This document shows positions 1-64,000 of a stretch of 64,000 nt of DNA, piece by piece. Each line of letters starts with the position of its first letter. Positions within the stretch are counted from its first letter, which is position 1. Origin of the DNA: Sideroxydans lithotrophicus ES-1 (GTDB lineage: Bacteria > Pseudomonadota > Gammaproteobacteria > Burkholderiales > Gallionellaceae); the NCBI RefSeq assembly GCF_000025705.1, contig NC_013959.1, positions 2,860,001 to 2,924,000 of the forward strand, in the 5' to 3' direction. A program made the position numbers and the translations under genes. Under the pieces are notes generated by a model that saw only the letters and a program-made list of their open reading frames with translations, had not been told where the DNA came from and did no database searches.

Positions 1-936
1 TTTGTCGGCATCGGTCCACAGGTTCTTGCCGAGGCGGTTGCGGTTGTTTTGAATGAGCGCGTTGGCGGCATCGAGAATGTTGCCGTGCGAGCGGTAGTTC
101 TGTTCCAGCTTGATCACGTTCTCGACTTGAAAGTCGCGCAGCAGCTCCTGCATGTTGCCGACGTTGGCGCCGCGGAAGGCGTAGATCGACTGGTCGTCGT
201 CACCCACGGCGAACAAGGCATTGTTCTGCCCGGCCAACAACTTTAGCCAGCGATATTGCAGCGGGTTGGTGTCCTGGAACTCGTCCACCAGGATGTGCTT
301 GAAACGCTCCTGGTAATGCTCGCGCAACGGTTGGTTGCGCGACAGCAGCTCGTAGCAGCGCAGCAGCAGTTCGGAAAAATCCACCACGCCTTCGCGCTGG
401 CATTGCGCGTCGTACTCAGCGAACACCTCGACCTTGCGCCGCGTGTAGGGATCGTAGGCTTCCACCTCGTGCGCGCGCAAGCCCTGCTCCTTGCTGCCAC
501 TGATGAAATTCTGCATCTCGCGCGGTGGATACTTCTCATCGTCGACGTTCATCGCCTTCATCAGGCGCTTGATGGCGGAAAGCTGGTCACCGGAATCGAG
601 GATCTGGAAGGTCTGCGGCAGGTTGGCCTCGCGGTGATGCGCGCGCAGCATGCGGTTGCACAAGCCGTGGAAGGTGCCTATCCACATGCCGCGCGTGTTG
701 ATTGGCAGCATGGCGGAGAGGCGCGTGACCATCTCCTTGGCCGCTTTGTTGGTGAAGGTCACCGCGAGGATACCGTGCGGCGAAACCTGCCCAGTGCTGA
801 TGAGCCAGGCGATGCGCGTGGTCAATACGCGCGTCTTGCCGCTGCCCGCGCCGGCCAGGATCAGCGCGGATCGGGCAGGAAGTTCGACGGCGGCACGTTG
901 TTCGGGATTGAGACCGGAAAGCAGGGATGAATTCAT
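1..936 (-). CDS. uvrD: UvrD/PcrA/Rep-type 3'-5' DNA helicase, N-terminal part (gene runs off the left edge)
   Basis: This superfamily 1A helicase unwinds DNA in excision and mismatch repair. Only the first 312 codons are in the window, starting at the ATG at 936; family members are about 640-730 residues. Visible motifs are Walker A AGAGSGKT (residues 28-35), Walker B DEFQDT (218-223), motif III GDDDQSIYAFRG (from 245) and a following QNYRS motif. The N-terminus (MNSSLLSGLNPEQRAAV) fits UvrD/PcrA. Rep cannot be excluded without the C-terminal half. The family is certain; the choice of paralogue is inferred. Confidence 0.93.
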   Translation of the reverse strand, partial: MNSSLLSGLNPEQRAAVELPARSALILAGAGSGKTRVLTTRIAWLISTGQVSPHGILAVTFTNKAAKEMVTRLSAMLPINTRGMWIGTFHGLCNRMLRAHHREANLPQTFQILDSGDQLSAIKRLMKAMNVDDEKYPPREMQNFISGSKEQGLRAHEVEAYDPYTRRKVEVFAEYDAQCQREGVVDFSELLLRCYELLSRNQPLREHYQERFKHILVDEFQDTNPLQYRWLKLLAGQNNALFAVGDDDQSIYAFRGANVGNMQELLRDFQVENVIKLEQNYRSHGNILDAANALIQNNRNRLGKNLWTDADK

Positions 937-1125
937 GACGGGATTATCCCACACGATCACCGGCAAATAGACAGATCGGCTGGCCGATTTCTCGCCTGAA
1001 CCTCATTAGCCACCGGGCGCACAGAGAAAGCAAGGAATACCTGCGAACTGCAATCAAAATTCAACGGGCGGCTCAGGGAACCGAGCCGGACATCTCTGTG
1101 AACTCTGTGTTCTCTGTGGCTGAAT
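937..1125. repeat. Intergenic region with short CTCTGTG repeats
   Basis: This gap between the mazG-like gene and uvrD holds three copies of CTCTGTG at 9-base spacing (1094-1100, 1103-1109, 1112-1118) and an inverted partner, CACAGAG, beginning at 1020. A small hairpin (GGCTC/GAGCC) lies between them at about 1070-1087, and an ATCGGC/GCCGAT palindrome at 975-988. No coding frame is convincing here. The arrangement resembles dispersed intergenic repeats rather than a terminator. Confidence 0.45.
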
Positions 1126-1488
1126 TCAGGTTTTCTTGTGTTCAGTATATTTTTTCGAATTCCCGCGCGCTTTTTCCACCGGGTATTTCTGCGCATTCAG
1201 CACCAGCTTCTTCTCGACGGCGGCGACGATATCCAGCTTCAGCTTCTCCGCAAGGCTGATGAGGTAGACCTGGATATCCGCCAGCTCCTGTTCGACCTCG
1301 GTGAGTTTTTCCGGCGACAGGTTGCAGCTCTGCTCCTCGGTCAGCCACTGGAAGTGCTCCACCAGTTCAGCGGCCTCGACGATGAGTGCCATGGACAGGT
1401 TCTTGGGCGAATGGAACTGATCCCAGTCGCGCTCGACGACGAACTGGCGCACCTGCTTCCTTATCCGGTCAAAATCAGATTCTGCCAC
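1126..1488 (-). CDS. MazG-like nucleotide pyrophosphohydrolase (RS21-C6/dCTPase type)
   Basis: A 120-residue all-helical NTP pyrophosphohydrolase of the MazG/RS21-C6 superfamily, which hydrolyses (d)NTPs to monophosphates and cleans non-canonical nucleotides from the pool. The metal-binding pattern is visible: EAAELVEHF at residues 38-46 (E38, E41) and ELADIQVY at 68-75 (E68, D71). The length suits the single-domain subfamily, not the two-domain MazG. The start is a GTG at 1488, chosen because GGAGAG lies at the right distance upstream. Exact substrate is unknown. Confidence 0.85.
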   Translation of the reverse strand: MAESDFDRIRKQVRQFVVERDWDQFHSPKNLSMALIVEAAELVEHFQWLTEEQSCNLSPEKLTEVEQELADIQVYLISLAEKLKLDIVAAVEKKLVLNAQKYPVEKARGNSKKYTEHKKT

Positions 1489-1567
1489 CGCGATCTCTCC
1501 TGCAATGTGAACAATGGGTTCATTTTGGCGCAGCGGCAGGGCTAACGCAATTTGCGGAACTCCGCCG

Positions 1568-1601
1568 CAAACAAAACGGGGAAGCGTTGCCGCTTCCCCG
1601 T
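1568..1601 (-). terminator. Rho-independent terminator of the phosphoribulokinase gene
   Basis: An 11-bp perfect stem (1576-1586 with 1591-1601) closes a four-base loop that reads GCAA on the minus strand. A T-rich stretch (TTTTGTTT) follows on that strand. It lies about 40 bases past the prk stop codon and before the mazG-like start. Confidence 0.85.
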
Positions 1602-1639
1602 GCTGTTGCTGCCGGATCGAATCCGGCCTGCCGCATCGC

Positions 1640-2536
1640 TTACTTCTTCTTGTTCTGGATCATGTCGTGCATGATCGGAGCAAGGATGATCTCCATCGAA
1701 TGGCTCATCTTGCCGCCGGGCACCACCAGGGTGTTGGCGCGGGACATGAACGAGTTCGGGATCATGTTGAGCATGTAAGGGAAATCCACGCCTTTGGGAT
1801 CGCGGAAGCGGATGACCACGAAGCTTTCATCCGGCGTCGGGATGTCGCGGGCGATGAAAGGGTTGGAAGTGTCCACCGTGGCCACGCGCTGGAAGTTGAT
1901 GTGGGTGCGCGAGAACTGCGGGGTGATGTACTTGATGTAGTCCGGCATGCGGCGCAGGATGGTATCCACGGTCGCTTCAGCGGAATAGCCGCGCTCGGCC
2001 TTGTCGCGATGGATCTTCTGGATCCACTCGAGGTTGACCACCGGCACAACGCCGATGCCCAGATCGACGTATCTGGCTGCATCAGTACCCTTGGCTTCGT
2101 CTTTGACCAGGCCGTGCAATCCTTCGTAGAACAGCAGGTCGGTGTCTTTTTCGATGTCTTCCCACGGCGTGAATACGCCGGGCTTGAGGTCGGTCAGCTT
2201 GAAATGCTTGTTGTGTTCGTCCGCTTCGACATCGCTATGCACGTAGTAGCGGCGTTTGCACATGCCGGTTTCGCCATAGGTCTTGAACATCTCTTCGATC
2301 TTGTCGAAGTGGTTGGCTTCCGGACCGAAATGGCTGAACGACGGATTGCCGTTCTTGCCCGCTTCGGCGGCGGCGGCGCGGAACGCCATGCGGTCCAGAC
2401 TGTGCAGGCTGTCGCCTTCGACGACGGCAGCACTGATCTTTTCACGGCGGAAGATGTTCTCAAACGCGCGCTTGACGGTGGTCGTGCCTGCGCCGGACGA
2501 GCCGGTGACGGCAATAACTGGGTACTTGCTGGACAT
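1640..2536 (-). CDS. prkB: Phosphoribulokinase, class I (bacterial)
   Basis: Phosphorylates ribulose 5-phosphate with ATP to give ribulose 1,5-bisphosphate, the RuBisCO substrate; it marks a Calvin-Benson-Bassham cycle. The protein has 298 residues, the usual size of bacterial class I PRK (about 290). It shows the P-loop GSSGAGTTT (12-20), EGDSLHSLDR with D42 at the position of the known catalytic base, and LLFYEGLHG with E138 (Walker B-like). An AGGAGA ribosome site precedes the ATG. A possible -10 TAGAAT lies on the minus strand at 2580-2585. The gene stands alone between mazG-like and leuS, away from any visible cbb genes. Confidence 0.96.
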   Translation of the reverse strand: MSSKYPVIAVTGSSGAGTTTVKRAFENIFRREKISAAVVEGDSLHSLDRMAFRAAAAEAGKNGNPSFSHFGPEANHFDKIEEMFKTYGETGMCKRRYYVHSDVEADEHNKHFKLTDLKPGVFTPWEDIEKDTDLLFYEGLHGLVKDEAKGTDAARYVDLGIGVVPVVNLEWIQKIHRDKAERGYSAEATVDTILRRMPDYIKYITPQFSRTHINFQRVATVDTSNPFIARDIPTPDESFVVIRFRDPKGVDFPYMLNMIPNSFMSRANTLVVPGGKMSHSMEIILAPIMHDMIQNKKK

Positions 2537-2609
2537 AATCCACTCTCCTGAACGATATGAATAAAATTTTTGGACGGCGATTCTAGCAGAACCCCCACGT
2601 TGCGGCTAA

Positions 2610-5302
<2,693 letters not shown>

Positions 5303-5303
<1 letters not shown>

Positions 5304-5815
5304 TGATGAATGCGATGCGCCTGTTGCTGCTTGCCGCGATACTGTCGCTGACCGCTTGCGGCTTCCATCTGCGCGGCAGCAATATTCAGGACGTCACGTT
5401 CGCCTTCAAATCGCTGTATTTGAAAGTGCCGGCAGAAACTCCTTTCGTCACCGATCTGCGCCGCGCTTTGAAAACTAACAAGATCACGTTGGCGCAGACC
5501 GCCGATCAGGCAGACCTGGTACTTGAGATCGTCTCCGAGCAAAGTATCAAGCAGATCATGTCGCTATCCGGTACTGGCCGCGTACAGGAATATCAATTGT
5601 TCTACCGCATCTCTTTGCGGGCCTATGACAACAAACAGACAAACTGGCTGCCGGCAGACGATATTTCACTGTCGCGCATCTTCCCCTATGACGATACGCA
5701 AGTGCTAGCCAAACAGCAGGAAGAGGCCACGCTCTACAAAGACATGCGCAGCGATGCCGTGGGGCAGACCATACGACGCCTGCTAAGAGCCAAGCCGCAA
5801 CTTGAGACGCAATGA
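5303..5815 (+). CDS. lptE: LPS-assembly lipoprotein LptE (RlpB)
   Basis: Outer-membrane lipoprotein that plugs the LptD barrel and helps insert lipopolysaccharide. The 170-residue product begins with MMNAMRLLLLAAILSLTAC: a lipoprotein signal peptide with lipobox LTAC, so the mature protein would begin at Cys19. The following GFHLRG is typical of LptE. The start ATG overlaps the leuS stop, and the stop overlaps the holA start, so translation is probably coupled. Sitting between leuS and holA is the usual proteobacterial position for this gene. Confidence 0.92.
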
Positions 5816-6825
5816 GAATCTCGACCGAAGACCTGTCGCATCATCTTTCAAAAGGCCTGGGGTCGCTGTACGTCATCCACGGCGAGGCCCTGCTGCTTGC
5901 CATCGAAGCAGCCGATGCGATCCGCGCCGCCGCGCGCGAGGCGGGTTACAGTGAACGCGAAGTGCTGATCGCCGAGCAGGGCTTCAAGTGGGCGGAGTTG
6001 TGCAACAGCGCACAGAGCATGTCGCTGTTCTCCTCGCGCAAGGTGATCGACCTGCGCATTCCTTCCGGCAAGCCCGGAGTGGAAGGCGCCCAGGCGCTGC
6101 AGGAGCATTGCGAGGCCCTGGATCCGGACACGCTCACCCTGATCTCGCTGCCGCGCCTGGATGGCACAGCGATGAAAAGCAAATGGTTCACCGCGCTGGA
6201 ACAGCACGGCACCGTCATCGGCGCCGACGAAGTTTTGCTCGCCGCTTTGCCTGCATGGATCGCCGCGAGGATGAAACGGCAGGGGCAGTCTGCCGATGCG
6301 GACACCCTGTCCTTCCTGGCGCAGCGTGTGGAAGGCAATCTGCTGGCGGCTTTCCAGGAGATACAGAAACTCGCATTATTGTTTCCGGTCGGACCGCTGT
6401 CCTTCGATCAGGTCAAGGATTCGGTCATGGATGTGGCGCGCTATGACGTGTTCAAGCTTTCCGAGGCGATGCTGGCAGGCGATGCGGAGCGCTACGTGCG
6501 CATCCTGGAAGGACTGCGCGCCGAAGGCACCGCGACGGTGCTGATCCTGTGGGCGGTGGCGGAAGACATCCGCACACTGGCAAAAGTGTCGCGCGCGGTG
6601 CAGCAGAACGGCAATCTCTCCGGCGCGCTGCGCGATGCGCGGGTATGGGGTATCCGGCAGAAACTGGTGGAACGCGCGGTGCGCCGTTTCACGCCGTTTT
6701 TCGCGGAGCGCGCCTTGCGCCAGGCCGCGCAGATCGACAAGCTGGTGAAAGGATTGCGCCAGGGCGACGTATGGGACGAGCTGTTGCAACTCGGCGTGCG
6801 CTGCGCGCGGGCGGGGACGCGATGA
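5812..6825 (+). CDS. holA: DNA polymerase III subunit delta
   Basis: Delta subunit of the clamp loader, which opens the beta clamp. The 337 residues match the family (about 340). The N-terminus (MRISTEDLSHHLSKGLGSLYVIHGEALL) has the LYxxxGxE-like pattern of HolA, and the middle region SFLAQRVEGNLLAAFQEIQKL is the characteristic helix region. The ATG overlaps the lptE stop by 4 bases and the TGA overlaps the cutA start by 4 bases. Confidence 0.95.
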   Translation: MRISTEDLSHHLSKGLGSLYVIHGEALLLAIEAADAIRAAAREAGYSEREVLIAEQGFKWAELCNSAQSMSLFSSRKVIDLRIPSGKPGVEGAQALQEHCEALDPDTLTLISLPRLDGTAMKSKWFTALEQHGTVIGADEVLLAALPAWIAARMKRQGQSADADTLSFLAQRVEGNLLAAFQEIQKLALLFPVGPLSFDQVKDSVMDVARYDVFKLSEAMLAGDAERYVRILEGLRAEGTATVLILWAVAEDIRTLAKVSRAVQQNGNLSGALRDARVWGIRQKLVERAVRRFTPFFAERALRQAAQIDKLVKGLRQGDVWDELLQLGVRCARAGTR

Positions 6826-7160
6826 GTGCACCTGAAGTCGTCATGGTCATCACCAACCTGCCGGATCGCGCGACTGCGGAACGCATCGCCGATACGCTGG
6901 TCACAGACGGCGTCGCCGCTTGCGTGAACGTGCTGGCCGAATGCACCTCGGTCTATCGGTGGCAAGGCAAACTCGAACGCGCCAGCGAAGTGCCGATGCT
7001 GATCAAGACTACGCGGGAAAATTATCCTAAGCTGGAGGACGTGCTGCGTAAACTGCATCCTTATGAAGTGCCGGAGATCATCGCATTGCCTGTCAGTGCA
7101 GGATGGCCGGATTATTTGAACTGGGTCGTACAAGAAACCCAAACCAGGAAGCAAACATGA
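6822..7160 (+). CDS. cutA: Divalent-cation tolerance protein CutA
   Basis: A 112-residue trimeric protein of the CutA1 family, linked to copper/divalent metal tolerance; the molecular role is not settled. Typical features are ATAERIADTLVTDGVAACVN, the central YRWQGKLE strand and HPYEVPEIIALP near the C-terminus. The start ATG at 6822 overlaps the holA TGA; the longer upstream open frame is rejected because it lies in holA. The stop overlaps the dsbD start, and the cutA-dsbD pairing is common in proteobacteria. Confidence 0.93.
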   Translation: MSAPEVVMVITNLPDRATAERIADTLVTDGVAACVNVLAECTSVYRWQGKLERASEVPMLIKTTRENYPKLEDVLRKLHPYEVPEIIALPVSAGWPDYLNWVVQETQTRKQT

Positions 7161-8941
7161 TACGTCGCTTACTATTGATACTGTTGTTGTGCACCGCGAC
7201 CATGGCGCACGCAAGCATCTTCTCGTTCGGCAGCAAGAAGCCGACCTTCCTGCCGGCAGACCAGGCCTTCTCGCTGGAGGTCCATTCCATCGACCAGCGT
7301 ACGCTGATCGCCAGCTTCAATGTCACACCCAGTTATTATCTGTACCGCAACAAGATCACCTTCAGCACCCCCGACGGCAAAACCAGGATCGCCAGCGTAA
7401 CCCTGCCCAAAGGCGAGACCAAGAACGATCCTAATTTCGGTACGCTCGAGGTCTATCACCAATCCTTCCAGACCGAGATTGTGCTGGAGAATGCCGACGC
7501 CGCGAAACCGCTGGTGTTGAATGCCAGCTATCAGGGCTGCAGCGACAACGGCTTGTGCTATCCGCCGATTGAAAAGACGTTCAATGTCGCGCTTGCGCAG
7601 ACTGTCAGCGCGGCCGGCCCGGAATCGATTTCGCCGGCCGTTCCCGGCAACGAGAACACCCAGATCGCCAAGCTGTTCAAGAACGGCAGCTTCTGGCTGA
7701 TCGTATCGTTCTTCTTCGGCGCCGGCCTGCTGCTCTCGCTCACGCCTTGCGTATTCCCGATGATCCCCATCCTGTCCGGCATCATCGTCGGGCGCGGCCA
7801 CAAGATCACCCATATGCACGCCTTCTTCCTGTCACTTGCCTATGTGCTGGGCATGGCGATCACCTATGCGATCGCCGGCGTGGCGGCAGGCTATTCTGGC
7901 AACCTCATCTCCAATGCGCTGCAAACGCCATGGGTATTGGGCAGCTTCGCCGCCGTATTCGTCGTGTTGTCGCTGGCCATGTTCGGACTCTATGAACTGC
8001 AACTGCCCACTGCCTTGCAAAGCAGGCTGTCCGACACCAGCAACAAACTGCATGGCGGACATATTTCCGGCGTGTTCGCCATGGGCGCATTGTCTGCCAT
8101 CATCATGGGACCCTGTGTCGCCGCACCGCTGGCGGGCGCACTGTTATATATAAGTCAGACCCACGATGCGGTGCTGGGCGGCGTCGCGCTGTTCGTGCTA
8201 GCGCTGGGCATGGGCGCACCGCTGCTGCTGATCGGCACCTCAGCCGGCGCATTGTTGCCCAAGGCGGGCGCCTGGATGGAAGCGGTCAAGCGTTTCTTCG
8301 GCGTGCTGATGCTGGCAATGGCGATCTGGATCGTCTCGCCGGTGATCGCCGTGAGTGTACAGATGATGTTATGGGCGGCTTTGCTGATCTTCTCGGCCAT
8401 CTACCTGCATGCGCTCGACCCGCTGCCGCACAATGCGCATGGATTGAACAAGCTGGGGAAAGGCATGGGCATACTCGCCCTCCTGCTCGGCGTGGCTTAC
8501 CTCATTGGTGCGCTGTCAGGCGCGCGCGACATGCTGCGTCCGCTTGGCAACATCGTTCACGCCAGTGCTGAAACGCCTGCCACTTTGCGCTTCGAGCGGG
8601 TCAAAGGCATCACAGGGCTGGATGCGCGCATCACCCGGGCCAAGGGACAGACCGTGATGCTGGATTTCTATGCCGACTGGTGTGTCTCGTGCAAGGAGAT
8701 GGAACGCTTCACCTTCAGCGATTCGACCGTGCAGGCGAAATTGAAGAACGCGGTGCTGTTGCAAGCCGATGTCACCGCCAACGACGCAGACGACAAGGCC
8801 CTACTGCAACGATTCCAGATCTTCGGCCCGCCTGCCACCCTGTTCTTCGATGCGGCTGGCAAGGAACTGTCCGACTTCCGCGTGACCGGCTATCAGGATG
8901 CACCCCAATTCCTGCAGTCTCTGAAAAATACCGGCCTTTAA
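7157..8941 (+). CDS. dsbD: Thiol:disulfide interchange protein DsbD
   Basis: Inner-membrane electron carrier that moves reducing power from cytoplasmic thioredoxin to periplasmic DsbC, DsbG and cytochrome c maturation. The 594 residues show a signal peptide (about 1-20), the N-terminal periplasmic domain with C128 and C134 (QGCSDNGLC), a central multi-helix domain with C198 (LTPCVFP) and C320 (MGPCVAAP), and a C-terminal thioredoxin domain with C509-VS-C512 (ADWCVSCKEME). All six redox cysteines are present. The ATG overlaps the cutA stop. Confidence 0.96.
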   Translation: MIRRLLLILLLCTATMAHASIFSFGSKKPTFLPADQAFSLEVHSIDQRTLIASFNVTPSYYLYRNKITFSTPDGKTRIASVTLPKGETKNDPNFGTLEVYHQSFQTEIVLENADAAKPLVLNASYQGCSDNGLCYPPIEKTFNVALAQTVSAAGPESISPAVPGNENTQIAKLFKNGSFWLIVSFFFGAGLLLSLTPCVFPMIPILSGIIVGRGHKITHMHAFFLSLAYVLGMAITYAIAGVAAGYSGNLISNALQTPWVLGSFAAVFVVLSLAMFGLYELQLPTALQSRLSDTSNKLHGGHISGVFAMGALSAIIMGPCVAAPLAGALLYISQTHDAVLGGVALFVLALGMGAPLLLIGTSAGALLPKAGAWMEAVKRFFGVLMLAMAIWIVSPVIAVSVQMMLWAALLIFSAIYLHALDPLPHNAHGLNKLGKGMGILALLLGVAYLIGALSGARDMLRPLGNIVHASAETPATLRFERVKGITGLDARITRAKGQTVMLDFYADWCVSCKEMERFTFSDSTVQAKLKNAVLLQADVTANDADDKALLQRFQIFGPPATLFFDAAGKELSDFRVTGYQDAPQFLQSLKNTGL

Positions 8942-8968
8942 ATATCCCCATATAAATAAGGGAGCGCG

Positions 8969-9337
8969 ATGTCCGATTTGAACGACCCAAGGGTGCTTTT
9001 TGCTGCCGAGCGCACATTGCTCGCCTGGAACCGCACCAGCCTCTCCTTGATGGCATTCGGTTTCGTCATCGAGCGTTTTGGACTGTTCGTCTCCATTCTG
9101 ATGCCGCAACACAACGTGCCGTTGCAAAGGAGCATATCCTTCTGGACCGGGATCGCCTTTGTTCTGCTCGGCGTGTTCGTCGCCGTCAGCTCTACCCTGC
9201 AACATCGGAAAGTGCTTCGCACCCTCAAGCCCGCCGAGATTCCGGAAGGCTACCAAACAGATCTCGGCGTCATCAGCAACGTGCTGGTCGCAGCCTTGGG
9301 CATCGTCCTGGTGGTTTATTTCTTTCGCGGCATCTAA
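8969..9337 (+). CDS. DUF202 (YidH-family) small membrane protein
   Basis: A 122-residue protein with the DUF202 signature near the N-terminus (LFAAERTLLAWNRTSLSLM) and three likely membrane helices (about residues 27-47, 57-77 and 99-118). Function is unknown for the family. AAGGGAG precedes the ATG. It sits between dsbD and aroQ in the same direction; a shared transcript is likely. Confidence 0.85.
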   Translation: MSDLNDPRVLFAAERTLLAWNRTSLSLMAFGFVIERFGLFVSILMPQHNVPLQRSISFWTGIAFVLLGVFVAVSSTLQHRKVLRTLKPAEIPEGYQTDLGVISNVLVAALGIVLVVYFFRGI

Positions 9338-9418
9338 CTCGCTGCAAACAGGGTGTTTTTTCGTAATTCCATCGAAACGGTGGACAATCTCACCTATTTT
9401 CGGCAAACTTCGCTCCCC

Positions 9419-9862
9419 ATGAAGAACATCCTGGTACTACACGGCCCCAATCTGAACCTGCTCGGCACACGCGAGCCGGGAGTGTATGGTCATGTCACAT
9501 TGGACGAAATTAACGCCAAGTTGTCGGCACAAGCCGAAACGAAAGGCGCAAAACTGGCGCACCTCCAAAGCAATGCCGAAGCGGCGCTGGTAGACCGGAT
9601 CCAGCAGGCACGAACTGACGGCACGGATTTCATCATCATCAATCCGGCAGCGTTCACCCATACCAGCGTCGCGATCCGCGATGCATTGGCGGCGGTAGCC
9701 ATCCCTTTCGTTGAAGTGCACCTTTCCAATGTCCACGCCCGCGAGGCGTTCCGCAAGGAATCCTATTTCTCCGACATCGCTGTCGGGGTCATCAGCGGCC
9801 TGGGCGCAACAGGTTATGAACTCGCATTGCAATTCGCATTACAACATTCTGTAAGGAGCTAA
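9419..9862 (+). CDS. aroQ: 3-dehydroquinate dehydratase, type II
   Basis: Dehydrates 3-dehydroquinate to 3-dehydroshikimate in the shikimate pathway. The 147-residue length is typical of the dodecameric type II enzyme. The N-terminus [20 protein letters not shown] carries the active-site Asn12, Arg18 and catalytic Tyr23; [12 protein letters not shown] and the C-terminal [11 protein letters not shown] are also family marks. The ATG at 9419 gives the standard N-terminus; the open frame upstream adds unrelated residues. It is followed 2 bases later by accB, a common arrangement. Confidence 0.96.
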
Positions 9863-9864
9863 AA

Positions 9865-10308
9865 ATGGACCTACGCAAACTGAAAACACTGATCGAACTG
9901 GTTGAAAGCTCGGGCATCGCCGAACTGGAACTGACCGAGGGCGAAGAGCATGTGCGCATCTCCCGCTCCAGTTCGGTTGCCGCTCCCATGCAGCAATTCT
10001 ATGCCGCCGCCCCGCAGGCAACCGCCCCGGCTGCTGCTGTGAGCGCCGCTCCGGCTGCGCCCGCCGCCCCGGAAGGCCATGTGGTCAAGTCCCCCATGGT
10101 CGGCAGTTTCTACCGTTCCCCGTCCCCCGGCGCCAAAGCGTTCGTGGATATCGGTCAATCGGTCAACGCAGGCGACACCCTGTGCATCATCGAAGCGATG
10201 AAGCTGCTGAACGAGATCGAATCCGACAAGGCCGGCGTGATCAAGGCCATCCTCGTGGAAAACGGCCAGCCGGTTGAGTTTGGTCAACCATTGTTCATCA
10301 TAGGGTGA
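9865..10308 (+). CDS. accB: Biotin carboxyl carrier protein of acetyl-CoA carboxylase
   Basis: Carries biotin between the carboxylase (AccC) and the carboxyltransferase in fatty-acid synthesis. The 147 residues contain an N-terminal helical part, an Ala/Pro-rich linker (about 45-72), and the biotinyl domain with EAMKL, biotinylated at K113. It ends with [21 protein letters not shown] ribosome site precedes the ATG. Oddly, the last 16 codons are re-encoded about 145 bases downstream (see the following small frame). Confidence 0.97.
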
Positions 10309-10312
10309 AATC

Positions 10313-10453
10313 ATGATTAAAACTTACACCAATACCATGACCGTTTCGGCGGAGACTAACGTGAACGAAGGGAACGTTAAGGCGCAAAGCGCCGGCCGTA
10401 ACCAAAACGGCCAGCCGGTCGGGTTCGGTCAACCCCTGTTCATCATTGGCTAA
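10313..10453 (+). CDS. 46-codon open frame ending in a diverged copy of the AccB C-terminus
   Basis: This frame starts with ATG four bases after the accB stop and ends 60 bases before the accC ATG. The first 30 or so residues (MIKTYTNTMTVSAETNVNEG...) match nothing I recognise. The last 16 ([16 protein letters not shown]) repeat the AccB tail. Aligned codon by codon with accB, the copies differ at eight codons: six synonymous, one stop swap (TGA/TAA) and one Glu-to-Gly change. It may be a recombination remnant of a second accB, or a translated small protein; there is no proof of expression. Confidence 0.45.
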   Translation: MIKTYTNTMTVSAETNVNEGNVKAQSAGRNQNGQPVGFGQPLFIIG

Positions 10454-10513
10454 ATCATCATGGCCGTATTTACGCGCAAGCCCAGAACAGCCGCACCGCC
10501 GGAGACACCCGTT

Positions 10514-11869
10514 ATGTTTGAAAAGATCCTTATAGCCAATCGAGGCGAGATCGCGCTGCGTATCCAGCGCGCCTGCCGCGAAATGGGCATCAAGACCGTC
10601 GCGGTGCATTCCGAAGCGGATGCCGAAGCCAAGTATGTGAAGCTGGCGGACGAGTCCGTCTGTATCGGCCCGGCCCCCTCCAGCCAGAGTTACCTGCATG
10701 TCCCGGCCATCATCAGCGCCGCGGAAGTGACCGATGCCCAGGCCATCCATCCCGGTTACGGCTTCCTGTCCGAAAATGCCGATTTTTCCGAGCGCTGTGA
10801 AAAATCAGGTTTCGTGTTCATCGGTCCGCGCGCCGAGACCATCCGCCTGATGGGCGACAAGGTTTCCGCCAAGAACGCCATGAAGAAGGCCGGTGTACCC
10901 GTGGTACCCGGCGTGGACGGTGCCCTGCCGGACGATCCGGCCGAGATCATGCGTATCGCCAAATTCATCGGCTACCCGGTCATCATCAAGGCGTCGGGCG
11001 GCGGCGGCGGACGCGGCATGCGCGTGGTGCACACCGAAGCCGCTCTGCTCAACGCGGTGACCATGACCAAGACCGAAGCGCAGGCCGCATTCAACAACCC
11101 CATGGTGTACATGGAGAAGTTCCTCGAGAACCCTCGCCACATCGAGATCCAGGTGCTGGCCGACCAGCACGGCAACGCGGTGTTCCTGGGCGAGCGCGAT
11201 TGCTCCATGCAGCGCCGCCACCAGAAAGTCATCGAGGAAGCGCCGGCTCCGCATCTGAACACCAAACTGCGCGACAAGATCGGCGAACGTTGTGCGGAAG
11301 CCTGCCGCAAGATCGGCTACCGCGGCGCCGGCACCTTCGAGTTCCTGTACGAGAACGACGAGTTCTACTTCATCGAGATGAACACACGCGTGCAGGTCGA
11401 ACATCCGGTCACCGAGATGATCACCGGCATCGACATCGTACAGCAGCAGATCCGCATCGCCGCCGGCGAGAAGCTGCCGTTCCGCCAGAAGGACATCCAG
11501 TTCCGCGGCCATGCCGTCGAGTGCCGCGTCAACGCCGAGCATCCTTACACCTTCGTGCCCTCGCCCGGACGCATCACCAACTGGCATGTACCCGGCGGCC
11601 CCGGCATCCGCGTCGATTCGCATGTGTACAACAACTATTTCATTCCGCCGCATTACGATTCCATGATCGGCAAGATCATCGCTTATGGCGACACGCGCGA
11701 CCAGGCCATCGCCCGCATGCGTACTGCGCTGTCGGAGATGGTGGTCGAAGGCATCAACACCAACATCCCGCTGCATCAGGAGTTGATGAACGATGCAGCA
11801 TTCGTTCGCGGCGGCACCAGCATCCATTATCTGGAACACAAGCTGGCAGAGAAGTCGAAAGGCAAGTAA
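10514..11869 (+). CDS. accC: Biotin carboxylase subunit of acetyl-CoA carboxylase
   Basis: ATP-dependent carboxylation of biotin on AccB. The 451 residues match the family (about 449). It starts [19 protein letters not shown] and has the glycine-rich ATP-grasp loop [12 protein letters not shown] and the [16 protein letters not shown] active-site region. The ATG at 10514 has GGAG upstream and gives the standard N-terminus; an in-frame ATG at 10460 would add 18 non-conserved residues. It is in one unit with accB and prmA. Confidence 0.97.
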
Positions 11870-11871
11870 GC

Positions 11872-12762
11872 GTGCCCTGGCTTACGCTGTCCGTGCGCGC
11901 CGAGGCAAACTATGCTGAAGCGCTGAGCGAGGCGCTACTGGCGCACGGCGCGCTCTCCGTGGACATGCTGGATGCGGATGCGGACACGCCCGATGAACAG
12001 GCCATCTTCGGCGAACCCGGCGAACCCACTTCCGCTGTATGGCAGCACAACCTGGTCAACGCACTGTTCGAAAACGATGCCGACGTTGCAGGCATCCTGC
12101 AAGCCAGTTGCGATGACATCGGCCTCGCCGCCCTTCCCGAGCATCGCGTCGAAACGCTGGAAGAAAACGACTGGGTGCGCCTGACGCAGGCTCAGTTCGA
12201 CCCCATCCGCATCTCGCAACGCCTGTGGATCGTGCCTACCTGGCACACTCCCGCCGATCCTGCCGCCATCAACATCGCGCTCGACCCCGGCCTCGCCTTC
12301 GGCACCGGCAGCCATCCGACCACACGGCTGTGCCTGCGCTGGCTGGACGAAAACATCAAGGGCGGCGAGACCGTGCTCGATTACGGTTGCGGCTCCGGCA
12401 TTCTCGCCATCGCCGCCATGAAGCTGGGCGCGGGCAGCGCTGTCGGTGTGGATGTCGATGCGCAGGCGGTAAAATCCAGCCGCGATAATGCTGCGGCAAA
12501 CCAGGTAAGCGCAGACTTCTTCCTGCCGGAAGGCAAAGTGCTCGACCAGCACGACGTGGTCGTCGCCAACATCCTCACCAATCCGCTGCGCGCATTGGCT
12601 CCGTTATTGGCCAGCGCCACCAGGAGCGGCGGACGCATCGTGCTGTCCGGCATCCTGGCCGAACAGGCCGATGACGTGATGCGCATCTATGCACAATGGT
12701 TTGACCTTGCGCCTGCCGTATTGGAAGATGGCTGGTGTTGCTTGTCCGGAATGAAAAGATGA
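11872..12762 (+). CDS. prmA: Ribosomal protein L11 methyltransferase
   Basis: SAM-dependent trimethylation of ribosomal protein L11. 296 residues, starting at a GTG two bases after the accC stop, giving the family N-terminus (M)PWLTLSV. The SAM-binding motif VLDYGCGSGILAIAA and the downstream VVANILTNPL are diagnostic. The TGA overlaps the ATG of the next gene. accB-accC-prmA is a common betaproteobacterial order. Confidence 0.95.
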   Translation: MPWLTLSVRAEANYAEALSEALLAHGALSVDMLDADADTPDEQAIFGEPGEPTSAVWQHNLVNALFENDADVAGILQASCDDIGLAALPEHRVETLEENDWVRLTQAQFDPIRISQRLWIVPTWHTPADPAAINIALDPGLAFGTGSHPTTRLCLRWLDENIKGGETVLDYGCGSGILAIAAMKLGAGSAVGVDVDAQAVKSSRDNAAANQVSADFFLPEGKVLDQHDVVVANILTNPLRALAPLLASATRSGGRIVLSGILAEQADDVMRIYAQWFDLAPAVLEDGWCCLSGMKR

Positions 12763-13547
12763 CTGCGATCACGCAATGTCCCGAATGTGGCACACGCTTC
12801 AAGGTAACCGACGCGCAGCTGGAAGCGCATGAGGGCCTGGTGCGTTGCGGACATTGCCATGAAGTGTTCGACGCAGACAAGCACCTGCACAACAGCGAAC
12901 CCAGCCCCCAGCTCAGCCTGCCCATCGAGCCCGAGTTGGCAGCACACGAGGTCGATCTCAGCCCCATTCCCAACGTGCCCGAGCTCGAGCCGGAACCGAC
13001 CACCCTGGCACAGCAAGTGCAGTTCGTCGAAGAACTTACCGACGAAGTGCTGGAGATGCCGCCGCGCAAGATCAACTGGCTGGGAATGCTGGCATCTTTG
13101 CTGTTGACGCTGACCTTGCTCGCGCAATTCGCCTATTTTTACCGCATCGATATCGGCACACAGTTGCCGGGCCTCAAGCCACTGCTCGAGGATTACTGCG
13201 AATTGCTCCAATGCACCGTCACACTGCCGCAGAATGCCGACCTGATCGTCATCGAGTCGTCCGAGCTGGAATCCGACCCCGATCATGCCAACATCGTCAC
13301 CCTGCACGTCCTGGTCCACAACAAGGCATCCTACCCCCAGGCCTATCCCAGCCTCGAACTCACGCTCACCAGCATCCAGGACCAATCCATCGCGCGGCGC
13401 GTGTTCCTGCCTGCGGATTACCTGAAAGCGGGAGAAGACGAGAAACAGGGTTTCCCGGCCAAACGGGACCTGGACATCAAGCTGCATCTGGACACCACCG
13501 ATCTCAAACCGGCCGGTTATCGCTTGTTCCTTTTCTACCCGCAGTGA
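12759..13547 (+). CDS. Zinc-ribbon, single-pass membrane protein (DUF3426 family)
   Basis: A 262-residue protein with an N-terminal MJ0042-type zinc ribbon (CPECGTRF ... CGHCHEVF, four cysteines), an acidic and Pro-rich linker, one membrane helix (INWLGMLASLLLTLTLLAQF, about residues 107-126) and a C-terminal DUF3426 domain, presumably periplasmic. Function is unknown. The ATG overlaps the prmA stop by four bases; the position directly after prmA is usual in betaproteobacteria. Confidence 0.85.
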   Translation: MTAITQCPECGTRFKVTDAQLEAHEGLVRCGHCHEVFDADKHLHNSEPSPQLSLPIEPELAAHEVDLSPIPNVPELEPEPTTLAQQVQFVEELTDEVLEMPPRKINWLGMLASLLLTLTLLAQFAYFYRIDIGTQLPGLKPLLEDYCELLQCTVTLPQNADLIVIESSELESDPDHANIVTLHVLVHNKASYPQAYPSLELTLTSIQDQSIARRVFLPADYLKAGEDEKQGFPAKRDLDIKLHLDTTDLKPAGYRLFLFYPQ

Positions 13548-13556
13548 AACTTCCGG

Positions 13557-13562
13557 TATAAT
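13557..13562 (+). promoter_or_regulatory. Probable -10 box of the gcvTHP operon
   Basis: A consensus TATAAT begins 10 bases after the stop of the zinc-ribbon gene and some 15-20 bases before the riboswitch. No clear -35 is seen. Confidence 0.5.
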
Positions 13563-13578
13563 CCGTCCGCCGTTCAAA

Positions 13579-13762
13579 CCGACCGGGAGAGCGTGCCCAC
13601 CAGGCCGATAATTGCCCGGGGCACCGCCGAAGGCGCAACACCCGTAACCGCTCAGGCACAAGAACCAGTCGGAACAGGCAAATCTGGAGAGCGCCGGCTA
13701 GACCGGCCACCGAAGGGGCACGCGACGCAAGTTGCAATCTCTCAGGTATCGAGGACAGATGG
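13579..13762 (+). promoter_or_regulatory. Tandem glycine riboswitch (two aptamers)
   Basis: Two successive copies of the glycine aptamer core are visible. The first (about 13579-13672) has GGGAGAG, CCGAAGGCGCAA and CTCAGGCA; the second (about 13676-13762) has GGAGAG, CCGAAGGGGCA, CTCTCAGGT and GGACAG. It precedes gcvT, the classical target, and is followed at once by a strong intrinsic terminator. By analogy with known gcvT switches, glycine binding would favour read-through. Confidence 0.95.
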
Positions 13763-13800
13763 GGCGAAGCAGCATTGGCTGCTTCGCCTTTTTTATTTTT
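13763..13800 (+). terminator. Riboswitch-controlled intrinsic terminator before gcvT
   Basis: A perfect 11-bp stem (13763-13773 with 13778-13788), an ATTG loop and a T-rich run from 13789. It lies directly after aptamer 2 and 58 bases before gcvT, so it is the expression platform. Confidence 0.9.
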
Positions 13801-13857
13801 TAGTTACGACTAACCTGAAGGTCAGTCTCCACTGAAACTTCGTTTGGAAAGCAAATC

Positions 13858-14943
13858 ATGACAGCGCTCAAGCAGACCCCTTTAAATGCAGCACACCGCG
13901 CCATGGGCGCAAAGATGGTGGATTTCGGCGGCTGGGACATGCCGGTGAATTACGGTTCGCAGATCGACGAGCACCATCAGGTGCGCAACGATTGCGGCAT
14001 GTTCGACGTCTCGCACATGCGCGTGGTCGACATGAAGGGGGCCGGCGTGCGCCAGTTCCTGCGTTACCTGCTGGCTAACAACGTGGATAAATTGACCATG
14101 CCGGGCAAGGCGCTGTATTCGGCCATGTTGCGTCCGGATGGCCACGTGATCGACGACCTGATCGTCTACTTCATGACCGAGGAGTGGTTCCGCATCGTGG
14201 TGAACGCCGGCACCGCCGACAAGGACATCGCCTGGATGAAGGCGCAGGCCGCAGCTCATGCTCCCGGTCTGGACATCGCCGACCATCCCGAACTGGCGAT
14301 GATCGCCGTGCAAGGCCCTCATGCCCGGCAAAAAGTCTGGGAAGCGCTGCCCGGCAGCGAGGAATTGAGTGCAGGCCTGGTTCCTTTCAGCGCAGTGGAG
14401 ATGGGCGCGATGTTCATCGCGCGCACCGGCTACACCGGCGAAGACGGTTTCGAGATCATGCTTCCGGCCAAGGCCGCGACATTCTTCTGGAACACACTCG
14501 CGGAAAAAGGCGTGAAGCCCATCGGCCTCGGTGCGCGCGACACGCTGCGTCTGGAAGCCGGCATGAACCTGTACGGTCAGGACATGGACGAGACGGTCGG
14601 TCCGCTGGAGTCTGGCTTGGCCTGGACCGTGGACCTGAAGAGCGAACGCGATTTCATCGGCAAGGCCGCGTTGCTGGCCAATCCGCCCACCAAGAAACTG
14701 GTCGGCCTGGTGCTGCTGGATCGCGGCGTGCTGCGCGGCCATCAGCACGTCAAGACCGCGCATGGCGATGGCGAGATCACCAGCGGCAGCTTCTCCCCCA
14801 CGCTGGAGAAATCCATCGCGCTGGCGCGCGTGCCGAACGGCGTGCAGATCGGCGACACGGTGCACGTCGAGATCCGCGACAAATTGTTGAACGCAAAAGT
14901 AGTGAAGTACCCGTTTGCCCGCAACGGCAAGGGCCTGATTTAA
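13858..14943 (+). CDS. gcvT: Glycine cleavage system T protein (aminomethyltransferase)
   Basis: Transfers the methylene group from lipoyl-H protein to tetrahydrofolate, releasing ammonia. 361 residues, typical size. The N-terminus [20 protein letters not shown] and [19 protein letters not shown] match GcvT, and [13 protein letters not shown] and [19 protein letters not shown] are diagnostic folate-binding regions. It is first in the operon gcvT-gcvH-gcvP, controlled by the glycine riboswitch upstream. Confidence 0.97.
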
Positions 14944-14956
14944 TTTTCTAGAGGAC

Positions 14957-15352
14957 ATGACCATGAGCAACCCCAGCAACCTGAAATACACCGCCTCCCA
15001 CGAATGGGTCAAAACCGAAGCCGACGGCAGCATTACCGTCGGCATCACCCAGCATGCACAGGAACTGCTGGGCGACATGGTGTTCGTCGAAGCGCCCGCC
15101 GCGGGGCGCAAGCTGAAAGCCAAGGAGGAGTGCGCCGTGGTGGAATCGGTGAAAGCCGCCGCCGACGTGTATGCCCCCGTGTCCGGCACGGTGACCGCTG
15201 CCAACGGCGAGCTGGATTCCGCACCGGAAGCCATCAACGGCGATCCCTATGGTGCCTGGATCTTCAAGATGAAGCCGGAAAATGCGGCCGATGTCGCCGC
15301 GCTGCTGGATGCGACCGCTTATCAAGCCGTTGTCGATAGCGAAGCACATTAG
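14957..15352 (+). CDS. gcvH: Glycine cleavage system H protein
   Basis: Lipoyl carrier that shuttles the aminomethyl group between the P, T and L proteins. 131 residues; the lipoylation site is K66 in [34 protein letters not shown] and [13 protein letters not shown] are family marks. A GAGGAC ribosome site precedes the ATG. The gene is followed by an inverted-repeat element that fills the whole gap to gcvP. Confidence 0.97.
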
Positions 15353-15355
15353 GGC

Positions 15356-15459
15356 AGGATTTAGGAACTGGGATTTTGGATTTGGAAAACCAATTCTTCG
15401 ATCCTCGTTCCGAATCCTCGCCATCCTTGCCAAATCCTAAATCCCAGATCCTAAATCCT
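15356..15459. repeat. 30-bp inverted-repeat element between gcvH and gcvP
   Basis: Arms 15356-15385 and 15430-15459 are inverted copies matching at 28 of 30 positions, built from AGGATTTAGG/GGATTTGG words. The element starts four bases after the gcvH stop and ends exactly at the base before the gcvP ATG, so it has displaced any native ribosome-binding site. The transcript could fold into a long hairpin there. Confidence 0.85.
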
Positions 15460-18309
15460 ATGTCAGATCAATTCGTAAATCGCCACAACGGCCCCAGCGC
15501 GCAAGACGTTCAAGCCATGCTGAAGAAGATCGACGCGCCCTCGCTCGACGCACTGATCGACCAGACCGTGCCTGCCGCCATCCGCCTGAGGAAACCGCTG
15601 AACCTGCCGGACGGCATGAGCGAACACGCTTTCCTGCAACACTTGCGCGGCATCGCGGCGAAGAACAAGTTGTACAAGAGTTACATCGGCCTGGGCTATT
15701 ACGACACCGTGGTGCCGCCGGCGATCCAGCGCAACGTGCTGGAGAATCCCGGTTGGTACACCGCCTACACGCCTTACCAGGCGGAGATCGCACAAGGCCG
15801 CCTGGAAGCGCTGCTGAATTTTCAGACCATGATCATGGACCTGACCGGCATGGAGATCGCCAACGCTTCACTGCTGGATGAAGCGACTGCGGCAGCCGAG
15901 GCAATGCACATGCTGCACGGGCTGCGTTCGCGCGAGGATGCAGCGGCCGGCAAGAACAGTTTCTTCGTGTCGAACGAGTGTTTTCCGCAGACCATCGAAT
16001 TGCTGAAGACACGCGCCAAACCGCTCGGCATCGAGCTGGTGATCGGCGACTTCAAGAGCGTCACACTGAACGACAAACTGTACGGCGCCTTGCTGCAATA
16101 CCCGACCGCCGACGGCACCGTGCATGACTATGCCGACTTCGTGAAACGCGCCAAGACACATGGCATGACCATCGCGGTCGCGGCCGACATTCTGAGTCTG
16201 GTGTTGCTCACGCCGCCCGGCGAATGGGGTGCGGACGTGGTGCTAGGCTCGACACAGCGCTTCGGGGTGCCGATGGGCTATGGTGGCCCGCACGCCGCCT
16301 ACTTTGCCTGTCGCGATGCGCACAAGCGCTCGATGCCGGGCCGCATCATCGGTGTATCGGTCGACGCCGACGGCAACCCTGCCCTGCGCATGGCACTGCA
16401 GACACGCGAACAGCACATCCGCCGCGAGAAGGCCACCTCCAACATCTGCACCGCGCAGGCATTGCTGGCGATCATGGCCAGCATGTATGCGGTTTATCAC
16501 GGTGCCGAGGGACTGCGCGCCATCGCATCGCAAGTTCACCGTTCTGCAGCATCGCTGGCAGATGAATTGAAGAAGCTGGGCTATACCGTGGCCGACGGCG
16601 TGTTCTTCGATACGCTGAAACTGATGCACACCGACAACGTGAAAATCCACGCACTGGCCGATGCTGCCCGGATCAACTTCCGCTACGCCGGCGATGGACT
16701 CAGCATCGCGCTCGACCAGACCACTTCGGTCGACGATCTCAACGCCATCCTCGCCGTGTTCGCACAGGCTGCAGGCAAGGCCGCACCCGCGCTCACCGCC
16801 ACGCAGATCTCTGCCCAGACGCTGCTCGCGAAGCCGCGGTCATCGGCCATCCTGAGTCATCCCGTATTCAACAGCTACCACTCCGAAACCGAGATGATGC
16901 GCTACATCAAGCGGCTGGAGAACAAGGACCTGTCGCTGACGCACTCGATGATCTCGCTGGGTTCCTGCACCATGAAGCTCAATGCGGCTTCCGAGATGCT
17001 GGCGCTGACCTGGCCTGAATTCGCCAACCTGCATCCGTTCGTGCCGCTGGAACAGGCCGAGGGCTACCAGGAAGTCATCGCAGGACTCAATGCAGCGCTG
17101 ACCGAGATCACCGGCTTCGCCCAGATGAGTTTCCAGCCCAACAGCGGCGCGTCCGGCGAATATGCCGGCCTGCTGGTGATCCAGGCCTACCATCGTTCGC
17201 GCGGCGAAGACCAGCGCAACGTGGTGCTGATCCCCTCCTCTGCACACGGCACCAACCCGGCCAGCGCAGCGATGGCGGGACTCGATATCGTGGTGGTGAA
17301 GTGCGACAGCAAGGGCAACATCGACGTTGACGACCTGCGCGCCAAAGCCGAAGAACACAAAGCCGACCTGTCCTGCCTGATGGTGACCTATCCCAGCACG
17401 CACGGCGTGTATGAAGAGTCGATCCGCGACATCACCGCGATCATCCATGCCAACGGCGGCCAGGTGTACATGGACGGCGCCAACATGAACGCACAGGTGG
17501 GACTCACCAGCCCCGGCAACATCGGCGCGGACGTGTGCCACCTCAACCTGCACAAGACCTTCGCCATTCCGCACGGCGGTGGCGGACCGGGCGCCGGCCC
17601 CATCGGTGTGGCGGAGCACCTGACGCCGTTCCTGCCATCGCACCCGGTGGTCAAGGTTGGCGGTGCGCAAGGCATCCACGCGGTGTCTGCCGCACCCTAC
17701 GGCAGCGCGCTGATCCTGCTGATCTCCTACGGCTACATCAAGATGATGGGCGGCAAGGGACTGACCGAGGCGACCAAGATGGCGATCTTGAATGCCAACT
17801 ACATCAAGGAATCGTTGAAGGACAGTTATGCCACCCTGTACAGCGGCAGCAACGGCCGCTGCGCGCACGAGATGATCCTCGACTGCCGCGATTGGAAGAA
17901 GGACGGCGTGGAAGTGGCCGACATCGCCAAGCGCCTGATGGACTTCGGCTTCCATGCGCCGACCACCTCCTTCCCGGTGGTAGATACGCTGATGGTGGAA
18001 CCGACCGAAAGCGAATCGAAGGCCGAGCTGGATCGTTTCTGCGATGCCATGATCGCCATCCGCAAGGAGATCGACGAAGTCATCGCCGGCCGCTCCGACA
18101 AGAAGGACAACATCCTCAAGCATGCGCCGCATACCGCGAAATCGGTCTGCGCCAACGAGTGGCAGCGTCCCTACTCGCGCGAACAGGCTGCCTTCCCGTT
18201 GCCCTGGGTGCGCGAGAATAAATTTTGGCCCAGCGTGGCACGGGTGGATAATGTGTACGGCGACAAGAACCTGGTTTGTGCTTGTCCGCCTGTTTCGTCA
18301 TACGCCTGA
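15460..18309 (+). CDS. gcvP: Glycine dehydrogenase (decarboxylating), GcvP
   Basis: PLP enzyme that decarboxylates glycine and loads the aminomethyl group on GcvH. 949 residues, a fused alpha-beta type P protein as in other proteobacteria (about 950-960). PLP binds K699 in [18 protein letters not shown]. The N-terminal half has [13 protein letters not shown] and the [14 protein letters not shown] stretch. The ATG at 15460 gives the standard N-terminus; the frame stays open upstream through the repeat element (a TTG at 15376), adding non-homologous residues. No Shine-Dalgarno is visible because the repeat abuts the ATG. Confidence 0.96.
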
Positions 18310-18322
18310 GCAACGGGCAACC

Positions 18323-18356
18323 CGGATGCCGCCAGAACGGGATCCGGGTCTTTCAA
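18323..18356 (+). terminator. Possible weak terminator after gcvP
   Basis: ACCCGGAT and ATCCGGGT form an 8-bp stem with a long loop, followed by a short T/C stretch (CTTTC). It lies between gcvP and tpx. There is no real T-run, so this is tentative. Confidence 0.3.
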
Positions 18357-18411
18357 AATCTCCCGGATTGCATTGCATTCCGTCCGGGCGACAAGCTGAG
18401 GAGAATCCAAC

Positions 18412-18957
18412 ATGACCAAAGATACAGCCAAAAAACCTGCCACCACACTCGGTGGTGCACCCGTCACCCTGTTCGGCACATTTCCCGGCGCGGGCCAACA
18501 GGCCCCGGATTTCACGCTGGTGGACAAGGATCTGAAGGACGTTTCGCTGCAGAACTTCGCCGGCAAGCGCAAGGTGCTCAACATCGTGCCCAGCCTCGAC
18601 ACTGCCGTATGCGCCACTTCGACGCGCAAGTTCAACGAAGCTGCCGGCAAACTGAACAACACAGTGGTGCTGGTGATCTCCGCCGACCTGCCCTTCGCGA
18701 TGAACCGCTTCTGCGTGGCGGAAGGCTTGCAGAATGTCGTCACGCTGTCGCTGATGCGCGGCCGCGATTTCATGCGCAACTACGGCGTGAAGATCGCCGA
18801 CACCGCATTGGCCGGTTTGACTGCGCGGGCCGTGCTGGTGCTGGATGACAAGGACAAGATCATCCATGCCGAGCTGGTGGACGACATCAAACACGAACCG
18901 AACTACGACGCGGCACTGGCCGCGCTCGACAAGAGCGAGCAAGTGGCAGCCCCTTGA
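18412..18957 (+). CDS. tpx: Thiol peroxidase (Tpx, atypical 2-Cys peroxiredoxin)
   Basis: Reduces H2O2 and organic peroxides using thioredoxin. 181 residues, slightly longer than the usual 165-168 because of an N-terminal extension ([15 protein letters not shown]). The peroxidatic Cys67 is in [12 protein letters not shown] and the resolving Cys101 in MNRFCVAEG, with the Tpx-type spacing. TGAGGAG precedes the ATG. Expression may be independent of gcvP. Confidence 0.95.
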
Positions 18958-19016
18958 TCTTGTCGGAACCGGCGTTTCTCCTTGGCTTTTCCATCCTTCC
19001 TTTTGGTGTGCCATTT

Positions 19017-19052
19017 CGGCGAAACGATGTGCGCCAGCACATCGTTTCGCCG
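19017..19052. repeat. Perfect 16-bp hairpin after tpx
   Basis: Bases 19017-19032 and 19037-19052 are perfect inverted copies around a GCCA loop. No T-run follows on either strand, so it is not a standard intrinsic terminator. It may be a 3'-end stabiliser of the tpx mRNA, a bidirectional terminator lacking a U-tract, or a protein-binding palindrome. Confidence 0.7.
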
Positions 19053-19077
19053 CTGAGAAATCCGGGATCTCCGCATC

Positions 19078-19260
19078 ATGGATCTGGCTCATCCTGTTGA
19101 CCACCACCTCGTAGCCGGATTTTTGCTGATAGCGAATCTGCACAAATCATGGCGGATATGCCTGCCCGCTGCGGTACTGTCGCTGCTCACCTTTCCGGTC
19201 GGCACCCTGATCGGCATCTATTACCTCTGGTACTACTTCAAGCACGAGCAAGTCCGTTGA
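19078..19260 (+). CDS. Possible 60-residue membrane protein
   Basis: The second half (LPAAVLSLLTFPVGTLIGIY, then YLWYYFKHEQVR) resembles the C-terminal helices of small conserved membrane proteins with a 'LSLLSFPIGTxIGIYxLW' pattern. The first 28 residues are not hydrophobic enough to be sure. There is no good ribosome-binding site. It could be a genuine small protein or the 3' remnant of a longer decayed gene. Function unknown. Confidence 0.4.
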   Translation: MDLAHPVDHHLVAGFLLIANLHKSWRICLPAAVLSLLTFPVGTLIGIYYLWYYFKHEQVR

Positions 19261-19325
19261 TTGCAAGGCCCTGCGATTAGCCTCCCCGTTCGTTGTACCA
19301 TGCTGTTTCAATCTGCGGAGATGGC

Positions 19326-22034
19326 ATGAGCACACAAAACCCGGCCAAAAATCCAACACACGCTCCCGTCTGGCACAGCCTGCCTGCACAGGATGCGCTG
19401 GCAGCCCTTGAAGCATCACATGACGGCCTGTCTTCTGCCGAGGCGGCAAAACGCCTGCAACAATACGGCCCGAACCGGCTGACGCCGCCACCGCGGCGCG
19501 GGCCGCTGATGCGTTTCCTGCTGCAATTCCACAATGTGCTGATCTATGTGCTGCTGGCAGCGGCATTCGTCACAGCCTTGCTGGCGCACTGGGTGGATAC
19601 CAGTGTGATCGTCGGCGTGGTGGCAATCAACGCTGTCATCGGCTTCATCCAGGAAGGCAAGGCGGAGCAGGCCATGGAAGCCATCCGCCGCATGCTGTCG
19701 CCCGAGGCCACCGTGTTGCGCGGTGGCAAACGCGTCGTGGTCGCAGCAGAGACGCTGGTGCCCGGCGACATCGTGCTGCTGCAATCCGGCGACAAGGTAC
19801 CCGCCGACCTGCGTCTGCTGAACACCAAGAATCTGTGTATCGAAGAGGCCTCACTGACGGGCGAATCCGCCGCCATTGAAAAAGAGGTTGCCGCCACGGA
19901 CGTGCATGCCGTGCTGGGCGACCGCTACTGCATGGCCTATTCCAGCACGCTGGTGGTGTACGGGCAGGGTGTGGGCGTGGTGGTGGCTACCGCCGACGCC
20001 ACCGAGATCGGGCGCATCAGCACCATGCTGGAAGAGGTGAAGACCATGACCACGCCATTGCTGCGGCAGATGGAGGCGTTCAGCCGCTGGCTGACTTTCG
20101 CCATCATGGCGCTGGCCGCGGTCACGTTCCTGTTCGGCTGGTTGGTGCATCACTTCGACCTCGGCGACATGTTCCTTGCCGCCGTGAGCATGGCGGTGGC
20201 GGCGATCCCCGAGGGTTTGCCTGCCGTGCTCACCATCACGCTGGCGCTCGGTGTGCAGCGCATGGCCAGACACAGCGCCATCGTGCGCCGCCTGCCTGCG
20301 GTGGAGGCGCTAGGCTCGGTCACCACCATCTGCACCGACAAGACCGGCACTCTGACCAGAAATGAAATGACCGTACAGCGTGTGATCACGTCAACACAGG
20401 TGTTCGGGGTGAGCGGTAGCGGCTATGCCCCGCACGGTGGCTTCGCCATCGGCGACAAGGAGACAGACCTGAGCGGATATACGCATGTACTGGATCTGAT
20501 GCGCACCGGCCTGCTTTGCAACGATGCACAGCTGCACGAAGACGCCGGGCAGTGGCATATCACGGGCGATCCGACCGAGGGGGCGCTGATCCCGCTGGCA
20601 CTGAAAGCCGGGCTGGATGCCCGGTTCGAGCATGGTGCGTTGCCGCGCACCGACCACATCCCGTTCGAATCGGAACATCGCTTCATGGCGACGCTGCACC
20701 ACGACCACAACGGGCATGCCTTCATCTTCGTGAAAGGAGCCGTGGAACAGGTGCTGGCGATGTGCCACCGCCAGCGCGGCGGCGGCGATGACGAACCGCT
20801 CGATCTGCCGTACTGGCACACGCAGATGGCCGCGACCGGCGCGGTCGGACAGCGGGTGCTGGCGCTGGCGATGAAGGCGGTCGACGAAGGGCAGCGAGTG
20901 CTGAATTTCGCCGACATGCAAGGCGGTTTCACCTTGCTCGGCATGGTCGGCATCAGCGACCCGCCGCGCGACGAAGCCATCGCTGCCGTGCGCGAATGCC
21001 GCACTGCGGGCATCCGAGTCAAGATGATCACCGGCGACCATGCCGACACCGCACGCGCCATCGCCGCGCAGATCGGTATCGGTAACGGTCGCGTGCTGAC
21101 CGGTAGCAAACTGGATGATCTCGATGACGAGGCACTGCGCAAGGCGGTAAACGAAGTGGATGTGTTCGCGCGTGCCAGCCCGGAACACAAGTTGCGCCTG
21201 GTGACGGCGCTGCAAGCCAACGGCGAGATCGTGGCAATGACCGGTGACGGGGTGAACGACGCCCCCGCGCTGAAGCGCGCCGATATCGGCGTGGCGATGG
21301 GGATGAAAGGCACGGAGGTAGCCAAGGAAGCAGCGGAGATGGTGCTGGCCGACGACAACTTCGCCACCATCGCGCACGCGGTACGGGAAGGCCGTACCGT
21401 GTACGACAATATCAAAAAAGCCATCGTTTTCATCATGCCGACCAACGGCGGCGAAGCAGGCATCGTGCTGGTTGCGATCCTGTTCGGCATGGCGCTGCCG
21501 CTGACGCCGGTGCAGATACTGTGGGTGAACATGGTGACCGCCGTGACGCTGGCGCTGGCGCTGTCGTTCGAAAAGGCCGAACCGGAAGTGATGCGCCGTG
21601 CACCGCGCGCTGCCGACGAGTCCATTCTGTCCGGCTTCATGATCTGGCGCATCAGCTTCGTCTCCGCATTGCTGGCACTGGGCACGATAGCCCTGTTCCT
21701 GTGGGAACTGGCGCGCGGTGCCAGTCTGGAAGCGGCTCGCACGTTAGCAATCAACGCGCTGGTGATGGGCGAGATCGCCTACCTGTTCAATTGCCGCTAC
21801 CTGCTGGCACCGGTGCGCAGCTGGCAGGACCTGGTCGGCAACCGCTATGTACTGCTCAGCATCACCGTACTGCTTGTGGCCCAGCTGGCCTTTACCTATC
21901 TGCCTTTCATGCAGAAGCTGTTCGGCGTGGTCGCGATCGATGCGATAGCCTGGGCATCGATCGCGGGCTTTGGCGTGCTGCTGTTTTGCGTGGTCGAGAT
22001 CGAGAAAATGTGGCTCAAGCGTCAGAGTCGCTGA
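19326..22034 (+). CDS. Cation-transporting P-type ATPase (P2 / CtpF-like)
   Basis: ATP-driven cation pump in the cytoplasmic membrane. 902 residues from the ATG at 19326 (GGAG five bases upstream). Visible parts: N-terminal cation_ATPase_N region, actuator TGES, M4 with [12 protein letters not shown], phosphorylation site DKTGTLT (D338), hinge [12 protein letters not shown], and C-terminal helices. The overall shape is Ca2+-ATPase-like (P2), but M6 reads [14 protein letters not shown], lacking the Asp found there in SERCA (NLVTDG) and PMCA, so the ion is uncertain. It is followed by a cation/proton antiporter, suggesting ion homeostasis. Confidence 0.9.
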
Positions 22035-22401
22035 CGCAGAACGCGGGGGCTTTGCCAGTCCTGCCATATCCCACCAGATCCGATGCGGATATGCCTCGAC
22101 ACGATATCCCCCTTGCATGGCTCTATATTAACGGTGAACTAATTCGCTTCTTCAATATGAATTAACATCCCGCACATATGCTCCCATTATCCGGGATAGG
22201 ATCGCATCACCGCCAGCAACAGGGCAACAAGAACGCATGTCAGATCTCCGGAAAGATGCAGGCAATCGAACGCCGATGTGTCAGTCATGGCGCCACCGTT
22301 GAATACTGGACTGCCGATTGCAACGCATTGCTATCCATGCAACTAAAACGTCGTGGACCCTGTGCGGTACAATCCGCACCGCTAACAAGAGGAGAGACTG
22401 C
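22035..22401. other. 367-base gap between the ATPase and the antiporter
   Basis: No credible gene is seen on either strand. The gap is more AT-rich in its middle (about 22120-22170). CATATCC and GGATATG form a loose 7-bp hairpin around 22066-22094. A possible -10 box TACAAT lies at 22368-22373, just before the antiporter gene; a -35 is not clear. No terminator with a T-run is seen after the ATPase. Confidence 0.4.
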
Positions 22402-23625
22402 ATGTCCACGACGATACTGGTCATAGGGTTGATGGTGTTCTTAGCCCATTTTCTGTCGCTGCAGTTCCGCAGGACCAACATTCCGGATGTGCTGGTGCTG
22501 ATGATGCTCGGCATCCTGATCGGTCCGCTGCTGGGCGTGGTATCGCCCGAGGATTTCGGACGCGTCGGCTCGCTGATCGCAACTATCGCGCTGGTGGTGA
22601 TCCTGTTCGAAGGCGGCACTTCGCTGAACCTGGACATCCTGGGCAAATCACTGGGTACCATCGGGCTGTTGTCCTTCACCTGTTTTTTTCTCACCGTTGC
22701 CATCGTCACACTGATCGGACTATTCGCACTCCAGTTGACGCTGCTGCCCGCCATGCTGCTTGGCGTCACCCTGGGTGGATCGGCCCCGGCGGTGGTGATA
22801 CCGATGGTTGCGGCGCTGCAGTTGTCCGAGAAAAGCTCCACCGTGCTGATCCTGGAATCGGCCCTGACAGACGTGCTATGCATCGTCGGCGTATTCGCGT
22901 TGCTGCAGATTCACACGCAAGGCGGGGTCGAGCCCGGCAAGCTGGTCGGCAGCGTGCTGGCTTCACTGGTCTTTGCCGCCGTCATCGGTGTGCTGGGTGG
23001 CATCGGCTGGCTGCTGGTGCTGGGCAAGGTGCGCGATTTCCCCAACACCATTTCGTCCACATTGGCCTATGCATTTATCGTCTACGGCCTGACCGAGTTG
23101 CTGGGATTCTCGGGTGCGGTCGCATCGCTGACGCTGGGCATCACGTTGACCAATTTCGAAAAATTCGGCCTGCACCGCATCTCGAACGTCGAACAGAAGC
23201 TGGTGCCGCTAAATGAAGTCGACCTGGTTTTTTATCGCGAGGCAGTATTCCTGCTCAAGACCTACTTCTTCGTCTACCTCGGCATCTCCATCCGATTCGT
23301 CGATTTGCGCCTCGCGGTCGCCTCCGTGTCCATGGTGGTACTGGTCTATGCGATGCGCCTGGCGCTGACCCGCCACGTGTTCCGCGATTCCGGCTATTCC
23401 CTGCGTGACACCGCGCTGACCTCGATGATGGCGCCAAAAGGTCTGGCTGCCGCCGTACTCGCCACGCTACCGCTCAAATACGGCATCGAGGGTGGTGAAG
23501 TGATCCGTGATGTGACCTACATGGTCGTGCTGGTCAGCATCGCTGTCACTGCCCTGCTGGTGATGCTGTATCCGCTGAACCGCACCCAGCGTCTTTATGC
23601 CCGCACGTTGGGGAAGCCGTTGTAG
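22402..23625 (+). CDS. Cation/proton antiporter (CPA1 family, NhaP-like)
   Basis: A 407-residue polytopic membrane protein with about 12 hydrophobic segments, exchanging Na+ or K+ for H+. Family marks are VVILFEGGTSLNLDIL in the early helices, LILESALTDVLCI (the acidic transport site region) and MAPKGLAAAVLATLP near the C-terminus. No RCK/TrkA domain follows. The ATG at 22402 has GAGGAGAG upstream; the longer frame adds a polar stretch without signal. Which ion is moved cannot be read from sequence. Confidence 0.88.
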   Translation: MSTTILVIGLMVFLAHFLSLQFRRTNIPDVLVLMMLGILIGPLLGVVSPEDFGRVGSLIATIALVVILFEGGTSLNLDILGKSLGTIGLLSFTCFFLTVAIVTLIGLFALQLTLLPAMLLGVTLGGSAPAVVIPMVAALQLSEKSSTVLILESALTDVLCIVGVFALLQIHTQGGVEPGKLVGSVLASLVFAAVIGVLGGIGWLLVLGKVRDFPNTISSTLAYAFIVYGLTELLGFSGAVASLTLGITLTNFEKFGLHRISNVEQKLVPLNEVDLVFYREAVFLLKTYFFVYLGISIRFVDLRLAVASVSMVVLVYAMRLALTRHVFRDSGYSLRDTALTSMMAPKGLAAAVLATLPLKYGIEGGEVIRDVTYMVVLVSIAVTALLVMLYPLNRTQRLYARTLGKPL

Positions 23626-23797
23626 TCGACCGCGCCGGAATCGTGAAATGGTGTCGCATGCGACCTTCCTCATGGTCATCGCGCTCACCGCCATATCACC
23701 CTTCCTGCCGAGGTGATTCTGTGGCAGGCCGTGAACCTGCCGTGGCCGCTTGAACGTGTGCGGAGCGCAAGTTGATGAAGCTCGCACGTGGCACGGT

Positions 23798-23803
23798 TAT
23801 AAT
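23798..23803 (+). promoter_or_regulatory. Probable -10 box of the PfkB-kinase gene
   Basis: TATAAT 37 bases before the ATG of the sugar/nucleoside kinase gene. A TTGATG lies at 23772-23777, but with 20-base spacing it is a poor -35. Confidence 0.45.
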
Positions 23804-23839
23804 CCGCTCTCCTGTCAATTCATACATCCTGGCGACGAA

Positions 23840-24778
23840 ATGAAAACACTGATCTGCGGTTCCATGGCTTACGACACCATCATGGTGTTCAAGGATCAAT
23901 TCAAGAAACACATCCTCCCTGAGCAGATCCACATCCTCAACGTCGCTTTTCTGGTGCCGGAGATGCGCCGCGAATACGGCGGCTGTGCCGGCAACATCGC
24001 CTATAACCTGCAGTTGCTGGGCGGCCATCCGCTGATCATGGCGACGGTGGGCGACGACTTCGCGCATTACACGCAGCGGCTGGAGAAGCTCGGCCTGCCG
24101 CAAACGCATATTCGCCATGTACCGGGAAACTTCACCGGCCAGGCGTTCATCACCACCGACCTCGACGACAACCAGATCACCGCGTTCCACCCGGGCGCGA
24201 TGAGCATGTCGCACCTCAACCATGTCAGCGATGCCAAGGAAGTCACCTTGGGCATCGTCTCGCCGGATGGACGCGACGGCATGATCAACCATGCGCGCGA
24301 ATTCGCCGAGGCCGGCATCCCCTTCGTGTTCGATCCGGGCCAGGGCATGCCGATGTTCACCGGCAACGAATTGCTGGACTTCATCGATCAGGCCAACTTC
24401 GTCACCGTGAACGATTACGAAGCCAGGATGCTGCAGGACAAGACCGGCAAGACCCTCACCGACATCGCGCAGCGCGTCACCGCGCTGATCGTCACGCTCG
24501 GCGCCGATGGCTCGCTCATCTATGCCGACGGCAAGCAGATCGCCATCCCTACGCCGAAGCCCAAGGCCATCGTCGACCCGACCGGCTGCGGCGATGCCTA
24601 TCGCGCCGGCTTGCTGCATGGCATCCAGCAAGGGTGGGACTGGGAAACCACGGGCCGCCTGGCTTCGCTGATGGGCTCGCTCAAGATCGCCAGCCGCGGC
24701 GGACAGAACCACAAATACACCCGCGCAGAACTTTCCGACCTGTACAAGCACCACTTCGGTTCCCGCATCAAATTGTAA
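23840..24778 (+). CDS. PfkB-family carbohydrate/adenosine-type kinase
   Basis: A 312-residue ribokinase-fold kinase. The N-terminal MKTLICGSMAYDTIM and YGGCAGNIAYNLQLLGG match the substrate-binding region (PfkB signature 1), and DPTGCGDAYRAGLLHG carries the anion hole and catalytic Asp (signature 2). VTVNDYEARML is typical of the adenosine-kinase-like branch found in Nitrosomonadales. The substrate is inferred, not shown. A hairpin without T-run lies just downstream (24791-24817). Confidence 0.85.
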   Translation: MKTLICGSMAYDTIMVFKDQFKKHILPEQIHILNVAFLVPEMRREYGGCAGNIAYNLQLLGGHPLIMATVGDDFAHYTQRLEKLGLPQTHIRHVPGNFTGQAFITTDLDDNQITAFHPGAMSMSHLNHVSDAKEVTLGIVSPDGRDGMINHAREFAEAGIPFVFDPGQGMPMFTGNELLDFIDQANFVTVNDYEARMLQDKTGKTLTDIAQRVTALIVTLGADGSLIYADGKQIAIPTPKPKAIVDPTGCGDAYRAGLLHGIQQGWDWETTGRLASLMGSLKIASRGGQNHKYTRAELSDLYKHHFGSRIKL

Positions 24779-24790
24779 AAGCGCAGAGAC

Positions 24791-24817
24791 CGTCATGCCG
24801 GTTGCTGCGGCATGACG
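24791..24817 (+). repeat. Hairpin after the PfkB-kinase gene
   Basis: A perfect 10-bp inverted repeat, CGTCATGCCG and its complement, around a 7-base loop, between the kinase stop and the VOC-gene ribosome site. There is no T-run. The CGTCAT outer bases resemble the CGTCATTCCGG repeats seen at 35619 and 62951, so it may be a degenerate relative. Confidence 0.5.
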
Positions 24818-24832
24818 AGCAAAGGAGGCAAC

Positions 24833-25381
24833 ATGAAGATCCCGCGCATGACCGTGATCACCCTGGGTGTGTCCGACCTCGCCAATTCCACCGCCTTCTA
24901 CCGCGAGATCTTTTCCACTCAACCTGTCACGCAATATGAAGGCGTCACCTTCTTCCCGCTGCCCGGTGTGTGGCTCTCGCTCTACCCGCTGGATAAACTC
25001 GCCGAGGACATCGGCATCGAGACAACAGAACCGAAGCATCATGCAGACTCCTTGCCGGCACCGCTGGTGCAAGGTGCACGCAGCGAAGCGACCGGATCAT
25101 ATGTTGCAGGTCGGCGCGGCAGCGCGCACGCGCCTGCACATTCCGGTCATCCGGACTTTCGCGGTGTCACTCTTGCCTACAACGCGCGCAGCAAGGAAGA
25201 GATCACCCATATCTTCGCCCGTGCCGCCGAGGCGGGCGCGCACATCGCCAAAGCGCCGCAGGACACTTTCTGGGGCGGCTACAGTGGCTATTTCTCCGAC
25301 CCGGACGGGCATTACTGGGAAGTGGCGTGGGGGCCGATGTTCGACTTCTCCGAACATGGTGATCTGCGTTTCAAGGCGTGA
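24833..25381 (+). CDS. VOC (glyoxalase/dioxygenase fold) protein with an internal insertion
   Basis: A 182-residue member of the vicinal-oxygen-chelate superfamily, often metal-dependent lyases or dioxygenases; function not known. The N-terminal beta-alpha-beta unit (MTVITLGVSDLANSTAFYRE) and the C-terminal WGGYSGYFSDPDGHYWEVAW are typical. Relatives of this subgroup are about 140 residues. Residues 64-107 here are extra, rich in His, Ala and Gly, and unlike the fold. A strong AAAGGAGG ribosome site precedes the ATG at 24833. The stop overlaps the start of the next gene. Confidence 0.82.
   Translation: MKIPRMTVITLGVSDLANSTAFYREIFSTQPVTQYEGVTFFPLPGVWLSLYPLDKLAEDIGIETTEPKHHADSLPAPLVQGARSEATGSYVAGRRGSAHAPAHSGHPDFRGVTLAYNARSKEEITHIFARAAEAGAHIAKAPQDTFWGGYSGYFSDPDGHYWEVAWGPMFDFSEHGDLRFKA
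25022..25153 (+). other. In-frame insertion of about 44 codons inside the VOC gene
   Basis: This segment interrupts a normal VOC domain between GIETT and FRGVTLAYN. It contains a palindrome (CCTTGC...GCAAGG at 25050-25074, with an inner CACC/GGTG stem). It keeps the reading frame. The source is unknown. The claim rests on my knowledge of the usual family length. Confidence 0.5.
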
Positions 25382-26271
25382 AACAACAACTGTCTTCACA
25401 ACTCTCCGCTGCCGTCCAAGCTGCGACGCAGCGTCCGTTCGCAGTGAGCAACGCGACCCCGGTTGGCGGCGGCGACATCAACGCAGCGTTCAGCCTGCAA
25501 GGCACTGACGGCTCGCGCTATTTCCTCAAACTCAACGATGCACAACATCACGCCATGTTCGCGGCCGAAGCAGCCGGGCTCGACGCCATCGCGGCGACCG
25601 ACACCATTCGGGTACCGCGCCCTGTCGCACACGGGATCGCAGGCGAACAAAGCTTCCTGGTACTGGAACATCTGGAATTGAGGTCACGCGGAAATGCCGG
25701 ATTGCTCGGGCAACAGCTCGCCGCCCTGCACCGTTGTACAGCGACGCGATTCGGGTTCGCGCAGGACAACTTCATCGGCACGACCCCGCAACCGAACGCC
25801 TGGAAGGACGACTGGATGGTTTTCTGGCGCGAACGGCGCCTGGGTTTCCAGTTGCAGATTGCACGGGAGAATGGCTACGGCGGCCAATTGCAAACTCTGG
25901 GCGCAGAATTGCTGGATGCCCTGCCTGCTTTTTTCAAAGGCTATGCCCCGCAGCCTTCGTTGCTGCACGGCGACTTGTGGGGCGGCAATCATGCGTTCAC
26001 CGCCGACGGCACGCCTACCATCTTCGATCCCGCCGTATATTACGGCGACCGCGAGTGCGACATCGCCATGACCGAGCTTTTCGGCGGCTACCCGGCAGAC
26101 TTCCACGCCGCCTACAGCGCCGCGTGGCCGCTGGATGCTGGCTATGCCAGGCGACGCGACCTCTACAACCTGTATCACATCCTCAACCACGCCAACCTGT
26201 TTGGCGGCGGATATGCGCGGCAGGCAGAACAGATGGTAAAGAGGTTATTGCTATTAATCGAGGCTGGTTGA
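25378..26271 (+). CDS. Fructosamine/ketosamine-3-kinase family protein
   Basis: Phosphorylates protein-bound or free ketosamines (glycation products), leading to deglycation. 297 residues. LLHGDLWGGNHAF holds the catalytic loop and FDPAVYYGDRECDIAM the metal-binding segment; FLKLN is the ATP-binding Lys region. The start is a GTG whose last two bases begin the TGA of the VOC gene (GTGA overlap), so translation is likely coupled. Pairing with a VOC protein may reflect handling of reactive carbonyls; this is inference. Confidence 0.92.
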   Translation: MKQQLSSQLSAAVQAATQRPFAVSNATPVGGGDINAAFSLQGTDGSRYFLKLNDAQHHAMFAAEAAGLDAIAATDTIRVPRPVAHGIAGEQSFLVLEHLELRSRGNAGLLGQQLAALHRCTATRFGFAQDNFIGTTPQPNAWKDDWMVFWRERRLGFQLQIARENGYGGQLQTLGAELLDALPAFFKGYAPQPSLLHGDLWGGNHAFTADGTPTIFDPAVYYGDRECDIAMTELFGGYPADFHAAYSAAWPLDAGYARRRDLYNLYHILNHANLFGGGYARQAEQMVKRLLLLIEAG

Positions 26272-26454
26272 AGATTTAGTTTGCTATTCTCGGCAATACA
26301 GTCCATAGTGCGCGCCAGCGAGTCTCAAGTGCTGTTGTTGCTGTCTGGTTAGTCTCCGTTATCTGCGGTAATCCTTCCTTCATCTTCTTGCCGTCTTGAA
26401 CTTCGCCCTAGTGTGGGGCTTCGTCCCCTTTAAATGTTATTAAGGAGTTTCATC
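26272..26454 (+). promoter_or_regulatory. Long leader upstream of the cold-shock gene
   Basis: 183 bases without a coding frame lie between the fructosamine kinase and the csp ATG. Long 5' leaders that refold with temperature are known for cspA-type genes; whether this one does is inference. AAGGAG sits 9 bases before the ATG, preceded by a T/C-rich stretch. Confidence 0.4.
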
Positions 26455-26661
26455 ATGGCAACAGGTACAGTCAAGTGGTTCAACGATTCCAAGGGCTTCG
26501 GCTTCATCACCCCATCCAATGGCGGCGATGATCTTTTCGCCCACTTCTCTGCGATCCAGAGTTCGGGTTTCAAGACCCTGACCGAAGGTCAGCAAGTCAG
26601 CTTCGACATCACTGCCGGCCCCAAGGGTCAGCAAGCATCGAACATCCGCGCAGCGGAATAA
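26455..26661 (+). CDS. cspA: Cold-shock domain protein (CspA family)
   Basis: A 68-residue single cold-shock domain, an RNA chaperone binding single-stranded nucleic acid. RNP1 KGFGFIT and RNP2 LFAHFSAI are present (RNP2 usually reads VFVHF). It begins [17 protein letters not shown] lies upstream. A strong terminator follows at 26710-26739, so it is probably transcribed alone. Confidence 0.96.
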
Positions 26662-26709
26662 ATGGCCAGGCAAGCATGGCACTTTGCCATGCTGTCAGTC
26701 CTGACTATG

Positions 26710-26739
26710 AGCCCGGCATCTGCCGGGCTTTTTCTTTCT
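26710..26739 (+). terminator. Intrinsic terminator after the cold-shock gene
   Basis: AGCCCGGCA and its complement TGCCGGGCT form a GC-rich stem followed by TTTTTCTTTCTT. It precedes infA. Confidence 0.9.
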
Positions 26740-26760
26740 TGATTCCCGGGAGAACTGGCC

Positions 26761-27021
26761 ATGGCCAAAGAAGAACTGCTTGAAATGAACGGCGTGGTAG
26801 ACGAGATCCTGCCGGACTCGCGTTTTCGCGTGACGCTGGACAACGGTCACAAGCTCATCGCTTACAGCGCCGGCAAGATGCAAAAGCACCATATCCGTAT
26901 CGTGGCCGGCGACAAGGTATCGCTGGAGCTTTCGCCCTACGACCTGAGCAAGGGACGCATCACGTTTCGCCATATCGAAGGACGCGGCCCGGCTGTCCCG
27001 CAGCAAAAACGCAGGTTCTGA
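26761..27021 (+). CDS. infA: Translation initiation factor IF-1 (long betaproteobacterial form)
   Basis: S1-fold factor that binds the ribosomal A site during initiation. 86 residues, longer than the standard 72, with a basic tail ([13 protein letters not shown]). [24 protein letters not shown] and the [14 protein letters not shown] core identify it. Such long IF-1 versions occur in betaproteobacteria, often as a second copy beside the one in the ribosomal protein operon; that copy is not in this window. GGGAG precedes the ATG. It converges on apaH with only 7 bases between stops. Confidence 0.93.
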
Positions 27022-27028
27022 TCCGGTC

Positions 27029-27850
27029 CTACCAGTGTTTTGCCACCGGGCTGTTGCAACTCACCTGAAATAGCTGGCGATCGTCGAGCCGGATTGCCGT
27101 CATGGGGCCGCCCCACAGGCATCCGGTATCCAGCGCGATGACATTGGGCGTGACCTTCAGTCCCAGTGCGGACCAGTGGCCGAAGATGACGGTGGCTTTG
27201 CGACTCTTGCGCTCGGGCACATCGAACCAGGGCAGGAACCCGGCCGGGATGTGCTCCACCTCTCCCTTGAATTTGAACTCCATCTCGCCTTGCGGGGTGC
27301 AGATGCGCATGCGAGTGAACGCATTGACGATCACGCGCAGACGTTTGTAGCCGGCAAGACCGTCGTCCCAGGTGTGCGGTGCATTGCCATACATGCGCGC
27401 GAGAAAAGTAGCGTAATCGTCGCTGCGCAGGGCGCTTTCGACCTCCCGTGCAAGACTGGCCGCTTGTTTGACACCCCATTGCGGCAGCAAGCCGGCATGC
27501 ACCAGCACGTAGTCTCCCTCTGCATACAACAGGCGTTGCTGGCGCAACCAGGCAAGCAACTCGCCACGGTCCGGGGCGCTCAATATGCCGTCCAGTGTGT
27601 CGGTGCGGTGCAGCTCGGCGGCGCCTTCGGCCACCGCCAGCAGATGCAGGTCGTGATTGCCGAGGACGGTGATGGCGCTGTCGCCCAGCGATTTGACCAG
27701 ACGCAGCACTTCGAGCGAACCGGGACCGCGATTGACCAGATCACCCACCAGCCACAATCTGTCCTGCGCAGGATCGAAACGCATCTGCGCCAGCAGTAGC
27801 TGAAGTTCGGCGTAACACCCTTGGATATCGCCTACGGCATAGATCGCCAT
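27029..27850 (-). CDS. apaH: Symmetrical bis(5'-nucleosyl)-tetraphosphatase ApaH
   Basis: Hydrolyses Ap4A to two ADP. 273 residues, typical of ApaH. The metallophosphatase motifs are clear: GDIQGCY (8-14), [10 protein letters not shown] and GNHDLHLL, plus [10 protein letters not shown] and FGHWSALG downstream. The ATG at 27850 gives the standard [11 protein letters not shown] start; the much longer open frame upstream (to 29230) lies antisense to the MBOAT gene and is an artefact. GGAACAAG precedes the ATG. Confidence 0.96.
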
Positions 27851-27964
27851 TTCTTGTTCCCGTCCGTTTATCTGTAAAATAGGGTAACAGAAAATCCTGA
27901 CGCTTCGATGAAACCGATTCCAACCCGTCCGCCAGTCTTTGGCCGCATCGCCGAATATTGACCG
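27851..27964. promoter_or_regulatory. Divergent promoter region, apaH / MBOAT
   Basis: The gap carries a candidate plus-strand promoter, TTGTTC (27854-27859) and TAAAAT (27875-27880), with 15-base spacing, so weak. It also contains an 18-codon open frame (27908-27961, peptide [17 protein letters not shown]) whose TGA lies three bases before the MBOAT ATG. The MBOAT gene has no other ribosome site, so coupling from this short frame is possible. Confidence 0.35.
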
Positions 27965-29452
27965 ATGCTGTTCAATTCCTACAGCTTCATCTTCCTGTTT
28001 CTGCCCATCGTGTTGTTGGGCTTCTATCAATTGGCGCGCATCCATCATGCGTATGCCGCCGCCTGGCTGGCGATCTCGTCGCTGGTCTTCTACGGTTACT
28101 GGAATCCGGCTTATGTCGGCTTGCTGCTCGGTTCGATCGTCTGCAACTACGCCTTCGGCACCTGGATCGCCAAGGCTGGCGTGCAGCACGCTGCCGCGCG
28201 CAAGAAACGGGTGCTGGTCTTTGCCATCGCCGCCAACCTGCTGTTGCTGGGCTACTACAAATATGCGAACTTTTTCCTTTCCAGCGCGAATAGCCTGACC
28301 GGCTCGCATCTGCCGCTGGGTGACATCATCCTGCCGCTCGGTATCTCGTTCTTCACCTTCACGCAGATCGCCTTTCTGGTGGATACCTACCAAGGCAAGG
28401 TCAAGGAATACAACTTCATCCATTACGTGTTGTTTGTGACTTACTTTCCGCACCTGATCGCGGGGCCGGTGCTGCACCACAAGGACATGATGCCGCAGTT
28501 CGCGCACAACGCAACCTACCGCATCGATTGGGACAATGTCGCCACCGGGTTGCTGCTGTTCACGCTGGGGCTGTGCAAGAAAGTGCTGTGGGCGGATTCG
28601 ATCGCACCCTACGCCACTGCCATTTTCGACGGCGCCCAGCACGGCATGGCGACCGGCACACTGCCGACGATCTACGAGGCCTGGTCGGGCGCGCTGGCCT
28701 ACACGCTGCAGATCTATTTTGATTTTTCCGGCTACACCGACATGGCACTGGGCATCGCGCTTATGTTCAATATCCGCCTGCCGATCAACTTCAATTCGCC
28801 GTACAAATCCACTAGCATCATCGAGTTCTGGCGGCGCTGGCACATCACGCTCTCCACTTTCCTGCGCGACTACCTGTACATCCCGCTGGGCGGCAACCGC
28901 CACGGCAAGCTGCGCCGCTATACCAACCTGATGACCACCATGCTGCTGGGCGGTCTGTGGCATGGCGCCGGATGGACCTTCGTGCTCTGGGGTGCGTTGC
29001 ACGGCGCCTATCTCGTCATCAACAACCTGTGGCGCGAGATGGTGTCGGAACGGTTCCTGCGCTGGGTACCCAATTGGCTGGGCGCGCTGGCTGGCGGTGT
29101 GCTCACGTTCATCGCAGTCGTGGCAGCCTGGGTGATGTTCCGCGCGGGCAACCTGGCGCAGGCACTGGTCATGTTGAAAGCAATGTTCGGCATCGCCGCT
29201 CGTCCGATCTCGTTTGATGCAGTCATGCATGGCAACCTGCTTTTGCTCACCGACATGTCGGGACGCGAACTGCTGCGTTTGCTGGTTCCCGGATTGCTGT
29301 GGGTATGGCTGTTGCCAAATTCGACGCGCATCCGGTTCATCAGGGGTAGCACGCCGCTGGCCGTGCTGCAGGCCATCGTGGTGCTTGGCATGTTGTATCT
29401 GGTATTAGACCAGTTCGGCAGCTACAGTCCCTTCCTCTATTTCCAGTTCTGA
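27965..29452 (+). CDS. MBOAT-family O-acyltransferase (AlgI-like)
   Basis: Integral membrane O-acyltransferase that passes acetyl groups across the membrane for acetylation of a surface polysaccharide. 495 residues, about 10-12 hydrophobic segments, starting [14 protein letters not shown] as AlgI-type proteins do. [20 protein letters not shown] and [17 protein letters not shown] hold the conserved His residues. The next gene is an SGNH-domain protein two bases downstream, forming the usual AlgI/AlgJ-like pair. The alginate genes themselves are absent, so the substrate is probably the polysaccharide made by the neighbouring cluster. Confidence 0.92.
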
Positions 29453-29453
29453 C

Positions 29454-30464
29454 ATGAGACACGCCAAGTACTTTTCCATCTTCGTATTCATCGCCGTAAT
29501 GGGCTATGGGGCAGTGGCCTTCTATTTCTTGCCGCTGGCGACTTTCCAGGGCGAACTGACGCGCATGGGTCTCGTGCCCGAAACACTGTTCGGCTGGACC
29601 AAACCGCAACCGTCGATCGACCCGAAGTGGATGCAGCAGTCCTCGATGAAAGAAGCCGATGTGCTGGTCATCGGCGACAGCTTTTCCGATGGCCGGGTAT
29701 GGCAGACCGTGTTGACGCAACATGGCTTGAAGGCGCGCACCGAATCATGGGACAGCATGCGCGGCGTATGCGCCGATTTCATGCCTTGGCTGCGTGCCCA
29801 AGGTTTTGCAGGTAAGTATGTAGTGCTGGAATCCATCGAGCGCAACCTGGTGGATGACCTGAGCAAATCGGTTACCTGCCAAGAAATGCAATATCATCCA
29901 AACCGGATGACGGATGCTCCACGCTTCCCGCCTCCTGTTTCGTTCAATGTGAATCAGGGTAACTACGCTGGTAAGCTGTCGACTGGCATAGAAACCTGGT
30001 TGAATGTCCTGAAATATGAGCGACTGAGCCGCTCACCCGACTTCAAGACCTGGCTGCTGCCCAACGATGTGAAGATGGCACGCATACCGAACGGCTGTGA
30101 ATTATTCAGTCACGCACGCTGTAATGATGCGTTATTTCTGAGCTATGACAAGCCGGGAGAAATTGGTGAAGGTGTACTGGCAGATATTGAAAAGCTGAAT
30201 GCACGCTTAAGCGGCGTTAAGGCAATCTGGGTCTTCGTGCCCAACAAGAGCACAGCCTACCTGTACCCGGACAAGCAGTTCTGGAACAAAGCCGAGCAAC
30301 GCTTCCGTGCCCCCAACTTGCTGCGTATGACACAGCAGGCTATCCAGAATAAGACCGTAGATCTTTATCTCGGAAACAACACACATTTCTCTACCACGGG
30401 ATATTTGCTGATGGGTACAGAGATATTCAAGTCGATTCAGCAGGAACGGCCACCGTCGCGCTAG
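29454..30464 (+). CDS. SGNH-type periplasmic O-acetyltransferase partner (AlgJ/AlgX-like)
   Basis: 336 residues with an N-terminal membrane anchor (about 8-28). ADVLVIGDSFSDGRVW gives the GDSF nucleophile motif and GNNTHFSTTGY the DxxH-like His block, as in AlgJ/AlgX-type enzymes that complete acetyl transfer to polysaccharide outside the membrane. It lies directly after the MBOAT gene. Its stop overlaps, tail to tail, that of the glycosyltransferase gene on the other strand. The family assignment rests on motifs and context. Confidence 0.8.
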   Translation: MRHAKYFSIFVFIAVMGYGAVAFYFLPLATFQGELTRMGLVPETLFGWTKPQPSIDPKWMQQSSMKEADVLVIGDSFSDGRVWQTVLTQHGLKARTESWDSMRGVCADFMPWLRAQGFAGKYVVLESIERNLVDDLSKSVTCQEMQYHPNRMTDAPRFPPPVSFNVNQGNYAGKLSTGIETWLNVLKYERLSRSPDFKTWLLPNDVKMARIPNGCELFSHARCNDALFLSYDKPGEIGEGVLADIEKLNARLSGVKAIWVFVPNKSTAYLYPDKQFWNKAEQRFRAPNLLRMTQQAIQNKTVDLYLGNNTHFSTTGYLLMGTEIFKSIQQERPPSR

Positions 30465-31375
30465 TTTCCTTCATGCCATTCTCCGCGACCGGGCATCGGG
30501 TCCCACGCCTCGATATCTTCCAGCGGATAGTTATAGCGCAAGGCATAGCCCAGACGACGCAGCTTGCCCAGCCAGGATGAGCGCACGCAATTGTACGGAT
30601 TGCCCGCGGTCTTGCCGCCGTCCGGATTTCTGAGTGACGGCAGGTATAAACGATGAAACTCGATCTGGGTGACGCCCCACTTCATCACGAAGATGCGGCC
30701 GCCCAGATTGTGCTTGATGCGCCCGGTACTCTTGCAGCCGAAATGATAGAAGCGGCTGGCGCCAACGATGCGGAAATTGCGGCAGCCCGCCACCCAGTAC
30801 TTCATCATCAGGTCGTCGTCGCTGCTCATCCCTGGCGAATATTCCAGGCTGTAGCCGCCGACCATGTTCCACCATTTCTTGTGAAACAGCGTCGGCTGCG
30901 AGGCCGCGCCTTCCTTGTCATCGCGCCCGTCCGCCATGTATCCCTGCAGAAACTTCGCTTCATCGAAGGTGTCCGGTGACGCGCCGAAGTCCTGCTTGAT
31001 GATGACCTCGCTGCTGCCGATCTCGGGCTGGATGAGCGTACCGAAGAACAAGGCCAAATCGGAATCTACGGACTCGATCGCCGCAACAAAGGCCGTGTCC
31101 CAGCCCGGTGCGGCCACCATGTCGTCGTTCATGAACAACACCCAGTCATGCCTTGCTTGCGCCACCACGTGATTCACCGCCAGACAGACGCCGACGTTCT
31201 TGGCACTCTGTGTGTATTTGATGCCCTCCGATTTGACCCATTCCAGCGAACCATCCGTGCCTTCGTTCAGATGCACCAGTATCTCGTGTTCAAATTTGGA
31301 GTGCCGTCTCAGACTCTCTACGCAGAGCTTCAGATAAGCTAAGTTGTTCCAGCTGGGGATGACGATGCTAAACAT
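30461..31375 (-). CDS. Glycosyltransferase family 2
   Basis: 304-residue GT-A enzyme. It starts MFSIVIPSWNNLAYLKLC, has the metal-site region LFMNDDMVAAPGWD and a middle GYSLEYSPGMSSDDDLMM. The start ATG at 31375 gives the normal GT2 N-terminus; the longer frame upstream runs into the ligase-like gene. It is clearly a paralogue of the GT2 at 34774-35613, sharing the pattern SPGMSSD(D/N)D and CKSTG(R/K)(I/V)K. The sugar is unknown. Confidence 0.88.
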   Translation of the reverse strand: MFSIVIPSWNNLAYLKLCVESLRRHSKFEHEILVHLNEGTDGSLEWVKSEGIKYTQSAKNVGVCLAVNHVVAQARHDWVLFMNDDMVAAPGWDTAFVAAIESVDSDLALFFGTLIQPEIGSSEVIIKQDFGASPDTFDEAKFLQGYMADGRDDKEGAASQPTLFHKKWWNMVGGYSLEYSPGMSSDDDLMMKYWVAGCRNFRIVGASRFYHFGCKSTGRIKHNLGGRIFVMKWGVTQIEFHRLYLPSLRNPDGGKTAGNPYNCVRSSWLGKLRRLGYALRYNYPLEDIEAWDPMPGRGEWHEGN

Positions 31376-31385
31376 GAAAATGCCC

Positions 31386-32663
31386 TTATTCCGGTTTGTG
31401 CACGACGATCTGCACGCCGTAGTGAACGTTGTAACAAGCCGCAAGCAGCACGGCAACGGTAAAACCATAGAATGCCGTAGCCATGGTCAGATTTAAAAAC
31501 TCGACAGTCACTCCAAATACCAGGATTCCGCTCACGAATGCGATGCCTAATATTCCGGCACGCCTGACCTCTCTCAATGTCGACTTGGTCGCCCGCCAGA
31601 ATAGACCAAACGGTACGAAATAACTGGCCAGCAAAGCAGCCAAGCCGAATATGCCCATCCCGGCAGCCTTGGACAAAATGTCATTATGGACTTCACCGCG
31701 CCCCAGTTCTGCTGCAAGTGGTGTGATCTTGCCTGCATCCAGCATGGGCTGCATTTCCAGGGCGAAGCCCTCCGGCCCAACACCAAAAATTGGATGATGT
31801 GCAAATATGTCCGCAGCCGCTTTGTATAACTGCCAGCGCACACCCGTCGATGTATCGCGGTTACCTTGTTCGAAGGTCGCAATATCATTGATCAGTTCAT
31901 TCACACGATGCTGAAATGTACCGCTGGCAAGATATACGAATGCAATGACAAACGATGTGGCGATCAAACTGGCAGCTGCCATTTTCAGCGAGACTCTGGA
32001 TGTCCTGAAATAAAAATAGATCAAAATGAACACTGGAATTGCAAACCAGCCTCCTCGCGAGCCGGATTCGAATGATGCCAATAATCCAAGCATGAAGCCC
32101 GTCACTTTCAAAAGGCGCAATAGTTTGTTGTCTCGCCCGAGCCAGTTGATGCTGAACAATGAAAGTACGCCAAAGATCAATTCAAGATCGCCGAAATGGA
32201 TCAAATCCAGTGTACCTATTCCGGATCTGTTCTCGGAGCCTGCTCCCAGATCATTCGACATCATAAAACCGATGATGGCAGCCAGTGGAAATGCAACTTG
32301 CAGTACTACGAAAACGGCAGGGCGAAGGCGCTGCAACAGCAAGAACACCGGGATAGCCAGCCAGTAACGCGATGCCGCATCATATGGATGCGCTGTATAG
32401 TTTTGAAGATATGTCTGGCTGATGAGTATCGCCACCGACATCGCACACATGGAAACAGTGTAGATGGTGAACTCGCTGCGCCACATTACAGCCTCAATGC
32501 CATTCGGTCTTGCCAGCCAAACTGCAAGGGCGAGCAACAACATCAACAGAAACACGCCGTTCATGCCGCCTTTCACCGCGATCATGGCCGTGGGATAGGC
32601 CAATAGCAGCACCGTTGCCGACAGCTCTACAATGGACAAGTAACGTTGTTGCACTGACTTCAT
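31386..32663 (-). CDS. O-antigen ligase / polymerase-like membrane protein (WaaL/Wzy type)
   Basis: 425 residues with about 11-12 hydrophobic segments and a large periplasmic loop holding STGVRWQLYKAA, HPIFGVGPEGF and EVHNDIL, the Wzy_C/WaaL motif set. Such proteins either join O-antigen to lipid A-core or polymerise repeat units. No other candidate polymerase is seen in the cluster, so it could be either. The ATG overlaps the stop of the upstream GT4 gene by four bases. Confidence 0.85.
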   Translation of the reverse strand: MKSVQQRYLSIVELSATVLLLAYPTAMIAVKGGMNGVFLLMLLLALAVWLARPNGIEAVMWRSEFTIYTVSMCAMSVAILISQTYLQNYTAHPYDAASRYWLAIPVFLLLQRLRPAVFVVLQVAFPLAAIIGFMMSNDLGAGSENRSGIGTLDLIHFGDLELIFGVLSLFSINWLGRDNKLLRLLKVTGFMLGLLASFESGSRGGWFAIPVFILIYFYFRTSRVSLKMAAASLIATSFVIAFVYLASGTFQHRVNELINDIATFEQGNRDTSTGVRWQLYKAAADIFAHHPIFGVGPEGFALEMQPMLDAGKITPLAAELGRGEVHNDILSKAAGMGIFGLAALLASYFVPFGLFWRATKSTLREVRRAGILGIAFVSGILVFGVTVEFLNLTMATAFYGFTVAVLLAACYNVHYGVQIVVHKPE

Positions 32664-33712
32664 CTTGCGCCTTCCTTCTGGACATCATCGTAGATCGCCA
32701 CGAATTCGCGTGCGACGACATCCCAGCCACGAACAAAGGGAACAGGGGCCTGAACCCGGTCCAATTGTCTGGAGACTGCGTTCACCCACTGCTGCACCGG
32801 CATATCCAGTTTTACCACCTCGCCGGCTTCGGCATCCACTTGTTCCGCTGCACCGCAGGCATCCGACACCACCACCGGCACCCTTGCCGCCATCGCCTCC
32901 GTGATGACCATGCCATAGGGTTCGGCTTTCGCCGGATGCAACAACACGTCGATCTCCTGAAAGTGCGCATTGTCAGTACGCCATCCCAGCAGGCGATAGC
33001 CGACTTGCCAGCCAGCGAACAGGTGCTGCACTTCGCGTTCGTTCGGTCCTACCACCCAAAACTCGAGGCTTGGCCGAATGCGCCGCAGTTGCGCAGCGAT
33101 CTCGACCGCCAACGGCAGGCCCTTGCGCTGCCACTCCCTGCCGACGAAACCGATGATGCCGCCATCTGCAGGTACAACATGAGGCGTCCTCGTCGCGCCC
33201 GGCAGTACACCCGGCACGATGGGCTGGGTGATCTTTCCGGCGTACTCCGGATAGTAATGCGCCAGTTGGCGCGCAATGATCGCCGAATTCGGCACGATGC
33301 TCCGTGCCACTCGTAACTCGCGCCGCTCCATATACAGCTGCATCGCCACACGCAATGAGACCTTCTTCCACCAGGGTTTGTCGCGTACCGAAGCGAACGG
33401 CGGGCCATGGAAGGTAGTGATGTCATGCACGCCGACGCGTTCGTGGCTATGGATGATCCAGCCGGGTTGCGGATGCGCGCGCAGCCATTTTTCCACACGC
33501 CTGCCGAAACGCCAGTAATAGAGCCAGCGCGGACGGTATCTCATCTTGCCAAGCTCGTGAACCGCAATCCCTGCGGGTTTTTCGGCTACACAGGTCTCGC
33601 ACAGCACCTGGATCTCATGGCCGAGTTTCGCAAGCTCAAGGATGGTCTCCCAGACATAGCGCTCCATCCCCCCTACCGGCCCGTAGCGCCTTACAATGTG
33701 AATTATCTTCAT
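32660..33712 (-). CDS. Glycosyltransferase family 4 (GT-B)
   Basis: 350 residues. The N-terminal MKIIHIVRRYGPVGGMERYV is the acceptor-side Rossmann start, and LLHPAKAEPYGMVITEAMAA is the GT4 donor-binding motif (EPYGxxxxEA). The ATG at 33712 is used because it gives the standard N-terminus; the frame upstream overlaps the divergent methyltransferase. The C-terminal TGA overlaps the next gene's ATG. It may act on the LPS core. The donor sugar is unknown. Confidence 0.9.
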   Translation of the reverse strand: MKIIHIVRRYGPVGGMERYVWETILELAKLGHEIQVLCETCVAEKPAGIAVHELGKMRYRPRWLYYWRFGRRVEKWLRAHPQPGWIIHSHERVGVHDITTFHGPPFASVRDKPWWKKVSLRVAMQLYMERRELRVARSIVPNSAIIARQLAHYYPEYAGKITQPIVPGVLPGATRTPHVVPADGGIIGFVGREWQRKGLPLAVEIAAQLRRIRPSLEFWVVGPNEREVQHLFAGWQVGYRLLGWRTDNAHFQEIDVLLHPAKAEPYGMVITEAMAARVPVVVSDACGAAEQVDAEAGEVVKLDMPVQQWVNAVSRQLDRVQAPVPFVRGWDVVAREFVAIYDDVQKEGAR

Positions 33713-33776
33713 CCTGCCTCTAAATATTGGGTCGTCGTTATAGAATGTGCACGTTGACCCATTCGAACCGCGAAAC
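33713..33776. promoter_or_regulatory. Divergent promoter region, GT4 / methyltransferase
   Basis: 64 bases separate two divergent starts. A TATAGAAT sequence near 33740 could be a plus-strand -10 box. No operator is evident. Confidence 0.35.
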
Positions 33777-34763
33777 ATGGATAGTATAACAAGCGAACCC
33801 CGTCCTTCATGCGACCTGTGTGGCTCAGAAGGCGGGCTCGTTCAATCCGGCATCACAGATCCGGACGGCAACCTGGAAGGGACATGGAGTTTCCGCTGTT
33901 GTGCCAATCCCGAGTGCGGAGTGTGCTGGCTGGATCCGGCACCGCCCCCGAGCGAACTCTGGAAAGCCTACGCCACCTACCACACCCATACGCGCAAATC
34001 CGGCCAGCGCTTTGGCAAAGCCATGCTAAGCCTGGCGCATCGGCTCATCAGGCTGTCCCTGCTGCCATTCTGGCTGGCCAACGGACTCAAGCGCGAAGCC
34101 GGCTATCTGCGTTTCATGACCTTGTCCGGCGAACCTGCTGGCAGACTGCTGGATGTGGGCTGCGGCGGCGGACGCTTCCTCAACCGCATGAAGAAGCGCG
34201 GCTGGCAGGTCGAGGGCACTGATTTCGACGAACAGGCCACCCAAAAGGTCTCGGCACGTTACGGCATCAAGACCCACATCGGCGACCTGACCCAGTGTAC
34301 CTTGCCCGCAAACAGCTTCGACGTGGTCACCATGAGCCAGACCATCGAACATCTGTACGATCCGCTGGCCACACTGCACGAATGCCTGCGCATCCTGAAA
34401 CCGGGCGGCCTGCTGGTGATGACCACTCCCAATGCACTTAGCATCGGCGCTGCCGAATTCGCCGCTTTCTGGCGCGGCTGGGAAGCCCCCCGCCATCTGC
34501 ACCTGTTCTCGGTCGAATCGCTGCAGCGACTTACCCGGCGCGCCGGTTTCGAAGTGACCGATGCGAGCACCTACTCTGCCGGCGCCGCCGTTGTCTACCG
34601 CGTCAGCCGCACAAATCAGCAGGCAGCCCGACTATCCTGGCTGGACGAACTGGGTCTGCTGCTCTGGAGCTACCGCAAGGAATTGCAGGAATATCACGCT
34701 CAGGCGGCCAGTCCGCATAGCGGGCAGAACGTATTGATCCGCGCGCGCAAACCCATCATTTGA
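33777..34763 (+). CDS. Class I SAM-dependent methyltransferase with N-terminal Cys motif
   Basis: 328 residues. An N-terminal zinc-ribbon-like part (CDLCGS ... CCANPECGVCW) is followed by the SAM domain RLLDVGCGGGRFLNRMKKRG and the SQTIEHLYDPLATLHE block typical of Methyltransf_23/11 proteins in polysaccharide clusters. The ATG at 33777 is chosen over one 30 bases upstream. It is followed by a GT2 gene in the same direction. The target is unknown, probably a sugar or lipid-linked glycan. Confidence 0.85.
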   Translation: MDSITSEPRPSCDLCGSEGGLVQSGITDPDGNLEGTWSFRCCANPECGVCWLDPAPPPSELWKAYATYHTHTRKSGQRFGKAMLSLAHRLIRLSLLPFWLANGLKREAGYLRFMTLSGEPAGRLLDVGCGGGRFLNRMKKRGWQVEGTDFDEQATQKVSARYGIKTHIGDLTQCTLPANSFDVVTMSQTIEHLYDPLATLHECLRILKPGGLLVMTTPNALSIGAAEFAAFWRGWEAPRHLHLFSVESLQRLTRRAGFEVTDASTYSAGAAVVYRVSRTNQQAARLSWLDELGLLLWSYRKELQEYHAQAASPHSGQNVLIRARKPII

Positions 34764-34773
34764 ACGGAAAAGC

Positions 34774-35613
34774 ATGTTCTCCATCATCATCCCCACCTGG
34801 AACAACCTTGCACTGCTGCAGCTGTGCATACGCAGCATCCGGCAGAATTCCGCCTACCCGCACCAGATCATCGTGCACGTCAACGACGGCAGCGATGGCT
34901 CGCTGGAATGGGTGCGCCAGCAAGGTATCGCGCATACCGCCTCGCCCGAGAATATCGGCATCTGCCTTGCCGTGAACGAAGCGGCCATGCATGCCACGCA
35001 GGACTACATCCTGTACCTGAACGACGACATGTATTGCTGTCCCGGCTGGGACACGGCGCTGGTCGACAAACTCAAGCAACTGGACACCGACCTGTTCATG
35101 CTTTCCGGCACCATGATCGAGCCGCGCGAGACCAACAACCCCTGCGTGATCGTGCGCGATTACGGCAGCGATGCCGCGAATTTCGATGAGGCGCGCTTGC
35201 TGGCCGAATTGCCGCAGCATCGCAAACAGGACTGGTATGGTGCGACCTGGCCGCCCACGCTGGTGAGCAAGCGCTGGTGGTTCAAGGTGGGCGGCTACAG
35301 CAGCGAGTTCTCACCCGGCATGAGCAGCGACAACGACTTTTCGATGAAACTGTGGCACGCCGACTGCCGCGTGTTTCTCGGCGTAGGCAATTCCTTTGTT
35401 TATCACTTCCAGTGCAAATCGACCGGCAAGGTGAAGAAGAACGACGGCGGCCGACAGTTCCTCAACAAGTGGGGCATGCGTCAGTCGGTGTTCGACCGCT
35501 ATTACTTGCGGCGCGGCTTGCCGGCACAGGGATTGACGTTAGCAGAGCCGGAAGATACACGCGAGTTGCGCTGGCAGTTATTGCGCAGCAGGCTGAAACG
35601 AGCGTTGGGATAG
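34774..35613 (+). CDS. Glycosyltransferase family 2
   Basis: 279 residues, GT-A fold: MFSIIIPTWNNLALLQLC, LYLNDDMYCCPGWD and GYSSEFSPGMSSDNDFSM. It is a paralogue of the minus-strand GT2 at 30461-31375. It follows the methyltransferase by 10 bases. A 27-bp inverted-repeat element starts within six bases of its stop codon. Confidence 0.88.
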   Translation: MFSIIIPTWNNLALLQLCIRSIRQNSAYPHQIIVHVNDGSDGSLEWVRQQGIAHTASPENIGICLAVNEAAMHATQDYILYLNDDMYCCPGWDTALVDKLKQLDTDLFMLSGTMIEPRETNNPCVIVRDYGSDAANFDEARLLAELPQHRKQDWYGATWPPTLVSKRWWFKVGGYSSEFSPGMSSDNDFSMKLWHADCRVFLGVGNSFVYHFQCKSTGKVKKNDGGRQFLNKWGMRQSVFDRYYLRRGLPAQGLTLAEPEDTRELRWQLLRSRLKRALG

Positions 35614-35618
35614 CAGTT

Positions 35619-35753
35619 GTCATTCCGGCGAAGGCCGGAATCCAGGTAATTCGTCATTTCCTGAACAATACCCCGCGCAGATAGGACGGCTTCATTGCTT
35701 TGTCCGCGCCGCCAAGTATCTTTTGACTGGATTCCGGCCTTCGCCGGAATGAC
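35619..35753. repeat. MITE-like element with perfect 27-bp terminal inverted repeats
   Basis: Arms 35619-35645 and 35727-35753 are exact inverted copies (GTCATTCCGGCGAAGGCCGG followed by AATCCAG). Each arm is itself a hairpin (ATTCCGGC-GAAG-GCCGGAAT). The 81-base centre has no coding frame. The element fills the gap between two convergent genes, ending four bases before one stop codon. A related copy is at 62951-63017. Confidence 0.85.
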
Positions 35754-35756
35754 GGC

Positions 35757-36515
35757 CTAATGACTTATCCGGGTTGAATTCAGGACAGCCAACTTGCGAT
35801 ATTTCAAGTAGGTCGTGCGCGCATTCATCAATGCGATGCTCCACCCGGCAGCGCCATCCAGTATGCCGAGCCTGATTATGTATGTGCGCACGAACGCCCA
35901 CCCTCCGCTCAGCATCGCGCCAACCCAACTGGAGCGTTTGCCTGCCTGCAGCATCTGCTGCGCGGCCGCATTGGAGTAATGCTCCACCTTGCGCTCCACA
36001 TCAGCTGTCGTGAGATAGCTGTAATGCAATAACGGGCTCTTCAGTTTCGCTGCAGCCCCATCCATCAGCACGCTCTCATGCACCAGGCTGTCCGAGAACC
36101 TGCCGGTGCCGCGCTTGAACAGGCGCAACACATAATCCGGGTACCAGCCGGAATGATGGACGAATTTCCCGCAGAATTGCGACAGGCGCGGGCAGTAGTA
36201 GCCTTCCGCATTCCCCGTACGCATGGCCTGTTCCAGTTCGGCGCGCAGTTCGGGAGTCACCCGTTCGTCCGCATCGATGGAGAACACCCAGTCTTTGCTG
36301 GCATAACCCAGCGCGCGATTCTTTTGCGGCCCGAAACCGGGCCAGTCCGCATGCACATATACCTGGGCACCCATTGCGCGGGCGATGTCCGCAGTATCGT
36401 CGCTGCTGGCGGAATCCACGACGATGATCTCGTCCGCCCATGCCACCGACTGCAGGCAGTCGCGGATGTTGGCGGCTTCGTTCTTGGTGATGAGAATGAC
36501 GGACAACGAGGGCAT
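35757..36515 (-). CDS. Glycosyltransferase family 2 (WaaE/KdtX-like)
   Basis: 252 residues. LSVILITKNEAANIRDCLQS, then DEIIVVDSASSDDTADIA, GPQKNRALGYA and FSIDADERVTPEL match the WaaE/KdtX type of GT2 found in LPS-core loci. The ATG at 36515 is preferred; a TTG at 36521 would overlap the upstream stop. It is probably the last gene of the long minus-strand run, and ends beside the 35619-35753 repeat. Confidence 0.88.
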   Translation of the reverse strand: MPSLSVILITKNEAANIRDCLQSVAWADEIIVVDSASSDDTADIARAMGAQVYVHADWPGFGPQKNRALGYASKDWVFSIDADERVTPELRAELEQAMRTGNAEGYYCPRLSQFCGKFVHHSGWYPDYVLRLFKRGTGRFSDSLVHESVLMDGAAAKLKSPLLHYSYLTTADVERKVEHYSNAAAQQMLQAGKRSSWVGAMLSGGWAFVRTYIIRLGILDGAAGWSIALMNARTTYLKYRKLAVLNSTRISH

Positions 36516-36517
36516 GG

Positions 36518-38353
36518 TCAATGCCCGTTCGGTGTCGGCGTGTATTCTGGCACCCAGTGCTTCAAACGTTCGCGCACAATATCGTCGGTGTTTGCCATAT
36601 CCACACTCACCCAGTCCAGCATCGCCTGCAATTCGACTGCAGCAACTTGGCGCGCCTGGGCGATACGCAATTTGGGATGTGGTGTCGGCAACGTATGCTC
36701 ATTATCGGCCAGTACTTCCTCATACAACTTTTCACCTGGACGCAGACCGGTGAATTCGATCTTGATGTCGTCCTCACCCAAACCGGAAAGACGGATCATG
36801 TCCTTCGCCAGATCGACGATCTTCACCGGTTCGCCCATGTCGAGCACGAAGATCTCTCCACCCCTGCCCATATAGCCGGCTTGCATCACCAGTTGCGCTG
36901 CTTCGGGGATGGACATGAAGAAGCGTGTGATCTCGGGATGCGTGACAGTGATCGGCCCGCCTTTGGCAATTTGCTCGCGGAACTTGGGGATCACGCTGCC
37001 GTTGCTGCCGAGCACATTGCCGAAGCGCACGATGACGAAACGCGTTCCTTCCGGTCGCTGCAGTCCCTGACAGACGATCTCGGCCATGCGCTTGGTCGTG
37101 CCCATCACGTTGGTCGGATTGACTGCCTTGTCGGTGGAGATCAACACGAATTTCTCCACACCATGCTTCTGTGCACAGCTTGCCACCCGCCAGGTACCAA
37201 AGACATTGTTGCGCACTGCCTGCCAAGTGTTGTGGCGCTCCATCAACGGCACATGCTTGTAGGCTGCCGCATGGAAAACTGTGCCCGGCTTGTACTCGTC
37301 GAACACCTGCTCCAGGCGCACATCGTCGCGCACATCGCCAGCCAGATAGATGATATTCAGCTGCGGAAACCTTTTATTCAACTCCTGCTCGATGTTGTAC
37401 AGCGCAAATTCGCCAGCATCGTACAGCACCAGTGTTTTTGGTGAGAAGCGCGCGATCTGGCGACACAACTCGGAACCGATGGAGCCCCCCGCGCCAGTGA
37501 CCAGCACTACCTTTCCTGTCAGTTGCGCATGCAAGCCCGCATCATCCAGTTGTATCGGATCGCGCCCAAGCAGGTCATCCAGTTCCACCGCCCGCAATTG
37601 CGATACAGACACACGCCCGCTCAACAGATCGTCGAAAGCTGGGACCGTCAGCGCCTTGATACCATTGTTGTTCGCCAGATCGATGGCATGCTTGCGTACC
37701 TGATGCGTGGCCGACGGCATGGCGATGATGACCTGGGAAACTCCCAGTCGTGCTGCCCAATTTGGGAGGCTGTCCAGTTTGCCCAGAACCTTGACACCAT
37801 TAAGGAGGCGTCCCTGTTTGTCTTCGTCGTCATCAAGAAACCCAACTTGGTGCCATTCGCGGCTGCGCGCCAAGTCCTTGGAGAGGCCGACGCCTGCCTC
37901 GCCCGCCCCTAGTACCAGTACCGGTTCGCCTTGCAACTTGATATCGCCGAACAGTCCCTGCTCTTTCCACAAGCGATAGAACAGGCGGCCGCCGCCCATC
38001 CCCAATAACAGCAGAATGGGATCGATGATCAACACCGACCGCGGAACGACTGCGTGAACACGGAACATCCACAGCACCACAGGGATAAGCATGGCGGCCA
38101 ACAACACTGCCATGAAGATACGGCGCAGATCGGCCATGCTGGCATAGCGCCAGATGCCCCGGTAAAGACTCATATACCAGAAGATCACGGATTGCAGCGG
38201 CACTATCCAGAGCAATGTACGCAACATCTCGTTCTGGAAATTCTGCGGCAGTTCAAAATTGAAACGTAATAAATAAGCGCCAACCCATGCAATCGCCGCC
38301 ACCAGCAGGTCATGGGATACAGCAAATACGGTATATCGATTAGCCTTGAGCAT
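36518..38353 (-). CDS. Nucleotide-sugar 4,6-dehydratase, membrane-anchored (WbpM/FlaA1-like)
   Basis: 611 residues. The N-terminal 130 residues hold four membrane helices, a middle part binds a nucleotide (VLVLGAGEAGVGL), and the C-terminal SDR domain has TGAGGSIGSEL and ISTDKAVNPTNVMGTTKR, where Met replaces the usual catalytic Tyr, as in WbpM. WbpM converts UDP-GlcNAc to the 4-keto-6-deoxy form. With the WbpL-like and WbpV-like genes next to it, it probably supplies UDP-QuiNAc or UDP-FucNAc for chain initiation. The ATG at 38353 overlaps the upstream gene by 14 bases. Confidence 0.92.
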   Translation of the reverse strand: MLKANRYTVFAVSHDLLVAAIAWVGAYLLRFNFELPQNFQNEMLRTLLWIVPLQSVIFWYMSLYRGIWRYASMADLRRIFMAVLLAAMLIPVVLWMFRVHAVVPRSVLIIDPILLLLGMGGGRLFYRLWKEQGLFGDIKLQGEPVLVLGAGEAGVGLSKDLARSREWHQVGFLDDDEDKQGRLLNGVKVLGKLDSLPNWAARLGVSQVIIAMPSATHQVRKHAIDLANNNGIKALTVPAFDDLLSGRVSVSQLRAVELDDLLGRDPIQLDDAGLHAQLTGKVVLVTGAGGSIGSELCRQIARFSPKTLVLYDAGEFALYNIEQELNKRFPQLNIIYLAGDVRDDVRLEQVFDEYKPGTVFHAAAYKHVPLMERHNTWQAVRNNVFGTWRVASCAQKHGVEKFVLISTDKAVNPTNVMGTTKRMAEIVCQGLQRPEGTRFVIVRFGNVLGSNGSVIPKFREQIAKGGPITVTHPEITRFFMSIPEAAQLVMQAGYMGRGGEIFVLDMGEPVKIVDLAKDMIRLSGLGEDDIKIEFTGLRPGEKLYEEVLADNEHTLPTPHPKLRIAQARQVAAVELQAMLDWVSVDMANTDDIVRERLKHWVPEYTPTPNGH

Positions 38354-39323
38354 GTTGTGAACGCTCGAATCTTCTCCATGCGGCATCGAGCAGCAGCATC
38401 AACGCTGCATAGATGCCGCCCCATACTGAAAATACCAGCCATGGAAATTCATCCTGCAAGGCGTAAAGAGCCGATATGCCAACACCCAGCATGAGTGCGT
38501 ATTCAGTCAAAGCAACTTTGCGATGGCTCCAACCCATTTGCACCAGACGCTGATAATAATGCTCGCGATGCGCTTCCGTGACCCTCGCTCCGCGCAATTT
38601 TCGCTTCACCAATGTGACGCTGGCATCCACGATGAAAGGGGAAAACACCAGCAGCGGAAACCATGCAGCCCAGTGGCCTTGTTGCCATCCCCACAACCCC
38701 ATACCTGCCGCAAGAAAACCTAGCGGGATAGATCCTGCATCGCCCATGAACACCTTGGCAGGATGAAAATTATTGTAGAGAAAACCCAGCGCAGCTGCGC
38801 CGATGGTGAAGTTCAACATCGCTTGCGTGTCGTCATGCGACATAAGTGCAGCAAAACCATACATGCTGAAGCCGAATAGTGCCATGCCACCTGCCAAACC
38901 ATCAGATCCATCCATGAAATTGTAAAGATTGGTCATCCACACCGTGAACAGCAGAATAATCAACGCAACGATCACGCCATGTTGAGCGAACAACCCGGAA
39001 CCAAAGACCAGGATCGCTGCCGCCGTCAGATGAGCCAATAAACGCTGTTTCACTGGCAGATTATGCATATCGTCCATCAGTGAAACGACGAACAAGCCAA
39101 TCAATGGGACGACTATCCACCACATCAGCGATGTCAGCACCAACGCCCAGCCAGCCAGCAATCCGGCCATCATCGCCACACCGCCGATGCGAGGTACTGG
39201 TGCATCATGTAAAGAGCGCTCGTTTGGAATGTCCTCGATGACTTTACCGAACTTGCTGATAAGAATGAGAGTGGTCAGCAGCATGGTGACCAGTGCTGCA
39301 ACGATGGGTGAGTAATGGCTCAT
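38340..39323 (-). CDS. Undecaprenyl-phosphate sugar-1-phosphate transferase (MraY/WecA/WbpL type)
   Basis: 327 residues, about ten membrane helices. The family's catalytic motifs are visible: SLMDDMHNLPVKQRL, NLYNFMDGSDGLAGG and FMGDAGSIPLGF. Such enzymes start O-antigen synthesis by putting a HexNAc-phosphate on undecaprenyl phosphate. WbpL uses UDP-FucNAc/QuiNAc; the neighbouring dehydratase and reductase support that. The ATG at 39323 overlaps the upstream TGA by four bases. Confidence 0.92.
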   Translation of the reverse strand: MSHYSPIVAALVTMLLTTLILISKFGKVIEDIPNERSLHDAPVPRIGGVAMMAGLLAGWALVLTSLMWWIVVPLIGLFVVSLMDDMHNLPVKQRLLAHLTAAAILVFGSGLFAQHGVIVALIILLFTVWMTNLYNFMDGSDGLAGGMALFGFSMYGFAALMSHDDTQAMLNFTIGAAALGFLYNNFHPAKVFMGDAGSIPLGFLAAGMGLWGWQQGHWAAWFPLLVFSPFIVDASVTLVKRKLRGARVTEAHREHYYQRLVQMGWSHRKVALTEYALMLGVGISALYALQDEFPWLVFSVWGGIYAALMLLLDAAWRRFERSQHAQG

Positions 39324-40273
39324 AGATGTGTCGTTCGATACCACTCGGCTGTCGCCTGCAGCCCCTGCTGCAAACTATATGGCGGGGTCCAGTTAAGTTC
39401 GCGGCGGATTTTACCACTATCGACCTGCAACGAGCCCAGCAGGCGTTCCACCTGGTCTGTCTTGCCGCTCAGTTGCCCTGCCAGCCTCAGCAATGCTGCA
39501 GGACAGGGGAACAACCTCGCCGGGCGTCCCATTGCCGCACCCAATCGGCGTAGCAGATCTAGTGTCGAGATATCTTCGCCATCGCTGACCAGATAGGTCT
39601 GTCCGGCAGCGGCAGGATGCATAGCGCAGGCAATCAATGCATCGACGAGGTTTTCAACATAAACCAGGCTGCGCTGATTTTGTGCAGAGGCCAACGGTAA
39701 TGGGACCCCCTTGGCCAAGACTTTGAGCATCTGAGCAAAGTTACCTTTTACGCCTGCGCCGTAAACCAGAGGCGGGCGGACGATCACGACCTCCAAATTG
39801 GTTCTTGAGGCTATCAGATGCAAGGCTTGTTCCGCCTCGCTTTTGGATACGCCATAAGGGTCTTGTGGATTGATCTGGTTCGTTTCAGTGAACTTATAAT
39901 CTATCTTTGTACCCTCGCCATTGACCTTGACCGAACTGACATAAACGAAACGTTTCACCCCTGCCAATGCAGCCTGCTCGGCAAGGTTTATCGTTCCGTA
40001 CAAATTGACCCTGCGGTACTCCGAAATTGGATCATCCGAGTTTTCATGCATCACGTGCGCACGTGCTGCAAGGTGGATCACAACGTCAATGCCGAGCAGT
40101 GCATCAGACCAGTTTGTCTGCCCATCGATCACGCCAGTTTTTACAAATTCAACATTCTCGATTGGAGGATTTGCAGAACGTACTGCTGCACGGCAAGGCT
40201 CTCCGCGTCTGGCTAATTCCTTGCAAAGTGGCCTGCCGACAAAGCCGTTAGCTCCTACTACCAAGAATCTCAT
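39320..40273 (-). CDS. NAD-dependent epimerase/dehydratase (WbpV-like 4-reductase)
   Basis: 317-residue extended SDR. GANGFVGRPLCKEL is the NAD-binding loop; YVSSVKVNGEG and DPYGVSKSEAEQAL give the Ser/Tyr-Lys catalytic set, and HLAARAHVMHEN is typical of WbpV/WcfK-type proteins. In Pseudomonas O-antigen loci, WbpV acts after WbpM to make UDP-QuiNAc. The gene order WbpV-WbpL-WbpM is kept here. The assigned sugar is inference from that order. Confidence 0.85.
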   Translation of the reverse strand: MRFLVVGANGFVGRPLCKELARRGEPCRAAVRSANPPIENVEFVKTGVIDGQTNWSDALLGIDVVIHLAARAHVMHENSDDPISEYRRVNLYGTINLAEQAALAGVKRFVYVSSVKVNGEGTKIDYKFTETNQINPQDPYGVSKSEAEQALHLIASRTNLEVVIVRPPLVYGAGVKGNFAQMLKVLAKGVPLPLASAQNQRSLVYVENLVDALIACAMHPAAAGQTYLVSDGEDISTLDLLRRLGAAMGRPARLFPCPAALLRLAGQLSGKTDQVERLLGSLQVDSGKIRRELNWTPPYSLQQGLQATAEWYRTTHL

Positions 40274-40279
40274 ATCGAA

Positions 40280-41353
40280 CTATTCCTGATTGACGGCCAC
40301 ATAATGAGAAGATTTGCGCAAGAACCGTTTTTCAACGAAATGCCAAAGAAAATATGCCGTCGTTACTACCATGAAACCAGCCGAAAGCAACATCAACCAA
40401 GGATGAGTATTGAATAACCCGAATGAGATCAATAACTGCAATATTGGAAAGTGAACGATGTATACCCCATAGGAAAAGTCGCCATATTTACCGAAGTTTC
40501 CGACATAGCTAAAGATGCAGGCAAAATAGATGACCAGCACCCCCAACGCGATCGGTTGCACGGCAATCCAAGGCAACCATGATTTCAGCGCAAAAGCCGT
40601 CACTGCAAGCAGAGCGAGCCACGGCGCATACTTGGCAAAGTGTTGAAAATAATAGTAGCTAGTTGCGCCCGCAATAAAGTAAACCAGCTGGCCTGGTAAT
40701 TGGCGCTGTAATTCCAGATAAAAACCTGCGCCAGTTTTATTTGCCATGTACTCCATATAGATGGAATAAATCACTGAACACGCATAGAGCAAAAATATCA
40801 CCTTCATGCGTCCATACTTGCGGAACGCCCTGACAACAACCGGTACCAGCAGATAGAACATCACCTCTATCTTCAAAGTCCATAAAGCGCCATTTATCGC
40901 TTGTAGAGAATTGTGCTCAAATACTCCGGGCAAACTCGGGTGCATGAAGTTGAGGAACACCAGGTTTGCCAAGATATATTTGGCAAGCTCCAATGAGATG
41001 TATTCATGCCATGAATACTTGCTGAAAATCATCCCCAGCACAGCGCAGGCAACAACGACAAATATATATGCCGGATAAATTCGGCGAGCTCTTTTTGAGA
41101 AGTAGTTGCCAACATCCTTGGAGTTTTCATAGCTCATGAAAATCAGAAAACCGCTGACAACAAAAAACGACTTCACTGCAATCTCTGAAGAAAATATTTC
41201 GCTTAAGATTGAAAGGCTATCAGCTCCAGATAGCACATAGGCATGCACCAAAAACACTATGAAAGCGAATACAAAGCGGAGCAGATCGAAATTGTTTACC
41301 CGCAAACGCCGATCGACCGACACTTTATTCTGAGGAGACTCCTGCACCTTCAA
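40280..41353 (-). CDS. Acyltransferase 3 family membrane protein (OafA-like)
   Basis: 357 residues, about ten membrane helices. NNFDLLRFVFAFIVFLVHAY holds the catalytic His region, then SEIAVKSFFVVSGFLIFMSY, FSKRARRIYPAYI and WTLKIEVMFYLLVP: the full acyltransferase-3 signature. It probably O-acetylates a sugar of the polysaccharide. The start is uncertain: TTG at 41353 overlaps the upstream TGA, while GTG at 41347 or 41323 is also possible. Confidence 0.88.
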   Translation of the reverse strand: MKVQESPQNKVSVDRRLRVNNFDLLRFVFAFIVFLVHAYVLSGADSLSILSEIFSSEIAVKSFFVVSGFLIFMSYENSKDVGNYFSKRARRIYPAYIFVVVACAVLGMIFSKYSWHEYISLELAKYILANLVFLNFMHPSLPGVFEHNSLQAINGALWTLKIEVMFYLLVPVVVRAFRKYGRMKVIFLLYACSVIYSIYMEYMANKTGAGFYLELQRQLPGQLVYFIAGATSYYYFQHFAKYAPWLALLAVTAFALKSWLPWIAVQPIALGVLVIYFACIFSYVGNFGKYGDFSYGVYIVHFPILQLLISFGLFNTHPWLMLLSAGFMVVTTAYFLWHFVEKRFLRKSSHYVAVNQE

Positions 41354-42330
41354 TCCACTTTCCGTATCCAGAACGACCTCGGTTCCAAATGTGCGGGATT
41401 AAGCCGTAGCATAGGAAATTTATTCTTCATTTCATCCGAATGATGCCGGCTGAGAAAATTCAGGGCCGCAATGATCTCAAAGTGAGGATTGCACGACAAA
41501 AATGCCTCCAACAGATACTGCTCGTTCCATAGCTTGACCTCGTCAATCAGCCAGTGGTCGAGATAGTCGCAGGGCGTAAAGATATCGTGAATATGAATTA
41601 GCACGCCCGCATTCAGAATTGGCAATATCTCCAGGCATTCTGTCAGCACATCACTCTGTGGGCGAATCACATGGGAAGAATCTATGAACAGAATGTCATT
41701 TGCCACCAATTGCCTGAATATTGATTGATCAACGTTCTCGACCTTTTGACGAACAACTTCAATCCCTTCAACTTTATCCAGCCATTGCATTTCATAAGGC
41801 TCGATACATTGATGCAGGCATTGGTATCCGGAGTCTTCATTCCGATTCTGCTCGATTGCCGCCCTGGCCATCAGGGTCGAGAAACCGCTGCCGATCTCAA
41901 TGATACGTTTAGGCTTGCATAGACGGATCAAACTATAAAGATATTCCGCATCTCCCTCGGCGAAATTGGGATTGTTGTAGTAGTACGACCTGTCTACAGT
42001 CGGGGCGCTCGGCAGGCGTTGCAGCTCATCAGCATAATCAAATTTCTTTAGCCAGCTTATCTGTCCCGCTTCGTTATGATCGATACCCGGCAGATTCCTC
42101 TCATCGCGCAACGAGTGCTGCAGATATTTCTTGTAGTTATACATCGGTTCATAATAGTGATCACGAATCGGATAAACCCCGATCCTGTTGAAAATGCGCC
42201 TAGCCACCGGCATGCGCCAAATACCAAGCCTTCTAACCAGCTTCATTAAAATGGCTGCCATGGCCACAAGCGGCGCAAGAATCAGATCGGCAATTGGCAC
42301 ACCCACGTCAGCCACAAATCGTTTCAACAT
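41350..42330 (-). CDS. Class I SAM-dependent methyltransferase (Methyltransf_24-like)
   Basis: 326 residues. PKRIIEIGSGFSTLMARAAI is the SAM-binding loop, FIDSSHVIRPQSDVLTECLE the acidic block, and LIHIHDIFTP follows. The family methylates hydroxyl groups on sugars or small molecules. The N-terminal 60 residues are hydrophobic in part (residues 9-30). The ATG at 42330 is used; the frame upstream overlaps the neighbouring GT2. The substrate is unknown. Confidence 0.75.
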   Translation of the reverse strand: MLKRFVADVGVPIADLILAPLVAMAAILMKLVRRLGIWRMPVARRIFNRIGVYPIRDHYYEPMYNYKKYLQHSLRDERNLPGIDHNEAGQISWLKKFDYADELQRLPSAPTVDRSYYYNNPNFAEGDAEYLYSLIRLCKPKRIIEIGSGFSTLMARAAIEQNRNEDSGYQCLHQCIEPYEMQWLDKVEGIEVVRQKVENVDQSIFRQLVANDILFIDSSHVIRPQSDVLTECLEILPILNAGVLIHIHDIFTPCDYLDHWLIDEVKLWNEQYLLEAFLSCNPHFEIIAALNFLSRHHSDEMKNKFPMLRLNPAHLEPRSFWIRKVD

Positions 42331-42347
42331 TTTCAACTCCACAGTAC

Positions 42348-43121
42348 TTATCTTCGAACATGTAAACGCCAATAAACCGGCGAAAGAAAAAATCGCAGCA
42401 TACTTGTCAAATGCCACCTGAAGTACTTCATTTTTCTGTGGCTGTCTCGTCGCGCATCGTGCATCACCTTGGCGGCAGGACATAAAGCCACTTCATACCC
42501 CTGCAGACGTATTCTGGCGCACAGATCCACGTCCTCATAATAAAGAAAGAATCCGGGATCAAACCCTTTCATTTGCGCAAATACATCGTACCGGAACAAC
42601 ATGAACATCCCGCCGATCCAGTCTGGATAGATAACCCTTTCACTGACTGCATAGTCGCTTCCCTTGCATTTGCCAAACGCCTTGCAGAGTATCTTGAACG
42701 GACTCGGAAATCGCCGTGCACTATCTTCGATCTCGCCACTTGCATTAACCACCAGCGGGCCCGCGACTCCCACGGAGGGAGCTTGCAGGCAGGACGTCAG
42801 TGCCTGGAAAGGGTCATCTTTGAGCCTTATGTCCGGATTAATCACGCAAAAGTATTTGCCTTTTGCATGATTGAATGCTTGATTGTGATTGGCCGCAAAC
42901 CCCTGCGGCACTGAGTTACGAATCACTATTATCGGGAATGGGAAATCCCCCAGTCTGAAAGGTAGCGATTCTTCCAGATTCAACGTAAGAAGAACCTCAA
43001 ACGACGACGATCGACATTGCTTATCAAGGTCTCGCAACAGATTATCAATCAGGCGAATCTGCTTGTGACTGACAACTGATATGGAAATTCCTGCTTCACC
43101 CTTATTGGCTATTTCGCCCAT
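42348..43121 (-). CDS. Glycosyltransferase family 2 (rhamnosyltransferase-like)
   Basis: 257 residues. SVVSHKQIRLIDNLLRDL, VPQGFAANHNQAF, FCVINPDIRL (the DXD-equivalent site NPD) and GGMFMLFRYDVFAQMKGFD followed by FFLYYEDVDLC are those of the WbbL/RfbF-type GT2 group, often rhamnosyl- or related deoxyhexosyltransferases. Its start overlaps the end of the next gene by 13 bases. Confidence 0.85.
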   Translation of the reverse strand: MGEIANKGEAGISISVVSHKQIRLIDNLLRDLDKQCRSSSFEVLLTLNLEESLPFRLGDFPFPIIVIRNSVPQGFAANHNQAFNHAKGKYFCVINPDIRLKDDPFQALTSCLQAPSVGVAGPLVVNASGEIEDSARRFPSPFKILCKAFGKCKGSDYAVSERVIYPDWIGGMFMLFRYDVFAQMKGFDPGFFLYYEDVDLCARIRLQGYEVALCPAAKVMHDARRDSHRKMKYFRWHLTSMLRFFLSPVYWRLHVRR

Positions 43122-43951
43122 CGCATATAGCCCCAGTACAAAATCAATCTACGCACGAATTTTAATACCGAATATATGCAGAGTCCTAACCATTGAATGA
43201 AATTGATGCATCCAGACTGATAGAGTTGACCATAATTGTCCAAATCTCCGCGCTCCATTGACCATAACTGTGCGCTCAGTCCTGCTGCGCCATAAGCAGG
43301 CTTGTATATTGCTGCCAAATCAGCACTGAGTTTTATAACTGCCATTTGCGCGCATACAATCTCCAGCCATAGCAAATGATCTTCCATGTGTCGCTTCCCC
43401 TCGGCGAAGCGGAATGGAATCTCGCGTTTGAGCATGACTGAAGGCGTTATGAAACGATTGGATAACAGCAGACTATTTTTCGATATGGGCATCGCCATAC
43501 ATTCTCTTATTTCCCAGTCTGCCACCTTCGTATGACTGCCCGATTTTCGATGCATATGTCCACTCAATGCGATCTCTGAGTGGGTCGCCATATAGTTATA
43601 TTGAATCTCGATCTTTTTTGGATGCCATGCATCATCGGCATCCAGAAACGCAACATAAGGCTGGCAGGCCGCGTTCCAACCTGCATTTCGTGCGCTTGCC
43701 GCTCCCTGATTCTCATTAAGAGCTATAACCTTCACCCAATCCGGGTACTCCAGCCTAAACTTGCACAACAATTCCAATGTCTCATCGCCACTCGCATCGT
43801 CAACCAAAATGACCTCGGCCGGCTTCTGAGTTTGTTGAACTATGGAATCGAATGCGCGGCCTATTGTTCTTGTGCACTTAAAGCAAGGTATTACCACGCT
43901 TACCGGTGCATCGACTAATACTTCGGCGCGGGGGGCTGAAATTTCCTTCAT
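43109..43951 (-). CDS. Glycosyltransferase family 2
   Basis: 280 residues, GT-A fold: SVVIPCFKCTRTIGRAFDS, VILVDDASGDETLE, NQGAASARNAGW and AFLDADDAWHP (DXD site). A C-terminal hydrophobic helix could hold it at the membrane. The ATG at 43951 overlaps the stop of the upstream GT2 by four bases. The donor is unknown. Confidence 0.87.
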   Translation of the reverse strand: MKEISAPRAEVLVDAPVSVVIPCFKCTRTIGRAFDSIVQQTQKPAEVILVDDASGDETLELLCKFRLEYPDWVKVIALNENQGAASARNAGWNAACQPYVAFLDADDAWHPKKIEIQYNYMATHSEIALSGHMHRKSGSHTKVADWEIRECMAMPISKNSLLLSNRFITPSVMLKREIPFRFAEGKRHMEDHLLWLEIVCAQMAVIKLSADLAAIYKPAYGAAGLSAQLWSMERGDLDNYGQLYQSGCINFIQWLGLCIYSVLKFVRRLILYWGYMRWAK

Positions 43952-45033
43952 GAAAAGCGAGTTATTCTAAAATACAGGTTCTTTAATCGAAAGAACATCG
44001 CGCTATCAGCTCGAATGCGGAAAATGCTTAGCATGAGCAATTTGAATTTCGTTACAAGCGCAAAGCCAACGCCGAATCTCTTGTTTAATCTACCCCATCT
44101 TGTGACCACGTCTAGACAATCAGCTGCAGCCCTGAAGTAAAGCCGCGTTGCATGATCAAAAGCGATGGCTCGCGCCTCACCGGTGTTTTGCTCAAGCAAC
44201 ACTGTAATGATGGCGTCAATTTTATCCATATCAAACTTTGGGGGGGAGGGTTCGCGCAATTTCAGTACCTCGTCAATCCAGTCCTGATTCACGCCCATCG
44301 GAGCAAAAATGAACGTCCAATATCGTCGTCTGATTTGCTGCCCCAACGCTTGCTGTTTATTCGACGTACTAGTTGAAATCTGTGTCTCATGTTGCCTATA
44401 TAGGAGCAACACCTCCGGAACATTGGTCATATTCCAACCTGCCTGCGCCGCCCTTTCCCATAGGTCGTAGTCTTCGCACTTTTCCCATGCTTTGTCGTAC
44501 CGCAACCCTTTTACCAAATCCGCTTTCATCATCACCGATGGGTGTGCAAATGGCGAACCAAAGAGCAACTCCGCCTTGACAGCACTATCACTCTGAGCAT
44601 GCTTTAGTACACGAGTGTCCGCTGTGCCAAACAATCTGGCCCAGCTGCCGCAAATATCGGCATCAGTTTCCTGCAACCAGCGCAGTTGACGTTCAAAACG
44701 CTGTGGCAGTGCCACATCATCCTGATCCATACGTGCAATCCATTGACCCTTTGCAAGATCGATTATGTCATTCAGAGTTGTTGCCAGATTCCTGTTCTCG
44801 CGAGAAATGAGACGAATTCTGGTATCTCGTTCTTGATACTTTTTCAGCACTTGAAGTGAATTATCTGTAGATCCATCGTCAATTATGATGAATTCAAAAT
44901 CTGAAAATGTTTGTTTCAAAATCGAATCAATGGCTTCTGCCAAATATTTTTCGCCGTTGTACACCGGCATCGCAACTGAAATTACCGGTGCAATATTTTC
45001 ATCAGTTCTGGCTCTCAAGACAGTCATATTCAC
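43948..45033 (-). CDS. Glycosyltransferase family 2
   Basis: 361 residues. ISVAMPVYNGEKYLAEAIDS, FIIIDDGSTDNSL and ARMDQDDVALPQRFE (DXD-like) are standard GT2 features. The C-terminal 90 residues hold no known domain. The start is either GTG at 45033, which overlaps the upstream TGA (GTGA), or ATG at 45027. Confidence 0.87.
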   Translation of the reverse strand: MNMTVLRARTDENIAPVISVAMPVYNGEKYLAEAIDSILKQTFSDFEFIIIDDGSTDNSLQVLKKYQERDTRIRLISRENRNLATTLNDIIDLAKGQWIARMDQDDVALPQRFERQLRWLQETDADICGSWARLFGTADTRVLKHAQSDSAVKAELLFGSPFAHPSVMMKADLVKGLRYDKAWEKCEDYDLWERAAQAGWNMTNVPEVLLLYRQHETQISTSTSNKQQALGQQIRRRYWTFIFAPMGVNQDWIDEVLKLREPSPPKFDMDKIDAIITVLLEQNTGEARAIAFDHATRLYFRAAADCLDVVTRWGRLNKRFGVGFALVTKFKLLMLSIFRIRADSAMFFRLKNLYFRITRFS

Positions 45034-45974
45034 TTTTCCATCGCCTTAAGCCAGTCATAAGTGCGAGCAAGGCCCTCCTCGAATTCGACCTTGGGTCTCC
45101 AACCTGTGTGTGTTTCCAATTTTGTCGAATCCAACACATTTGTCTTAACATCAAAAGCCCGCGCAGGGAGATTCTCTACCTTCACACTGCATCCGACCTC
45201 TTTAAGCAAGACCTTGATCGCCTCAATCACATCCAAGTTGCTTAAACCAACGCCCGAGCCAATGTTGTATGTCTCCGTTAATTGCCCATGTTGTAATGCG
45301 CTCACGATTCCGGACGCCAAGTCACTGACATACAAATAATCGCGTATTGTTCCTTGTTGCCCAAAGATTCTGATTGGCTTTCCCGTCATGGCTGATGCCA
45401 GAGCTGTGGAAATGAATCCCTGGCCCACAAATGGCCGCTGCCCCGCTCCGTAAGCATTGCCGGGGCGAATGCAGACAAACTTCAATCCATGCGTTACAGC
45501 ATATAGATATGCATAATTTTCCAAAGTCAGCTTAGTCACGCCATATGGAGAAATGGGCTTGGTTGGGTGGGTCTCTAGTATTGGCAATTCATTCGCTTCA
45601 CCATAAACCGTCCCCCCGGACGACATCAGGATCAATTTCGTTCCCCTTTCTGCCGCTTCCGAGAACAACTGTACCGTAGGTGGCAAATTTTCAAGCAAAT
45701 CGGCCAGAGGGTTATCGAATGAGGTATTCGGAACTGTGGCATATGCCAGGTGAATACCCTCCTGGTGGTTCGCAAGCAAACTGCCAATCAAGTCTCGTTG
45801 GCCAAAATCACCGGAAATATAGGTGGCCTCATTTGGTAATTCATATCGAGGAGTGAGGCTTCGACCCAACACCGTAACATGCCTTCCAGTGGCTATGAGT
45901 TGCGGCACAAGGTGTGCGCCAATATAGCCCGCACCGCCGATGACCAAGGTTTTTATTGTTGCAGTTGATTTCAC
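45030..45974 (-). CDS. NAD-dependent nucleotide-sugar epimerase/dehydratase
   Basis: 314-residue extended SDR: VIGGAGYIGAHLVPQL binds NAD, MSSGGTVYGEANE and SPYGVTKLTLENYAY carry the Ser/Tyr-Lys triad. UDP-glucose 4-epimerase-like; the specific sugar is not evident. The start is GTG at 45974, overlapping the stop of the fucosyltransferase-like gene, and the stop overlaps the next GT2 start. Confidence 0.85.
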   Translation of the reverse strand: MKSTATIKTLVIGGAGYIGAHLVPQLIATGRHVTVLGRSLTPRYELPNEATYISGDFGQRDLIGSLLANHQEGIHLAYATVPNTSFDNPLADLLENLPPTVQLFSEAAERGTKLILMSSGGTVYGEANELPILETHPTKPISPYGVTKLTLENYAYLYAVTHGLKFVCIRPGNAYGAGQRPFVGQGFISTALASAMTGKPIRIFGQQGTIRDYLYVSDLASGIVSALQHGQLTETYNIGSGVGLSNLDVIEAIKVLLKEVGCSVKVENLPARAFDVKTNVLDSTKLETHTGWRPKVEFEEGLARTYDWLKAMEK

Positions 45975-46849
45975 AGTTTTACCCAGCCCGGCGGCAGTAA
46001 GTCTTGCACATCTGTTCGGTTAGCAAACCAGCGCTCTGGAGCAATCACGACCTTTTCCGGATTCGGATTGAGCCACGCACCCCACCAACTGAACGAACTA
46101 TTTGCGATGATGTGATGTTTGCACAAACTCATCAATCGCATGTCGTTAAAGCTCATTGAGCCGTGATTGTAGTCAACATACTGGCTTGGAAATTCTATTT
46201 CCAGATTGTCTTTTACCCAGGCGATGTCATCCGAAAAGACAAAAAAATATGGATTCCGCACTTGCCCCGCAATATGTTTGATCGATTTGCGGTAATAATC
46301 CAAAGAACACAGTCCATGTGTTGCTGCTGTCAGTGGATTATTTGCGTAATCGCCCCGTCGGATATGCAAACTCACCGCATTCTCTTGATCGATCTTTTCA
46401 GCCAATTCTGCGTTATGACTATCCAGCGGCAACTTGAAAGAAAAATCTTTACGAATTTCAACAGCGGCATCCAAAAAATATTTCTCGCTTTGCCAGTAGC
46501 CCGCAAGGTAACAATCGCCTGTTATTTTTCTTATTCCATTCCAGTAGGAAAAATGTGGTTCTACAACAAACCCTTTTCTACGGAAAATCGACATGCCGGG
46601 CCGGGACACAACCCGCCGAATACCTGATGCAGATTGCCATCCCAGAATTTCATGCACGTCAGCTTCACTCGCTATTTCAATCTTGCATCCGAATATCCGA
46701 TCAAGTTCAAAACCCTGGTGTAATGCATAATTCGTGAATCCTGAAATATCCAGTTTCAAGGGAACCTCAAGTTTGAGAGATAGCGCTCGAGCCGCTGCGT
46801 ATTGAAACATTTGGTTGCCAAGACCGCCAATGATGTTAGATATGACCAT
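45971..46849 (-). CDS. GT11 alpha-1,2-fucosyltransferase-type enzyme
   Basis: 292 residues. SNIIGGLGNQMFQYAAARAL is the hallmark N-terminus of GT11, SLHIRRGDYANN is the HxRRxDY donor-binding motif, and IANSSFSWWGAWLN is conserved. Members move L-fucose (or colitose) from the GDP-sugar to galactose. GDP-sugar genes gmd, colC/fcl-like and colD-like lie in the same gene run. The ATG at 46849 gives a normal start; an upstream GTG/ATG would overlap the next gene. Confidence 0.92.
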   Translation of the reverse strand: MVISNIIGGLGNQMFQYAAARALSLKLEVPLKLDISGFTNYALHQGFELDRIFGCKIEIASEADVHEILGWQSASGIRRVVSRPGMSIFRRKGFVVEPHFSYWNGIRKITGDCYLAGYWQSEKYFLDAAVEIRKDFSFKLPLDSHNAELAEKIDQENAVSLHIRRGDYANNPLTAATHGLCSLDYYRKSIKHIAGQVRNPYFFVFSDDIAWVKDNLEIEFPSQYVDYNHGSMSFNDMRLMSLCKHHIIANSSFSWWGAWLNPNPEKVVIAPERWFANRTDVQDLLPPGWVKL

Positions 46850-46866
46850 GTCCGGTGTTCCGTCGG

Positions 46867-47928
46867 TCAGAGACGCGCTGGATCGCAAATCGAATCATCT
46901 AGTGCAGAAACAATGGTGCACGTTATCTGTTCTGCAAAATCCTCAGCCATGAATGGCTTGGCCGCGGCACTATCCAGAAAGTCACGGACCGCAATTTGGT
47001 AGGCTTGATAGTTGGCTTCAGTCATATGCGTAAGATACCAATACAAGTCATCATGGCTACTGAATTCGCGTCGATCAATGAAACAAGCCCGGGGAATGTA
47101 ATCCGATACATTGGGTGCGCCCCAATATATGGGGACACAGCCAGCAAAAAAACAATCAAATATTTTCTCGGTGATGTAGCCAGGCAAGTCTTTTACATTC
47201 TCATAACACACCGCAAATCGATATTTTTTGAGTGTTTCAAGTTTGCTTGGAACTTTCCCACGGTAAGAAGAAAAGGCCTTGTACCCAGTTAGCCGTGCCC
47301 AGCGCAATGCCATTCGATGCCACAGCCTCCCTATCTTCCCGAATCGAGGGGGCGATACTTCCCAGCCACTTCCATATAAATCGAATGCCTCAGGAGCATT
47401 GTGCTCAAACCATCGTATGGTTCTCACTCGTTCAGCGTACAGATCCAGTGAGCTTTGCTGGTTCGGGCATCTGTTACCGGCAATCAGACAACACAACCGG
47501 TCGCGGCCTTGCCAACCGATCTGGTCAAGGCGATGAATTTTATTCGGGAAATTTATCTTGATATATCGCCTATGGTCGACCAAGTCATCTCGCCAGGTAA
47601 AGATTCTCTGATAGTGTGCAAGTAAGGACTGAGAGGCATTCGAGGGGCATATCTGGGCCGTTTCCATCAACAAAACGAATGCCGGTACATCCAGCTCTCT
47701 TTGCATGGCATTCATGTGCAATTCAAAGACCACGCTGCGCCCCGCATTCATATCGGGCGTATTCAGCTCGATGCCGCACGACAGCAGACGCTCACGCAAC
47801 ATCCAGTAGGGATAATTGCTGTCGTCCCGATTTATTGCATGTGTGAGATCAAAGCGTGCATTTTCGGAAACACCCTGCTCGATGTAGTTTGCATACCGGA
47901 TTTTCCAATCTGCGCGCATATTGGCCAT
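46867..47928 (-). CDS. GT10 alpha-1,3/4-fucosyltransferase-type enzyme
   Basis: 353 residues. The family's signature is unmistakable: YRFAVCYENVKDLPGYITEK followed by IFDCFFAGCVPIYWGAP. Bacterial members such as those of Helicobacter transfer L-fucose from GDP-fucose to GlcNAc. Here the donor may be GDP-colitose if the ColC/ColD calls are right. Start at 47928 (MANMRADW) or 47919; the upstream GT2 ends at 47934. Confidence 0.9.
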   Translation of the reverse strand: MANMRADWKIRYANYIEQGVSENARFDLTHAINRDDSNYPYWMLRERLLSCGIELNTPDMNAGRSVVFELHMNAMQRELDVPAFVLLMETAQICPSNASQSLLAHYQRIFTWRDDLVDHRRYIKINFPNKIHRLDQIGWQGRDRLCCLIAGNRCPNQQSSLDLYAERVRTIRWFEHNAPEAFDLYGSGWEVSPPRFGKIGRLWHRMALRWARLTGYKAFSSYRGKVPSKLETLKKYRFAVCYENVKDLPGYITEKIFDCFFAGCVPIYWGAPNVSDYIPRACFIDRREFSSHDDLYWYLTHMTEANYQAYQIAVRDFLDSAAAKPFMAEDFAEQITCTIVSALDDSICDPARL

Positions 47929-47933
47929 CTTGA

Positions 47934-48848
47934 TTAACGCTCGCCACGGGCTCGTATCGCCCGGCGTATCGGTTCGCGAACCGTCATGGAAAAAAACATT
48001 TCGGCCAGTTTTAGCGGAAACGCAAACAGCAATGCCAGCCGAGTCCAACCTTTGGCTATTCTGATGAACGATATCAGATAGCCCATTCTTTGCCGGGCAG
48101 TACGAATTTTCTTGGCTATTGAGCTTTTTTGCGCGGAAACGTAGTGCTTTTGATTATTCACAGTACAGCCGAACAGTCTTTTTTCAGCCAGTGCTAGCCG
48201 CCCTTGGCCTAACAGCCAAAATACGAATAATGTATCTGCACCGTATTCACCGTAACGCTGGACATGCTCCGGCCAAGAAAAGCTCTTCATATTCCTCATA
48301 GGTAACAACCCATAAATAGCATGTGGAATTGCTCCACCTTCTGGCAACATGAAAAATCGAAGCTGCCTTATTAGCGAATTGTTACAAGTCATTGTTACTA
48401 AGGCCGCATGCGAATCGGGATAATCCAAAACAGTGCGGCCATCCTCTTCTCTAATGTCAAAATCACAAAATGAAATTGTCGCCGCGTCATCATTTAATTT
48501 TGCTGCAAGTAAATATTCGACAAATTCAGGCGAGTGCCAATCATCATCCGCAGACCAAATAAAAAATTCGCCCTTAGCTTTTTCCAATACAAACTGAAAA
48601 TTGAGATTGATTCCTAAATTTGCTGATTGCTTGAAGTATCTTATTCGTTCGTCGTTACGCATAAATTCGCACATTATATTTTCCGTTTCATCCCCTTGCG
48701 ATGCGTTATCGGAAACTATAATGTCCAGATTAGTGTACGTTTGTTTCGTAATCTCTGTAAGAGTGCGTCGCAAATCCACTGGTCGATTGTATGTTCGAAT
48801 GCCGATACTTATGAGCGGCTTATTTTTCGAGCTTTCGATTTTTTCCAT
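47934..48848 (-). CDS. Glycosyltransferase family 2
   Basis: 304 residues: ISIGIRTYNRPVDLRRTL, IIVSDNASQGDETENI and FIWSADDDWHSPEF (DDD site). A C-terminal hydrophobic/basic part is present. Base composition is AT-rich: a hand count of the 60 bases from 48661 gives 22 G/C, versus 34 for the 60 bases from 11221 in accC. The donor is unknown. Confidence 0.87.
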   Translation of the reverse strand: MEKIESSKNKPLISIGIRTYNRPVDLRRTLTEITKQTYTNLDIIVSDNASQGDETENIMCEFMRNDERIRYFKQSANLGINLNFQFVLEKAKGEFFIWSADDDWHSPEFVEYLLAAKLNDDAATISFCDFDIREEDGRTVLDYPDSHAALVTMTCNNSLIRQLRFFMLPEGGAIPHAIYGLLPMRNMKSFSWPEHVQRYGEYGADTLFVFWLLGQGRLALAEKRLFGCTVNNQKHYVSAQKSSIAKKIRTARQRMGYLISFIRIAKGWTRLALLFAFPLKLAEMFFSMTVREPIRRAIRARGER

Positions 48849-48880
48849 TTTCTTTTCTGCTTCTGTGCAAAAGTGCTTTA

Positions 48881-50389
48881 TCAGAACCTGGCCAATTTGT
48901 ACTTTGCGAAGTTCAACAACATAGGTCGCATTTTGTCAGCCAGTAGAATTGTAGTTGCTAGTGACACCGCCCCCGCTATTACTAAAAAGAAGAATTCGGT
49001 CCAGCGGTCCAGCATCATCTCAGGCCTAAATTGTTTAGCTAGCAGCATGATGCCAGCCGCACCGATAGTTGGTAGTAGAACGTCTGCAAAATACCATCGC
49101 CATTTTTCGCGAGTGAAAATTCTGCGATGCATAATTTGCACCGCAATCAGAACATAGCCTGCGTTTAGAATCACCCATATCCAGGCTGCACCAATAACAC
49201 CGTAGCGAGGAACGGTCCAGAATATTGCTGGAACAAGAACTACAACCGCCACAATGTTTGTCTTAATACCAAGGCTAACCCAACCATATGCAAGCTGTAA
49301 TTGCACAGGCATGTGCATTAAACAATTCAAGAACACTCCGACTACAAATATTGACAGAATGGATCCTGTCTTTTCAGCAAGGTTGACATCGCCAGACCAC
49401 ATGAACAACACATCCTTGGAGAAGAAACACAGAAGCATTAGGGCAGGGACGATCAGTACCGTGACTAATTGTGATCCCTGATGGTAGAGGGCTGCAAGCG
49501 CGGCTTGGTCGTCCTTCGTCGAAAGTTCTACCATTCGCGGATAAAAAGCTGTTGTAATTGGACTGATGACAATATATAACACCCCTGCAACTGTCGAGGC
49601 CAATGTGTAGTAACCAAACAACTCAAGTGGAAGTAGTCGAGATAGCAACACCTTATCTATCTGAGTAAGAAGTATTGCAAGAAAAGTTACGAGCATCATC
49701 CCACTAGCAAATTTCCATACGTCTGCTATAGCAACGAACGTAAACTTTGGTGCAAAAGGTGGTTCTGGTAATGCTCGATGCACACCCGCTGCCAAGGTAA
49801 CTACAGATACCATTGAAATAGCCGCTTGCCAAAGAAAAAAAGCCTGTACTGTGGGTGATAACCAGGCCAATACAACGACTGCACCTACATTGCGTAGTGT
49901 AGCGATAGCTGCATTTACAACGTTGTACCAGACTTGCTTTTGCAATCCGATTAAGGAGCTGCGGTAAATGCTTTCTATAAAACGTAGCGCAACAACTATT
50001 CCCATGACTGCAAGGGCTTGCCCAACCACTGAAATAGGCAGCTTTTCTGCCTTAAGCCAATCTGTTGCCAAGTAGCTAGATGCGATCCAAGTAGAAATCA
50101 CTATAACTGCTGCGATACAAATAGTGATAATTTCCAGTGACCGCAATAGATTATTTATCGACTGAGGGCTGTGCGCACCCGCTGTAAACCGGGCCATTTC
50201 ACGATTAAGCGTTGGTGTCATGCCCATATCGAGCAGAGTCAACCAAGCTTGCATCACAGCAAAAAGCCCTATTAGGCCGTAGGACTCCATTCCAAGATAC
50301 CGAATGTATAAGGGAATAAAGGCCAGCCCCATAACTGCGGACCAGCCTTGGCCGAAATAGTTGGCAATAATGTTGCGCTTCAGCGCCAT
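48881..50389 (-). CDS. wzx: Wzx-type polysaccharide flippase
   Basis: 502 residues, about 12-14 membrane helices, starting MALKRNIIANYFGQGWSAVM. The PST/MATE-like fold (LYIRYLGMESYGLIGLFAVM, and FGYYTLASTVAGVLYIVISP) fits a lipid-linked oligosaccharide flippase. It moves undecaprenyl-linked repeat units across the inner membrane. Its presence implies a Wzx/Wzy-type pathway; the polymerase may be the WaaL/Wzy-like gene at 31386. Low GC relative to the housekeeping part. Confidence 0.9.
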   Translation of the reverse strand: MALKRNIIANYFGQGWSAVMGLAFIPLYIRYLGMESYGLIGLFAVMQAWLTLLDMGMTPTLNREMARFTAGAHSPQSINNLLRSLEIITICIAAVIVISTWIASSYLATDWLKAEKLPISVVGQALAVMGIVVALRFIESIYRSSLIGLQKQVWYNVVNAAIATLRNVGAVVVLAWLSPTVQAFFLWQAAISMVSVVTLAAGVHRALPEPPFAPKFTFVAIADVWKFASGMMLVTFLAILLTQIDKVLLSRLLPLELFGYYTLASTVAGVLYIVISPITTAFYPRMVELSTKDDQAALAALYHQGSQLVTVLIVPALMLLCFFSKDVLFMWSGDVNLAEKTGSILSIFVVGVFLNCLMHMPVQLQLAYGWVSLGIKTNIVAVVVLVPAIFWTVPRYGVIGAAWIWVILNAGYVLIAVQIMHRRIFTREKWRWYFADVLLPTIGAAGIMLLAKQFRPEMMLDRWTEFFFLVIAGAVSLATTILLADKMRPMLLNFAKYKLARF

Positions 50390-50413
50390 ATTGTTTGCAC
50401 GCAACAATCTAAT

Positions 50414-51160
50414 TTACTTAACACGCTTCAAATAGCCATCCGGTGCAACCGTAATCATTATCTTATTTTGGATTGCCAAATCAATCTCAAACTCCGAGTG
50501 GCTCTTTAAATATTCCCACACGGATGTTTTCGGATTATTACCCTTACCCCATGGACGGTCCGGGAACATCTCATTGGGCATGTCTTCAATGACGGTATCC
50601 ATGACAACGCAATAACTTCCAACAGTCGTCAACGGCGCGTACGCCTCCAATTCGGCCAAAACATGTTCATGGGTGTGATTGGAATCAAGACATACGAGTA
50701 CGCGCTTTTTTCCTTTGGCCTTTTCGTTGACCCTCGCAATTATTTCCGGGGCGATGCTCGATCCCTGGATCATGCTGATACGTTTGTACATCGGGTGTTC
50801 TTCGATTGCTTTGCGATTGTGCGGGCGGATATCGATGTCAACCCCCAGAACCTCGCCTTCAACTCCCGTGCAGGATGCGATCAGCTCGAGCATCGACGCG
50901 GAAAATATCAGCGAGCCTCCGTGTGCAATCCCAGTTTCAATGATCAGATCGGGTTTGACTTCCCAAATTATCTGCTGCATTGCCAGAATATCTTGAGGAT
51001 ATTGGATTATTGGGCGGCCCATCCATTCGAAGTGGTAGGAGTATTTTCCGCTGTTCGCAGTGTCCATCCATGAGCGTGTTAATTTTTGCAATTGTACGTT
51101 ATCGCCCTGGGCCTTGATTTCGTTCGTGCATTCTTGTTTGAATTGCTCAGCTGGATTCAT
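50414..51160 (-). CDS. CmcI-family (cephalosporin hydroxylase-like) SAM-dependent enzyme
   Basis: 248 residues. WMGRPIIQYPQDILAMQQII, DLIIETGIAHGGSLIF and CLDSNHTHEHVLAELEAY are the CmcI signature. Despite the name from cephamycin biosynthesis, members in polysaccharide loci are probably sugar O-methyltransferases. ATG at 51160 with AAGGAA seven bases upstream; a TTG six bases earlier is less likely. The role here is inferred. Confidence 0.85.
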   Translation of the reverse strand: MNPAEQFKQECTNEIKAQGDNVQLQKLTRSWMDTANSGKYSYHFEWMGRPIIQYPQDILAMQQIIWEVKPDLIIETGIAHGGSLIFSASMLELIASCTGVEGEVLGVDIDIRPHNRKAIEEHPMYKRISMIQGSSIAPEIIARVNEKAKGKKRVLVCLDSNHTHEHVLAELEAYAPLTTVGSYCVVMDTVIEDMPNEMFPDRPWGKGNNPKTSVWEYLKSHSEFEIDLAIQNKIMITVAPDGYLKRVK

Positions 51161-51190
51161 TTTCAATTCCTTAATGGTTATTAATTTGTT

Positions 51191-51847
51191 TTACAAAATC
51201 GTCTTGACTATCTTTGCGGGATTCCCAAAAGCCACTACGCGGTCGGGAATGTCTCGCGTAACTACGGAACCTGCCCCAACAATTACATTGGCACCAATTC
51301 TTATTCTTGGCAGAACCACGCTTCCGGCACCGATCAGTGTGTTCTCGCCGACCTGCACGCACCCGCACAACGTAGCCCCGGGTGCGATATGAACTCCTGC
51401 GCCAAGTATGCATTCGTGATCCACACTGGCTTTCGTGTTGATGATACAAGCTTCACCAAGCTCTGCCATCGGAGATATAACGGATCCTGCAAGGACGTGG
51501 CAGTTCTCACCAACGCGGGCAGAAGTTGAGACAATGGCATTTTCGTGAACTAACGTTGGGGTTCTGAATCCTGATTTGCGAAATAGCTCAAGAAAGTTTC
51601 GTCTATCACTCCCGCTTGCCCCACCAATCGCGGCGATCGCGTTTATGTCCTTTCTTCCTTTGAGTTTCTGGCTCCAGGCTTCATATGCCTCGAGCCCGAT
51701 GTGAATTTCAATGCCCATCAAACTGGAGTTCGCGTCGGGAGAGTTGTCAAATAGAGCAATCACTTCGCCGCCCTGCGCCCGTACAATCTCTTCAAGCACT
51801 AGAGCATGTCCCTTGGCACCCCAAATGATGTATTTCTTCGGCGCCAT
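51191..51847 (-). CDS. NeuD/PglD-family sugar N/O-acyltransferase
   Basis: 218 residues: a small N-terminal nucleotide-sugar-binding domain (YIIWGAKGHALVLEEI) and a left-handed beta-helix of hexapeptide repeats. The catalytic His is in SVDHECILGAG; the C-terminal VVAFGNPAKIVK is typical. PglD and PerB acylate a 4-amino sugar nucleotide. The gene follows an aminotransferase with a one-base overlap (TAATG), which fits a role in N-acylating the aminotransferase product. Confidence 0.9.
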   Translation of the reverse strand: MAPKKYIIWGAKGHALVLEEIVRAQGGEVIALFDNSPDANSSLMGIEIHIGLEAYEAWSQKLKGRKDINAIAAIGGASGSDRRNFLELFRKSGFRTPTLVHENAIVSTSARVGENCHVLAGSVISPMAELGEACIINTKASVDHECILGAGVHIAPGATLCGCVQVGENTLIGAGSVVLPRIRIGANVIVGAGSVVTRDIPDRVVAFGNPAKIVKTIL

Positions 51848-52956
51848 TATTTCGTGTATATGGACTTAACCGCGTCGACCACCCGGTCCTGATCGGCCTT
51901 CGACAAGTCATGGTAGCTGGGCAAGTTAATTGCCCTGCCGGGGATGTCGTAGCTGTTTTTGTTCTCAGGTTGCGGCTGAAACATCGGCAAGGAGCTTAGC
52001 GGGTGAAAAAAGACTCGCCCATCAATGTTTTCCGCCTTGAATTTTTCCAACAGTCGCTCACGCGTAACCCCAGTTTCATGCGCAAACACCGCGGTCGGCA
52101 TCCAATAGCCATTGGTAGTACCCTCATTTTCGGGATTCATGCTGACCCCATACATGCCGCTCAGCTGCTCCTGATAATAGGAAAATATTTCTCTCTTCCG
52201 GCCCACCAACTCCACGATTCGGTCCATTTGGCCGCAGCCAATTGCAGCCTGTATGTTGGACATCTTGTATTTGAACCCAACTATGTCCGGCCAGAATTGT
52301 TTGGTTTGTCCGACCGCACGCCCATGGTTGCTCAAGGTCAGCACTTTTTCATATAAGGCGCGGTCTTGTGTGATGAACATACCGCCTTCACCCGTTGTCA
52401 GAGTCTTCGTACCGTGAAAAGAAAATGCACCAAATGCGCCAAGCGTCCCGGCGTGATGCCCCTTCCAGTATGAACCTATGGCTTCTGCTGAATCTTCTAC
52501 GACCGGAATGCCATGCATTGCGCCTATTTCAAGCAGTCGATCCATTTCGCAAAGATTGCCGTACAAGTGAACAGCAATAATCGCTTTTGTCTTTGGAGTG
52601 ATCGCCGCCTCAATCCGGGCGGGATCGACGCACCATGTATCAGGCAGAACATCTACAAATACCGGCTTCGCTCCCAAATACGTTATGGGTGCTGCCGAAG
52701 CGATCCAGTTCGTATCGGCAAGTATGACCTCGTCGTCGTGGCCTACGCCCAATGCGGCCAGGCCCATGTGCAGAGCACCGGTACAACTGGATGTTGCTAT
52801 TGCATAGTGTGATCCGGTGAATTCACGAAACTTCTTTTCAAATTGGGTTATGTATTCATAGCAACGTTCACCCCAGCCATTTGTGGCTGCGTCAGTAGCA
52901 TATTCAACTTCCTTTTCAGTGATCGATGGTTTCGTATAGAAGATGCGCGGTTTCAT
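51847..52956 (-). CDS. DegT/DnrJ/EryC1 family nucleotide-sugar aminotransferase
   Basis: 369-residue PLP enzyme. FSFHGTKTLTTGEGGMF holds the PLP Lys, ATSSCTGALHMGLAALGV the phosphate-binding turn, and VEDSAEAIGSYWKG the cofactor Asp. Relatives (perosamine synthase, PglE) transaminate a 4-keto-6-deoxy sugar. Its ATG overlaps the stop of a C-methyltransferase, so it probably acts on a CDP-sugar from rfbF/rfbG; GDP-4-keto-6-deoxymannose (giving perosamine) is the alternative. The start at 52956 gives the standard MKPRIFYTKP N-terminus. Confidence 0.92.
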   Translation of the reverse strand: MKPRIFYTKPSITEKEVEYATDAATNGWGERCYEYITQFEKKFREFTGSHYAIATSSCTGALHMGLAALGVGHDDEVILADTNWIASAAPITYLGAKPVFVDVLPDTWCVDPARIEAAITPKTKAIIAVHLYGNLCEMDRLLEIGAMHGIPVVEDSAEAIGSYWKGHHAGTLGAFGAFSFHGTKTLTTGEGGMFITQDRALYEKVLTLSNHGRAVGQTKQFWPDIVGFKYKMSNIQAAIGCGQMDRIVELVGRKREIFSYYQEQLSGMYGVSMNPENEGTTNGYWMPTAVFAHETGVTRERLLEKFKAENIDGRVFFHPLSSLPMFQPQPENKNSYDIPGRAINLPSYHDLSKADQDRVVDAVKSIYTK

Positions 52957-54179
52957 TTGATCTCCAAAGCAGGCACTGAAGTTACAAACTGGCCACCCCA
53001 TTCACGAATGTAGTTCAGTTGATGAGACACTTCTGTGCGCAGATTCCATGGCAGGATAAGTACAAAATCCGGTTTGGTTTGCTTGATACGTTCTTCACTG
53101 ACAATCGGAATGCGACAACCGGGCAGGAACTTGTCCTGTTTGGCAGGATTGCGGTCCACCACATAGGGCAGCATATCAGGACGGACTCCAGCGTAATTCA
53201 ATAAGGTGTTTCCTTTCGCTGCCGCACCATAGCCGGCCACTGTTTTGCCGGCACGCTGGGCTTCGATCAAGAAAACCAATAGGTCGTTTTTGACTTTATC
53301 TGCTTTGGCCTGGAAACCCGCATAAAACGCCTTGCTGTTTATGCCTGCCCCGGTTTCATGTTGCAGCAATTTCACTACGTTTTGGCTTGTCTGACGGGTA
53401 CCGGAGTCTTTTCGTTGAGCATAGACGCGCAAACTTCCGCCATGGGTGGGCAATTCTTCTACATCGAACACAATCAATCCGTTCGCTTCAAAAATCGTTT
53501 TGACTGCGGTGAGGGAAAGGTAGGAGTAATGCTCGTGATAGATGGTATCGAACTGGTTTTGCTCGATCAGGTTCAACAAATGGGGAAATTCGAAAGTCGC
53601 CACGCCCGCGGATTTAAGCAATACGGCAAAACCGGACACAAAGTCGTTGATGTCAGGCACATGTGCCAACACGTTATTGGCGGCTGTAAGGTCGGCCTGT
53701 TTGCCTTGTGCAACCAACTGTTGAGCCAGTTTTACGCCGAAGAATTCTTCGACGATTTCGATGCCTTTGGCGCGCGCTGCATCTGCGGTGCTCGTCGTTG
53801 GTTCGATACCCAGGCAGGGGATTCCGCGTGCTTTCGCGTATTGCAGCAGGTAGCCGTCATTGGCGGCAACTTCGACGATATGCGACGTTGCATCCAGCGC
53901 AAAGCGCTGCGCCATATCCGCCACATATTGTTCCGCATGCTTCAGCCAGGTAGTCGAGAAAGAGCTGAAATATGCGTAATCGGCGGAGAATAATTCGTCT
54001 GCACCCGCGTAGTCCTCGGTTTGTACCAGCCAGCATTGGGTGCATACCAGCACGCGCAGCGGAAAGTATTTTTCGGGCGCATGTAATGTTTGCCGGGTGA
54101 GATAGGCGTTGGACGGTGGAGCCGAGCCCAAGTCGACCAGTGGCAAAGCTAGTTCTGTGTGGCAATGACGGCACTTCAT
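52953..54179 (-). CDS. Sugar C-methyltransferase (TylCIII/NovU-like)
   Basis: 408 residues. An N-terminal zinc-binding domain (CRHCHTEL ... CTQCWLVQ) is followed by a SAM domain (HIVEVAANDGYLLQYAKARG), YHEHYSYLSLTAV and a C-terminal C-methyltransferase domain (VAGYGAAAKGNTLLNYAG). This is the three-part layout of TDP-sugar 3-C-methyltransferases such as TylC3 and NovU. It lies among CDP-glucose genes, so the substrate is probably a CDP-4-keto-6-deoxyhexose. The start overlaps the epimerase stop by four bases. Confidence 0.9.
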   Translation of the reverse strand: MKCRHCHTELALPLVDLGSAPPSNAYLTRQTLHAPEKYFPLRVLVCTQCWLVQTEDYAGADELFSADYAYFSSFSTTWLKHAEQYVADMAQRFALDATSHIVEVAANDGYLLQYAKARGIPCLGIEPTTSTADAARAKGIEIVEEFFGVKLAQQLVAQGKQADLTAANNVLAHVPDINDFVSGFAVLLKSAGVATFEFPHLLNLIEQNQFDTIYHEHYSYLSLTAVKTIFEANGLIVFDVEELPTHGGSLRVYAQRKDSGTRQTSQNVVKLLQHETGAGINSKAFYAGFQAKADKVKNDLLVFLIEAQRAGKTVAGYGAAAKGNTLLNYAGVRPDMLPYVVDRNPAKQDKFLPGCRIPIVSEERIKQTKPDFVLILPWNLRTEVSHQLNYIREWGGQFVTSVPALEIK

Positions 54180-54736
54180 AAGGATATTCCCTGAAAATCT
54201 TGTTCAATCAATTTGTGGTTCATATCTCTGTCTGAGATTTCTGTAGTTGCCAAAGGCCAGACGATGCCCAATTTTGGATCAGCAAAATTCAACGCTCCCT
54301 CCGCTTCCGGGTGATAGCTTTCTGTATGCAGATAGATCAATTCACAGTCTTCAGTCAGTGTTTGAAACCCATGCGCAAACCCTTCCGGAATGAGCAGACT
54401 TTGGCGATTTTGCGCCGAAAGTATTGCCCCATGCCAATGCAAAAAGGTGGGCGAATTGCTACGCAGATCGACTGCAACATCAAATATTTCTCCGTGCAAA
54501 CAACTCACCAACTTGGCTTCAACGTAGGGGGGATATTGGAAGTGCATTCCTCGAACGGCGCCTTTTTTTCGGGTCAATGTTTGATTGATCTGCTTAATGG
54601 CCTTGGTCAGGCCAGCCTCTCGAAATTCATCGGCGCAGTAAAAACGCGATAGAAAACCACGTTGGTCTTCGATTGCTTTGCGCTGAACTAAGGTTAATCC
54701 TGACAAAGGAGTGGAGACGAAATCGAATCGGGCCAT
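54176..54736 (-). CDS. dTDP-4-dehydrorhamnose 3,5-epimerase-like (RmlC family)
   Basis: 186-residue cupin of the RmlC family. KAIEDQRGFLSRFYCADEF, INQTLTRKKGAVRGMHFQYP (catalytic His region) and LLIPEGFAHGFQTL are diagnostic. It is surrounded by rfbG and the C-methyltransferase, so it likely epimerises C3 and/or C5 of a CDP-4-keto sugar rather than dTDP-rhamnose; no rmlA, rmlB or rmlD lies in the window. Overlaps its downstream neighbour by four bases. Confidence 0.9.
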   Translation of the reverse strand: MARFDFVSTPLSGLTLVQRKAIEDQRGFLSRFYCADEFREAGLTKAIKQINQTLTRKKGAVRGMHFQYPPYVEAKLVSCLHGEIFDVAVDLRSNSPTFLHWHGAILSAQNRQSLLIPEGFAHGFQTLTEDCELIYLHTESYHPEAEGALNFADPKLGIVWPLATTEISDRDMNHKLIEQDFQGISL

Positions 54737-54738
54737 GC

Positions 54739-55803
54739 TTATTCGGCTCCCCTGCCACGCTGGTATTGGGCGATTTGATCAAGGGTTATGGAGCGCATGT
54801 CATCCTGCATTTGCCATGCCTTATGCCACTCCAGCGTTTTCTGCAGTGCGGTTTGTAAATGCCAGCGTGGTTCCCAACTCAGTCTATTTTTTGCTTTGCT
54901 GCTGTCCAATTTGAGGTAGTGCGCTTCATGCGGTTGCGGTGTTTCATCGCATTTCCATTTCACGTCACTTCGCATTTCAGCCAAACGCTCAACTATCCAA
55001 CGTACTGGACGAGCATCTTCATCGTCAGGTCCGAAATTCCAGGCTTCCGCAAAACCCAAGCCATCAACATAAAGTTGCTCCGCCAGCATCAAATAACCTG
55101 ATAAAGGCTCCAGCACATGTTGCCAAGGTCTGGTAGATTGGGGCGAGCGTATATTCAATGTTTCATTCGCGTCCAGCGCCCGCAAAAAATCCGGGATCAG
55201 TCGATCTGCTGCCCAGTCTCCTCCGCCGATCACGTTTCCAGCTCTTGCGCTTGCCAGTGCGATGCCGGCTGGCTCCAGAAATGATTGCCGATAGGCAGAC
55301 GTAACCAATTCTGCACAACCTTTGCTGCTTGAGTATGGATCGAAGCCGCCCATCGCTTCGTTTTCACGGTATCCCCATACCCATTCCTTGTTCTCATAGC
55401 ATTTGTCAGTGGTGACATTCACCACTGCTTTCACGCCGGGTGTGCCACGAACGGCTTCGAGCAAATGTACTGTTCCCATCACATTGACAGCATAGGTTTC
55501 GGCTGGTTGTGCATACGAGTAACGTACCAGTGGCTGTGCGGCAAGATGAAAAACTATTTCGGGTTTAGCTACCTGCATTGCCTGGCTCAGCTTTTCCGCT
55601 TCCCGAATGTCGGCGATGGTGCTACTTGCCATGCCTTTGCACACATCCGCCGCCTCAAACAGGTTGATCTTTGTAGGCGGGTTTAGAGCGTATCCATGCA
55701 CCACTGCACCCATGGATTGAAGCCACAGCGATAGCCATCCGCCTTTAAAGCCGGTATGTCCAGTCAGAAAAACGCGTTTGCCGCGCCAGAATTCCGGGCT
55801 CAC
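54739..55803 (-). CDS. rfbG: CDP-glucose 4,6-dehydratase
   Basis: Turns CDP-glucose into CDP-4-keto-6-deoxyglucose. [53 protein letters not shown] (active-site YxxxK) and [14 protein letters not shown] match RfbG closely. The start is taken as GTG at 55803, which overlaps the rfbF TGA (GTGA) and gives the family N-terminus; an ATG at 55839 would overlap rfbF by 40 bases. That gives 354 residues, normal for RfbG. Confidence 0.93.
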
Positions 55804-56573
55804 TTCCACACCTTCCACGGCGCTTTTCCGCTTTGCCAAAGTTCTTCCAAATGATTCTTGTCGCGAAGTGTGTCCATCGGCTGCCAGAATCCACTGTGTT
55901 CGTAAGCCATCAGTTCACCCTGCGCGGCCAATTGGCTGAGAGGCTTACCTTCCCATGATGAACTGTCATCTTCGATCAGCTGTATGCAACTTGGCGATAA
56001 AACAAAGAATCCACCGTTGATCCAACCGCCGTCGCCTTGAGGCTTTTCAATGAAACCACGCACTGACTTCCCATCCATATTTAGCGCGCCATAGCGCCCT
56101 GGCGGTTGAACGGCGGTAACCGTCGCCTTTTTCCCATGCCGTCTGTGAAATTCGATCTGTGCCCCGATATCGACATTGGATACGCCGTCGCCATACGTGA
56201 AGCAGAACTCAGGCTCGTTTTTTACATAGTCAGCTACACGCTTCAGGCGCCCCCCGGTCAGCGTGTCTTCACCAGTATCTACTAGCGTCACCTTCCATGG
56301 CTCTGCATTGTGTTGATGAACTTCCATTTTATTGTTTTGCATGTCAAAGGTTACATCGGACATGTGCAAGAAATAGTTGGCGAAATATTCCTTGATGACG
56401 TAGCCCTTATATCCGCAGCAAACCACGAAGTCGTTAATTCCGTGAGCTGAGTAAACCTTCATGATGTGCCAGAGAATCGGGCGTCCGCCGATCTCGATCA
56501 TCGGCTTCGGACGCGTCGATGTCTCTTCGCTGATTCGTGTTCCAAGACCACCTGCAAGAATGACTGCTTTCAT
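55800..56573 (-). CDS. rfbF: Glucose-1-phosphate cytidylyltransferase
   Basis: Makes CDP-glucose from CTP and glucose 1-phosphate. 257 residues, the RfbF length. [20 protein letters not shown] is the nucleotide-binding loop, [19 protein letters not shown] follows, with [13 protein letters not shown] for metal binding and [17 protein letters not shown] at the end. It starts the CDP-sugar segment (rfbF, rfbG, RmlC-like, C-methyltransferase, aminotransferase, acyltransferase). Confidence 0.95.
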
Positions 56574-56582
56574 CGTTTCTCC

Positions 56583-57749
56583 CTACAACTTGGCAAGTGC
56601 TTCAAACGCTTCAGGAATTGGGTAATGGTGATTGCCGACGAACAAACCGTTCCGGTCGATGTGATCGGCATTCTTCAATGTACCGTGCACTTCAGAATCA
56701 AAGTATTTCACCACTTCATTCTTGGCAAAATTGCCTGCAACGATCGGTCGACATTCAAAGCCCAGTTCATTCAATCTCACTACCAGCGCTTTACGCGTGA
56801 GCTTGCTACCGGGACGAATCACCAGGCTGAAACCGAACCAGCTGCTCTCACCGATCTCCTGCTGGATGATGACGTCAGGATGACTTGCCAACGCCGCTTG
56901 TAGCAGTTTTCCGTTCTTGCGGCGTTCTTCCACCATCTTGGGCAGTCGTTTGACTTGTTCGATGCCCAGAGCACCTTCCATTTCGAGGGGGCGGACGTTG
57001 TAGCCCGGCAGCACAAAGCGGAACGACTCCTCGAACGGATCATCGCTTTTTTCACCGCACACCAGGTTTTGCTTGGGTAGATTGCGTGTCCAGCCATGGG
57101 CCCGAAGAGATAATAGTATTTGATAGAGCTCTTCATCGTCCGTAACGATCATTCCGCCTTCCATGGTGGAGATGTGGTGGCTAAAGAAAGAACTGAACGT
57201 GCCCATTACGCCGAAGGTTCCTGCTTGTTTGTCCTGGAATTTTGCACCCATTGACTCGCAATTATCTTCGATCAACACGATTTCGCGTTTGCCGATGATC
57301 TGCCGAATGCGCCCGAAATCGTTCGGGTTTCCCAGCAGATTGACCGCCATGATGGCGCGAGTCTTGTTTGTAACGGCTTGTTCCAGTTGCTCGAGATCGT
57401 AGTTGAGTGTTTGCAAGTCGATATCGACGAATTTGATCTTCAATCCGTATTGATACAGCGGGTAGTACGTCGTGCTCCACGACACGGCCGGCACGATGAC
57501 CTCATCGCCCCGCTTCAGTTTCAATTTGGAATTCTTGGTATAGAACAACGCAGCAACCATAAGCAGATTCGCGGAAGAGCCTGAGTTCACCATCACACAG
57601 TGTTTGCTGCCGACGTACTTGGCAAAATCACCCTCAAAGGCTTGCACGTTTGCGCCCATAGTGTACATGCCGGAGGCGATGACGCGTTGCATCGCATCTT
57701 GCTCTTCCTGCCCCCAGGAGGCAGTGGCTAAGGGAAACTTGAAACTCAT
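56583..57749 (-). CDS. colD: ColD-type GDP-4-keto-6-deoxymannose 3-dehydratase
   Basis: 388-residue PLP enzyme. At the place of the usual PLP-Lys it has His (SSFFSHHISTMEGGM), the feature that separates ColD and RfbH 3-dehydratases from aminotransferases. Length (388, as ColD; RfbH is about 437 with an iron-sulfur partner) and stretches such as AHGWTRNLPKQN and FVLPGYNVRPLEM point to ColD, which removes the C3 hydroxyl using glutamate in GDP-colitose synthesis. The adjacent gmd supplies the substrate. RfbH cannot be fully excluded because rfbF/rfbG are adjacent too. Confidence 0.85.
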   Translation of the reverse strand: MSFKFPLATASWGQEEQDAMQRVIASGMYTMGANVQAFEGDFAKYVGSKHCVMVNSGSSANLLMVAALFYTKNSKLKLKRGDEVIVPAVSWSTTYYPLYQYGLKIKFVDIDLQTLNYDLEQLEQAVTNKTRAIMAVNLLGNPNDFGRIRQIIGKREIVLIEDNCESMGAKFQDKQAGTFGVMGTFSSFFSHHISTMEGGMIVTDDEELYQILLSLRAHGWTRNLPKQNLVCGEKSDDPFEESFRFVLPGYNVRPLEMEGALGIEQVKRLPKMVEERRKNGKLLQAALASHPDVIIQQEIGESSWFGFSLVIRPGSKLTRKALVVRLNELGFECRPIVAGNFAKNEVVKYFDSEVHGTLKNADHIDRNGLFVGNHHYPIPEAFEALAKL

Positions 57750-58678
57750 TGCTGGTGCTCCTTCAAATAGTAGCTATATGTTTTTTCGATTCCTTCGCGC
57801 AATCCATTCTGCGCTTTCCAACCCCAAGCGAGTTGTCGCTCGACACTCACCAGTTTGCGTGCCATGCCGACAGGTTTGCCAAGGTCGTGAACAAAAGAGC
57901 CGGTGTACCCCATCACATCCGCCGCTGCTTGATAATATTCGTTGATGGTGTAGTCATGCCCCAGGCCGACGTTCATATAGGTAGGCAGTGTTTCGAAATC
58001 CTTTATCGCCCGCAGAACTGCATCAGCCAAGTCACCCGCATACATGAATTCACGGCGCGCAGTTCCGTCGCCCCATATCTCAACGGAGGTCTGTCCCGCT
58101 AGCTTGGCCAAATGGACTTTGTGGATTATCGCGGGGATCAGGTGCGAATGCGCCGGATCGAATTTGTCGTGGCGCCCGTAGATATTGCATGGAATTAGCG
58201 TCTTGTATTGGTAGTTCGCATCCTCGCGCATGAGGTAATCGCAAAGTCGCGCTGTCACTACCTTAGCTAGAGCATAGCCTTCATTGGTCGGCTCAAGTTC
58301 ACCCTTGAGTACCATCTCTTCTTTCAACGGCTCGTTGTGGTTGCGCGGATACATGCAGGAGCTGCCAAGATTGATCAAGCGTTTGATACCTGCCTGATGC
58401 GCAGCCCAGACGATGTTACGCCCCATGTCGAGATTATCCATCAGGAAATGAACTGGTTCGCGCATGTTGGCCTGGATACCACCGACTTTGCCGGCCGCGT
58501 GGATCACCATATCCGGGCGGTGCTTTTGCAAATAAGCCTGCACGGCACTGAAGTTGCACAAATCCAGTTCGCTACTACGGGGCGCGATGACATCAAATTC
58601 CTCAATGCCTGGATATTCGAGCAGGTTGCGCCCGACCATGCCACCACCACCAGTCAATAAGATTCGAAGCTTGCTCAT
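57746..58678 (-). CDS. colC: GDP-colitose synthase-like epimerase/reductase (ColC/Fcl family)
   Basis: 310-residue SDR. LLTGGGGMVGRNLLEYP binds NADP, SSCMYPRNHNEPLKEEMVL and EGYALAKVVTARLCDY give the Ser/Tyr-Lys set, and NIYGRHDKFDPAHSHLIPAI is a family mark. The family makes GDP-L-fucose (Fcl) or GDP-L-colitose (ColC). The wording of the motifs (CNIYGRHDKFDP, IWGDGTARREFMYAGDLAD) and the neighbouring ColD favour ColC. Its stop overlaps the colD start. If it is Fcl, the product would be GDP-fucose. Confidence 0.85.
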   Translation of the reverse strand: MSKLRILLTGGGGMVGRNLLEYPGIEEFDVIAPRSSELDLCNFSAVQAYLQKHRPDMVIHAAGKVGGIQANMREPVHFLMDNLDMGRNIVWAAHQAGIKRLINLGSSCMYPRNHNEPLKEEMVLKGELEPTNEGYALAKVVTARLCDYLMREDANYQYKTLIPCNIYGRHDKFDPAHSHLIPAIIHKVHLAKLAGQTSVEIWGDGTARREFMYAGDLADAVLRAIKDFETLPTYMNVGLGHDYTINEYYQAAADVMGYTGSFVHDLGKPVGMARKLVSVERQLAWGWKAQNGLREGIEKTYSYYLKEHQQ

Positions 58679-58692
58679 AGGTCAACCAGTAA

Positions 58693-59814
58693 TTATTCGT
58701 GCGGATTGAAGGCGGTATAACCGTGCTTCTTTACCAATTCATCACGCTCCGCACCCTTAAGGTCTTCGCGCACCATCTCGCTGACCAGTTCATCGAAGGT
58801 GATCTTGGGGGTCCAGCCAAGTTTGTTTTTGGCTTTGCTGGCATCACCCAAAAGTGTTTCGACTTCGGTGGGGCGGAAGTAGCGCGGATCAACGCGCACT
58901 ATCGCGCGCGAGGACTGAGTACCGGGTACTGAGGACTGAGTGACCAGGTAGCCGACTTCGTCGGCATCTTTTCCTTCCCAGCGGATTTCCATGCCCAGTT
59001 CCTTGGCTGCTGCATTCACAAAATCGCGCACGCTGTATTGCACGCCGGTTGCAATTACAAAGTCTTCCGGCTTGTCTTGCTGCAGCATTAGCCATTGCAT
59101 TTCCACGTAATCCTTGGCATGGCCCCAATCGCGCAGTGAATTCATATTGCCCAGGTACAGGCATTCTTGCAGGCCGAGTTTGATGCGTGCCAGTGCGCGG
59201 GTAATCTTGCGCGTGACAAAGGTTTCGCCGCGTATTGGCGATTCGTGGTTGAACAAGATGCCGTTGCAAGCATAAATGCCATAAGCTTCGCGGTAATTGA
59301 CTGTGATCCAGTAGGCATAAAGTTTGGCTACAGCATAAGGGCTGCGCGGATAGAACGGCGTAGTCTCTTTTTGCGGTGTCTCTTGCACCAGACCGTATAG
59401 CTCGGAAGTGGATGCCTGATAGAAACGTGTCTTCTTGGTCAAGCCGAGCATGCGAATTGCTTCCAGAATTCGCAAAGAGCCCAGTGCATCGGAATTGGCT
59501 GTGTATTCCGGCTCTTCAAACGATACTGCAACGTGGCTTTGAGCTGCAAGGTTGTAAATTTCGTCCGGCTGAACTTTCTGGATGATGTGGGTCAGGCTGG
59601 AGGAGTCGGTCATGTCGCCATGATGCAGAAAAAAAGGCCTTCCCGTTTCATGCAAATCGTGGAAAAGATGATCGATACGGGCAGTGTTGAACAGTGAACT
59701 GCGACGTTTGATGCCATGCACCTCGTACCCTTTGTCCAACAGCAATTCTGAGAGATAGGCGCCGTCTTGTCCGGTAACGCCGGTGATTAATGCAACCTTC
59801 CTGGTTTTGCTCAT
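58693..59814 (-). CDS. gmd: GDP-mannose 4,6-dehydratase
   Basis: Converts GDP-mannose to GDP-4-keto-6-deoxymannose. 373 residues. [39 protein letters not shown] and [12 protein letters not shown] hold the NADP loop and Thr-Glu-Tyr-Lys set; [16 protein letters not shown] and [17 protein letters not shown] are diagnostic. In a variable loop (about residues 291-303, [13 protein letters not shown]) the DNA is a palindromic repeat word related to the insertion in manC. Confidence 0.95.
58911..58947 (-). repeat. Short palindromic repeat inside gmd
   Basis: The segment contains AGTACC-G-GGTACT (58918-58930) flanked by GGACTGAG words, repeated at 58912-58919 and 58933-58940. The peptide it encodes is Ser/Thr/Gln-rich, and similar words (CTGAGTACCC, ACTGAG) make up the larger insertion at 60748-60948. 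It keeps the gmd frame. Confidence 0.6.
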
Positions 59815-59835
59815 TTGCTTTTCCCTGTTGTTTGG

Positions 59836-61419
59836 CTATCTGCCGTAATTATCTTCATAGCGCTGTATATCGTCTTCGCCCAAATAATCGCCGACCTGAA
59901 TCTCGACGATGTGCAGCGGTTCTTTGCCGAGATTTTCCAGACGATGTTTTGCGCCTATCGGAATATAGGTACTTTGATTTTTCTGAACGGTAATGACTTT
60001 TTCTCCGTTGGTGACAGTGGCGGTACCGGACACAACTACCCAATGTTCGGAGCGCTGCCGATGGCTTTGCAAACTCAGGCGCGCGCCCGGTGCAACTTCG
60101 ATACGCTTGAGCTTAAAGCCCTCCGGATCTTCTTCCAGCACGGTGTAGCTGCCCCATGGACGGTTCACTTTGGCATGAAAGATATGTTCGGTGGCGCCCT
60201 GATCGTGTAGTTTATCCACGACCTCGCGCACACGCTGCGTCTGATCGCTCTTCGAGATCAGCACCGCATCGGCGGTCTCGATCACGCACAGGTCTTCCAC
60301 TCCGATAACCGCGACAAGTCGCTTTTCGGCGCGGATCAAGCTGTCTTTACAATCCACTGCGATGACATTGCCTTGCAGTGCATTCCCATTCGCATCTTTG
60401 GGCGATATCTCATGCACCGCTTGCCAACTGCCAACGTCGTTCCAGCCGATGTCGCAGGGGATGAGCGAGACTCGATCCGATTTTTCCAATACACCGTAGT
60501 CAATTGAGATAGAGGGCATTTCGGCGAAGTGTTTTTCCACTGCTTGCTGGAAGGTTGAACCGGTTTGGCGTTCTGCAAGGATCGTTTGTACGACTTTGTC
60601 CACTTCTGGCAAGTAGCGTTGTATTTCGGCAAGGATCGTTGAAGCCCGCCATACGAACATGCCGGAATTCCAGTAGTAATCGCCTTCTTTAAGAAAATGC
60701 TCGGCGGTTTCTTGATCCGGCTTTTCGGTGAAACGTTCAACTTCCAAAACACTGTTCTGAGTGCCAGAAAGGCTGTTCTGGGTACTGAGTGCTGAGTGCT
60801 GAGAAACATTGTTCTGAGTGCTGTGTGCTGAGTGCTGAGAAACTTTGTTCTGAGTTGTGAGTGCTGAGTGCTGAGGAGAGCTGCTCTCTGCCTTTTCACT
60901 CGGCACTCGGCACTCAGTACTCAGTACTCTCTTCTCTTCACTCGTTGCTCGTGTTTTGATATAGCCAAAGCCTGTATCGGGACGGGTTGGCTGAATTCCG
61001 AAAGTTATCAATTTGCCGGTTTGAGCCGCCTCAATTGCCGTGCCCAGATGTTCGCGGAATCTTGCTTCGTCTTTGATGACATGATCGGCAGGCAGCACAA
61101 CCATGACAGGGTCTGCGCCTTTTGCCATAAGGTAGGCTGCGGCCAATGCGATGGCTGGTGCTGTGTTGCGGCCAATGGGTTCATATATGGCTTGGTAGGG
61201 CAAAAGAGCGTGATACGCCTCTCCTTTTGCATGCGATTCCTGCGTGACAATCAACACATCCTTTGCCTCTATTGTTGGAGACAGGCGATTGATCGTGGTC
61301 TGCAGCAACGAGTCATCGCCATCCAGCGCCAGAAATTGTTTCGGACGATGCTGTCTCGACATAGGCCACAGCCTGCTGCCGCTACCACCCGCCAATATGA
61401 CGGCGTTGACCTTACTCAT
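59836..61419 (-). CDS. manC: Mannose-1-phosphate guanylyltransferase / mannose-6-phosphate isomerase, with a repeat insertion
   Basis: Bifunctional enzyme: makes GDP-mannose (and mannose 6-phosphate). 527 residues; relatives are about 465-480. The N-terminal AVILAGGSGSRLWPMSR, NTAPAIALAAAYL and FTEKPD belong to the pyrophosphorylase; the C-terminal cupin with VNRPWGSYTVLEED and SLQSHRQRSEHWVVV is the isomerase. Between GFGYIKT and VERFTEKPD, residues about 158-224 are a Ser/Gln/Asn-rich repeat (three 12-residue units like SQHSALSTQNSL) that the family lacks. The frame is intact. It follows the regulator with an 8-base overlap. Confidence 0.94.
   Translation of the reverse strand: MSKVNAVILAGGSGSRLWPMSRQHRPKQFLALDGDDSLLQTTINRLSPTIEAKDVLIVTQESHAKGEAYHALLPYQAIYEPIGRNTAPAIALAAAYLMAKGADPVMVVLPADHVIKDEARFREHLGTAIEAAQTGKLITFGIQPTRPDTGFGYIKTRATSEEKRVLSTECRVPSEKAESSSPQHSALTTQNKVSQHSAHSTQNNVSQHSALSTQNSLSGTQNSVLEVERFTEKPDQETAEHFLKEGDYYWNSGMFVWRASTILAEIQRYLPEVDKVVQTILAERQTGSTFQQAVEKHFAEMPSISIDYGVLEKSDRVSLIPCDIGWNDVGSWQAVHEISPKDANGNALQGNVIAVDCKDSLIRAEKRLVAVIGVEDLCVIETADAVLISKSDQTQRVREVVDKLHDQGATEHIFHAKVNRPWGSYTVLEEDPEGFKLKRIEVAPGARLSLQSHRQRSEHWVVVSGTATVTNGEKVITVQKNQSTYIPIGAKHRLENLGKEPLHIVEIQVGDYLGEDDIQRYEDNYGR
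60748..60948 (-). repeat. In-frame palindromic repeat insertion in manC
   Basis: About 200 bases that interrupt the manC coding sequence without breaking frame. It has three 36-bp tandem units (60774-60809, 60810-60845, 60846-60881) built from TGTTCTGAGTGCTGAGTGCTGAG-like words, a partial unit before them (60753-60773), and an inverted arm after them (about 60892-60935, CACTCGGCACTCAGTACTC) able to pair back. The third unit differs mainly at its end. Confidence 0.85.
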
Positions 61420-61759
61420 GCGCTTTCTCCAGCAGGTTCTTTTGCTCGGCCTCGCGCTGCAATTCTTCGATCTCGGTACGTAGACGCTCGTATTCGCGAA
61501 TCTTGATTTTCAAAAATTCAACTGTCATGCGCGCCTTTTGCTCAACACCACTAGGCGTAAGCAAATAGGCATAGGCCAGCTTATTGTCGCTGTTGCGGAA
61601 GTTATTGATCTTGAGGCTGCCCTTTTGAACCAGCGCGTTGAGGCAGAAGTTGATTTTGCCAAGGCTGACGCCAAGACGCTTTGCCAGATCCCTTTGCGAG
61701 AGTCCGGGGTTCTCTTCCAGCGTCTTGAGAAGACTGTAATGTGTGGTTTCGTCTAACAT
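61412..61759 (-). CDS. MarR-family EPS-associated transcriptional regulator
   Basis: 115-residue winged helix protein with a C-terminal coiled coil (about 80-112, EYERLRTEIEELQREAEQ). The recognition helix region SQRDLAKRLGVSLGKINFCL is typical. It belongs to a small regulator group seen next to exopolysaccharide clusters. It heads the long minus-strand run, with a promoter upstream (61790-61820), and may control that run; no binding site can be named. Confidence 0.85.
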   Translation of the reverse strand: MLDETTHYSLLKTLEENPGLSQRDLAKRLGVSLGKINFCLNALVQKGSLKINNFRNSDNKLAYAYLLTPSGVEQKARMTVEFLKIKIREYERLRTEIEELQREAEQKNLLEKAHE

Positions 61760-61789
61760 TCAGGGTGCGTTCAGTCGTTGAACGGGGCG

Positions 61790-61820
61790 CATTACAGCAG
61801 GCTTGGGTTGATTGTGTCAA
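61790..61820 (-). promoter_or_regulatory. Probable promoter of the polysaccharide operon
   Basis: On the minus strand, TTGACA (61820-61815) is followed by TGTAAT (61795-61790) with a 19-base spacer, 31 bases before the regulator's ATG. The -35 is perfect; spacing is 2 bases over ideal. No JUMPstart/ops sequence was found. Confidence 0.6.
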
Positions 61821-61846
61821 GCATTCAACAGGCTGATTTCGTTACA

Positions 61847-62929
61847 ATGGTGCACCTTTCTACCCGCCTACCCTTAGTGAACGACCACTCTCAAGCCAAT
61901 TTGCGCATCGCTATCGTTCGTTTTTCCGCGCTTGGCGACGTAGTGATGGTGTCGGCCGCCGTGCTGGCTTTGCAGCTCAGCTTTCCGGCTGCAACGATCA
62001 CCTGGATCACCAGTCCTTTCGCTTACGCGTTGCTCAAAGGAATGGATGGGGTCAACTTTGAAGTGTTTGATAAGCCGCGTACTTTTGCGGACTACCGCGC
62101 GTTTTATCGTGCTTTCCGGCATCGACAGTTTGATGTAGTACTCGCGATGCAGGCCAATTTGCGCATCAACCTGCTTTATCCCGCGCTGCACGCCCCGGTC
62201 AAGATCGGCTTCGACCGCACGCGGGCACGCGAAGGGCAGTGGTTGTTTTGCAATCGCCAAATTCCTTTCAGCGACTCTCACCTTACCGATAGTTTCCTGT
62301 CTTTTGTCGAGACCTTGTCCGGTTCGCCTGCGATGGCTACCTGGAAATTGCCTCTCGACGCGAGCGATGAGGGATGGGCTCGAGAGCAGTTTCAGTCGCT
62401 ACCCAAACCCTGGGTAGCGATCCATCCTCATTCAAGCAAGGCTGAACGTAACTGGTTGCCGGAACGCTACGAAGAAATCGTGACCCAAGCCATTAGTCGC
62501 TGGAAAAGCGGTGTGGTGCTAACCGGCGGCAACTCTGCTACGGAAATGGCTTTGTGTGAACGCCTGTCGCATCTATTCCCCGACCACACCTTAAATCTCT
62601 GCGGCAAGTCTAGTCCCAAGCAACTTGCCGCAGTACTCGGTCTTGCGGATGTTCTGATTGCGCCCGATACCGGTGCAGTGCACATTGCCAGAGCCATGGG
62701 CACGCCTGTGGTCGGGCTCTATGCCGTTGCGTCGCCCAAGCTGACCGGGCCCTATCGGCAATTGGAGTATTGTGTGGATCGCTATCCCCAAGCGGTCAAA
62801 AAATATCTGGGTAAAGACGCCGACGAGGTTCCCTGGAATACACGCGTGCATCATCCCGATGCAATGGCTTTGATTGAGGTTTCCGACGTTATATTTCAGC
62901 TGGAAAAACTATTGGGACCGCTAATATGA
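61847..62929 (+). CDS. Glycosyltransferase family 9 (heptosyltransferase-type)
   Basis: 360 residues. RIAIVRFSALGDVVMVSAAV is the GT9 N-terminus; WVAIHPHSSKAERNWLPERY and IAPDTGAVHIARAMGTPVVG give the ADP-heptose donor region. It adds heptose to the LPS inner core; WaaC or WaaF cannot be told apart from the sequence. ATG at 61847 is used; a GTG at 61877, just before the conserved region, is an alternative. waaA follows after a repeat element, making an LPS-core pair. Confidence 0.85.
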   Translation: MVHLSTRLPLVNDHSQANLRIAIVRFSALGDVVMVSAAVLALQLSFPAATITWITSPFAYALLKGMDGVNFEVFDKPRTFADYRAFYRAFRHRQFDVVLAMQANLRINLLYPALHAPVKIGFDRTRAREGQWLFCNRQIPFSDSHLTDSFLSFVETLSGSPAMATWKLPLDASDEGWAREQFQSLPKPWVAIHPHSSKAERNWLPERYEEIVTQAISRWKSGVVLTGGNSATEMALCERLSHLFPDHTLNLCGKSSPKQLAAVLGLADVLIAPDTGAVHIARAMGTPVVGLYAVASPKLTGPYRQLEYCVDRYPQAVKKYLGKDADEVPWNTRVHHPDAMALIEVSDVIFQLEKLLGPLI

Positions 62930-62950
62930 GGCGAAAATTTCTATTTGCCC

Positions 62951-63017
62951 GTCATTCCGGCGAAGGCCGGAATCCAGTGTTTCTATTCAACTGGACACCG
63001 GCCTTCGCCGGTGTGAC
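62951..63017. repeat. Inverted-pair repeat of the CCGGCGAAGGCCGG family
   Basis: Arms 62951-62978 and 62990-63017 are inverted copies around an 11-base centre. Each arm is also a hairpin: ATTCCGGC-GAAG-GCCGGAAT on the left and, read on the same strand, ACACCGGC-CTTC-GCCGGTGT on the right. The two arms differ at TT/AA versus CA/TG, and those changes preserve pairing within each arm. The family matches 35619-35753. Confidence 0.85.
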
Positions 63018-63037
63018 AAGTGATTAAAGGCGCACTT

Positions 63038-64000
63038 ATGAGGAAGCTTATTGACTCAAGATTTGCTTACACCGCGCTGATCTGGCTGCTGCTGCCCTAT
63101 GTCTTTTTCCATTTGTGGTGGCGCTCGCGCAAGCAACCTGAATATCTCGATCATATCGGCGAACGCTTTGGCCGTTATAAGGTGAGTTGCGACAAACCCG
63201 TTATCTGGATACACACTGTTTCAGTCGGCGAAACCCGGGCCACGGTCACGCTGGTGCAGAGTTTGCGCGCGAACTATCCCGATCACCAAATCCTTCTCAC
63301 CCATACTACGCCCACCGGGCGGGCTGCCAGTGAACAGCTATACGGCGACGATGTAATCCGGGTGTATTTGCCCTATGACTATCCGTTCGCAGTAAAACGT
63401 TTCCTGAAGCACTTTCGGCCGCGTGTAGGAGTTCTGCTGGAAACCGAGATCTGGTTCAACCTTATTCATGCATGCCATGCAGAATCAGTTCCGCTGTTAT
63501 TGCTTAATGCCCGGCTTTCGGAAAAGTCGGCCAAACGTTATGCCAGTTTCCCCAAGCTTGCCCGTGCCAGCCTGCACACGCTGTTCCTGATCTCGGCGCA
63601 GACTGAAGACGATGCATTGCGCCTTGCCGGTTTGGCTAATCGCGCCGTTCCCGTGATGGGCAATCTGAAATTCGACATTGCACCACCCGCCGCGATGCTG
63701 GAATTGGGCAAGCATCTGCGTTCCCTGTTTGGCGAGCACCGGCCTGTTTTCGTTGCGGCCAGCACGCGAGAGGGGGAGGAGGCGCTTTTGCTGGACGCCT
63801 TGCGCAATGCGGATGTGGATAAATTGCTTGTTGTGATTGTGCCGCGCCATCCGCAGCGTTTTGATGAAGTTGCCGCAATGATCGAACAACGCGGATTGCG
63901 CATGCAGCGTCGCAGCGACGACGATCCCATTTCCGATCACACCCAGATCGTGCTGGGGGACAGTATGGGGGAGATGTTCGCCTACTATGCAGCGTGCGAC
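63038..64000 (+). CDS. waaA: 3-deoxy-D-manno-octulosonic acid (Kdo) transferase, N-terminal part
   Basis: Adds Kdo to lipid A precursor on the inner membrane. The first 321 codons are present; the gene runs off the right edge (family about 420-430). An N-terminal membrane anchor (TALIWLLLPYVFFHLWW), then IWIHTVSVGETRAT and LLETEIWFNLI, and LLLLNARLSEKSAKRYASFP match WaaA/KdtA. The ATG lies 20 bases after the preceding repeat. Confidence 0.95.
   Translation, partial: MRKLIDSRFAYTALIWLLLPYVFFHLWWRSRKQPEYLDHIGERFGRYKVSCDKPVIWIHTVSVGETRATVTLVQSLRANYPDHQILLTHTTPTGRAASEQLYGDDVIRVYLPYDYPFAVKRFLKHFRPRVGVLLETEIWFNLIHACHAESVPLLLLNARLSEKSAKRYASFPKLARASLHTLFLISAQTEDDALRLAGLANRAVPVMGNLKFDIAPPAAMLELGKHLRSLFGEHRPVFVAASTREGEEALLLDALRNADVDKLLVVIVPRHPQRFDEVAAMIEQRGLRMQRRSDDDPISDHTQIVLGDSMGEMFAYYAACD

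Follow-up and report, generated by a model that had tools for sequence, protein, structure and literature searches.

How did a palindromic repeat come to lie in frame within manC, and why has it stayed there? The window analysed here is a 64,000-nucleotide stretch (G000:C1:2860001-2924000) of a genome of 3,003,656 bp in a single contig, and its manC frame remains open across the whole insert to give a 527-aa protein with Pfam matches to NTP_transferase, ManC_GMP_beta-helix and MannoseP_isomer. The ManC motifs AGGSGSRLWP, FTEKP, NSGMF and QSHRQRSEHW are all present in it. The gene and the part of it at issue are:

59836..61419, minus strand: manC, mannose-1-phosphate guanylyltransferase/mannose-6-phosphate isomerase, 527 aa (open reading frame, Pfam, motifs)
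60733..60957, minus strand: expanded ManC linker, 75 aa, residues 155-229, from GFGYI to FTEKP (linker reading)

Comparison with relatives places the insert in a linker that is normally short, as a preliminary description of this DNA had stated. Of 80 family genomes, 62 gave a ManC match; 30 of these loci were taken, 28 of them had a readable linker, and it measured 75 aa in our genome (G000), 49 in G078, 31 in G007, 27 in G074 and 15-20 in the remaining 24. The earlier figure of about 65 extra residues was right in that the linker is enlarged and is better put at about 60, as 75 aa compares with a usual 15-17. Among the 28 linkers, those of only one other species, G078 of the same genus, have the heptads. 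In the solved T. maritima enzyme, 2x5s, the ManC flanks align up to residue 156 and from residue 160, so the linker there is very short; the predicted structure of our ManC alone was uninformative (mean pLDDT 37), and no ManC relative was confirmed in IMG/VR. The 31-aa linker of G007, from another genus, holds a different palindrome of CCCC..AAAGGGGGG type (z -3.1).

The insert itself is built as an inverted repeat, (AGTGCTG)n/(CAGCACT)n, that is partly duplicated as 36-bp units, and its parts are:

60747..60773, plus strand: incomplete extra unit at the insert's 3' end in the coding sense (repeat search, sequence)
60774..60875, plus strand: three tandem 36-bp units, 12 aa each, mostly CTGAGTG heptads (tandem-repeat and repeat search)
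60876..60898, plus strand: segment between the arms, a small hairpin in its own right, GGAGAGCTGCTCTCTGCC (sequence, folding)
60899..60931, plus strand: inverted arm of CACTCGG/CACTCAG/TACTCAG heptads, giving RVLSTECRVPSE in the ManC frame, with CGA in place of an in-frame TGA (repeat search, frame reading)

Three 36-bp units and an inverted arm lying in frame, as first described, were recovered by Tandem Repeats Finder (2.8 copies of the 36-bp unit at 60774-60875, 89% matches) and by a repeat search (three 38-nt copies spaced 36, 36), with inverted arms at 60775-60803 and 60899-60927 that are 86% complementary over 29 nt. The tandem units are real, but the basic unit is 7 bp (AGTGCTG), each 36-bp unit reading in the sequence as four heptads plus 8 nt. 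Within the window the heptad pattern matched 12 times (10 in manC and 2 in gmd) against a mean of 0.05 and a maximum of 1 in 100 shuffles, and folding of the insert against dinucleotide shuffles gave z -4.2 as DNA and z -3.9 as coding-strand RNA.

More copies, for which the preliminary description had proposed a search, do occur elsewhere in the genome. With up to 2 mismatches the heptad pattern gave 15 matches against 0 for the reversed pattern, and with up to 3 mismatches 38 against 7, so that some of the weakest sites may be chance. In-frame copies lie in a DUF3683/FAD-oxidase/Fe-S protein ('GlcD-like'), in FlgJ, between its rod-binding and glucosaminidase domains, and in a UvrD/PD-(D/E)XK helicase-nuclease ('AddA-like', below the helicase), and no stops fall within any listed FlgJ, GlcD-like or helicase match. 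Less certain are weaker in-frame matches in gmd and in a nucleotidyl transferase gene whose product resembles MurU; the latter matches only at 3 mismatches and was accepted because a relative, G001, has clean heptads at the same site. Other copies are intergenic, and one at the start of a pseudopilin-like gene may precede the true start. The hairpin signal is weak in some genic copies (by simple shuffles, z -0.1 in our GlcD-like linker and z -1.8 in the G078 ManC). The gmd match lies in the gene next to manC:

58693..59814, minus strand: gmd, GDP-mannose 4,6-dehydratase, adjoining manC (open reading frame, Pfam)
58909..58941, minus strand: shorter, weaker heptad palindrome in gmd, 11 aa (pattern with 2 and 3 mismatches)

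The single gmd orthologue compared, that of G007, is 4 aa shorter at the palindrome site. The manC-gmd neighbourhood holds several heptad clusters, and a further one (L292:2407-2531) lies about 1.4 kb past the window end and about 4.5 kb from the manC copy. Another palindrome, CTCTCCCGNNNNCGGGAGAG, occurs at 15 places in this genome and makes up a second dispersed family.

Copies are also spread through the taxonomic family: of its 158 genomes, 27 contain heptads (at most 1 mismatch) and 5 the reversed control pattern. The FlgJ element was present in 6 (G000, G001, G037, G050, G146 and G155) of 20 linkers read from 30 loci taken, the GlcD-like element in 3 of 30 linkers of the genus (G000, G050 and G146), whose members are free-living iron oxidisers, and once more in another genus (G013), the MurU-like copy in G000, G001 and G013, and the helicase copy also in G041, again of another genus. 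The same gene site is thus occupied in other family genera at the GlcD-like and MurU-like sites (G013) and in the helicase (G041), so that sharing of one site between genera has to be reckoned with. Some copies in the family consist of one arm only, an array with no inverted partner. CACTCAG heptads were also seen in frame between two Pfam domains of MutL (G108), an element in a fused ABC ATPase (G155), and TQHSALSTQHS inside the Pfam epimerase domain of an NDP-sugar epimerase-like protein (G105), and the heptad hairpins of G054 and G037, which share the loop region ACCTCAGGCTCGG, may be orthologous.

In our view the ManC insert very probably belongs to a dispersed family of heptad inverted-repeat elements and has been kept in frame at a permissive site. 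This reading is built on the dispersal, the open frames in several unrelated genes, the absence from most orthologues read, the lack of in-frame TGA and the occupation of the same linkers in several species. The element would have two arms joined by a short loop, one made of AGTGCTG units in tandem and the other of their reverse complement; it would have entered the ManC linker, part of it would then have been duplicated as 36-bp (12-codon) units, and it would persist because the linker tolerates it and the reading frame stays intact. To judge from the ManC of G078, which is 82% identical over the protein and has heptads and the same 36-nt period in its 49-aa linker, the insertion and the first 36-nt duplication are probably older than the separation of G000 and G078; alternatively, the copy may have been exchanged between the two by transfer. 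Presumably the element reaches a site through transfer or copying of some kind and does not grow up there, and we infer that the extra protein segment is neutral rather than useful. The proposal of a mobile or expanding element that tolerates translation stands in so far as the copies are dispersed and in frame, whereas mobility is read from that dispersal, and no insertion event, target duplication or enzyme was found.

How an open frame is kept differs between orientations. CACTCAG arrays encode the same seven residues in all frames and are stop-free in every one, simply since 7 is not divisible by 3; arrays of CTGAGTG meet TGA once per 21 bp in each frame, and in that opposite arm the heptad that would give an in-frame TGA carries another base. 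We scored 22 gene copies with a sequence anchor on either side, two of which belong to the doubtful pseudopilin. In these genes the TGA-making T was kept in 0 of 13 in-frame against 22 of 43 out-of-frame heptads (Fisher p 7e-4), and it was kept in 134 of 162 heptads of clusters called non-genic (p 1e-9 against the in-frame 0 of 13). All p-values are generous, since the copies share ancestry and were found partly through their open frames. Out-of-frame genic heptads carry the T less often than non-genic ones (p 7e-5), perhaps through greater age of the copies. The idea that the element was selected to keep all frames usable is not supported here, as CTGAGTG loses only the in-frame TGA; at the level of sequence, the pattern fits stop loss where stops matter and not design for open frames.

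In the helicase linker the 7-nt periodicity is better preserved than the sequence. The helicase was matched in 31 of 34 genomes of the genus and its linker was readable at 27 of 30 loci (G144, G060 and G154 missing); by eye, these 27 linkers divide into AGTGCTG (8, degenerate in G054), AGGATTC (3), AGGATTG (3), AGGATAC (2), GGGAATT (1), CTCTCCC-type (4, three of them by peptide), another palindrome (1, G042) and none (5). Lag 7 was the strongest of lags 4-14 in 16 of 26 helicase linkers of at least 40 nt against 1 of 26 equal upstream stretches (p 1e-5, with rows related by descent), and it was the strongest in 8 of 30 GlcD-like linkers against 2 of 30. In a quick tree built from the helicase outside the linker, the linker types need 13 changes (minimum 7; mean 17.2 for shuffled labels, with 0 of 200 as low), no type with at least two rows forms one clade, and AGTGCTG alone is not clustered (7 changes against 7.1 shuffled). 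Among GlcD-like linkers, that of G042 holds a GTCGGGCTTCAGCCCGAC palindrome (z -8.1; 84 matches at no more than 1 mismatch in the G042 genome), those of G150, G072 and G142 hold CTCTCCC-type hairpins (z -5.4, -2.6 and -3.9), and that of G075 holds a TCGTTAG heptad hairpin (z -5.3). Across the 34 genomes, CTCTCCCGNNNNCGGGAGAG occurs in 31 and GGATT(C/G)A heptads in 20 (controls 0).

One set of helicase linkers bears on how the unit may change. Those of G016 and G146 align gap-free to those of G066 and G078, where GGATAC stands in place of GGATTC in all three left heptads, with the complementary base in 2 of 4 right heptads in G066 and 3 of 4 in G078, the innermost right heptad being unchanged (right heptads by eye). 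Since separate point changes would need to agree several times, copying between repeats and arms explains the difference, and these sequences, from one locus in five species, hint that the heptad unit was rewritten in place; alternatively, it may have been replaced by a related element. Carried further, heptad inverted repeats would be one class by architecture and 7-bp period rather than by sequence, with units rewritten by between-arm copying; the AGTGCTG, AGGATTC, AGGATAC, AGGATTG, GGGAATT and perhaps TAACTGA or GGGAATC families would be different states of a single process, which would have long-lived homes in a few protein linkers, a generalisation that we think rather unlikely to hold.

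Recurrence at one site could also be allele exchange, in which homologous recombination of the host gene would carry linkers with the element from one species to another. The GlcD-like carriers G000, G050 and G146 are not sisters in a tree of the remaining protein, and in G146 the 45 nt upstream of the element agree at 84 and 77% with the carriers against 71% with the neighbour G153, and the downstream stretch at 80 and 82% against 68%, while elsewhere in the gene G146 agrees at 91-92% with G153 and 81-84% with the carriers. This pattern, however, is seen only in G146 and in windows of 45 nt; upstream, G000 agrees at 88% with the non-carrier G078 and at 82% with G050, and G050 agrees at 82% with both G144 and G000. 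We regard such exchange as a tentative possibility, one that we take seriously and do not favour.

It is unlikely, in our judgement, that nothing moved and that a chance heptad in each linker was grown in place by polymerase slippage, as in simple-sequence expansion. Several family copies are single-arm arrays, in keeping with slippage, but many others have inverted arms, which is beyond slippage alone, and the same heptad occurs at many loci and in distant phyla, with reversed controls near zero in the family. A degenerate hairpin pattern that demanded at least 2 heptads in each of both arms found at least 120 stretches in GTDB genomes, and the 80 matches listed come, by title, from Acidobacteria, Chloroflexi, Cyanobacteria, Planctomycetota, Elusimicrobia, Delta- and Gammaproteobacteria and Nitrosomonadales. 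The exact hairpin pattern gave 0 stretches in IMG/VR. The 127 elements parsed from the GTDB stretches most commonly have four heptads per arm (66 left, 73 right), with a median loop of 16 nt. Target-site duplication was not in excess among them (mean 0.39 nt, and 0.39 shuffled) and the loops are mostly unique, both of which speak for slippage. Across 35 elements of one MAG, the best loop similarity averaged 0.72 against 0.70 shuffled (maximum 0.86 against 0.78), so barely more alike than shuffled loops, which does not look like whole-unit copying; in a Chloroflexi MAG three loops are alike by eye. Extension of the palindrome into the flanks averaged 0.83 nt, more than in any of 200 shuffles (mean 0.43), an excess owed largely to four copies of at least 6 nt. 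Mirroring of heptads within an element was rejected as proof of selection on the stem: own-arm agreement exceeded that of shuffled partners over the 127 elements (0.567 against 0.412) and was lost within one MAG (0.597 against 0.581, P 0.34, n=35), which marks it as a genome effect.

Mobilisation of a REP-like element by a RAYT (Y1_Tnp) transposase appears very unlikely. Y1_Tnp matches occur in 9 of 10 genus genomes with heptads (at most 1 mismatch) against 11 of 24 without them (Fisher p 0.024), but G054 (one contig, 99% complete) has heptads and no Y1_Tnp match, and the heptad element bears neither a GTAG nor a CGTC tag. RAYT-associated REPs are repeats beside a RAYT gene, and around the two Y1_Tnp genes of our own genome we found no inverted repeats of at least 12 nt lying at most 60 nt apart and no heptad cluster. 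That the segment was selected, as an adaptive Ser/Gln/His-rich linker or an intragenic regulatory RNA or DNA site, is highly improbable, for although it is kept in the ManC of two species, the same DNA unit sits in unrelated proteins, the same linkers of relatives hold other palindromes or none, and copies lie between genes too.

Several properties of a dispersed heptad element kept in frame have established precedents, namely coding RPEs, intragenic REPs and patchy heptanucleotide repeats across distant groups. The RPE and WPE are 100-150 bp repeats of Rickettsia and Wolbachia, and orthologues may hold different RPE groups near the same place, with hotspots or one diverged insert left open (PMC3767692). 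Like them, the heptad copies are dispersed palindromes inside the reading frames of several unrelated genes, which they do not break, so the likeness to Rickettsia palindromic elements drawn in the preliminary description holds as one of behaviour, taken from descriptions; unlike in RPEs, the arms here are built of heptads in tandem, and the unit is found across many phyla. Intragenic GTAG/CGTC REPs lie wholly inside ORFs in a number of species; many of them are in genes for repair, among them UvrD/REP helicase and recBCD, and in two Xanthomonas species recB carries one at nearly the same position (PMC3733652). The heptad copies likewise lie inside ORFs, including that of a UvrD-type helicase, but they are untagged and made of 7-bp tandem units, with arms that begin AGTGCTG and end CAGCACT (by eye), and the letters AGTGC, CACTC and GAGTG are absent from the main text of PMC3733652.

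The 127 elements do not pair terminal inverted repeats with target-site duplication as MITEs do. Tandem 7-bp units above chance are shared with heptanucleotide repeats (STRR/LSSR), among which TAACTGA occurs in Beggiatoaceae, Cyanobacteria and Bacteroidetes, has stops in one orientation only and is mostly intergenic (PMC4679880), and GGGAATC occurs in Xanthomonas (PMC4692102). The likeness lies in the 7-bp units and the patchy distribution, which for TAACTGA also spans distant lineages; unlike these direct or tandem repeats, the heptads here form inverted array pairs that also lie inside housekeeping genes. Inverted arms, which a simple direct array would lack, are present in ManC and in the 127 elements (whose search required both), and some family copies have a single arm. 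No AGTGCTG element appeared among the matches listed for literature on heptanucleotide repeats and coding palindromes (titles and abstract openings, mainly open-access), and the combination of inverted heptad arrays in frame in linkers and differing between species was not found in that mainly open-access literature.

Because a genus of 34 genomes shows the same linkers with different palindromes, the question left by the Rickettsia elements, hotspot or one old diverged insert (PMC3767692), can be tested here by comparison. The element would offer repeat DNA a way of making housekeeping proteins longer, and it serves as a warning that such linker segments should not be taken for functional domains.
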